NCBI GenBank assembly: GCA_026708055.1 | Contig: JAPOVS010000083.1 | Location: forward strand, 1 to 33,363 | Origin: a bacterium | GTDB lineage: Bacteria > Actinomycetota > Acidimicrobiia > Acidimicrobiales > CATQHL01 | Length of the DNA stretch: 33,363 nucleotides | Direction of reading: 5' to 3' | Part shown: piece by piece, positions 1-33,363 of the stretch | How the letters are laid out: each line of letters begins with the position of its first letter | Numbering within the stretch: the stretch's first letter is position 1 | The notes under the pieces: generated by a model | Told to the model about the DNA's origin: nothing | Databases searched by the model: none | Seen by the model: the letters and a program-made list of their open reading frames with translations, nothing else | Made by a program: the position numbers and the translations under genes

Positions 1-275
1 GCTCACCGTCGCCTCCCCTCCCGCGGCCCCGCCGCCTCGTCCCGACACGCCACGCTAGCCCAACCCGCCCCCCGCCATGCACCGCGCCCATCACAGCAAC
101 ATGATATCCATAGTATCATCATATTATTCAATCAATATTATGAATTTACAGATACCCAAGGAAGTCGGGACGACGCAAGGCCCGCGAGTCGCCTGGACGG
201 GTGATGCAGGGTCCAGCGATCACCTTCGGCTGGCTGATGCGCCCACACCGAAGCGGACCGTTCCCTCAGCTGCGC
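1..275. other. Left flank without a recognisable gene, containing an AT-rich patch
   Basis: I see no gene here. About the first 95 bases are very GC-rich. Bases 96-165 are strikingly AT-rich for this genome and contain a short dyad at 101-119. Open frames across this stretch have no ribosome-binding site and no family resemblance. It sits downstream of the broken methyltransferase/GIY-YIG remnant on the minus strand. It may be old intergenic DNA, a foreign insertion boundary, or a silencer-type AT patch; the sequence alone does not decide. Confidence 0.5.
101..119. promoter_or_regulatory. AT-rich inverted repeat, possible operator
   Basis: ATGATA and TATCAT form perfect 6-bp arms around a 7-bp spacer (TCCATAG). 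The dyad lies at the left edge of an AT-rich run that continues to about 165 with a further ATATTATTCA/ATATTATGAA near-repeat. No intact gene starts close by, so any regulatory role is a guess. Confidence 0.3.
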
Positions 276-302
276 TCAGACCGTCTCGCGGTAGTCGTAG
301 GC
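276..302 (-). pseudogene. Remnant of a GIY-YIG nuclease gene 3' end
   Basis: The minus strand reads A-Y-D-Y-R-E-T-V-stop here. The intact GIY-YIG gene further right ends T-H-D-F-H-E-T-V-stop. By my count 21 of 25 bases (276-300 against 2938-2962) match, with the stop codons aligned. The remnant is joined directly to the methyltransferase tail at 303, so the body of this second GIY-YIG gene (about 610 bp in the intact copy) is missing. It is short, so the call rests on position and frame as much as on identity. Confidence 0.6.
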
Positions 303-492
303 GGCGACTCGGAGGTCAAGCCGCGAGCCCCCTCAGCCAGTTCTCAGCGAGCCACTCGATGACGGGCACGCACACGGCGTCGCCGAGCGCGAACATGGCC
401 TGGCGGTCCGACACGGCGTCATAGCGCAGCGCCTCGGCGCCCTGGAGGCGGGCGTACTCCTCGACGTTCATCCAGCGCACAGCGAAGTCGCC
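303..492. repeat. Direct repeat copy 1 (methyltransferase tail)
   Basis: About 190 bp match 3575-3764 in the same orientation at an offset of 3272 bp. I count five mismatches. The two copies bracket the nuclease gene, the low-GC gene and the GIY-YIG gene. They could recombine to delete that 3.3-kb segment, or reflect the duplication that created it. Confidence 0.92.
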
Positions 493-531
493 GCCTCCGG
501 CACCAACACCGACGGGTCGGTAGCCGTGCTT
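303..531 (-). pseudogene. Truncated C5-cytosine methyltransferase, C-terminal fragment only
   Basis: The minus strand encodes the last ~65 residues of a C5-methyltransferase, including W-M-N-V-E-E-Y-A-R-L-Q-G and V-C-V-P-V-I-E-W-L-A, ending at a TGA at 316-318. From 303 to 492 it is almost identical to the tail of the intact gene (3575-3764). Beyond 492 it diverges to about 531 and then hits in-frame stops. Catalytic motifs I, IV and VI are absent, so it cannot be active. It is the broken second copy of the pair at 2938-4616. Confidence 0.85.
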
Positions 532-656
532 CCCCGCCGCCCCCCCTATCAGCGACGGCCGCTCTCGTCGCTGAGTTCCTTACCGAATTGGGACCTGAGC
601 CAGATCACAGCGGCACGCTCGGGGTGACATCATGGGCTTGACCGGAAGGAGGGCCT

Positions 657-1751
657 ATGGCCGTCGAGATGGCAATCTGGCGAATGACCGATGAGGGACC
701 GCACCGGTTGGAGTCCTCGCCGCTGGACTTCGAGCAGCGCCTCGAGGACATGCTCGCCGAGGACCCAGCCATGATCGACACCGATCTGCTCGTCATCGGC
801 AGGCAGGTGCGGACCGGATTCGGGGGCGTCATCGATCTCCTCGCCCTCGATGCCGAGGGACGTGTGCACGTCCTTGAACTGAAACGTGACAAGACTCCGC
901 GGGACGTCGTCGCCCAGGCTCTGGACTACGGGTCCTGGGCGAAGGATCTGAGCCTCGAGCAACTGGAGCAGATCCACCAGGACTCCGAGAACGGCGAGAC
1001 GCGCCTCGACGAGGCCTTCGCCGAGCACTTCGGCGGTCCGCTGCCCGACGTCGTCAACGCCGAGCAGCAGTTCACGATCGTCGCCTCCGAACTCGACCCG
1101 ACGTCCGATCGCATCATCGAGTTCCTGGCAGGGTCCTACGACGTGCCGATCAACGCCGTCTTCTTCCGCCACTTCGCCGACGGCGGCCACGAGTACCTCG
1201 CCCGGACTTGGCTACTCGATCCCCACCAGGTCGAGGACAAGGCGGCTCGACTGTCGCGCCGCAAGCTTCGCCCGTGGAACGGACGGGACGTCTGCGTGAT
1301 TCTCGGACATGACAAGCCGGACGATCCCCGTTGGCACATAGCCCGCAAGCACGGCTATCTCAGCGCGGGCGGTCGAAAGCGGCTGCGCAACCTCGAGGAG
1401 GGACAGCGCGTCTTCGCTTACGTGAGCGGAGCCGGCTACGTGGGCATCGGCCAGATCACCGGCGAGATGATCCCGGCGCGAGACGCACAGGTCGACGTAG
1501 ACGGGCAACGCCAACCGCTACTCGATCAGCCGGACATCAACTCAGCGTGGTGGAGGCAGAATGCCGCGTCGGAGGATCCAGAGGTGATCGAGATGGTCGT
1601 TGCTGTGAAGTGGCTGGCAACGCGGCCCGTCGGGGAGGCCTTCTTGGAGAAGAATCTCTTCACCCCGCGGCAGACCCTCTGCAAGCTGCGCCACACGCCC
1701 ACAATCGAGACCGTCGAGTCGGCGTTCGGACTCAACGAGGCGACGAAGTAG
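657..1751 (+). CDS. PD-(D/E)XK nuclease (NucS/DUF91-like) with possible EVE/PUA-like C-terminus
   Basis: A 364-residue protein starting at an ATG with a strong Shine-Dalgarno (AGGAGG, 4 nt spacing). Residues ~25-95 form a PD-(D/E)XK core: D60 in G-V-I-D-L-L-A-L, the E-L-K triad at 74-76, then Q-A-L-D-Y (Q87-x3-Y91), the QxxxY motif of RecB/NucS-like nucleases. Around residues 245-275, R-V-F-A-Y-V-S-G-A-G-Y-V-G-I-G resembles the ligand-cage strand pattern of EVE/PUA-like domains, which in some nucleases recognise modified bases. A role in restricting modified DNA, or in mismatch repair as for NucS, is inference. It lies inside a restriction-modification island, facing the neighbouring gene convergently. 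Nuclease fold confidence is good; the C-terminal domain call is weaker. Confidence 0.72.
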   Translation: MAVEMAIWRMTDEGPHRLESSPLDFEQRLEDMLAEDPAMIDTDLLVIGRQVRTGFGGVIDLLALDAEGRVHVLELKRDKTPRDVVAQALDYGSWAKDLSLEQLEQIHQDSENGETRLDEAFAEHFGGPLPDVVNAEQQFTIVASELDPTSDRIIEFLAGSYDVPINAVFFRHFADGGHEYLARTWLLDPHQVEDKAARLSRRKLRPWNGRDVCVILGHDKPDDPRWHIARKHGYLSAGGRKRLRNLEEGQRVFAYVSGAGYVGIGQITGEMIPARDAQVDVDGQRQPLLDQPDINSAWWRQNAASEDPEVIEMVVAVKWLATRPVGEAFLEKNLFTPRQTLCKLRHTPTIETVESAFGLNEATK

Positions 1752-1769
1752 CCGCGGCGATCTCTCGGT

Positions 1770-1796
1770 GGGGAGTCCGATGGAGTTGGCCTCCCC
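1770..1796 (+). terminator. Possible weak stem-loop after the nuclease gene
   Basis: GGGGAG (1770-1775) and CTCCCC (1791-1796) can pair around a 15-nt loop, 19 nt past the stop codon. There is no U-tract. It would separate the convergent genes on either side. Confidence 0.25.
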
Positions 1797-1935
1797 CAAA
1801 TCAGGACGATACAATGTGGCATGTTTCCTTGGTTTGTTCTTGTCCAGAATGCATCTACTCGGCCACAGTGACCCCCAACCGTGAACCGACCATGGGCAAA
1901 CTTAGCAAAATGACCCTCAATCCAGAACCACGTCA

Positions 1936-2721
1936 CTAGAGCTGAGCCTCGAATGGCTGAAACAATGCTATACCGGTCTTGGTAAGTTCTATATCAATCC
2001 AAGGCGGCATGTCGGAAAGTTCTTCGCTCTCAATTATGTATGCAAAACGGTATTCCCTTTGATGGCGATACATGTTGACCTTTCGGAACCAGCGACCAAT
2101 GATTGCGTCACCCACGTTAAGCAGCTCCTTCGACGTCTGTGACACAGGCTTGTCATCGGTGAGGTACTTCACCGGGCCCCAAGCTGATTGAATTCGGTGC
2201 TCTCGAACTTGTTTGGTTGCCAGCCAGCGCTTGATGCCCCATTCCACTTCAAACTTCAAACAAGACACATCTGTCGAACAAGTCCATTCCTTGTCTTCTG
2301 CAGACAATGAAGAGACGAGCTCTCGCCACTGGTCCGGATTCTTGGGCAGGAGCGAGAAGCAGAGCAGATACGGTACTTCTCCGATTCTGTCGGTGATATC
2401 AATATCATACTCATACGCTCGTTTCTCACCCGCTCGGACCTCGCGAAGTTCAATGATCTGATCGCCTTCAATAAGATGGTCGGCGTGACGTATTCGAACA
2501 TCTATCGGCAAATCCCTCAACCAATGGCCGATCTTCTGATCATCATCCGACTCGCAGCTCACATTGCCTTTGAGTGTGGTGCGTCGAAGGCCTTCGTAAG
2601 GGTCGGTGATGCCATCGCTAGCTTCAATCCTGCGAAATTCCGAAGCACGCCGTAGCCTGACGATACCGCCAGTCGCTTGCGGAAGGTACTGCGATTCCCA
2701 GGCTCGGACCAGTTGAGGCAT
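1936..2721 (-). CDS. Hypothetical protein, low-GC island gene
   Basis: A 261-residue protein I do not recognise with confidence. The ATG has a strong Shine-Dalgarno (AAGGAG, 5 nt spacing). Its base composition is near 50% GC, clearly lower than its surroundings, which suggests recent transfer. No signal peptide or membrane segment is visible. The layout (early R-L-R-R-A-S-E-F-R-R-I-E, then D-P-Y-E-G-L, and late H-Q-R-E-Y-R-F-A-Y) loosely recalls proteins annotated DUF2971 or similar in defence islands, but I would not assign that family without a profile search. It lies downstream of the GIY-YIG gene on the same strand, with its own promoter-like region and a 19-bp palindrome upstream. Confidence 0.75.
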   Translation of the reverse strand: MPQLVRAWESQYLPQATGGIVRLRRASEFRRIEASDGITDPYEGLRRTTLKGNVSCESDDDQKIGHWLRDLPIDVRIRHADHLIEGDQIIELREVRAGEKRAYEYDIDITDRIGEVPYLLCFSLLPKNPDQWRELVSSLSAEDKEWTCSTDVSCLKFEVEWGIKRWLATKQVREHRIQSAWGPVKYLTDDKPVSQTSKELLNVGDAIIGRWFRKVNMYRHQREYRFAYIIESEELSDMPPWIDIELTKTGIALFQPFEAQL

Positions 2722-2748
2722 ATAATCTCCTTCGCTGGAATCCCAAGT

Positions 2749-2785
2749 AGACTACCAGCACAGTGGCTTGCTGGACTCCAGCAAG
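2749..2785 (-). promoter_or_regulatory. Promoter with overlapping palindromic operator for the 261-residue gene
   Basis: On the minus strand TAGTCT (2754 to 2749) fits the actinobacterial TANNNT -10 pattern, 27 nt before the ATG. A perfect palindrome, CTTGCTGGA-C-TCCAGCAAG (2767-2785), lies where the -35 region would be. That placement is typical of a repressor operator. The same palindrome could also act as a hairpin ending transcription from the GIY-YIG gene. The regulator is unknown. Confidence 0.5.
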
Positions 2786-2937
2786 ATCGCGGAGGGTTTG
2801 GTTAGGACGGGTGATCTGACGCCGCCATTGGCATGTGGCGTAGAGCCGGTCGTGTCCTGGACTCAGCGAAAGCGGCGGGGAGGGACCGCGGCACTCAGAT
2901 CTTCAAAGGTCAGCTATGGCCACGCTCTCAACTGGCA

Positions 2938-3591
2938 TCAGACCGTTTCGTGGAAGTCGTGGGTGCTGCCGCCGAGTTCTTCCAGTCGTGCGCGGGCCAG
3001 GTGCTCGAGCCGTCGGGACTGCACCCATAGCGTTTGGCGGATGCCGAGTTTCACTTGCCGCTCGCTGATCACGCGTGCCAGATCAGCGATGGTGCGGGCG
3101 CGGCGGGCGAGGCGAAGGTCAGGATGTTCACGGCCCTGCCGCGCGTCGTCGGGCAGGAGCGCTCCGCGCACTGACGGCGGCAAGTCGATCAGCTCCGTCC
3201 TGGTGATCTCGCCCTCGTTGAGCACGGCGCGGAATTTCGACTTGGCGAGCGCCTCCTGGTAGACCGTGAACTCGGCCCGGTCGAGCGTGTCGCCCACGTC
3301 TCGGCCCTCCAAGTCCCAGAACGGCCACATCTCCACCTCGGCGACCTCGAAGGGGTCGAGCACCCGCATCGCCACGGCGTCGGTGCGCTGGTTCGTGAGA
3401 TGGCGGCGTATCCGCGTGCGGATCTTCTCAGTGGTCTGCCCGACGTAGATCGGCTCGTCGTCGTAGTCGATGAACAGGTAGACGCCGCGGGTGCAGTCGC
3501 CCGCTCGCCGCCCGAGCGGATCGGTGAGGTCGAGCAGGCGCGTCACACCTGCATAGAGCGCATCGACCTCTGGGGGCGACTCGGAGGTCAA
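2938..3591 (-). CDS. GIY-YIG family nuclease, probable restriction endonuclease
   Basis: A 217-residue protein with the GIY-YIG signature: G-V-Y-L-F (36-40), P-I-Y-V-G-Q-T (47-53), the catalytic-Arg helix I-R-T-R-I-R-R-H (57-64), a candidate metal-binding Glu in R-A-E-F-T-V-Y-Q-E (107 or 113), and V-L-N-E-G (N125). I chose the TTG at 3591 because its TTGA overlaps the methyltransferase stop by 4 bp, giving translational coupling with GAGG 8 nt upstream; an in-frame ATG at 3645 lies inside the methyltransferase. GIY-YIG type II enzymes such as Eco29kI are known partners of C5-methyltransferases, so this is likely the endonuclease of the system. Restriction activity and recognition site are inference. 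Confidence 0.8.
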   Translation of the reverse strand: MTSESPPEVDALYAGVTRLLDLTDPLGRRAGDCTRGVYLFIDYDDEPIYVGQTTEKIRTRIRRHLTNQRTDAVAMRVLDPFEVAEVEMWPFWDLEGRDVGDTLDRAEFTVYQEALAKSKFRAVLNEGEITRTELIDLPPSVRGALLPDDARQGREHPDLRLARRARTIADLARVISERQVKLGIRQTLWVQSRRLEHLARARLEELGGSTHDFHETV

Positions 3592-3764
3592 GCCGCGAGC
3601 CTCGTCAGCCAGTTCTCGGCGAGCCACTCGATGACGGGCACGCACACGGCGTCGCCGAGCGCGAACATGGCCTGGCGGTCCGACACGGCGTCATAGCGCA
3701 GCGCCTCGGCGCCCTGGAGGCGGGCGTACTCCTCGACGTTCATCCAGCGCACGTCGAAGTCGCC
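3575..3764. repeat. Direct repeat copy 2 (tail of the intact methyltransferase gene)
   Basis: Matches 303-492 with about five mismatches. This copy is embedded in the intact methyltransferase gene and the start of the GIY-YIG gene. The most conserved part covers the last ~58 codons. Confidence 0.92.
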
Positions 3765-4616
3765 GCGCCCCACCCGCACCAGCGCCTGCCGGGACGACCC
3801 GCCCCGGGTCGTGCGCAGCGCGCCGGCGATCTCGTCGCTGCGGACCTCCCAGACAGCGCGCCCGTTGCGAGTCCGACGGTACGCGCCGAGGCACCGCACC
3901 CGGGAGTCGCTGCGCCAGGAGTCGACCCGGCCGCGCTGCAACGGCGACAGCGAGGCGAGGAAGCCGTCGCGGCGATCGGGCGGCCACCAGTCGCCGTCGG
4001 GGCCGGCGACGTCCGCCAGCCTCAGCGCAGCGCCGTCAGGGGCCGCCGGGAGCGCGGGCTGCGACCCCCGCGCCCCCAGCAGGAAGACGCGGGGACGGCT
4101 CTGGGGCACGAAAGAGGCGGCATCGATGACGGCGGACTCCACCGCATAGCCGAGCGCTTCGAGCATCCCCACGACCCTCGCGAAGTCCCGGCCACCGTTC
4201 ACGGTGCGGAACCCGGGCACGTTCTCGACGATCACCGCCCGAGGCCGGCGTTCGCCCATCTCGGCGAGGATGCGGCAGAACTCGACGATCAGCCCGGACT
4301 CGGCGCCTCCGAGCCCGGCCAGGTTGCCCGCCAGGGACATGTCCACACACGGGAACGACGCCGTGGCGACCTCGGCGTCCGGGATGTCGTCGCCGCGCAG
4401 GTTGCGGATGTCATCGACCACGAGCGTCTCGTCCCCCCAGTTGGCGCGGTAGAGAGCCGCCTTGGTCCGGTCAATGTCGTTGGCGAAGACGGTCCTCACG
4501 CCCACGCTCTCCAACCCGGCCCGCATCAGGCCCATCCCCGCGAAGAACTCGGCGGACCTCATACGGCGGCGAGACCCAATGGAACCGGCCGCGGCGGTGT
4601 CGTCGTCAGGGAGCAT
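3588..4616 (-). CDS. DNA (cytosine-5-)-methyltransferase
   Basis: A type II modification enzyme that methylates cytosine C5 within a specific site using SAM. Using the ATG at 4616 (342 residues), conserved motifs are F-A-G-M-G (25-29, SAM binding), S-F-P-C (87-90, catalytic Cys), E-N-V (131-133), and Q-S-R-P-R-V (172-177). The variable target-recognition part lies around 185-270, followed by the conserved E-E-Y-A-R-L-Q-G and G-D-A-V-C-V-P-V near the end. A later ATG at 4562 begins just before motif I and is also possible. A GTG at 4679 is less likely because a TAGGGT -10-like hexamer sits 1 nt before it. It overlaps the GIY-YIG gene by 4 bp and is divergent from vsr. Confidence 0.92.
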   Translation of the reverse strand: MLPDDDTAAAGSIGSRRRMRSAEFFAGMGLMRAGLESVGVRTVFANDIDRTKAALYRANWGDETLVVDDIRNLRGDDIPDAEVATASFPCVDMSLAGNLAGLGGAESGLIVEFCRILAEMGERRPRAVIVENVPGFRTVNGGRDFARVVGMLEALGYAVESAVIDAASFVPQSRPRVFLLGARGSQPALPAAPDGAALRLADVAGPDGDWWPPDRRDGFLASLSPLQRGRVDSWRSDSRVRCLGAYRRTRNGRAVWEVRSDEIAGALRTTRGGSSRQALVRVGRGDFDVRWMNVEEYARLQGAEALRYDAVSDRQAMFALGDAVCVPVIEWLAENWLTRLAA

Positions 4617-4961
4617 GTCGAACCGCCGAGCGGGGGGTGATCCTCGAACGTGGCCAGCGCTACGCGCCTCGTGCTTCACGACCCTATAGCAGCACAGGGG
4701 TGCGACACGCGGATAGGACCTGCGGCCCCGGGCGGCACCCTTCCGCGGGTACCGCGCTCACCTCACTGTGCCGCAGAGAGGGGGCACCGTCCTCAACGAC
4801 GGCTGTGGGCGCGCTGGGGTTCTGGGCCGTGGAGAAGATGGATCCCGGCGACCCGCGCTCCCGGTACGTGGGGCGCTTCCTGGACGCCGTTCGGCCGGTA
4901 CGGTCGGCGGAGTCGGCTGGACCCGCCGTCTGCCCCGCCAGAGCGTGGGATACTGGCCCAG
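4617..4961. other. Divergent intergenic region between methyltransferase and vsr
   Basis: I find no gene with family resemblance in these ~345 bases. On the minus strand TAGGGT (4686 to 4681) fits a -10 hexamer for the methyltransferase operon, implying transcription starting near 4674. The open frames crossing this stretch look like non-coding extensions of the flanking genes. Confidence 0.4.
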
Positions 4962-5429
4962 GTGGCTGACGAGGCGGTACCGGGGTCTTCGCGCCGGGCA
5001 CCGGCGCACGCCGGCTCCTGGGCCTTGGACGAGGCGGTCCGGCGGTCGATGGTCGCGAATCGCAGTCGGGACACCAAGCCGGAGCTGCGTGTGCGGTCCG
5101 CCGTCCACCGGCGCGGCCTGAGGTACCGGGTGTCAGTTCGGCCGATCCCGGAGTTGCCGCGAACGGCGGACATGGTGTTCCGGCCGGCGAAGGTCGCTGT
5201 GTTCATCGACGGCTGCTTCTGGCACGGCTGTCCCGAGCACTACGTCCAGCCGAGGACGAACGCCGACTACTGGTCAGCGAAGATCGCGCGGAACAAGGGG
5301 CGGGACTCTGACACCGACCAGCGACTTGGGGACGCGGGATGGACCGTGCTTCGCTACTGGGAACACGAACCCATCGAAGAAGTGGCCGAAGACATCATCA
5401 GCACCGTCAACGCATCTCGGAAGAGCTGA
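4962..5429 (+). CDS. vsr: Very short patch repair endonuclease
   Basis: Vsr nicks 5' of the T in T:G mismatches that arise by deamination of 5-methylcytosine, starting short-patch repair to C:G. With the GTG at 4962 the protein is 155 residues, the usual length. It shows N-R-S-R-D-T-K-P-E-L (33-42), T-A-D-M-V-F (catalytic Asp 70), F-I-D-G-C-F-W-H-G-C-P-E-H (81-93, with catalytic His and zinc ligands), and the closing G-W-T-V-L-R-Y-W-E-H-E. An internal ATG at residue 30 would cut the N-terminal helix. Vsr genes normally accompany C5-methyltransferases, as here. It ends 23 bp from the convergent apt gene and marks the right edge of the island. Confidence 0.93.
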   Translation: MADEAVPGSSRRAPAHAGSWALDEAVRRSMVANRSRDTKPELRVRSAVHRRGLRYRVSVRPIPELPRTADMVFRPAKVAVFIDGCFWHGCPEHYVQPRTNADYWSAKIARNKGRDSDTDQRLGDAGWTVLRYWEHEPIEEVAEDIISTVNASRKS

Positions 5430-5452
5430 GCGCACCGCCGACAGGCAGTCTC

Positions 5453-5992
5453 CTACGAGTAGACGACCAGCGACTCCACGCGCCGGCCCTCGAGGCGGAA
5501 CCGGCCGTGCAGGAACGCCAGCTCGACGAAGAAGGCGCAGCCTGCGACTTGCCCCCCGGCCTCTTCGACGAGGTCGCAGGTCGCCCGGGCGGTGCCGCCG
5601 GTGGCCAGCACGTCGTCCACGACGAGCACGCGTGCGCCCGGCGCGAAGGAGTCCAGGTGCATCTCGAGGCTGTCGCTGCCGTACTCCAGCTCGTAGGTCA
5701 CGCCCACGGTCGCCGCCGGAAGCTTCCCCGGCTTGCGCACGGCGGCGAACCCGACGCCGAGGCGTTCGGCCACCGGGATGCCGAAGATGAAGCCGCGCGC
5801 CTCCGCCGCGGCCACCGCCTCGACGCCGGCACCGGCGAAGCGCTCCGCCAGCGCGTCGGCGCAGGCCCTGAAGGCACCGGGGTGCGCCAGCACGGGCGTG
5901 ATGTCCTTGAAGCCGATCCCGGCGACGGGGAAGTCCGGGATCTCCCGGACCAACTTCCGCCAGAGGGCCTCGGCCTCGCAGGCGTCCGTCAT
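5453..5992 (-). CDS. apt: Adenine phosphoribosyltransferase
   Basis: Converts adenine and PRPP to AMP and pyrophosphate in cytosolic purine salvage. The 179-residue length is typical. It shows I-P-D-F-P near the N-terminus, the E-A-R-G-F-I-F substrate loop, and the PRPP-binding signature V-L-V-V-D-D-V-L-A-T-G-G-T. It starts 28 bp after secF and is the last gene of the long minus-strand block. In many actinobacteria the order continues secD-secF-apt-relA; here no relA follows and the restriction island begins instead. Confidence 0.95.
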   Translation of the reverse strand: MTDACEAEALWRKLVREIPDFPVAGIGFKDITPVLAHPGAFRACADALAERFAGAGVEAVAAAEARGFIFGIPVAERLGVGFAAVRKPGKLPAATVGVTYELEYGSDSLEMHLDSFAPGARVLVVDDVLATGGTARATCDLVEEAGGQVAGCAFFVELAFLHGRFRLEGRRVESLVVYS

Positions 5993-6020
5993 CCGACGGT
6001 CCCCATACCCGGGAACCTCC

Positions 6021-7100
6021 TCACTTGCGGCGCTTCTTGGCCGGCCGCGCCGGATGGGTGCGGGTCGTGGTCACACCTGACCGCCCCACCGGTCCGCTGC
6101 CCGGCCGCTTGGCGCGCGGCGCGGCGGCCACGGGGCGGCGCTCACTGGCAGCCAGCCGCTGCCCCGGCCGCTCGCCGGTGACCCACACGTGCAGCCAGGC
6201 CACCAGCGGCGACGCCACGAACAGCGACGAGTACGTGCCGGCCAGCAGACCCACCAGCAGCGCTATCGAGAACTCCTGCAGCGTCACCGCGCCGAGCGCG
6301 AAGCGGCCGATGATCAGCAGCGACAGCACCGGCATAACCGACGTGATGGTGGTGTTGATCGAGCGCATGAACACCTCGTTGACCGAGCGGGTGACGATCT
6401 CGAAGTACGGGTCCTTGCGGGTGCGGGCGTTGCCGCGGATCTTGTCGAAGACGACCAGCGTGTCGTACAGGGAGTACCCCAGAATCGTGAGGAAGGCAAT
6501 GACAGTCGCCGGCGTCACCTCGAAACCGAACAGCGCATAGAACCCGACGGTGACGAGGATGTCGTGGCCGACCGCCACGAGGGCCGACACCGCCATCTTC
6601 CACTCCATCCGCAGCCAGATGTAGACGGCGATGACGATGAAGAACACGATGAGCGCCAGGCGCGCCTTGCTGGTGATCTCGGCGCCCCAGGACGGGCCGA
6701 CCGCCGAGAAGGAGATGTCGTTGGGACTGATGCCGCCCAGTTCGGCCAGCGCGGCTGAGACGGCGGCGACCTCGGCGGTGTTGGTGGCGGCGACCTCGGC
6801 GCGCACGCGCACGACGCCTCCGCCGAGCTCCTGGATGCGGGCGTCGGCCTGCCCCACCGTCGCCAGGGCCTCGCGGACCTCGGCGATCGAGTGGTTGCCC
6901 AGCGGCGCCTCCCAGAACGTGCCGCCCTCGAACTCGATGCCCAGGTTCAGGCCCCGGAAGATCCAGGCGCCCCCGGCGATGAGGAGCACGACGACCGACA
7001 GCACCACCGACCGGCGCCAGAGGCGCTCGAAGTCCAGGTTGACCTGGTTGGAGTACATGCGCCGCAGGCCACCTCGCAGCGTCGTGGGTCGGTGGTTCAT
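6021..7100 (-). CDS. secF: Protein translocase subunit SecF
   Basis: A membrane partner of SecD that uses the proton-motive force to complete export through SecYEG. It has 359 residues: first membrane helix at ~30-50, the G-I-E-F-E-G-G-T motif just after it, a periplasmic domain, then five helices in the second half, including the G-Y-S-L-Y-D-T-L-V-V-F-D-K-I-R signature. The C-terminus is basic and proline-rich. The ATG at 7100 overlaps the secD stop as ATGA, indicating translational coupling. Confidence 0.95.
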   Translation of the reverse strand: MNHRPTTLRGGLRRMYSNQVNLDFERLWRRSVVLSVVVLLIAGGAWIFRGLNLGIEFEGGTFWEAPLGNHSIAEVREALATVGQADARIQELGGGVVRVRAEVAATNTAEVAAVSAALAELGGISPNDISFSAVGPSWGAEITSKARLALIVFFIVIAVYIWLRMEWKMAVSALVAVGHDILVTVGFYALFGFEVTPATVIAFLTILGYSLYDTLVVFDKIRGNARTRKDPYFEIVTRSVNEVFMRSINTTITSVMPVLSLLIIGRFALGAVTLQEFSIALLVGLLAGTYSSLFVASPLVAWLHVWVTGERPGQRLAASERRPVAAAPRAKRPGSGPVGRSGVTTTRTHPARPAKKRRK

Positions 7101-8767
7101 GATCGGGCCTTGCCGGTGGCCGGGGTGGCGTCGCGCGGCGCCGCCGGATCCGCCGCGGCCGCCGCCACGACCGTCGCCATCCCCACCAGCGCCGGGCGGT
7201 GCGCGCTCCAGCGGGCCAGGCCCCGCACGACCGGGCGCAGGAAGAAGTACGTGGCCACCAGGTCCAGGATCGAGGCGATAGCCAGCATGGCGGCGAATCC
7301 GCGCACCGAGCCGATCGTGAGCAGCCAGAGGATGCCGGCCCCGATGAGCGTGGCCAGGTTCGCCCAGAAGATCGTCCGGAACGCCACCGGGAACGCCTGG
7401 TCGACCGAGCTGCGCAGGGTTCGGCCGCCGAGCACGTCTTCCTTGAGGTGCTCGAAGTAGACCACGTTGGAGTCCAGCGACACACCGATCGCCACGATCA
7501 GGCCGGTCACGCCGGCCAGCGTCAGCGCCAGCCCCCGGGTCTCGGACAGGAACGACAGGATCACCCACAGCAGCACGCCCGACACCATCAGGCTGCCGAG
7601 CGCGGCGGCGCCCAGGAACCGGTAGTAGGCCAGCATGTACAGCGCCACCAACCCCAGACCCACGATGCCGGCGATGAGTCCGGCCTGCAGGGCGTCGCGG
7701 CCCAGCGTGGCCGAGACGGTGCGCACCAGGCCGCTCTCGGCGGGGTCCTCGAACACCAGCGGCAGGGCGCCGTAGTCCAGCACCAGCGCCAGGTCGCGCG
7801 CCTCGGCCTCATTGAAGGCGCCGGTGATGTTGATGCGGTCGCGCTCGAACGCCCGGGCGTTGACGACCGGCGCCGACTCGACGACGCCGTCCAGCACGAT
7901 GCCGAGCTGGCCGGTGGGGCACAGCAGGGGATCGGGGCCCTCGTAGTAGCAGGCGCGGGCGGCGGCGTTGAACCTGTCGATGCCCTCGGCGCCTTCGAGG
8001 GCGGTGACCTGCACGTTCCACTGGGCGAACTCCAGGACCGGCGTGGCGCTCTCGAGGGCGGCGCCGGTGACCAGCGCCGGACCCAGCAGGAAGTGGAAGA
8101 CCTGCCCGCCGGCGTCCGGCCGACCGGGCAGGATCACCACCGAGTCGGCGTCGTCGTCCGCGGCGCCGGTGAGGGCGCCCTCGAGCAGGTCCTCGACGGT
8201 CAGTTCGCCGGGCTCGTCGGCGCCGCTGGCATCGTCGGCCGCGTCGGCTGTGGCGGACTCGTCCGATTCCTCGAGGGAGGCCCCGTAGGCCTCGATCTCG
8301 GCGCGGGACACGGCACGGGCCAGCAGGGGCCGGAAACGCAGCTCGGCGGTCTGCCCCACGAGCGCGATCGCCCGCTCCTGGTCGTCCACGCCGGGCAACT
8401 GCACCACGATGTTGCCGCCCTGCACGGTGATGTCGGGCTCGGCCACGCCGAGGGCGTCGACGCGGTTGCGGACGATCTCCAGCGCCTGCTCGAGCGCCTC
8501 GGGCGTGATCTCGGTCTCGCCGGGCACCGGGCGCAGCACCACCTCGACGCCGCCCTGCAGGTCGAGGCCCAGCAGCGGCTCCTGGTGCGTCACCAGGTTC
8601 CCGACGAGCAGGCCGACGGCAACGACGACGACGGCGACGAGGGACCGGTTGCGGCGCAGGCCGGACAGCAGGCGCTGCACTGTGGCGAGGAGCGCGTCGA
8701 GCGAGTCGGGTGAGTCCCTCGTTACGGTCCTCCAAGCGGACAGCAGGCGCCCAATCATCGACGTCAC
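7097..8767 (-). CDS. secD: Protein translocase subunit SecD
   Basis: A 556-residue SecD. The first membrane helix (around 40-58) is followed by L-L-G-L-D-L-Q-G-G, the P1 region, and six C-terminal membrane helices with G-V-S-L-D-S-N-V-V-Y-F-E. An acidic, low-complexity insert rich in D/E/A (roughly residues 165-215) interrupts the periplasmic part, which is common in actinobacterial SecD. The GTG at 8767 is preferred because GAGG lies 5 nt upstream; ATG at 8758 is the alternative. It lies 69 bp after yajC and is coupled to secF. Confidence 0.94.
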   Translation of the reverse strand: MTSMIGRLLSAWRTVTRDSPDSLDALLATVQRLLSGLRRNRSLVAVVVVAVGLLVGNLVTHQEPLLGLDLQGGVEVVLRPVPGETEITPEALEQALEIVRNRVDALGVAEPDITVQGGNIVVQLPGVDDQERAIALVGQTAELRFRPLLARAVSRAEIEAYGASLEESDESATADAADDASGADEPGELTVEDLLEGALTGAADDDADSVVILPGRPDAGGQVFHFLLGPALVTGAALESATPVLEFAQWNVQVTALEGAEGIDRFNAAARACYYEGPDPLLCPTGQLGIVLDGVVESAPVVNARAFERDRINITGAFNEAEARDLALVLDYGALPLVFEDPAESGLVRTVSATLGRDALQAGLIAGIVGLGLVALYMLAYYRFLGAAALGSLMVSGVLLWVILSFLSETRGLALTLAGVTGLIVAIGVSLDSNVVYFEHLKEDVLGGRTLRSSVDQAFPVAFRTIFWANLATLIGAGILWLLTIGSVRGFAAMLAIASILDLVATYFFLRPVVRGLARWSAHRPALVGMATVVAAAAADPAAPRDATPATGKARS

Positions 8768-8836
8768 CGGATCCTCGACGACGACTCGAGGGCGACCAAG
8801 AGCGACATCCGCGACCGCACCTCGCCCGGCGACGAA

Positions 8837-9196
8837 TCAGTTCGAACCCTCGTCCTCCCAGTCGTGGTAGGTGATCCGTTCGGCGATCGAGTCCCGCGTG
8901 ACCTTGATGCGGACATTGTCGGCCACGTCCACGAGGACGGTCTGCTCGTCGAAGCTGTGGATCCGGCCGTAGACGCCGCTCGACATCAGCACCTCGTCAC
9001 CGACCTCGAGCTTGGAGAGCATCTCCCGGCGGTTCTTCGCCCGCCTCTGCTGCGGCCGCAGCAACACGAGCCAGAGCAGCGCCATGATGATGATGAGCGG
9101 CAGGAAGCCACCGAATCCGCCGCCGCCCCCGTCCTCGGAAGTGGTCGTGCATGCCTGCGCGACGAGCAGGATCAGGAGGAATAGAAAGCTGCGCAC
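8837..9196 (-). CDS. yajC: Preprotein translocase subunit YajC, with an N-terminal Cys-containing hydrophobic segment
   Basis: YajC accompanies SecDF in the holo-translocon. This 119-residue protein has the typical helix L-P-L-I-I-I-M-A-L-L-W-L-V-L-L followed by R-P-Q-Q-R-R-A-K and the small C-terminal domain (L-E-V-G-D-E-V-L, S-G-V-Y-G-R-I). Unusually, a second hydrophobic stretch precedes it and ends V-A-Q-A-C-T (Cys16), then a glycine run, so the N-terminus may be a lipoprotein-like signal peptide. It starts with GTG. The 136 bp upstream probably contain a promoter: TAGCCT at 9280 to 9275 is a candidate -10, giving a leader of about 70 nt. Confidence 0.9.
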   Translation of the reverse strand: MRSFLFLLILLVAQACTTTSEDGGGGGFGGFLPLIIIMALLWLVLLRPQQRRAKNRREMLSKLEVGDEVLMSSGVYGRIHSFDEQTVLVDVADNVRIKVTRDSIAERITYHDWEDEGSN

Positions 9197-9332
9197 GTCA
9201 CCCGCCTTGTGGTTCGGTTTAGGTGGTTCGGTTGTGGTCGCGTCGACGCCGGATCGAACCGGGCACGGTGCCCAAGGCTAGCCCGTCGGCGGTCGTGTGA
9301 CGATCCGGCCCGGCTGCGCGCCGCGGGGTCCT

Positions 9333-10436
9333 TCAGCGCGCCCAGACGGCTCGAACGGCCGCGGCGTGCGCCCCGAATCGGTCCTCGGCGATGGCGCGCC
9401 GCGTCGCCTGCATCAGGTCGAACAGCCAGGCCAGGTTGTGCATCGTCAGGATCCTCGTGGCGGCCGTCTCGCCGACCATCAGCAGGTGACGCAGGTAGGC
9501 ACGCGACCAGCGACCGGCCGGGTCGTTCGCCAGCGCCGGATCCAGCGGCCCGTCGTCGCGGGCGAAGCGGGCGTTGGGGAGGTTGAGACGCCCCTCGGAG
9601 GTCAGGACGGTGCCGTGGCGAGCCAGGCGGGTCGGCAACACGCAGTCGAACATGTCCACCCCCACGCTCACCGCCTCGAGGATGCTCAACGGGTCGCCGA
9701 CGCCCATGAGGTAGCGGGGGCGGTCGGCGGGAAGCAGTTCGGTGGTGGCCGCCAGCGGCTCGAGTCGCTCGTGGCGCTCCTCGCCCACCGAGAGCCCGCC
9801 GATGGCGTAGCCGTCGAAGCCGACCTCGAGCGTCCGGGCCGCGCTGGTGCGTCGCAGGTCCACCTCCAGTCCGCCCTGCACGATGCCGAACTGCGCCTGT
9901 GCCGGGGGCGCCATCGATCGGTGCGCGGCGCGGGCGCGGGCCGCCCAGGCGGCGGTCCGGTCCACGGCGGCCTCGATGACGGGGCGCGGCGACGGCAGCG
10001 GCGGGCACACGTCCAGCACCATGGCGATGTCGGAGCCCAGCAGCGCCTGCAGCTCGACGGCCCGCTCGGGGGTGAGGGTGTGGGTGCTGCCGTCGTAGGT
10101 GGAGCGGAAGGTGGCGCCCCGGTCGTCCAGCTTCGGCTCCAGGCTCATCACCTGGTAGCCGCCGGAGTCGGTCAGGATGTGGCCCGACCAGTCCATGAAC
10201 CGGTGCAGGCCGCCGCGCTCGGCGATCAACTCCGCCCCGGGACGCAGCATGAGGTGGTAGGTGTTGGCGAGCACCACGGCGGCACCGAGGTCTTCGAGGT
10301 CGGCAGTGGTGAGGGTGCGCACCGCCCCGCGGGTCCCCACCGGCATGAACGCCGGCGTGATGAAGGATGCCCGCGGCGTGCGGACCTCGCCGGTTCGGGC
10401 TCCGCCGCAGCGGGCGGTCTCGGTGAAGCTCAGCAT
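9333..10436 (-). CDS. tgt: tRNA-guanine transglycosylase lacking the zinc-binding cysteines
   Basis: Tgt exchanges guanine-34 of GUN anticodons for preQ1 in queuosine synthesis. The 367-residue protein has the catalytic T-D-S-G-G-Y-Q-V (D90; the family usually has F at the Y), G-G-L-S-V-G-E (213-219), and the nucleophile D264 in D-M-F-D-C-V-L-P-T-R. In bacterial Tgt, G-P-L-D-P is followed by C-x-C-x2-C, which with a later His binds structural zinc. Here the three cysteine positions are L302, N304 and A307, while His333 (T-M-H-N-L) remains. The fold is otherwise continuous, so this looks like a zinc-free variant rather than a frameshift. Its ATG overlaps the queA stop by 7 bp, which ties it to the queuosine pathway. 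Confidence 0.93.
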   Translation of the reverse strand: MLSFTETARCGGARTGEVRTPRASFITPAFMPVGTRGAVRTLTTADLEDLGAAVVLANTYHLMLRPGAELIAERGGLHRFMDWSGHILTDSGGYQVMSLEPKLDDRGATFRSTYDGSTHTLTPERAVELQALLGSDIAMVLDVCPPLPSPRPVIEAAVDRTAAWAARARAAHRSMAPPAQAQFGIVQGGLEVDLRRTSAARTLEVGFDGYAIGGLSVGEERHERLEPLAATTELLPADRPRYLMGVGDPLSILEAVSVGVDMFDCVLPTRLARHGTVLTSEGRLNLPNARFARDDGPLDPALANDPAGRWSRAYLRHLLMVGETAATRILTMHNLAWLFDLMQATRRAIAEDRFGAHAAAVRAVWAR

Positions 10437-11458
10437 CTCGCCCCAACGCCCGCTCGCGAGCACAGCCTGCTCACCAGCATGGCGTCGCCGAAGGATCCGA
10501 ACCGGTAACCGGACTCGAGGGCGATCTCGTAGAGCCTCCGCCAGCGCTCGCCCACGAACGCCGCCAGCAGGCACAGCAGGCTCGAACGCGGCAGGTGGAG
10601 GTTGGTGAGCAGCACGTCGGTGACCGCGAAGGGGTACGGATACCGGATGAAGAGGTCGCTGCACCCCGCCAGATCGCCGCTGGCCGCCGCCGTCTCCAGG
10701 GCACGGACGACCGTGGTGCCCACCGCCACCACCCGGCGGGCCTCGCCGCAGGCCGCCCAGGTCTCGGGCGGGACGGTGTAACGCTCGCTGTGCATCACGT
10801 GGTCCTCGAGCCGCTCCGCGGTGATCGGGCGGAACGTGGCGACGCTGATCCCCAGGTCGAGGGGTGCCACGCCGATCCCGGCGGTCCTGAGTTCGGCCAG
10901 CACCTGCTCACTGAGATGCAGACCAGCCGTGGGGGCGGCGGCGGAGCTGGGGCGGCGGGCGTAGATCGTCTGGTAGCGCTCGGCCGGCACCGGGTTGTGC
11001 ACATACGGCGGCAGCGGCACCTCGCCCAGCTCCTCCAGCAGCGCCGAGATGCTGCGGTGGGCGAGGGCGGTGACCTGGCGGGTGCCGTCGGGCTCGGCCG
11101 CCTCGACCCGCAGCACGTCCCGCCCGGCGGCATCCCGCAGCACCGTCTCGGGCGGCACCCGTCGCCCGGGCCGCACCAGGGCTTCGGCGGTGACCTCCGG
11201 CCCCGGCGTGGTCACCAGTACCTCGACGCGTCCGCCGGTCGGCTTGCGCAGGTGCATGCGGGCGGGCGCCACGCGGGTGTCGTTGACGACCACGGTGTCG
11301 CCGGGGCGCAGCAGGCGCGGCAGGTCGCGCACCCGGCGATGCTGGACCTCGTCGTCGTTCCCCCCGTCGACGAGCAGCCGGGCGTCGTGGCGCGGCTCGA
11401 CGGGTTCCTGCGCCACCGCCTCGGGCGGCAGCGCGTACTCCACTTCGCCGGTGCGCAT
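10430..11458 (-). CDS. queA: S-adenosylmethionine:tRNA ribosyltransferase-isomerase
   Basis: QueA transfers and isomerises the ribosyl part of SAM onto preQ1 in tRNA, giving epoxyqueuosine. It has 342 residues, the normal length. Recognisable parts are V-E-P-R-H-D-A-R-L-L, V-V-V-N-D-T-R-V-A-P-A-R near the N-terminus, A-A-P-T-A-G-L-H-L in the middle, and L-T-N-L-H-L-P-R-S-S-L-L and Y-R-F-G-S-F-G-D-A-M-L at the end. The start ATG overlaps the ruvB stop by one base (TGATG). tgt follows directly, so both tRNA-modification steps are co-expressed. Confidence 0.95.
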   Translation of the reverse strand: MRTGEVEYALPPEAVAQEPVEPRHDARLLVDGGNDDEVQHRRVRDLPRLLRPGDTVVVNDTRVAPARMHLRKPTGGRVEVLVTTPGPEVTAEALVRPGRRVPPETVLRDAAGRDVLRVEAAEPDGTRQVTALAHRSISALLEELGEVPLPPYVHNPVPAERYQTIYARRPSSAAAPTAGLHLSEQVLAELRTAGIGVAPLDLGISVATFRPITAERLEDHVMHSERYTVPPETWAACGEARRVVAVGTTVVRALETAAASGDLAGCSDLFIRYPYPFAVTDVLLTNLHLPRSSLLCLLAAFVGERWRRLYEIALESGYRFGSFGDAMLVSRLCSRAGVGARC

Positions 11459-12543
11459 CAATCGAACAGGCCGGGGGGGCTCTCTTGGTCGGCGTCGGCT
11501 CCGGCGTCGGCGAACCCGCCCGCCGCCGGCTGCCCGCTGGGCGGCTCGAGCCCCAGATGCTCCCAGGCGGCCGGCATGGCCACGCGCCCGCGCGGGGTGC
11601 GCATCATGAGCCCCTGGGTGATCAGGAACGGCTCGTAGACCTCCTCCACCGTCTCGGCGGGCTCGCTGACGCTGATGGCCAGGGTGGACAGGCCCACCGG
11701 TCCCCCGCCGAAGCCGCGGCAGAGGGCGTCCAGCACGGCGCGGTCCTGGCGGTCCAGCCCGCGGCCGTCCACCCCGAAGACCGCCAGGGCCTCCTCGGCG
11801 GTGGCCTCGTCGACGCGCCCGTCGCCCTCGACCTGCGCGAAGTCCCGCACCAACCGCAGCAGCCGGTTGGCGATGCGCGGCGTGCCCCGCGCCCGGCGAG
11901 CGATCACCGATCCGGCGACCAGTGTGATGTCCACACCCAGGATGCCGGCGGTGCGAGCCACGATCTGCTCGAGTTCGTCGGGCGGGTAGAAGTCCAGCCG
12001 AGCCGTGAAGCCGAAGCGGTCCCGCAGCGGGCCGGTGATCATCGAGACCCGCGTCGTGGCCCCGATGAGCGTGAACCGGGGCAGGTCCAGCGGGATCGAG
12101 CGGGCCGCCGGACCCTTGCCCAGCACGATGTCCACCCTGAAGTCCTCCATCGCCGGGTAGAGGACCTCCTCCACGGCGCGGCTCAGCCGGTGGATCTCGT
12201 CGATGAAGAGCACGTCGCCCTCGCCGAGTTTGGTCAGGATGGCGGCGAGGTCTCCCGCCCGCTCCAGCGCCGGCCCGGAGGTGGTCTGCTGCGCCACCCC
12301 CATCTCGGCGGCCACGATCCCCGCCAGGGTCGTCTTGCCCAACCCCGGGGGCCCCGCGAACAGCAGGTGCTCGGTTGTCTGGCCACGCTCGCGCGCCGCG
12401 CCGCAGATGATGCCGAGGTGCCGCTTCAGCTCGGTCTGGCCCACGAAGTCGTCCAGCCGCACCGGCCGGATACCGAGCCGGTCGGCGTGCTCGTCGCGCC
12501 GCTCGACGCCATCGGCGTCTGCCGCCAGCACCTCGGTCCGCAT
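11458..12543 (-). CDS. ruvB: Holliday junction branch migration ATPase RuvB
   Basis: A hexameric AAA+ motor that drives branch migration with RuvA. It has 361 residues, with Walker [10 protein letters not shown], Walker B F-I-D-E-I-H, sensor 1 I-G-A-T-T-R, the R-D-R-F-G arginine finger region, and the C-terminal winged-helix with T-P-R-G-R. The tail after about residue 335 is low-complexity (A/G/D-rich). GGGAG lies 6 nt before the ATG, and 33 bp separate it from ruvA. Confidence 0.97.
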
Positions 12544-12576
12544 CGCCGTCTCCCGCGGTCGGCGCGACCGGCCCGG

Positions 12577-13170
12577 CTAGCGGGTGCCCGCCAGCTGCTG
12601 CAGAGACTCGCGCAGCAGCTCGGAGGGATCCCCGTCGGCGGGCAGTCCCGACACCACCCGGTTGACCTCGTCGTCGCGATAACCCAGTTGCCCCAACGCG
12701 GCCCGGACGTCGCTGTGGGGACCGCTGGAGGGGATTCCCGCGACGGGGGCCACCGCAGCGAACTCCGGCACCCCCAGGCGCGCCTGCAACTCGACCAGCA
12801 GGCGCTGCGCGGTCTTGGCCCCGACCCCCGGGACCAGGCACAGCGCGTCGATGTCGCCTGCCGCCAGCAGCCCCTGCAGCGCCGCCGGGCCGTGGACACC
12901 GAGAATCGAGAGGGCCAGCGCGGGCCCCACGCGGTTGGCGCCCAGCATCGCCTCGAAGCAGCGCAACTCGGCGGGCGACCCGAAGCCGTAGAGCATCTCG
13001 GCGTCCTCACGCACGTAGTGGTGGACGTACAGCAACACCTCGCTGCCCAACGGCCCGACGGCCCGCCGGGCGGCCTCCCCCACCGTCACCCGGTAGCCGA
13101 TGCCCCCCACCTCCACCAGCAGCTCGTCGCCGTGGCGGTCCAGCAGGCGGCCGCGCAGTGATCCGATCAC
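12577..13170 (-). CDS. ruvA: Holliday junction DNA helicase subunit RuvA
   Basis: A tetrameric junction-binding protein that positions RuvB. It has 197 residues from the GTG at 13170, beginning M-I-G-S-L-R-G as usual. It has the OB-fold domain I (H-H-Y-V-R-E-D), the helix-hairpin-helix region with G-V-G-A-K-T-A-Q-R-L, and the short C-terminal domain III. The GTG overlaps the ruvC stop as GTGA (4 bp), so translation is coupled. Confidence 0.96.
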   Translation of the reverse strand: MIGSLRGRLLDRHGDELLVEVGGIGYRVTVGEAARRAVGPLGSEVLLYVHHYVREDAEMLYGFGSPAELRCFEAMLGANRVGPALALSILGVHGPAALQGLLAAGDIDALCLVPGVGAKTAQRLLVELQARLGVPEFAAVAPVAGIPSSGPHSDVRAALGQLGYRDDEVNRVVSGLPADGDPSELLRESLQQLAGTR

Positions 13171-13670
13171 CGCGCCGGCAGGGGTGCCGTCCCCGCAGCG
13201 GCCGGCGACTGCGCCAGATGGCAGAGGGCCACCGCGGCGGCGTCGGACACGTCGGCGGGACGCAGCGGCTCGGGCAGACCCAACAGCATCTGCACCATCT
13301 GGGCCACCTGGTCCTTGCCGGCCGCTCCGTCGCCGCACACGGCCTGCTTGACCTGGTTCGGGGAGTACTCCACCACCTCACAACCCGCGGCCACCGCCTC
13401 GGCCATGACCACACCGGCCGCCTGCCCCACGCCCATCGCGGTGCGCACGTTCACCTGGAACAGCACCCGCTCGAGTGCCACCACCGCCGGGGTCAACTCG
13501 GCCAGGAGGCCGCGAATCTCGCGCTGCAGCACCGCCAGCCGCCGCGGCACCGGCTCGTGCGGCGGCGTGGTGATGACACCCGCCACCAGGGCCGTGGTGT
13601 CTGCCCCGCGACCGGACACGCAGCTGTAGCCGCAACGCGAGAGACCAGGATCTATACCGAGAACGAACAC
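13167..13670 (-). CDS. ruvC: Crossover junction endodeoxyribonuclease RuvC
   Basis: Resolves Holliday junctions by paired cuts. The 167-residue protein has the acidic catalytic set of the family: D7 in L-G-I-D-P-G, the Glu in V-A-L-E-R-V, and the C-terminal S-D-A-A-A-V-A-L-C-H. The GTG at 13670 is supported by a TAACCT -10 hexamer ending 7 nt upstream, implying a leaderless message. It is followed by ruvA with a 4-bp overlap. Confidence 0.96.
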   Translation of the reverse strand: MFVLGIDPGLSRCGYSCVSGRGADTTALVAGVITTPPHEPVPRRLAVLQREIRGLLAELTPAVVALERVLFQVNVRTAMGVGQAAGVVMAEAVAAGCEVVEYSPNQVKQAVCGDGAAGKDQVAQMVQMLLGLPEPLRPADVSDAAAVALCHLAQSPAAAGTAPLPAR

Positions 13671-13677
13671 TCGTACG

Positions 13678-13683
13678 AGGTTA
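13678..13683 (-). promoter_or_regulatory. -10 hexamer TAACCT for leaderless ruvC, containing the yebC stop codon
   Basis: The minus strand reads TAACCT, then 7 nt, then the ruvC GTG. TANNNT with 6-7 nt to the first transcribed base is the usual actinobacterial -10 layout, so transcription would begin at the start codon. The first three bases are the TAA stop of yebC. Confidence 0.6.
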
Positions 13684-14436
13684 GACGGAGGCGGCCAGAC
13701 CCTGGAGGATTTCGTCGGGAATGTCGAAGTTGGCGTGTACCCCCTGGACGTCGTCGTGATCGTCCAACTCGCCGATGAGGCGCAGCACCGATCGGGCCTG
13801 ATCGGTCGACGTCACGGGCACCGCCTGCGTCGGCAGCATCGTGGACTCGGCGTTCTCCACGGCGATCTCGGCGGCCTCGAGCGCCGCGGTCACCGCCGGC
13901 AGATCCGTCGGCGCGCAGGTCACCCGCCAGGTGTCGCCCTCGTCGACGATGTCCTCGGCCCCGGCGTCGAGGGTGGCCATCATCAACTCCTCCTCATCGA
14001 CGGCTCGGGCAACGGTGATCACCCCGCCTCGGCGGAACTGCCAGGCGACCGCCCCCGGTTCCGCCAGCGAGCCCCCGTGCGCCCGGAACAGGGCGCGGAC
14101 CTCCGAAGAGGTGCGGTTGCGGTTGTCGGTCAGCACCTCGACGTAGAGCGCCACCCCCGCCGGGGCGTACCCCTCGTAGGTGAACGGCTCGTAGGCGACC
14201 CCCTCCAGCTCGCCGGTGCCCCGCTTGATGGCCCGCTCGATGGTGTCCAGCGGCACCGAGGCGTCGCGCGCCTTCTGGTACATGGTCCGCAGCGTGGGGT
14301 TGCCGTCGAGATCGCCGCCGCCGGCGCGGGCGGCCACCTCCACCTGCCGGATGAGGCGGGCGAAGAGCTTCCCCCGTCGCTTGTCGGCGGCTCCCTTGCG
14401 GTGCTTGATGGTGGCCCATTTGGAGTGACCCGACAT
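13681..14436 (-). CDS. yebC: YebC/PmpR-family protein
   Basis: A conserved cytosolic protein, described as a transcriptional regulator and, for some members, as a translation factor easing ribosome stalling. It has 251 residues and begins M-S-G-H-S-K-W-A-T-I-K-H-R-K, the family signature. The middle has Y-E-G-Y-A-P-A-G-V-A and D-N-R-N-R-T-S-S-E-V-R. Its ATG immediately follows the pdxT stop, with GAGGAG upstream inside pdxT. The usual yebC-ruvC-ruvA-ruvB order is kept. Confidence 0.96.
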   Translation of the reverse strand: MSGHSKWATIKHRKGAADKRRGKLFARLIRQVEVAARAGGGDLDGNPTLRTMYQKARDASVPLDTIERAIKRGTGELEGVAYEPFTYEGYAPAGVALYVEVLTDNRNRTSSEVRALFRAHGGSLAEPGAVAWQFRRGGVITVARAVDEEELMMATLDAGAEDIVDEGDTWRVTCAPTDLPAVTAALEAAEIAVENAESTMLPTQAVPVTSTDQARSVLRLIGELDDHDDVQGVHANFDIPDEILQGLAASV

Positions 14437-15009
14437 CTACGCCATCTCCTCGCAGAACAGGCGGTGCAGGCGCGGATCGCCCGACAGCTCGGGGTGGAAC
14501 GTACATCCCCAGGCGCGACCCTCGCGGCACAGCACGGGATGGCCGTCGAGGCGGGCCAGCACCTCCACCCCCGGTCCGGCGCGCTCCACGATCGGCGAGC
14601 GGATGAAGACCGCCGTCATGGGCGACGGACCCAGCGCTGCGATCGGCAGGTCGGCCTCGAAGGACTCGGTCTGGGACCCGTAGGCGTTGCGGCGTGCCGA
14701 GATGTCGAGGGCGCCGAAGCAGTGCTGGTCGTCCCGCCCGTCGCTGACCTCCGCTGCCAGCAGGAGCAGACCGGCACAGGTTCCGAGCGTGCTCATGCCG
14801 CCGGCGAGACGCTCCGCCAGGGGCCCGGTGAGGCCGTTGGCGTCGAGCATCATCGAGATCGTCGTGGACTCCCCGCCCGGCAGGATCAACCGGTCCACGT
14901 CGGCGAGTTCGTCGGGTCGGCGAACCGGTACGGCGGCGGCCCCGATGCGCCGCAGAGCCGCCAGGTGCAGTTCTGCGGCGCCCTGCAGCGCCAGCACGCC
15001 GACCTTCAA
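14437..15009 (-). CDS. pdxT: Pyridoxal 5'-phosphate synthase glutaminase subunit PdxT
   Basis: Releases ammonia from glutamine and channels it to PdxS. It has 190 residues beginning M-K-V-G-V-L-A-L-Q-G (TTG start), with P-G-G-E-S-T-T, the nucleophile Cys in L-G-T-C-A-G-L, and the His/Glu pair in F-H-P-E-L. It starts 22 bp after pdxS, with an AAGG-type ribosome-binding site. PdxS and PdxT together make PLP from glutamine, ribose 5-phosphate and glyceraldehyde 3-phosphate. Confidence 0.96.
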   Translation of the reverse strand: MKVGVLALQGAAELHLAALRRIGAAAVPVRRPDELADVDRLILPGGESTTISMMLDANGLTGPLAERLAGGMSTLGTCAGLLLLAAEVSDGRDDQHCFGALDISARRNAYGSQTESFEADLPIAALGPSPMTAVFIRSPIVERAGPGVEVLARLDGHPVLCREGRAWGCTFHPELSGDPRLHRLFCEEMA

Positions 15010-15031
15010 GAATCCGCCTTCACGGGTCGGC

Positions 15032-15967
15032 CTACCAACCCCGCTCGGCCAGCCGGGTCTCCAGGTTGCCCAACTCGAGTCCGGGCATCGCCTCGCCGAG
15101 GCCGCGGCTCACCTTCAGCAGGATGGCGGGATCGTCGAAGTTGGTGGTTGCCTCCACGACCGCCTTGGCGCGCGCCGCCGGGTTGTCGCTCTTGAAGATG
15201 CCCGAACCCACGAACACGGCCTCGGCGCCCAGCTGCATGACCAGCGAGGCGTCGGCGGGGGTGGCGACGCCTCCCGCACAGAACAGCGGCACCGGCAGCC
15301 GGCCCACCTCGGCGAGCTCCCGCACCAGCGCCACCGGCGCCTGCAGCCGCTTCGCCCAGTCGTACAGCTCGGCGCTGTCGGCGACGGTGATCCGGCGGAT
15401 GTCGCCGGTGATGGAGCGGAGGTGGCGCACCGCCTCGATGATGTTGCCGGTGCCGGCCTCGCCCTTGGAGCGGATCATCGCCGCACCCTCCGATATCCGC
15501 CGGAGCGCCTCGCCGAGGTTCGTGGCGCCGCAGACGAAGGGGACCGTGAACTGCCACTTGTCGATGTGGTGAGCCTCATCGGCGGGCGTCAGCACCTCGC
15601 TCTCGTCGATGTAGTCCACGCCGAGGGCCTCGAGCACCTGCGCCTCGGCGAAATGGCCGATGCGGGCCTTGGCCATCACCGGGATGGTGACCGCCTCGAC
15701 GATGGACTCGATGATCTCCGGCGGGCTCATGCGCGCCACGCCGCCGTCGCGGCGGATGTCGGCCGGCACACGCTCGAGGGCCATCACGGCCACAGCCCCG
15801 GCGTCCTCGGCGATCCGGGCGTGCTCCGCGGTGACGACGTCCATGATGACGCCGCGCTTGAGCATCTCGGCGAGGCCGCGCTTGACCCGCATGGTGCCCT
15901 GGGCACGCCCCAGCGGGGCGGGTGGGGCCGTTGCGTTGGCGTCGGAAGGGTCGGCGGCGGAAGTCAT
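15032..15967 (-). CDS. pdxS: Pyridoxal 5'-phosphate synthase subunit PdxS
   Basis: The TIM-barrel synthase subunit of the DXP-independent PLP pathway. It has 311 residues. Recognisable blocks include [30 protein letters not shown], the [13 protein letters not shown] segment, [14 protein letters not shown], and F-V-G-S-G-I-F-K-S. The first ~24 residues are a variable A/P-rich tail, and the ATG at 15967 fits a leaderless promoter just upstream. Confidence 0.97.
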
Positions 15968-15973
15968 GGTTCC

Positions 15974-15979
15974 AGTGTA
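15974..15979 (-). promoter_or_regulatory. -10 hexamer TACACT for leaderless pdxS
   Basis: TACACT lies 6 nt before the pdxS ATG on the minus strand, inside the 60-bp gap to the preceding gene. No Shine-Dalgarno is visible in between. This suggests a separate leaderless pdxST transcript. Confidence 0.55.
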
Positions 15980-16027
15980 CGACGCGGCGCTTGGCTCACG
16001 GTCGGCGACGGCGCCGGCGCGGGCCGC

Positions 16028-16669
16028 TCACAAGTCGCCGAGGACCGTGATCCGGTCCGCCACACCGACCCGCCGGCGGCCCGGTCCGAGCGCCTCGTGC
16101 ATCCAGAGATGGCGGATCGCCGGCGAGCGACGCCTCAGCCGGGCCGCGCTCTCCTCCATGCGGGCCAGCGCACCCACCACCCCGGGCGGGAACCGTGTCA
16201 GCTGCGCCGCGCTGACGTCCGCCGCCACGACCCGCGCTCCGTCGAGACGCCGCGACGACCAGGACGCCCCGAAGGGACCGCCCAGCAGCGCCAGGGCGCA
16301 CAGCCGGGTGTCGCGGCGCGCGGTGCCGTCGGCGATGCGCGCCAGCAGGTGGGCCACCGTGCCTTCCAGCTCCACCGGGGCCAGGACGTCCAGCAGCCCG
16401 GTGGTCACCGCCACGGTGGCGGTGCGGGGGCCGCGCCCATAGGCCAGCGCACCGCAGGCCTCGTCGTCGATCACCGCCAGCCGGGGCACGGGCAGGCCGG
16501 CGCCGAGACACAGCGCCTCGACGTACACCTCCATCCGTTCGGCCTCGGCGGCGAGTGGGGGCCGCGCCCCGGCCAGACGCCCCGCGATGCGGCCCGCCGA
16601 CAGCAGCGCGGCGGCAATCGAGACCGCCAGGGCGCCGACGACGGCCACGACGATGATCAGCAGCGTCAC
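16028..16669 (-). CDS. Degenerate M48 (HtpX-like) protease homologue, metal ligands lost
   Basis: A 213-residue protein with an N-terminal membrane helix (1-24). Residues 48-112 follow the M48 pattern closely: Y-V-E-A-L-C-L-G-A-G-L-P-V-P-R-L, V-I-D-D-E-A, A-V-T-T-G-L-L-D-V-L, then V-E-L-E-G-T-V-A-H-L-L-A-R-I, where active enzymes have A-H-E-x-x-H-I. So HEXXH has become H-L-L-A-R (107-111). The third ligand, Glu in R-E-x-x-A-D, is V147 (R-V-V-A-A-D). The downstream A-Q-L-T-R-F-P-P-G-V block is conserved. It is probably an inactive pseudo-protease with a binding role at the membrane. The GTG start overlaps the pimA stop as GTGA. Confidence 0.8.
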   Translation of the reverse strand: MTLLIIVVAVVGALAVSIAAALLSAGRIAGRLAGARPPLAAEAERMEVYVEALCLGAGLPVPRLAVIDDEACGALAYGRGPRTATVAVTTGLLDVLAPVELEGTVAHLLARIADGTARRDTRLCALALLGGPFGASWSSRRLDGARVVAADVSAAQLTRFPPGVVGALARMEESAARLRRRSPAIRHLWMHEALGPGRRRVGVADRITVLGDL

Positions 16670-17727
16670 GCCAGCACCCTCTCGTAGACGGCGGCGTAGC
16701 GCTCGGCGAGCCGGTCCATCGAGAACTGCTCGGCCCGCTCGATGCCCCGGGTCACCAGGTCGCCCGGTGTCGCCAGCACCTCCCGGAGCGCCCCGGCGAG
16801 GCGCTCGGCGTCCCCGGGCGGCACCAGCGAGGCCTCGACCCCCGCACGCGCCACGCGGGTGTAGCCGGGAATGTCGGTGGCCACGATCGCCGTCTCGGCC
16901 GCCATCGCCTCCAGCAGCACGACGCCGAAGGACTCGCCGTGCAGCGAGGGCGCGCAGAACACGTCGGCGCCGCAGAGACGGCTGATCTTCTCGTCCTCGC
17001 TGAGGCGACCCAGCCACCTGATGCGGCGGTCATTGGCCGTGAGCCTCCGGAGGGTCTCGGTCTGGGGACCCTCGCCCCCGACCCACAGCACCACATCGGC
17101 CGGCAGCCTGCGCATGGCCGCCAGCAGCACGTCGAGGCCCTTGCGAGGCTCGTGGCGACCCACGAAGAAGATCGTGGGGCCTTCGGTGGGGTGCGGCTTG
17201 GTCTGGCGGAAACGCTCCACGGGGACACCGTTGAACAGCACCTCGTAGATCCCACCCAGGTGGCGGCGGGCCAGATCTGCGGCCTCGGCGGACACGGCGC
17301 CCCGCCAATCCAGGCGATTGCAGACCCAACGCAGCACCGGCGAGACGTTCTCGTAGGCGGCGGACCCCCCGGCGGCGTGGAAAGTGGCCACCAGCGGGGC
17401 GCGCTTGGAGACCAGGGCGGCGAGCGAGGGCGCCGGCACCAGCGGCTCGTGGACGTGCAGGAGGTCGAAGCGCTGATCCCGCAGCACCGCGTAGCTGCGC
17501 TGGAACGCCGGGATGTCGAAGGCGATCGGCGCGAAGGACCCGTTCGCGGCGATGAAGAGCGAGTTGCCGATGGGGATGATGTCGGGCTCGGGCGGGGGGC
17601 CGTCGCAGGGGCCCAGCAGGCTCACCGCCAGGCCGCGGCGCCGCAGGGCGCGTGCCAGGTAGAGGGCCTGCATCTGCACGCCGCCGGGAAGGGTGAAGCT
17701 GTAGGGGCTGATCATCCCCACGCGCAC
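16666..17727 (-). CDS. pimA: Phosphatidylinositol alpha-mannosyltransferase, PimA-like (GT4)
   Basis: Transfers mannose from GDP-mannose to phosphatidylinositol at the inner face of the membrane, the first step of PIM synthesis. It has 353 residues, with S-P-Y-S-F-T-L-P-G-G-V-Q near the N-terminus, V-H-E-P-L-V-P in the first domain, and F-V-G-R-H-E-P-R-K-G and the G-E-S-F-G-V-V-L-L-E-A-M E-x7-E motif in the second. I choose the GTG at 17727 (M-R-V-G-M-I-S-P), which matches the usual PimA N-terminus and lies 7 nt after a TAGCGT hexamer; the GTG at 17736 would lie within that element. Neighbours PgsA and the acyltransferase act in the same pathway. Confidence 0.9.
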   Translation of the reverse strand: MRVGMISPYSFTLPGGVQMQALYLARALRRRGLAVSLLGPCDGPPPEPDIIPIGNSLFIAANGSFAPIAFDIPAFQRSYAVLRDQRFDLLHVHEPLVPAPSLAALVSKRAPLVATFHAAGGSAAYENVSPVLRWVCNRLDWRGAVSAEAADLARRHLGGIYEVLFNGVPVERFRQTKPHPTEGPTIFFVGRHEPRKGLDVLLAAMRRLPADVVLWVGGEGPQTETLRRLTANDRRIRWLGRLSEDEKISRLCGADVFCAPSLHGESFGVVLLEAMAAETAIVATDIPGYTRVARAGVEASLVPPGDAERLAGALREVLATPGDLVTRGIERAEQFSMDRLAERYAAVYERVLA

Positions 17728-17734
17728 GGAACTC

Positions 17735-17740
17735 ACGCTA
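17735..17740 (-). promoter_or_regulatory. -10 hexamer TAGCGT for leaderless pimA, containing the acyltransferase stop codon
   Basis: The TAG stop of the acyltransferase gene opens the hexamer TAGCGT. Seven bases (GAGTTCC) later comes the GTG of pimA. There is no Shine-Dalgarno. Confidence 0.55.
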
Positions 17741-18709
17741 GCGGGAGCGCGCGCCGGCGGTAGCGCCGGACCCGGAGCGCAACGCAGCCACGGCCTCGCG
17801 ATCGCTCGGCCAATTGGGTTGCATCAGGTGCCACTGCGTCGGGGCGGGACGGATCATGTCCTCCAGCAGATGGGCCAGATCCTGGGTGGCCTCGGCGACG
17901 ACCTGGCGCAGGCGGCCCTCCCGGCTGACCAGGACCGGCGGGTAGGTCTTGGCGTGGCACTTCCCGCCGCGCCGCCGCACCACGACACCCACGATCGGCG
18001 ATCCGGTGCGCCGGGCCAGCACTGCCGCGCCGCCCGGCAGCGTGGTGGTCTCGCCGAAGAACTCCACCTCCACGCCGCCGCCGCCGATGTCCCGGTCGGT
18101 GAGCAGGCACACCACGTGACCGTCGTGGAGAGCGTGCGTGAGCGCGCCGAGCGCGCCCGGGCCGGCCGGCACGATCTCCATGCCGATCCGGCGGCGGAAC
18201 CGCTCCATCCAGGCGAACAGCTCGGGGTGCTCGATGGTTTCGACGACCGCGGTGACCTTGGTCCCGGGCCGCTGCGCCAGCCATACCCCCGCCCACTCCC
18301 AACTCCCCACGTGCGGCAGCGCCAGGATGGCGCCCGGCCCCATGCGCAGGGCGTCGGAGATGTTGTCGTAGTCCTCGAAGGTGAAACCGGCGTCCACCTC
18401 CGCCGGCGAGGCGGCCGCCAGCCGGGCGCAATCCACGTAGTAGCGGCCATAGGCGACGAAGGTCTCACGCACGGCGCGGCGCAAGGCGGCCCCGCTGGGC
18501 GCGGCACCGTCCGGGGCGGTGCGGCGCAGGTTGCGTTCCACGATGAGCCGCTGCTCGCTGCGCCGCAGCGCCAGGGCGCCGGCAAGCAGCCGGGTCCCGC
18601 CGTCGACCAGCCAGTCCGGCAACAGCGGCAGGAACCTGGCACCGAGCCGGTACTGCTCCAGCACCAGACGGTGCCGCAGCCGCGCCCGCAGGCCCGAACC
18701 GCGCCGCAC
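17738..18709 (-). CDS. Lysophospholipid/PIM acyltransferase, PatA-like (LpxL/HtrB family)
   Basis: A 323-residue membrane-associated acyltransferase. L-P-H-V-G-S-W-E-W contains the H-x4-E catalytic motif of the LpxL/PatA family. E-D-Y-D-N-I-S precedes it, and V-C-L-L-T-D-R-D-I-G-G-G-G-V-E-V-E-F-F-G and P-G-G-A-A-V-L-A-R-R follow, as in actinobacterial PIM acyltransferases. From its place between pgsA and pimA it probably acylates phosphatidylinositol mannosides. The GTG at 18709 lies 8 bp after the pgsA stop; an upstream extension in this frame overlaps pgsA and looks non-coding. Confidence 0.88.
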   Translation of the reverse strand: MRRGSGLRARLRHRLVLEQYRLGARFLPLLPDWLVDGGTRLLAGALALRRSEQRLIVERNLRRTAPDGAAPSGAALRRAVRETFVAYGRYYVDCARLAAASPAEVDAGFTFEDYDNISDALRMGPGAILALPHVGSWEWAGVWLAQRPGTKVTAVVETIEHPELFAWMERFRRRIGMEIVPAGPGALGALTHALHDGHVVCLLTDRDIGGGGVEVEFFGETTTLPGGAAVLARRTGSPIVGVVVRRRGGKCHAKTYPPVLVSREGRLRQVVAEATQDLAHLLEDMIRPAPTQWHLMQPNWPSDREAVAALRSGSGATAGARSR

Positions 18710-18717
18710 GCGCCCGC

Positions 18718-19287
18718 TCAGAACTGCCGCCAGATCTTGGCGAAGCGCTGCACGACGGTGACCAGCGTGAGCCCCAGCAGCGCCCACAGCACGTACGGCA
18801 GCCAGGCCACCACGAGCAGCCCGAAGCACAGCACCACGAACCGCTCGGCGCGTTCGGCCAGCCCGCCGCGGGCGTCGAGCCCGAGCGACTCGGCCTTGGC
18901 GCGCAGGTACGAGACGAACTGCCCCGAGGCCAGCACAGCCACCGGCAGCAGAGCCAGAACCCCGTCGTCGAGCAGGTGATAGGTGAGCGCCCCCAGGATC
19001 AGCGTGTCGGAGATCCGATCGCACACCGAGTCCAGGAACGCGCCGCGGGTGCTGACCGTCCCGGCGGCCTTGGCGACCGGGCCGTCCAGCAGGTCACCCA
19101 GCCCGGCGAGGACGATGAAGGTGAACGCCAGCCCGAACCGGTCGATGACCACCATGGCGGCGGTGGCCGCCGAGGCCGCCACACCGAACAGCGTCACGTG
19201 ATCGGCACGCACCCCCAAGCGCCAGAGCACCTTGCCGATCGGCACGACGACGCGGTCGACGCCCGCCCGCCAGCGCCCGTCGAGCAC
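18718..19287 (-). CDS. pgsA: CDP-alcohol phosphatidyltransferase, probable phosphatidylinositol phosphate synthase
   Basis: An integral membrane enzyme that joins CDP-diacylglycerol to an alcohol, probably inositol phosphate by its PIM-cluster neighbours. The catalytic signature G-D-L-L-D-G-P-V-A-K...G-A-F-L-D-S-V-C-D matches DxxDG(x)2A(R)...GxxxDxxxD, with Lys in place of the usual Arg. Several hydrophobic segments span the rest. From the GTG at 19287 it has 189 residues, giving ~36 residues before the first helix, as in mycobacterial homologues. A TTG at 19371 would add 28 residues encoded by one arm of a large hairpin, which seems less likely; the start remains uncertain. Confidence 0.88.
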   Translation of the reverse strand: MLDGRWRAGVDRVVVPIGKVLWRLGVRADHVTLFGVAASAATAAMVVIDRFGLAFTFIVLAGLGDLLDGPVAKAAGTVSTRGAFLDSVCDRISDTLILGALTYHLLDDGVLALLPVAVLASGQFVSYLRAKAESLGLDARGGLAERAERFVVLCFGLLVVAWLPYVLWALLGLTLVTVVQRFAKIWRQF

Positions 19288-19340
19288 GGTCCCGCTCAGA
19301 TCCCTAGCCGTGACAACCGGGGAGGTTGTCCCCGGTTCGA

Positions 19341-19411
19341 GGGGGCGGGGCGCAGGAGCCTCCGTGCTCAAACAGAGAAACTGCGCGCGGAGGCTCCTGC
19401 CCCCCGCCCCC
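19341..19411. repeat. Large inverted repeat, 24-position stem with one mismatch
   Basis: 19341-19364 pairs with 19388-19411 at 23 of 24 positions around a 23-nt loop. The inner 12 bp are CAGGAGCCTCCG / CGGAGGCTCCTG and the outer part is a G-run/C-run. It lies between the membrane protein gene (ends 19488) and pgsA. No U-tract follows in either direction. It may be a Rho-independent-like terminator, an mRNA-stabilising or attenuating hairpin for pgsA, or a mobile palindromic element. Confidence 0.85.
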
Positions 19412-19487
19412 TACCTCGGCTCGACATGAGGCCGACCTCCCCGCGCCGCTCGCGGACCTGGCCGCCCCTGCGCCCCGCCTCCAAGCG

Positions 19488-20075
19488 CTAGCCCGGCGGC
19501 TCATGGATGTCGGTGTCAGCGAGGTCCGACCAGTCCTCGGGGTTGTCCTCGACGATCACGTCCAGCACCTTCGGCTCCACGCCGTCCACGAGGACCAGAC
19601 CGCGCCGCAGGGGCCGTATCTCGTTCGAGAAGACCAGGATCCGCCAGGTCGGGCGGGAGAACCAGCCACGCCAGCCCATCTGCGCCGAGGCGTGACCCAC
19701 GGGGAAGCCCACGGCCCGCACCGCCTCCAGCAGGGCGTCGGTCTCCTCGACGCGCAGATCCCAGCCGGCCCGGAAGTGGTACGCCGCCAGCACCAGCAGG
19801 GCGATCCCCGCCGCCAGGAAGCCACCGTTGACGATGTTGGGATCGCTACCGATCGTCAGCGCCCAGGTGGCGATGGAGACGACGCCCAGGAAGGCGTAGA
19901 GGGCGCCGGGCACGCGCCGGCGGCTGTTGTTGGGGAAGACGTAAGGTCCGACGTAGCCGCTGACGTCCAACTCCGGCGGCAGTTCGTCGCCGATGTCCGG
20001 GCGGTCGGCGGCGCCGGCGGTGCCGGGCTGCCGCTCGTCCCCGGTCTCGGTTTCGGCCTCGGTCTCGGGAGCCAT
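19488..20075 (-). CDS. Conserved membrane protein of unknown function
   Basis: A 195-residue protein. The first ~35 residues are acidic (E/T/D-rich). Two membrane segments follow at about 57-75 and 83-98 (G-A-L-Y-A-F-L-G-V-V-S and G-G-F-L-A-A-G-I-A-L-L-V-L-A-A), then a soluble C-terminal domain with G-F-P-V-G-H-A-S-A-Q-M-G-W-R-G and W-R-I-L-V-F-S-N-E. I do not recognise a named family. Small membrane proteins are often seen between the HIT and pgsA genes in actinobacteria, so a role in phospholipid metabolism is possible but unproven. A TAGCGT hexamer lies 6 nt before the ATG. Confidence 0.85.
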   Translation of the reverse strand: MAPETEAETETGDERQPGTAGAADRPDIGDELPPELDVSGYVGPYVFPNNSRRRVPGALYAFLGVVSIATWALTIGSDPNIVNGGFLAAGIALLVLAAYHFRAGWDLRVEETDALLEAVRAVGFPVGHASAQMGWRGWFSRPTWRILVFSNEIRPLRRGLVLVDGVEPKVLDVIVEDNPEDWSDLADTDIHEPPG

Positions 20076-20081
20076 GATCCG

Positions 20082-20087
20082 ACGCTA
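20082..20087 (-). promoter_or_regulatory. -10 hexamer TAGCGT for a leaderless message, containing the HIT gene stop codon
   Basis: The TAG stop of the HIT gene is the first half of TAGCGT. After six bases (CGGATC) the ATG of the membrane protein gene follows. It is the same hexamer as at the pimA and thrS starts. Confidence 0.55.
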
Positions 20088-20609
20088 CCCGGCAGTCTGC
20101 TGCCAGGCGCCCCGCAGCTTGCGCCAGGTGTCCTCGAGCGTCTCGGGCAGCACCCGCACCCCGCCCACGGTCGTCATGAAGTTGGTGTCGCCCGCCCAGC
20201 GGGGCAGGCAGTGGACGTGCAGGTGGCCGGGCACGCCGGCGCCGGCCGCCCGGCCCAGGTTGAGCCCCACGTTCACCCCGTCGGGGTCGTAGGCGACCTG
20301 CAGCGCCTGCACCGCGGCGCGCACCGCAGCCCACAACTCCCCCCAGGTGGCGTCGTCGAGGTCGTCGGGTGAGGCGGCGGCGGTGTAGGGCACCACCAGC
20401 AGGTGCCCGGTCGTGTAGGGATAGGCGTTCAGCACGGCATAGGTGTGCTCGCCGCGCCACAGCACGAAGGTCTCGCTGTCGGGGAGGTCGCCCCGCCCGA
20501 TCGCCTCGAAGGGCGAGGAGAACCCCGAGCCCTCCTCGTCCGCCTCCGCGCTCACCGCGGCCACGTAGTCGGCCCGCCACCCGGCCCAGAGCCGGCCCAA
20601 CTCACTCAT
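20085..20609 (-). CDS. HIT-domain protein, AP4A phosphorylase/hydrolase-like
   Basis: A 174-residue histidine-triad protein. N-A-Y-P-Y-T-T-G-H-L-L-V-V-P-Y and the active-site G-H-L-H-V-H-C-L-P-R-W (H-x-H-x-H pattern) identify the family. Such enzymes act on dinucleoside polyphosphates or adenylated substrates; mycobacterial homologues next to thrS are annotated as AP4A phosphorylase. Being next to thrS is suggestive, because aminoacyl-tRNA synthetases make AP4A. GGGAGAGAG precedes the ATG, and the gap to thrS is 25 bp. Confidence 0.92.
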   Translation of the reverse strand: MSELGRLWAGWRADYVAAVSAEADEEGSGFSSPFEAIGRGDLPDSETFVLWRGEHTYAVLNAYPYTTGHLLVVPYTAAASPDDLDDATWGELWAAVRAAVQALQVAYDPDGVNVGLNLGRAAGAGVPGHLHVHCLPRWAGDTNFMTTVGGVRVLPETLEDTWRKLRGAWQQTAG

Positions 20610-20634
20610 CGCGACTCTCTCCCGGGCCCGCTCA

Positions 20635-22599
20635 TCAGCGCGGCGCCGCCTCGGCCAGCATCCGGGCCGTCAGGGTGGCCAGCGGGACGTCCCGCTCGGT
20701 CTCGGCGGCCCGCGGGTTGACGCCGACGGTGCCCGCCGCCACGTCGCTGGCGCCCACGACCAGCACGTAGGGAACCTTCTGGAGCTTGGCGGCACGCACC
20801 CGCCGCCCCAGCGGCTCGTCGCTGGCCATCACCTCGACGCGCAGCCCCGCGGCGCGCAACTCATCGGCCACCTCGGCGGCGTAGCCGGCGTGGTCGGCCG
20901 CCACCGGCAGCACACTCGCCTGCACCGGGGCCAGCCAGGTGGGGAACGCGCCCGCATAGTGCTCGAGCAGGACCCCGAAGAAGCGTTCCAGCGAGCCGAA
21001 CAGGGCGCGATGGATCATCAGCGGGCGGTGGCGCTGCCCGTCGGGTCCCGTGTAGTGCAGGTCGAACCGCTCCGGCAGGTTGAAGTCCACCTGCAGGGTG
21101 GAGAGCTGCCAGGCCCGGCCGATGGCGTCGGTCACGTCGACGTCGATCTTCGGCCCGTAGAAGGCGCCGCCGCCGGGGTCGGTGACGTAGTCGAGTCCCG
21201 CCGATTCGAGGGCGGCGCGCAGTCCCTCGGTGGCCAGGTCCCACATCTCGACGGGGCCGACCGCCTTGGTCGCCGGGCGCGTCGAGAGCTTGGCCTGGAA
21301 GTCGTCGAAGCCGAAGGCCCGCAGCACCGACAGCACGAAGTCGAGCAGCGAGGCCAGTTCCGACGGCACCTGCTCGGCGGTGGCGAAGATGTGGCTGTCG
21401 TCCTGCGTGAAGCCCCGGGACCGCAGCAGGCCGTGCACCGCCCCCGACAGCTCGTAGCGGTAGACGGCGCCCAACTCGAACAGGCGCAGGGGCAGATCCC
21501 GGTAGGAGCGCTGGCCGGACCGGTAGATCATCACGTGGAACGGGCAGTTCATGGGCTTGGGGTAGTAGGCGGCCCCGTCCAGCTCCATCGGGGGGTACAT
21601 GCTCTCGGCGTAGAAGTCCAGGTGGCCGCTGGTCTCCCAGAGGTTGGACTTGGCGAGGTGCGGGGTGTACACGAACTGGTAGCCGCCCTCGACGTGCCGG
21701 CGGCGGCTGTAGTCCTCCATGAGGTGCCGCACCAGGGCCCCCTTGGGATGCCACACGGCCAGGCCCGGGCCGAGCTCCTCGGGCCAGGACAGCAGGTCCA
21801 GCTCGCGGGCCAGGCGCCGGTGGTCGCGCCGGGCGGCCTCGGCGAGACGATGCAGGTGGGCCTTCAGGTCTGCGGCGCTGGCCCAGGCGGTGCCGTAGAT
21901 GCGCTGCAGCATGGGACGGTCACTGTCGCCGCGCCAGTAGGCGCCTGCCACCCGCTGCAGGGCGAAGTGACCGAGGCGACCGGTGGAGGGCACGTGCGGA
22001 CCCAGACAGAGATCCACGAAGTCCTCGCCGTTGGCATAGCAACTCACGCTGCCGTCCCCGCCGGCCTCGCCGGCCAGATCGGCGTCGGCCTCGCCCTCGA
22101 CGCCGACGCTGACGCGCTCGATGATCTCGCGCTTGTAGGGGTGGTCGGCGAAGACCTCCAGGGCCTCGGTGGCGTCGATGTCGCGGCGCACGAACGGCTG
22201 ATCGGCGGCGATGATCTCCCGCATCCGCGCCTCGATCCGCTCCAGGTCCTCGTCGCTGAAGGTGGCCCCGCCCGGCAGCTCGAAGTCGTAGTAGAAGCCG
22301 TCGGCCACCGGCGGCCCGATGGCGAAGGTCGCCCCCGGGTAGAGCCCCAGCACCGCCTGCGCCAGGACGTGCGCCGTGGAGTGGCGCAGCGTGTGCAGGC
22401 CCCGCTCACTCTCGGCGGTCACGATCTCGGTGGTTGCGCCGTCGACCAGCGGCGCCGACAGATCCACCTCGGCGCCGTCGACGCTGGCGATCACGGCGTC
22501 TCGGGCGAGCCGCCGGCCGATCGAGGCGGCCAGATCGGCAGCGGTGGCACCCTCGGGAAGGTCGCGCGCCGAGCCGTCCGGCAGCAGCACACGAACCAT
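20635..22599 (-). CDS. thrS: Threonyl-tRNA synthetase
   Basis: Charges tRNA-Thr. The 654-residue protein has the N-terminal TGS domain (1-60), the editing domain with H-S-T-A-H-V-L-A-Q-A (73-82) and its C-Y-A-N-G-E-D-F block, the class II core with M-N-C-P-F-H (zinc Cys), F-E-L-G-A-V-Y-R-Y-E, and the C-terminal anticodon-binding domain with V-P-Y-V-L-V-V-G. The ATG at 22599 lies 7 nt after a TAGCGT hexamer. Any T-box or leader control is excluded if the message is leaderless. Confidence 0.97.
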   Translation of the reverse strand: MVRVLLPDGSARDLPEGATAADLAASIGRRLARDAVIASVDGAEVDLSAPLVDGATTEIVTAESERGLHTLRHSTAHVLAQAVLGLYPGATFAIGPPVADGFYYDFELPGGATFSDEDLERIEARMREIIAADQPFVRRDIDATEALEVFADHPYKREIIERVSVGVEGEADADLAGEAGGDGSVSCYANGEDFVDLCLGPHVPSTGRLGHFALQRVAGAYWRGDSDRPMLQRIYGTAWASAADLKAHLHRLAEAARRDHRRLARELDLLSWPEELGPGLAVWHPKGALVRHLMEDYSRRRHVEGGYQFVYTPHLAKSNLWETSGHLDFYAESMYPPMELDGAAYYPKPMNCPFHVMIYRSGQRSYRDLPLRLFELGAVYRYELSGAVHGLLRSRGFTQDDSHIFATAEQVPSELASLLDFVLSVLRAFGFDDFQAKLSTRPATKAVGPVEMWDLATEGLRAALESAGLDYVTDPGGGAFYGPKIDVDVTDAIGRAWQLSTLQVDFNLPERFDLHYTGPDGQRHRPLMIHRALFGSLERFFGVLLEHYAGAFPTWLAPVQASVLPVAADHAGYAAEVADELRAAGLRVEVMASDEPLGRRVRAAKLQKVPYVLVVGASDVAAGTVGVNPRAAETERDVPLATLTARMLAEAAPR

Positions 22600-22606
22600 G
22601 TCGGGA

Positions 22607-22612
22607 ACGCTA
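22607..22612 (-). promoter_or_regulatory. -10 hexamer TAGCGT for leaderless thrS, containing the mshC stop codon
   Basis: The mshC TAG stop begins TAGCGT. Seven bases (TCCCGAC) later comes the thrS ATG. There is no Shine-Dalgarno in that gap. Confidence 0.6.
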
Positions 22613-23848
22613 CCGGCGGGCGCCGCCCGGATCGCACGCGGCGCCGTCGCCGGGCCGCTCCGGGCCGAGTGTCTCGCCGCTGCGAAGGTCCACCCCCAGC
22701 AGCATGGCGGAGGCGGCGACGCCCCGGCCCCGGCCGACGGCCTCGTCGATGCACGCCAGCGCGGCCGGCGTGTCGAGGTCGTCATCGAGGGCGGCGCGCA
22801 CCTCGGCGAGCGGGCCGCCACCGGTGGCGGCCCCCTGCCAGCGCTCCAGGCGCTCCGCGGCCTCGACCATCATGGCCGGACGCCACTCCCAGGAGTCCCG
22901 GTAGTGGTGCGCCAGCACGGCCAGCCGCACCGCGCGCGGGTCGTACTCCTTCAGCAGGTCGCTCACGAACACGAGGTTGCCGAGCGACTTGGACATCTTC
23001 TCGCCGTCCATGCGGACCATGGCCTGATGCATCCAGTGGCGGGCGAACGGCTCCCCGGTCGCCGCGGTCGACTGCGCCCGCTCGCACTCGTGATGCGGGA
23101 AGATGAGGTCGGAGCCACCCCCGTGGAGATCGATGGTGGTGGCGAGTTCGCGCATCGCCAGCGTCGAGCACTCGATGTGCCAACCCGGCCGTCCCGGCCC
23201 CCAAAGCGACCCCCACTCCGGCTCATCGGCCGCCGACGGTTGCCAGAGCACGAAGTCCAGGGGGTCCCGCTTGGCGGGATCGTCGGGGTTCCCGCCCCGC
23301 TCGGCTGCCAGCACCAGCATGTCAGTCCGGTCCAGCTTGGAGAGCTCGCCGAAGCCCGGGAAAGTGGCCACCTCGAAATAGACGGCCCCGCCGGCGAGGT
23401 AGGCGTGACCCCGGTCCAGCACCATGCCGATGAACCCGCGGATGTCGGCGATGGCCGAGGTGGCACGCGGCTCGCTCCAGCACGCCAGCATGCCGAGCGC
23501 GGCCATGTCGGAGTCGAAACGGGCCACCTCCGCGGCCGCCAGATCCAGGTAGTGCACACCCAGCGAGCGGGCCTTGCGCAGGATGTCGTCGTCGACGTCG
23601 GTGACGTTGCGCACGCAGCGCGTCTCGTGGCCCCGGTCGCGCAGGCGCCGCTGCAGCACGTCGTAGGTGAGGTAGGTGGCGGCGTGGCCCAGATGGGTGG
23701 CGTCGTAGGGGGTGATCCCGCACGTGTACATGGTGACGACCGGGCCCACCTCGAAGGGCACCACCTCGCCGGCGACGGTGTCGTAGATCTGCATGGGCGC
23801 CGCCGCGGGGTCCGCCGGCCGCTCCGGGGCCGGCGGCGAGGCCGTCAC
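22610..23848 (-). CDS. mshC: Cysteine:glucosaminylinositol ligase MshC (mycothiol synthesis)
   Basis: MshC activates cysteine with ATP and joins it to GlcN-inositol, the third step of mycothiol synthesis; it is a CysS paralogue. The 412 residues match MshC length, where CysS is usually longer. It has T-M-Y-T-C-G-I-T-P-Y-D-A-T-H-L-G-H-A-A-T-Y (the ITPYDATHLGHAATY wording is MshC-type), zinc ligands C43, C227 and H252 (G-W-H-I-E-C, F-P-H-H-E), and K-M-S-K-S at 284-288. The GTG at 23848 overlaps the npdG stop as GTGA, so translation is coupled. Confidence 0.9.
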   Translation of the reverse strand: MTASPPAPERPADPAAAPMQIYDTVAGEVVPFEVGPVVTMYTCGITPYDATHLGHAATYLTYDVLQRRLRDRGHETRCVRNVTDVDDDILRKARSLGVHYLDLAAAEVARFDSDMAALGMLACWSEPRATSAIADIRGFIGMVLDRGHAYLAGGAVYFEVATFPGFGELSKLDRTDMLVLAAERGGNPDDPAKRDPLDFVLWQPSAADEPEWGSLWGPGRPGWHIECSTLAMRELATTIDLHGGGSDLIFPHHECERAQSTAATGEPFARHWMHQAMVRMDGEKMSKSLGNLVFVSDLLKEYDPRAVRLAVLAHHYRDSWEWRPAMMVEAAERLERWQGAATGGGPLAEVRAALDDDLDTPAALACIDEAVGRGRGVAASAMLLGVDLRSGETLGPERPGDGAACDPGGARR

Positions 23849-24504
23849 TCGTCGTTCAGACCCGTGAAGCGCAGCGCCACCCGGGTCTTGTAGCGACCGT
23901 TCAGCTGCAACAGTACGGCGGCGAACGCCTCGATCGGCGCCGCGTTGGACAGCTCGCCCGCATCCAGCGGGCGGAGGTCCGGGATCTGGGAGACGACGGC
24001 GGCGGTGGCGTCGGTGGCGTCGGGATGGTCCGAGCAGATCAGCACGTCGGAATCCACGTAGTGGTCGATCTCGCTGAGCTCCTTGGCGGGCACGTGGTGC
24101 AGCGCGGCCGCCACCTTGGCCCTCGGAATCGCCGCCTGGATGCTGGCCGCAACCGATCCCCGCGGCGGCACGAGCGGCTGGAACTCGTGCGCCACCCTCG
24201 CCAGGGCGTTGCACATCGAGACCACGACCTTGCCGTCGAGGTGGTCCTCCACGGACTGCACGGTGGCCGCGGCGGCGTCCCAGGGCGTCGCCAGCACGAT
24301 CAGGTCGCAGCCGGCGGCCGTCTCGTTGTCGCCCGAGCCGATCGGCAGCTCCCTGTCGGGCCAGACGGCCACGAGCTTGTCGCGGGCCTCCATGGCGCGG
24401 TACTTCGAGCGTGACCCCAGGACCACCTCGAACCCGACACTCGCCAGCCGGACGGCAAGACCCTTGCCGGCCGGACCCGTTCCGCCCAGAACACCGATGC
24501 GCAT
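23845..24504 (-). CDS. npdG: F420-dependent NADP reductase
   Basis: Transfers hydride between reduced coenzyme F420 and NADP. It has 219 residues, with the NADP-binding G-V-L-G-G-T-G-P-A-G-K-G (4-15), V-V-L-G-S-R-S (ribose/2'-phosphate binding), D-L-I-V-L-A-T-P-W-D, and A-L-H-H-V-P-A in the catalytic region, all typical of Fno/NpdG. A TACCCT hexamer lies 7 nt upstream of the ATG, so the message is probably leaderless. It heads the minus-strand operon and is coupled to mshC, linking two actinobacterial redox cofactors. Confidence 0.9.
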   Translation of the reverse strand: MRIGVLGGTGPAGKGLAVRLASVGFEVVLGSRSKYRAMEARDKLVAVWPDRELPIGSGDNETAAGCDLIVLATPWDAAAATVQSVEDHLDGKVVVSMCNALARVAHEFQPLVPPRGSVAASIQAAIPRAKVAAALHHVPAKELSEIDHYVDSDVLICSDHPDATDATAAVVSQIPDLRPLDAGELSNAAPIEAFAAVLLQLNGRYKTRVALRFTGLNDE

Positions 24505-24510
24505 GGGGCC

Positions 24511-24517
24511 TAGGGTA
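24511..24517. promoter_or_regulatory. Symmetric -10 element serving npdG and the InhA-like gene
   Basis: The 7 bp TAGGGTA read TAGGGT on the plus strand and TACCCT on the minus strand; both fit TANNNT. On the minus side 7 nt separate it from the npdG ATG. On the plus side 9-12 nt separate it from the GTG/ATG of the reductase gene. The gap between the two start codons is only 24 bp, so one element may drive both directions. Confidence 0.55.
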
Positions 24518-24528
24518 CCTTGAGGGTG

Positions 24529-25296
24529 ATGGGCCTCTTGTCTCAGAAGCGATTGCTCGTCACCGGCGTGCTGACCGACGCCTCGCTGGCTTTCTCCGTG
24601 GCCCAACTGGCAAGCGCCGAGGGGGCGGAGCTGATCCTGACCGGCGCCGGGCGTGGCCTGCGGCTCACCGAGCGCACCGCCCGCAAGCTGGAACCGACCC
24701 CCGAGGTGCTGGAACTCGACGTCACGCAGCCCACCCACGTCACCGCCGTGCGGGAGGCTCTGGCCGAACGCTGGGGCGGCGTGGACGGCGCCCTGCACGC
24801 CATCGGCTTCGCCCCGCCGGTGTGCCTGGGTGGCGATTTCATGGCGGCCGGCTGGGAGGACGTGTCGGTGTCCCTGGAGGTCTCGGCGTACTCGCTGAAG
24901 GCGCTGGCCGACGTCGTCGCGCCGCTGATGCCCTCCGGCGGGTCGCTGGTGGCATTGGACTTCGACGCCACGGTTGCCTGGCCCGTCTACGACTGGATGG
25001 GCGTCTCCAAGGCGGCCCTGGAGTCGGTGGCCCGCTACCTGGCCCGCGACCTGGGGCCGCGCGGCATTCGAGTCAACCTGGTGGCCGCAGGTCCGGTGCG
25101 CACGATGGCGGCCCGCTCGATTCCCGGCTTCGAGGCGTTCGAGGAGGCCTGGACCGAACGCGCCCCCCTGGGCTGGGACGTCAACGACGCCGACCCCGTT
25201 GCCCGGGCGTGCGTGCTGCTGCTGTCGGACTGGCTGGGCGCCACCACCGGGGAGATCCTGCACGTGGACGGCGGCTACCACGCCATCGGGGCCTGA
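24529..25296 (+). CDS. inhA: Enoyl-[acyl-carrier-protein] reductase, InhA-like
   Basis: Reduces trans-2-enoyl-ACP with NADH in type II fatty acid elongation. It has 255 residues starting M-G-L-L, as InhA does. It shows K-R-L-L-V-T-G-V, L-E-L-D-V-T-Q (InhA D64-V65 region), D-F-D-A-T-V-A-W-P-V-Y-D-W-M-G-V-S-K with the catalytic Y154-x6-K161, N-L-V-A-A-G-P-V-R-T, and C-terminal D-G-G-Y-H. The position matching Ser94 of M. tuberculosis InhA is Ala91 (A-L-H-A-I-G-F). TTG 24520 and GTG 24526 are alternative starts in frame. It is divergent from npdG. Confidence 0.9.
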   Translation: MGLLSQKRLLVTGVLTDASLAFSVAQLASAEGAELILTGAGRGLRLTERTARKLEPTPEVLELDVTQPTHVTAVREALAERWGGVDGALHAIGFAPPVCLGGDFMAAGWEDVSVSLEVSAYSLKALADVVAPLMPSGGSLVALDFDATVAWPVYDWMGVSKAALESVARYLARDLGPRGIRVNLVAAGPVRTMAARSIPGFEAFEEAWTERAPLGWDVNDADPVARACVLLLSDWLGATTGEILHVDGGYHAIGA

Positions 25297-25494
25297 GCCG
25301 AGTAGCCGGTTGGGGCAGCGCCCGGCGGGGCCACCGGCGCCCGTCGGCGGCTCGTCCGGCGAAATCGATCCGGCGCCGGCCCCCGGCGTCCCCGCCTCGG
25401 TGGGTTTGTTTCGGGAGGATTGCCGCCGGTTGTTGCCGGGACTTAGTGTTGCCGGTCGTAGCCAGCACCGGAATCCGGCCCGGAAGGAGGCGTC

Positions 25495-26376
25495 ATGCAG
25501 CGACCGATCGAGGTGATGGGCGAGGGCCTGGGCCACCCCGAGGGACCGGACATGCTGCCCGACGGGCGTGTGGTTTTCGTCGAGACCTACACCAGCGACG
25601 TGAAGGTCTGGGAGGAGGGCAAGGGGATCTCCGTCTACGGCTATTGCGGCGGCGGCACCAACGCCTGCATCGTCGGCAGCGACGGGGACGTCTACGTCAC
25701 CCAGAACGGCGGCACGGTCGGGGCGTGGAAGGCGCGCGACCAGGTGACGCCGTCGATCCAGCGGATCCGCCCCGACGGCACCGTCAGCTACGTGGCGACC
25801 GAGATCGAGGGTGCGGCGCTGAACGCCCCCAACGACCTGGCCTTCGGGCCGAACGGTTCGCTGTACTTCACGGACTCCGGCGAGTGGGACCAGGTCAACA
25901 AGCCCGACCCGAGCCGCATCTTCGAGCTGTTCCCCGACGGCACGGGGCGAGTGCTGCAGGAGCTGGAGCCCGTCTACACCAACGGCTGCGCGGTGGACCC
26001 TGACGGCAGCGTCGTCTGGGTGGAGTCGTACACGCTCGAGGTCCGCCGCCGGCGCCCCGACGGCGCCATCGAGCACATCTGCACGCTCCCCGACGGTCAC
26101 GTTCCCGACGGCTTCAAACTCGACGCCGAGGGCAACTACTGGATCACGGGGTTCATGTCCGGCGTCATCGACGTCATCGCCCCCGACGGCACCTACCTGG
26201 ACTATCTGGAGTGCCCCTACGTGCCACTGAACTGCTGCTTCGACGGCACCGACATGTGGGTCACCGACTTCGGCGAGATCACCGAGGTGACCGCCGAGGC
26301 GCCCATGGTGGGGCGCCTGCTGCGGGTGCGGCTCGGCGTGCAGGGCATGGAACCCTTCCGAGGCGCCATCGCCTGA
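25495..26376 (+). CDS. SMP-30/gluconolactonase-family beta-propeller protein
   Basis: A 293-residue six-bladed propeller of the SMP-30/gluconolactonase/LRE group, usually lactonases or related hydrolases with one divalent metal. G-H-P-E-G-P-D (metal Glu near the N-terminus), L-N-A-P-N-D-L-A-F-G (metal Asn), Y-T-N-G-C-A-V-D-P-D-G and V-P-D-G-F-K-L-D-A fit that pattern. There is no signal peptide, so it is cytosolic. AAGGAGG lies 4 nt before the ATG. The ~200 bp upstream contain no other gene. The substrate is unknown. Confidence 0.88.
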   Translation: MQRPIEVMGEGLGHPEGPDMLPDGRVVFVETYTSDVKVWEEGKGISVYGYCGGGTNACIVGSDGDVYVTQNGGTVGAWKARDQVTPSIQRIRPDGTVSYVATEIEGAALNAPNDLAFGPNGSLYFTDSGEWDQVNKPDPSRIFELFPDGTGRVLQELEPVYTNGCAVDPDGSVVWVESYTLEVRRRRPDGAIEHICTLPDGHVPDGFKLDAEGNYWITGFMSGVIDVIAPDGTYLDYLECPYVPLNCCFDGTDMWVTDFGEITEVTAEAPMVGRLLRVRLGVQGMEPFRGAIA

Positions 26377-26417
26377 GCGTCACCGGCGGTCAGGCGGTCG
26401 GTGGAATTGACGAGGCC

Positions 26418-26585
26418 ATGGCCCAGCGACTCGACCGGGACACGAGACTCGCCGTGCTCGGCCGGCTCGTGGAGGAATACGAAGCCGAGCACGGCTTCAT
26501 CACCGGCGACGAGATCGCGGAGCAGGCCCAGGAGGACCGCGACGCAGCGGGGTCGCTTCGGGGCGCCGCGCTCCGCGCCGGATGA
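26418..26585 (+). CDS. VapB-like antitoxin (short)
   Basis: A 55-residue protein with L-V-E-E-Y-E-A-E-H-G-F-I-T-G-D-E-I-A-E-Q-A, a helix pattern common at the C-terminus of actinobacterial VapB antitoxins. There is no visible N-terminal ribbon-helix-helix or AbrB DNA-binding domain; the first residues are M-A-Q-R-L-D-R-D-T-R-L. The toxin ATG overlaps its stop as ATGA, typical of toxin-antitoxin operons. It is therefore probably the toxin-binding antitoxin, perhaps without autoregulation by itself. Confidence 0.75.
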   Translation: MAQRLDRDTRLAVLGRLVEEYEAEHGFITGDEIAEQAQEDRDAAGSLRGAALRAG

Positions 26586-26962
26586 CTGTGATCCTCGACT
26601 CGGGCGCGCTCATCGCGCTCGAGGGCGACGACCGCAGTATGTGGCGGCGCCTCAAGGGTGCCCTCCAGAGCGAGAGCCCACCGAGGACGCACGGGGGTGT
26701 CGTCGCCCAGGTGTGGCGCGGCGGAACCGGCCGCCAGGCGCGTCTCGCCGCGGCGCTGCAGGCCATCGAGGTGACGGCCCTCGACGCCACTGTGGGACGG
26801 CGCGCCGGAGTCCTGCTCGCCCGCTCCGGCCTCACCGACGCGATCGACGCGGCACTGATTGCCCTCGCCGATCACGGCGACCGGATCATCACCTCGGATC
26901 CCGGCGACCTCGCCGTCGTCGCCGCCTGCACCGATCGGCGCATCGACGTCGTTCTCGTCTGA
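26582..26962 (+). CDS. PIN-domain toxin, VapC-like ribonuclease
   Basis: A 126-residue PIN domain. V-I-L-D-S-G-A-L-I-A-L supplies the first acidic residue (D6), V-V-A-Q-V-W-R-G follows where many VapC have an acidic residue (Gln here, as in a common actinobacterial subgroup), and T-D-A-I-D-A-A-L-I-A-L and I-T-S-D-P-G-D-L supply the rest of the metal site. VapC toxins cut tRNA or rRNA when free of antitoxin. The 4-bp overlap with the antitoxin gene supports the pairing. The RNA target is unknown. Confidence 0.85.
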   Translation: MTVILDSGALIALEGDDRSMWRRLKGALQSESPPRTHGGVVAQVWRGGTGRQARLAAALQAIEVTALDATVGRRAGVLLARSGLTDAIDAALIALADHGDRIITSDPGDLAVVAACTDRRIDVVLV

Positions 26963-27211
26963 GACCGCCGGCGGCGAGGAGTCAGACATCCAAGCAGCAC
27001 GCTCGCCCGCCGCCGGCTAAGCAGACTGCCGCACGAGGCCGCCCGCAACGAACACGACGTGAGCAACAGCCGGCCGGTCAGCCCAACTCGCCCGGATCAG
27101 CCGGAGGCGTCGGACACGAATGCGGCGACCGCTGCCCGGTACGGTCCGAGAACAGATCCGGGGGTCTCTGTGGCCGCAGGGGCGCCCTCAGGCACAGTAG
27201 GGAGCATCGCG

Positions 27212-29698
27212 ATGCGCACATTGGTGGTCACCGTTGTCGCGTTTGTCGTACTCCTGGCTGCTTGTTCGAGAGCCGGAGAGGACGTGTCGCTACCGACTGC
27301 GACGGACGTCTCCGCGACGCCCATGGCAACCGGCGCCACCGCGATCGCCACCACAGAGGGGCTGAGCGTGCCGGGGTTCGGCGTCGAGAACGAGAGTCCC
27401 GCTCATGGCAACGACCGGGCGAGCGCGACACCGCTGGCTGCGCCGGGGAGTGTCTCTGGGGCGGCGAGTAGTGGGGATCCGGATTGGTTCGTGTTCGACG
27501 CGGTGACCGATGGCACGTATGCGATCGACGTGACGCCGGAATCCGACGGCGAATTCACGGTTGCGGTGTTCGACGAGGAGGGGCAAGTCCCCGGCTTTCC
27601 TGTGGTGCAGGTCGGTGAGTTGGACGTTGATGTGGTTTGGGTGGCGCCGACGCCGGGGCGGTACTGGCTCCGTGTCTCGGGGAAGTGGGCGGTGCGTTTC
27701 GCCTACAAGCTGAGGATGAGATTCTTTGAGACACCGCCGGATGATCACGGCGACTCGGCGGCGGAAGCGACGGCTGTCGTGCTTGACCCCGGCGCCACGC
27801 CCGCATGGGTTGGAACCTTCGAGCGCAACGCCAACAGCCATCTCGACTGGTTGGGCGAGGTGCAGGGCGCCGTGACTCTTTGGTTGGGGGATCTCCTGGA
27901 CGAGGACTGGTTCAGTCTGGAGCTGGAGGAGGGGCGCAGGTACCGCATCGTCCCTGTCAGGGGCGATCCGACGCGCCAACCCGTATGGCGGTTGACTGCC
28001 TTCCCGCCCCTCGTCATGACCGTGCACCGCGACGGCGACGCGACCGCGCTCCACCACGATCGGTGGGGCTTCCCGATCGAATTCGTGCCGCCGGTGACCG
28101 GCACCTACCAACTGTCTGTCGCCTCCGCCGGCGTTGTGTCGTCGCTGCTGCCGGCCCCGCACGCGATTGTTGTTTCCCTCTTCGATCCCGATACTGCGCC
28201 CTATCTGCGCGACGACACCGTCGCGGTGCGCCCCGGCGCCCCGACGGTGGGCACCTTCGACCGGCGCGGAGACCTCCACTGGTTCGCGTTGGACGCCGTC
28301 GAGGGCCAAACCTGGATCGTGCAGTTCGGTGAACGCCTCGACGGGTGCATCGAGGTCTACGGCCCAGCCAGCGGGGATCCGTTGCTCGACGAGTGCGACC
28401 GGGACTACGTGGACTACTACCGGGACTACCACGTCTGGACTGCGCCCACCGACGGCACCTACGGCATCAGACTCTTCCCAGACAGTGACCGGTTCCAGAC
28501 AGGCAGCGCCCGCTACTGGTTCACAATGACGCCGGCCGCGCCCGACGACCACGCAAACCACGCCGCCGGCGCCACGCCGGTTGTCGCCGGCGAGAGCCCG
28601 ACGGGGACCATCGACTATGTCGGCGACACCGACATGTTCCGGCTCCCGACCCACCAGGGCGAGGTATGGACCATCCCGCTTGTGCAGTTTGCTGGCGCCG
28701 GCACCACCGTCGACGCATGGTTCGTCAGCGCTGGCGGCCAAGAAGACGGCCCACACCCCCTGCCGCACTGCTACTGGGCCTGGCCGACCTGCGCCCTATC
28801 GGCACCCCGAGATGGCGCATGGATCATCGCCTTCGAAGGCACCGAACCCGGCGCCCGGTTCGAACTGATTCCCGAACGGCTGAACGTCCCGGACGACTAC
28901 GGAAACGACCGAGCGCACGCGCCCAAGCTGGCAACCCCGATACTCCCCGGCGCGGCGTGCCGGAGCGAACCGTCGATGGATGACTGCTCGGACACGACGA
29001 CGGTGGAAGGGACGATCGACTACCGCATCGACGGCGACTACTTCCGGATATCCCTCCCGGAGGTCAACAAGTACGAACTCCGCCTGCACAGCGACCGCGG
29101 CCATGCGATCTTCACGGTGTTGGAAAGGTGGTACTGCGCGTCGTGGGACGAGGCGTGGGGACAGACCCACGACCTGTGGACCCCCGAGATCGCCGGCGAC
29201 TACTGGATCAGAGTGGGCGTCAACAGGGACGAACTCGTCAGGCCCGACTATTATTTCGCGCCCGAGGACTACACCCTCCATATCACCGCACGCCCCGACG
29301 ACTTCCCCGACCTCCCCACACCCGAGGAGACAATCGAGGACACAGCGACCGAACTCGAACCCAATACGGTCCACCGCGTCCCCCGCGGCCAAAGCAGCGG
29401 CGAGGACGCCTACCGGGTCACCCTCGACCACCCCCACTACATCATCGAAATAGACGGAGCAGGGTTCCGGATTCTCGGCACGCGGGGGTCATCGGTCCAG
29501 GAAGGGTCTCGCTACCTCAGGAAGCCGTGGCCGCCCCAAGTGGACCTACGGTTCACGGTCACAGGCCCCGAAGCCGCGCCCTACAGCGTCGTCGTCCGCG
29601 AACGCAAACCCACAGACGACCAACTCGACTGGGCGGGGCCGCCCCACGTACACCCTGGCGACGACCCACCCGAGTACTGCTACCCACACGACCACTAG
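27212..29698 (+). CDS. Large secreted lipoprotein with repeated PPC-like domains
   Basis: An 828-residue protein. I choose the ATG at 27212 because GGGAG lies 7 nt upstream and the protein then opens with a lipoprotein signal peptide (M-R-T-L-V-V-T..., lipobox L-A-A-C, Cys18). After a T/A-rich linker (20-60) come about five or six ~110-120-residue beta units resembling bacterial pre-peptidase C-terminal (PPC) domains: openings such as D-D-H-G-D-S-A-A-E-A-T, D-D-H-A-N-H-A-A-G-A-T, D-D-Y-G-N-D-R-A-H-A, then G-T-x-D-x-x-G-D-x-D-x-F and a closing G-x-Y-x-x-x-V. No protease or other catalytic domain is visible. A surface binding role is inference. Confidence 0.8.
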   Translation: MRTLVVTVVAFVVLLAACSRAGEDVSLPTATDVSATPMATGATAIATTEGLSVPGFGVENESPAHGNDRASATPLAAPGSVSGAASSGDPDWFVFDAVTDGTYAIDVTPESDGEFTVAVFDEEGQVPGFPVVQVGELDVDVVWVAPTPGRYWLRVSGKWAVRFAYKLRMRFFETPPDDHGDSAAEATAVVLDPGATPAWVGTFERNANSHLDWLGEVQGAVTLWLGDLLDEDWFSLELEEGRRYRIVPVRGDPTRQPVWRLTAFPPLVMTVHRDGDATALHHDRWGFPIEFVPPVTGTYQLSVASAGVVSSLLPAPHAIVVSLFDPDTAPYLRDDTVAVRPGAPTVGTFDRRGDLHWFALDAVEGQTWIVQFGERLDGCIEVYGPASGDPLLDECDRDYVDYYRDYHVWTAPTDGTYGIRLFPDSDRFQTGSARYWFTMTPAAPDDHANHAAGATPVVAGESPTGTIDYVGDTDMFRLPTHQGEVWTIPLVQFAGAGTTVDAWFVSAGGQEDGPHPLPHCYWAWPTCALSAPRDGAWIIAFEGTEPGARFELIPERLNVPDDYGNDRAHAPKLATPILPGAACRSEPSMDDCSDTTTVEGTIDYRIDGDYFRISLPEVNKYELRLHSDRGHAIFTVLERWYCASWDEAWGQTHDLWTPEIAGDYWIRVGVNRDELVRPDYYFAPEDYTLHITARPDDFPDLPTPEETIEDTATELEPNTVHRVPRGQSSGEDAYRVTLDHPHYIIEIDGAGFRILGTRGSSVQEGSRYLRKPWPPQVDLRFTVTGPEAAPYSVVVRERKPTDDQLDWAGPPHVHPGDDPPEYCYPHDH

Positions 29699-29938
29699 AC
29701 CGAACCTCCCCGGGCACCGGTCGGCCCTGCGTGAACCCGGGAGGCTCGACCCACGCAATGACGGCTCTTCGGACACTGCGGGAAGCATCCCCTTACGAGT
29801 CATCCCCCGAGCCCAAGCCGTAGCGGCCGGCACCGCTCGCGGACGCCCAGAATCCGTCGCCTACAAGGCACATCGCCGCGCCGCACCGACGACACCACCT
29901 GTCAAACCGCGCAGGCCCATCGTGCTTGGCCCACTCCG
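29699..29938. other. Intergenic region between two convergent lipoprotein genes
   Basis: I see no supported gene in these 240 bases and no clear terminator with a U-tract. Open frames here resemble extensions of the neighbours in other frames. Confidence 0.4.
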
Positions 29939-30847
29939 CTAGGGCAGCCAACGTATGCCTTCGGGCAGATTCGTGATCCAACTCCAGCACGGGATGGTCC
30001 CGTTGGTCCGTAGACCGCACGAATGGCTATAGCCGACATCGACAGCGGTGAAGTCGCCCACCGGCGCGTCCGACTGACCCTCGAAGCGCGCGCCCCAGCA
30101 GACGACCGTGCCACCGGCGCGAAGGCCGCACGAATTCTCAAGTCCAGCGGTGACTGCAGCGAATTCGTCCACAGGCGGATCCCACCCACCATAGGAGTCG
30201 AGCCCCCAGCAGTCGATCGTGCCCTCGGCGCGTACGCCGCACGAATACTGATTGCCGGCGCTGACAGCGGCGAAGGCGCCCACCGGCGCGTCCAACTGGC
30301 CGGAGTCATCGTTGCCCCAGCAGACGACGGTGCCCTCGATGCGCAAGCCACACGAATGGCCGGAGCCGGCGCTGACAGCGGCGAACTCGCCCGCCGGCAC
30401 GTTCGACTGGCCGGAGTCATCGTTGCCCCAGCAGACGACGGTCCCCTCGATGCGCAAGCCACACGAATGGCCGGAGCCGGCGCTGACAGCGGCGAAGGCG
30501 CCCACGGGCGCGTCCAACTGGCCGTCGAGGTTGTTACCGCCCCAGCAGACAATGGTCCCTTCCGCGCGCAAACCACACGAATGCCCATACCCGGCGCTCA
30601 CAGCTGTGTAGCCGCCGTCAGATGTGACCAGCGGCCCTGGATCTAGTGGCGGTGATGGTTCTTGCAGTCGTGCGGTGGTCTGAGCCACCGGAGGCACCGA
30701 CCCCGGCGGCCCCTCGGGGACCACGACCGGCGGAGGCCCAGTATCGGGGATCGCAGTGTTGGTTGAACCTGTGGCGCTGCACGCCGATGCCACCAACACC
30801 AAGCCGACGGACACCGCGAACCGCCTCGACCGACCCGCACCCAACAT
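29939..30847 (-). CDS. Lipoprotein with RCC1-type repeats
   Basis: A 302-residue protein. I choose the ATG at 30847, with AGGGGG 6 nt upstream; a TTG at 30874 is less likely. The signal peptide R-R-F-A-V-S-V-G-L-V-L-V-A-S-A-C ends in a lipobox-like Cys. A proline-rich linker (to ~75) precedes six or so repeats of 37-38 residues of the form A-V-S-A-G-x-G-H-S-C-G-L-R-x-E-G-T-x-x-C-W-G, the RCC1/BLIP-II repeat. Each carries two cysteines (C-G-L and C-W-G). It probably forms a propeller on the cell surface. The partner is unknown. It converges with the PPC-like lipoprotein gene. Confidence 0.87.
   Translation of the reverse strand: MLGAGRSRRFAVSVGLVLVASACSATGSTNTAIPDTGPPPVVVPEGPPGSVPPVAQTTARLQEPSPPLDPGPLVTSDGGYTAVSAGYGHSCGLRAEGTIVCWGGNNLDGQLDAPVGAFAAVSAGSGHSCGLRIEGTVVCWGNDDSGQSNVPAGEFAAVSAGSGHSCGLRIEGTVVCWGNDDSGQLDAPVGAFAAVSAGNQYSCGVRAEGTIDCWGLDSYGGWDPPVDEFAAVTAGLENSCGLRAGGTVVCWGARFEGQSDAPVGDFTAVDVGYSHSCGLRTNGTIPCWSWITNLPEGIRWLP
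30296..30496. repeat. Near-identical tandem DNA repeats inside the RCC1 gene
   Basis: Two ~90-bp segments (30296-30385 and 30407-30496) differ at one base by my count and are spaced by the 111-bp (37-codon) repeat unit. Such identity between repeats suggests recent unit duplication or gene conversion, so repeat number may vary between strains. Confidence 0.85.
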
Positions 30848-31087
30848 CGCCAACCCCCTGACCGTCCCCCTCAATCCTCAGCCGGGCCGTTGACTGACCA
30901 CCGGAGTTGACCGCCAGGGCCGAGTCCCCGATCGCAGTCCGAAGCTACCCACGCTCGTCATGTCTCATCCGACGAGCAGGACCGCACGATAGTTCCCGTC
31001 ACCCCACTACACCGCCCCCGCGGGCCTGCTGAGCCCCGAGTCTCGCGCCGTCAGCTTGCGCGACACCGCGCGGACGTAGTGCGACGA
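30848..31087. other. Upstream region of the RCC1 gene, no gene seen
   Basis: These 240 bases contain no supported gene. They separate the RCC1 gene from the decayed Rieske fragment. I could not identify a convincing promoter beyond the Shine-Dalgarno of the RCC1 gene. Confidence 0.4.
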
Positions 31088-31089
31088 CG

Positions 31090-31335
31090 GGGCTCGAGCG
31101 TCTTGGCGTGGACCTGGAAGAGGTGGTAGCTCTCCATGGCGTTCACGATGGCGAGCTTCCAGTTGCAGTCCCACACCTCGGCCTCCCGGAAGTTGGACCA
31201 GTAGGGAGTGGGAACTCATGACCAGCAGTCTGACAGTGTGTCGCGACGAGGAAATGGGAACACGTCGACATGTTCGGGGCCGCGGTGCCAGCTCGCAATC
31301 TCCTGTCGCCGGCGATCGACCTGAGCGGCGGGCCC
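31090..31335 (-). pseudogene. Decayed fragment of a Rieske ring-hydroxylating oxygenase alpha subunit
   Basis: On the minus strand 31215 to 31090 reads P-Y-W-S-N-F-R-E-A-E-V-W-D-C-N-W-K-L, then A-I-V-N-A-M-E-S-Y-H-L-F-Q-V-H and A-K-T-L-E-P. The N-W-K...E-S-Y-H-x2-x-V-H pattern is the entry to the catalytic domain of Rieske oxygenase alpha subunits, including the His ligands of the mononuclear iron. The same frame continues upstream (E-I-A-S-W-H-R-G-P-E-H-V-D-V-F-P) but is broken by a TGA at 31216-31218 and a TAG above 31335. No Rieske cluster motif (C-x-H) is present. It is a relic, not a functional gene. Confidence 0.65.
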
Positions 31336-31382
31336 CTATCTCGCCGGTAGACAGGCTCGCCGCCGGCGTGCAACTCGTGCAC

Positions 31383-32300
31383 TCAGACGGGTAGGTGTAG
31401 CGCGCCGTCTCGCTCGATGACGAGGCCGTCGCGCAGGAGTGACGCCACGATGCGCCGCGCTCGCGGCGGGTCGTCTTCGAGGCCCATGAGATGTGCCGCG
31501 GCCGAGGCCGGCTGGGGGCCGGATCGGAGTGCCTCCACGAGACGGCCCCGGCACTGGCGGTCGGAGCCCTCGAAGGGCGCCTGGGCGACGCTGACGCCCG
31601 CGGAGCCGTCAGCGGGGTCGGGGCCCTCTCCGCGCCAGGCGCAGTGCTGCCGGACCGGGCACGGCGCGCAGGCCGGGGCGCGGCGGGTGCAGACGGTGGC
31701 CCCCAGGTCGAAGAGCGCCTGATTCCAGAGCCAGGCCTGCCCGGGGGGCACGAGGCGGTCGGCCGCCCGCTGTGCCTCGGCTCGGGTCAGACGGCGCCCG
31801 CCGAGCCGCGCCAGCAGACGTCCCACGTTGGTGTCCACGACACCGACGTCACGCTCGAAGGCGAGGGCGAGCACGGCGCGGGCGGTGTACGGCCCGACTC
31901 CCGGCAGGGCCAACAGGCCATCGAGATCGTCGGGGAAGCGGCCACCGGCCGCGTTGATGCGGCGAGCGGCGGCGTGCAGGTGCAGCGCCCGGCGGTTGTA
32001 TCCCAGCCCGCGCCATGCCTCGATGACGGCGCCCGCCGGCGCGGCTGCGCAGACCGCAGGCGTCGGGAACCGCGCACAGAAGTCGTCATAGCGCTCGAGC
32101 ACGCGCGACACGCCGGTCTGCTGCAGCATCACCTCGGCCACCAGCACGCGCCACGGATCACGGGTCCGCCGCCAGGGCAGGTCGCGGAGCCGGGGCTCCG
32201 CCCACGCCAGCAGGGCCTCCTGCAGCGCGCCCGCCGAACCCGCACGCAGGTCCCCCGCGGCCGTGGCCTGCTCGGGTTCCGCTGTGGTCGCCGTGGGCAC
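31383..32300 (-). CDS. mutY: A/G-specific adenine DNA glycosylase
   Basis: Removes adenine mispaired with 8-oxoguanine. With the GTG at 32300 it has 305 residues. R-D-L-P-W-R-R, E-V-M-L-Q-Q-T (catalytic Glu), the helix-hairpin-helix [17 protein letters not shown] (catalytic Asp), and the [4Fe-4S] loop C-x6-C-x2-C-x5-C ([17 protein letters not shown]) are all present. The C-terminus is a short helical domain and I see no NUDIX-like MutT domain, as usual in actinobacteria. GTGs at 32345 and 32417 are alternative starts; the latter would overlap the divergent gene. Confidence 0.93.
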
Positions 32301-32387
32301 CCCCGCAGTGTCGCGGAAGCCGCGCTCCCCTGCATCGACAGGCACCGTGCCGGCACCGGGGATCGCCGGGAAGCCGCCCTGGGGCGC

Positions 32388-32393
32388 TAGCTT
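32388..32393 (+). promoter_or_regulatory. -10 hexamer TAGCTT for a leaderless message
   Basis: TAGCTT fits TANNNT and ends 8 nt before the GTG of the downstream small gene. There is no clear Shine-Dalgarno between them (CGGAG is present but very close to the hexamer). Confidence 0.4.
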
Positions 32394-32401
32394 CGGAGCC
32401 C

Positions 32402-32890
32402 GTGGCGACCTCACCACCGCCGGATCTCATCCTGGAGCCGCTGACGGGCAAGCCGCGGGCGGTCGAGGAGTGGGTCACGACGTTTCACCTCGTGGTCGTG
32501 GCTCTGGATCCCTTCACCCACGAGAGCGGCTGGATCCTGCCCACTGCCGGCCGCGTGATGGGGAACTTCTCCGGCGCCGACTGTCGCGTGGGCTGGCTGG
32601 TATGCGGCACCGAGGATCAGGCGCGCCAGTTCCTGGGACCCTGGGCCGACCGGTTCCTGAGCTTCGCCGACCCCGACCGGGCGATGGTGCAGGGCCTCGG
32701 GCTCGAGCTGCTGCCCGCCATCGTGCACCTCAACCACTCCCTGGAGGTGGTCGGCGCGGCCGAGGGCTGGAACCCGCGGGCCTGGCGAACCGTGGCGAAC
32801 GGGCTGGCCGAGGCCATGAGTTGGAGCAAGCCAAGGATCCCGACCCGCGACGACCCCTCCCCCTACGCCGGAACTCCCGCCGCGGGCTGA
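32402..32890 (+). CDS. Conserved protein of unknown function, possibly thioredoxin-fold
   Basis: A 162-residue soluble protein with no signal peptide. [25 protein letters not shown], then [31 protein letters not shown], and [10 protein letters not shown] follow an alternating strand/helix order like a thioredoxin fold, including a Pro before a strand (L-L-P-A-I-V) where thioredoxins have cis-Pro. There is no C-x-x-C. I cannot name a family. It is divergent from mutY. Confidence 0.75.
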
Positions 32891-32944
32891 ACCGCTTCCA
32901 CGGCGCGGTACCGTTGAGGTGGAACGGCGCCAGCGAGCCGGGGA

Positions 32945-32998
32945 CTGCTGATTCATGCCAGCAGCGCACGCTCTCGTCATTCCGGCGGAGGCCGGAAT
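32945..32998. repeat. REP-like palindromic element (two adjacent hairpins)
   Basis: CTGCTG (32945-32950) pairs with CAGCAG (32959-32964). Fourteen bases on, ATTCCGGC-GGAG-GCCGGAAT (32979-32998) is a perfect 8-bp stem with a tetraloop, flanked by CGTC on the left and CCA on the right. The layout CGTC-ATTCC-stem-GGAAT-CCA is that of a widespread family of repeats usually found dispersed in intergenic DNA. It lies between the small unknown gene and the fumarase gene and could also act as a terminator. Confidence 0.7.
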
Positions 32999-33069
32999 CC
33001 ACTGCGCAGCGAACCGACCGGCATCACCACTGGACATTCGGCAGCCCGACGGACCACCAGCGAACCGCA

Positions 33070-33363
33070 ATGGACTTCAGCTACGAGGACACACTTCCCG
33101 CCGGGCCGGGTGACGTGCCGTACCGGCTGCTGAGCACCGACGGCGTGCGCGTCGTCGAGGCCGGCGGGCGGCGCTTCCTGGAGGTGGACGACGAGGCCAT
33201 CCGCCTGCTGACCGCCGAGGCCATGCGCGACATGGCCCACCTGCTGCGCCCCGGGCACCTGCAGCAGCTGCGCAACATCCTGGACGACCCGGAGGCCTCG
33301 GCAAACGACCGCTTCGTGGCCACCGAGCTGCTGCGCAACGCCAACATCGCCGCCGGCGGGGTG
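33070..33363 (+). CDS. Class I fumarate hydratase, N-terminal part (cut by window end)
   Basis: The first 98 codons of an iron-sulfur fumarase, which interconverts fumarate and malate in the TCA cycle. [34 protein letters not shown], and [20 protein letters not shown], then N-D-R-F-V-A and N-A-N-I-A-A-G-G-V, match the N-terminus of class I fumarases. The cluster cysteines lie beyond the window. No strong Shine-Dalgarno precedes the ATG. The frame is open to the last base. Confidence 0.9.

Follow-up and report, generated by a model that had tools for sequence, protein, structure and literature searches.

A predicted membrane-anchored pseudoprotease of HtpX descent encoded between pimA and pdxS, at a locus where the zinc site has been lost repeatedly in Acidimicrobiia

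Pseudoproteases are best known from eukaryotes, and to our knowledge few have been described in bacteria. The protein reported here resembles the membrane protease HtpX (M48B; PRK04897 and the HtpX domain of PDB 3cqb) in the sequence of residues 6–115, in fold and in its N-terminal hydrophobic helix, but it lacks the HEXXH Glu, the second His and the third zinc ligand of HtpX, and has 213 residues against about 300. With the LemA-linked HtpX proteins of Actinomycetota it has its locus and a TRYPPG-type motif in common, whereas its own family is without LemA (9/9 genomes) and has lost both the zinc site and an internal hairpin. A more distant fold match is the M56 sensor protease BlaR1 (Z 9.9, rmsd 6.5); BlaR1 differs in being a large sensor protein, its zinc site is intact, and no M56 model in Pfam or NCBIfam matched our protein. 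The use of a membrane protease fold without catalysis, which we propose for this protein too, is reported for the rhomboid YqgP (PMC7231995) and the iRhom pseudoproteases (PMC6451368), whose folds are unrelated to the one considered here. In Bacillus subtilis, YqgP is reported to be a protease that also serves as a substrate adaptor of FtsH, a role for which it does not require its proteolytic activity (PMC7231995). Among the titles and abstract openings covered on HtpX, M48 and LemA, bacterial pseudoproteases, Acidimicrobiia and phosphatidylinositol mannoside (PIM) genes, a set to which most subscription journals do not belong, none describes such a protein.

The window, by which we mean the whole 33,363-nucleotide stretch of acidimicrobial DNA that was analysed, carries the gene on its reverse strand at 16028–16669. 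The gene, that of an M48-fold pseudoprotease, encodes 213 residues between a GTG start and a TGA stop. HEXXH is replaced by HLLAR (residues 107–111; 16337–16351, reverse strand), and the third ligand, Glu, by Val147 (16229–16231, reverse strand), four residues before Asp151 of the ExxxD motif (16217–16219, reverse strand), which is retained in all 17 zinc-site-less families described below. TRFPPG (residues 158–163; 16181–16198, reverse strand) is a variant of the TRYPPG motif that is retained with or without a zinc site. The hydrophobic N-terminal helix, residues 2–23 (16601–16666, reverse strand), is apparent in both model and sequence and is the likely membrane anchor. Only 39 residues separate the place of the second His from the Asp, versus 71–83 in the long, hairpin-bearing forms. 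The closest named records to the window are Acidimicrobiia metagenome genomes, several of the nearest of which we take, from their bin codes, to be sponge-derived.

The AlphaFold model of the protein (mean pLDDT 95.5, pTM 0.90) matched ZMPSTE24 (Z 11.9, rmsd 4.2, 172 residues aligned) and, among further M48 structures, 3c37 (Z 11.8), BepA (Z 11.5), Ste24 (Z 11.3) and the HtpX domain (Z 9.5); low-ranking matches (Z below ~6) were treated as other metalloproteases or noise. Foldseek returned two matches at E ≤ 0.001, both of them chains of 3c37. NCBIfam HtpX models matched residues 6–115 only (best E 1.6e-22; 80.1 bits versus a cut-off of 355) and a Pfam search gave no match at E ≤ 0.1, while the locus copies of the sister-genus genome G008 (31.3 bits) and of G043 (33.5 bits) passed the PF01435 cut-off of 20.3. 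Of the features that mark M48B/HtpX membership, the fold is present, and HEXXH, the third ligand, the hairpin and an above-cut-off model are absent. With protease ancestry and its essential catalytic residues lost, the protein is a pseudoprotease by descent and almost certainly catalytically dead. We conclude that the gene product descends from HtpX (M48B) and is a pseudoprotease, probably anchored in the membrane. The same genome encodes elsewhere an intact-looking HtpX-like gene (HELMH, REFKAD). The original prediction had described an HtpX-like fold with HLLAR in place of HEXXH and Val in place of the third ligand; the residues read as claimed, and the structure prediction, which could have returned a different fold, was confidently M48. 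Also readable as claimed is the overlap of the gene with the end of pimA, where the pseudoprotease GTG (16667–16669) and the pimA TGA (16666–16668) form a GTGA (16666–16669, reverse strand).

All 8 members of the genus have this overlap, as GTGA in six and as TTGA in two, G002 included. In the sister-genus genome G008 the gap between pimA and the M48 gene is 64 nt, and in other families it runs from 52 to several hundred nt, with the start codons of all these relatives picked by script. Upstream, on the same strand, lie the overlapping pimA-like GT4 glycosyltransferase gene (16666–17736), named by position and in the original prediction rather than by a PimA-specific model; a PIM acyltransferase gene (17738–18700, start approximate; NF005919 222.9 bits, cut-off 209), separated from pimA by a single nucleotide and thus equally tightly packed; and a PI-phosphate synthase-like CDP-alcohol transferase gene (pgsA; 18718–19371), which exceeds the PF01066 cut-off and scores 133.6 bits with NF045883, below its cut-off of 170. 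Neither Pfam nor NCBIfam gave a match at E ≤ 0.1 for a 195-aa frame at 19488–20075, which lies between the PI-phosphate synthase-like gene and a HIT-domain gene. Downstream, 60 nt from the 3' end of the pseudoprotease frame, is pdxS (15032–15967, reverse strand), probably a transcription unit of its own. Directly 5' of pdxS, the block CGTACACTGG (window 15965–15981) is identical in 8/8 genus members and ends 3–6 bases from the pdxS ATG in a spacer that otherwise diverges among them; it includes the -10-like hexamer TACACT (15974–15979, reverse strand), 6 nt 5' of the ATG. The block is likely a leaderless pdxS promoter, and since it is invariant, the pseudoprotease gene is probably the last of the pgsA-acyltransferase-pimA unit. 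Over 15500–20700, a consensus promoter scan found 0 promoters, and a terminator scan found one terminator-like site against 0.7 expected.

The original prediction also held that the gene is under selection, and comparison of orthologues indicated conservation, not decay. The window's family is represented by nine genomes, eight of the genus and one of a sister genus, and in 9/9 the frame has no internal stop and the zinc site is lost. His, Leu and Arg of HLLAR occur in all nine, and the place of the third ligand is occupied by Val (7), Ile (1) or Ala (1), followed by the Asp. Across 28 genus pairs the median dN/dS of the pseudoprotease is 0.258 (0.109–0.311), with 0.232 for the core (residues 41–213) and 0.504 for the N-terminus. 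This is higher than the medians of all six neighbours, near those of the acyltransferase (0.215) and pdxT (0.224) and above yebC (0.171), pgsA (0.138), pimA (0.124) and pdxS (0.076). A GC-driven open reading frame was rejected by a six-frame control on seven equal-length genus copies (21 pairs), in which the gene's frame was without stops at pN/pS 0.36 and the remaining five frames ranged over 0.44–1.95. One antisense frame is likewise stop-free in 7/7 copies, yet its pN/pS is 1.36. The frame that comes closest to the gene's pN/pS, at 0.44, carries 0–2 stops per sequence. We hold with high confidence that the gene is under purifying selection. Decay was set aside on the open frames of the family and a dN/dS well below 1; since the gene exceeds all six neighbours in rate and copies lacking the zinc site have long branches, selection may nevertheless be weak in some lineages.

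The position itself is widely kept. All 60 genomes surveyed have an M48 relative somewhere, and with a strict tblastn cut-off an M48 gene lies between pimA and pdxS on the same strand in 39 of the 42 whole-genome loci with both flanks. Among the three exceptions, a profile or looser search recovers the M48 gene in G040 and G028, and L035 has an ambiguous pimA fragment. In contig loci found by pattern search (L099–L170, from the best 80 of 312), M48 lay between pimA and pdxS in 58/58, lemA was present in 71/72 and DUF3048 in 62/72. The usual order is pimA-lemA-M48-DUF3048-pdxS, with an active-type M48 protein of roughly 300 residues. This order, with HExxH, also occurs in G075, from another family of the class, and partial versions with HExxH occur in other classes of Actinomycetota, where HExxH was checked by pattern and the third ligand in the gene-tree rows. 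LemA was detected in 27 of the 60 genomes and in 0/9 of the window's family. At the locus of G081 (L216:6358–7240), pdxS matches were split into two pieces whose coordinates imply different frames, that is, a frameshift or sequencing error.

When HEXXH was compared among orthologues at the locus, as the original prediction had proposed, loss was uniform within the window's family; its recurrence in many other families had not been foreseen. Among 49 classified Acidimicrobiia families, 17 have a disrupted zinc site. Forms were called long or short according to how many residues separate the second His from the Asp, and the family count used one genome per family, 47 of the 60. Outside that count were G001–G008 of the window's family, three genomes in which the locus could not be resolved (G009, G054 and G055), two distal copies, the G058 distal copy and G040; once the G040 and G058 locus copies are included, the total is 49 families. 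Among the 47, long forms were intact in 19 families and lost in none, while short forms were intact in 13 and lost in 15 (Fisher p 6e-5, with no correction for descent). In the G040 locus copy the His, Glu, His and third ligand are all changed. The G058 locus copy (L180:1559–2665) has HCLAH, retaining three zinc ligands with the catalytic Glu replaced by Cys, and may possibly bind zinc without cutting. When the contig loci (best 80 of 312) were taken together with G040 and G058, long forms were intact in 71/71, two of these loci coming from genomes already counted, and of 11 short forms ten were lost (eight in the window's family, G040 and G058) and one was intact. Ten of the 80 contig loci duplicate counted genomes (eight of the window's family, G038 and G048), and lost forms are under-sampled among the 80, since one of the two peptide patterns used to find them demands the first His. 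Losses were thus seen only in forms without the internal hairpin.

Six flanking proteins from 49 genomes (1467 columns) gave a tree, its bootstrap not settled, on which zinc-site state changes roughly nine times; starred branches force five of these changes, and bootstrap trees give 7–10. The grouping of all losers as one clade was rejected (p-AU 7.3e-12), and a single loss of the zinc site in Acidimicrobiia is rejected by tree and AU test together. By family, the site was intact in 19 and lost in three where lemA is adjacent, and intact in 13 and lost in 12 where it is not (Fisher p 0.015; adjacency tabulated by hand). The absence of lemA as the driver of loss was set aside, as phylogenetically independent pairs were too few for significance. 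In the five supported independent pairs that differ in zinc site, the hairpin differed in the same direction in 2.4 on average and never in the opposite one. The associations of lemA and of the hairpin with loss are therefore patterns, not tests.

Seven residues, Gly58, Glu102, Leu109, Asp151, Thr158, Pro161 and Arg206, are present in 17/17 zinc-site-less families, and Pro62, Arg159 and Pro162 in 16/17, while His107 persists in 6/17, Glu108 in 3/17, His111 in 1/17 and Glu147 in 3/17. The kept scaffold residues are compatible with any folded non-catalytic role. In 15 of the 16 families with a changed His, Arg or Lys occupies one or both of the former His places. A plain mutational null gives this enrichment a P of 3e-6; allowing for a threefold GC bias brings it to 0.004, and collapsing related families to 0.016. 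The pattern was framed after the residues had been seen and weakens under GC-biased mutation. As the Asp of ExxxD contacts the first His of HEXXH in gluzincins, a basic residue nearby could replace zinc.

Since the zinc site has been lost repeatedly at one locus, a conserved job other than cutting proteins is suggested, and a binding role is indicated by selection, at one position in many lineages, on the fold without its active site. To judge from these sequences, the conserved function of the locus protein looks non-proteolytic; as long forms are all intact, the statement that cutting is dispensable can hold for short forms only. We propose that the window protein would be a membrane-tethered adaptor or holdase whose former substrate cleft grips a client membrane protein, a role for and against which we would argue with equal conviction. 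Arg111 would stand near the retained Asp151 and substitute for zinc, so that the fold would require no metal. The active ancestor would probably have both cut and held, with only holding required everywhere at the locus. Co-produced with PimA, the protein may act on the PIM unit, a general envelope client being equally likely; that its clients are PIM enzymes we think improbable. In a special case of the adaptor, which we likewise consider unlikely, the protein would bind at the membrane to either PimA or the acyltransferase and so tune PIM synthesis. Its place as last gene of the pgsA-acyltransferase-pimA run, the GTGA/TTGA overlap in 8/8 genus members and the separate promoter-like block of pdxS would fit such a regulator, but active-type M48 relatives occupy the same place, often with lemA intervening, the overlap gives way to the gaps noted above in G008 and other families, and tight packing is general in the window's unit. 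As the place beside pimA is common to active-type relatives and acyltransferase-pimA is as tight, gene order and overlap are weak evidence of partnership; the pseudoprotease owes its pimA neighbourhood to active-type ancestors. Slow decay of a redundant but still folded protease would be in keeping with the absence of LemA from the family and with a dN/dS above that of six neighbours, but with nine frames free of internal stops, dN/dS well under 1 and seven scaffold residues retained in all 17 zinc-site-less families, we judge it very unlikely. It is still harder to credit that the protein remains an enzyme dependent on metal, by way of new ligands or other chemistry: the eight aligned family sequences all have His107, Arg111 and Asp151 and the G058 copy has lost the catalytic Glu alone, but the window protein is without two of three ligands as well as that Glu, and the replacement residues vary between families.

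Set against the adaptor or holdase in its general form is an account of descent that would fit part of the pattern just as well, and which we regard as plausible, though short of an even chance. Here a duplicate of the lemA-linked HtpX would have lost its hairpin and evolved fast; some lineages would have retained it at the pimA locus and others the long form, with the losses falling within one relaxed, ancient paralogue family. In the gene tree, long forms cluster on short branches and most short or zinc-site-less forms lie outside, on long branches, but this tree, made by a quick method, is poorly resolved (of 81 inner branches, nine starred and 44 open). G084 (L199:679–2372) has a tandem long and short M48 pair, both HELAH, between lemA and pdxS, and it is possible that this pair depicts how the short form arose. 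G060 and G090 combine a zinc-site-less copy at the locus with a lemA-linked long M48 copy with HExxH elsewhere. However, the short intact copies of G033 and of G084 (its second) fall within the long cluster, so that shortening probably occurred more than once, and in the flanking-gene tree the 36 short rows still show five changes of zinc-site state; the paralogue account thus has less bearing on the repeated loss than on how the short form originated. Our broader reading, offered tentatively and with somewhat more doubt than assent, is that the pimA-pdxS locus of Actinomycetota would hold an HtpX-type protein with an old, required non-proteolytic job, in which loss of the hairpin frees the zinc site and Arg or Lys repeatedly replaces zinc binding, so that pseudoproteases would have arisen many times in parallel at a single place in the chromosome. 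At this locus, related species carry the protein in intact, ligand-only (G058) and fully zinc-site-less versions, natural variants with which the value of cutting, of metal binding and of holding could be separated by swaps. The locus may reveal roles of HtpX beyond cutting, and may indicate that the actinobacterial PI-mannoside unit has a member so far overlooked.

Zinc-site loss is also found in a second class, in family f56, where 16/16 genomes have a zinc-site-less copy, mostly HCxxR. Arg at the place of the second His and the Asp are retained in all 16, together with a TRYPP-like motif. Either pimA or pdxS lies within the sequence read in 13 of the 16, and the place was assumed for G125, G126 and G116. 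The remaining eight genomes of this class (families f82 and f83) have M48 matches; six further matches in the class were set aside, five of them zinc-site-intact at other places and one spurious. The model of the G128 copy (pLDDT 85.9, pTM 0.78) again matched M48 folds (Z 12.2, rmsd 6.0). At eight f56 loci (L207, L208, L226, L229, L231, L234, L237 and L239), two consecutive DUF3048-like stretches lie near the zinc-site-less M48 gene.
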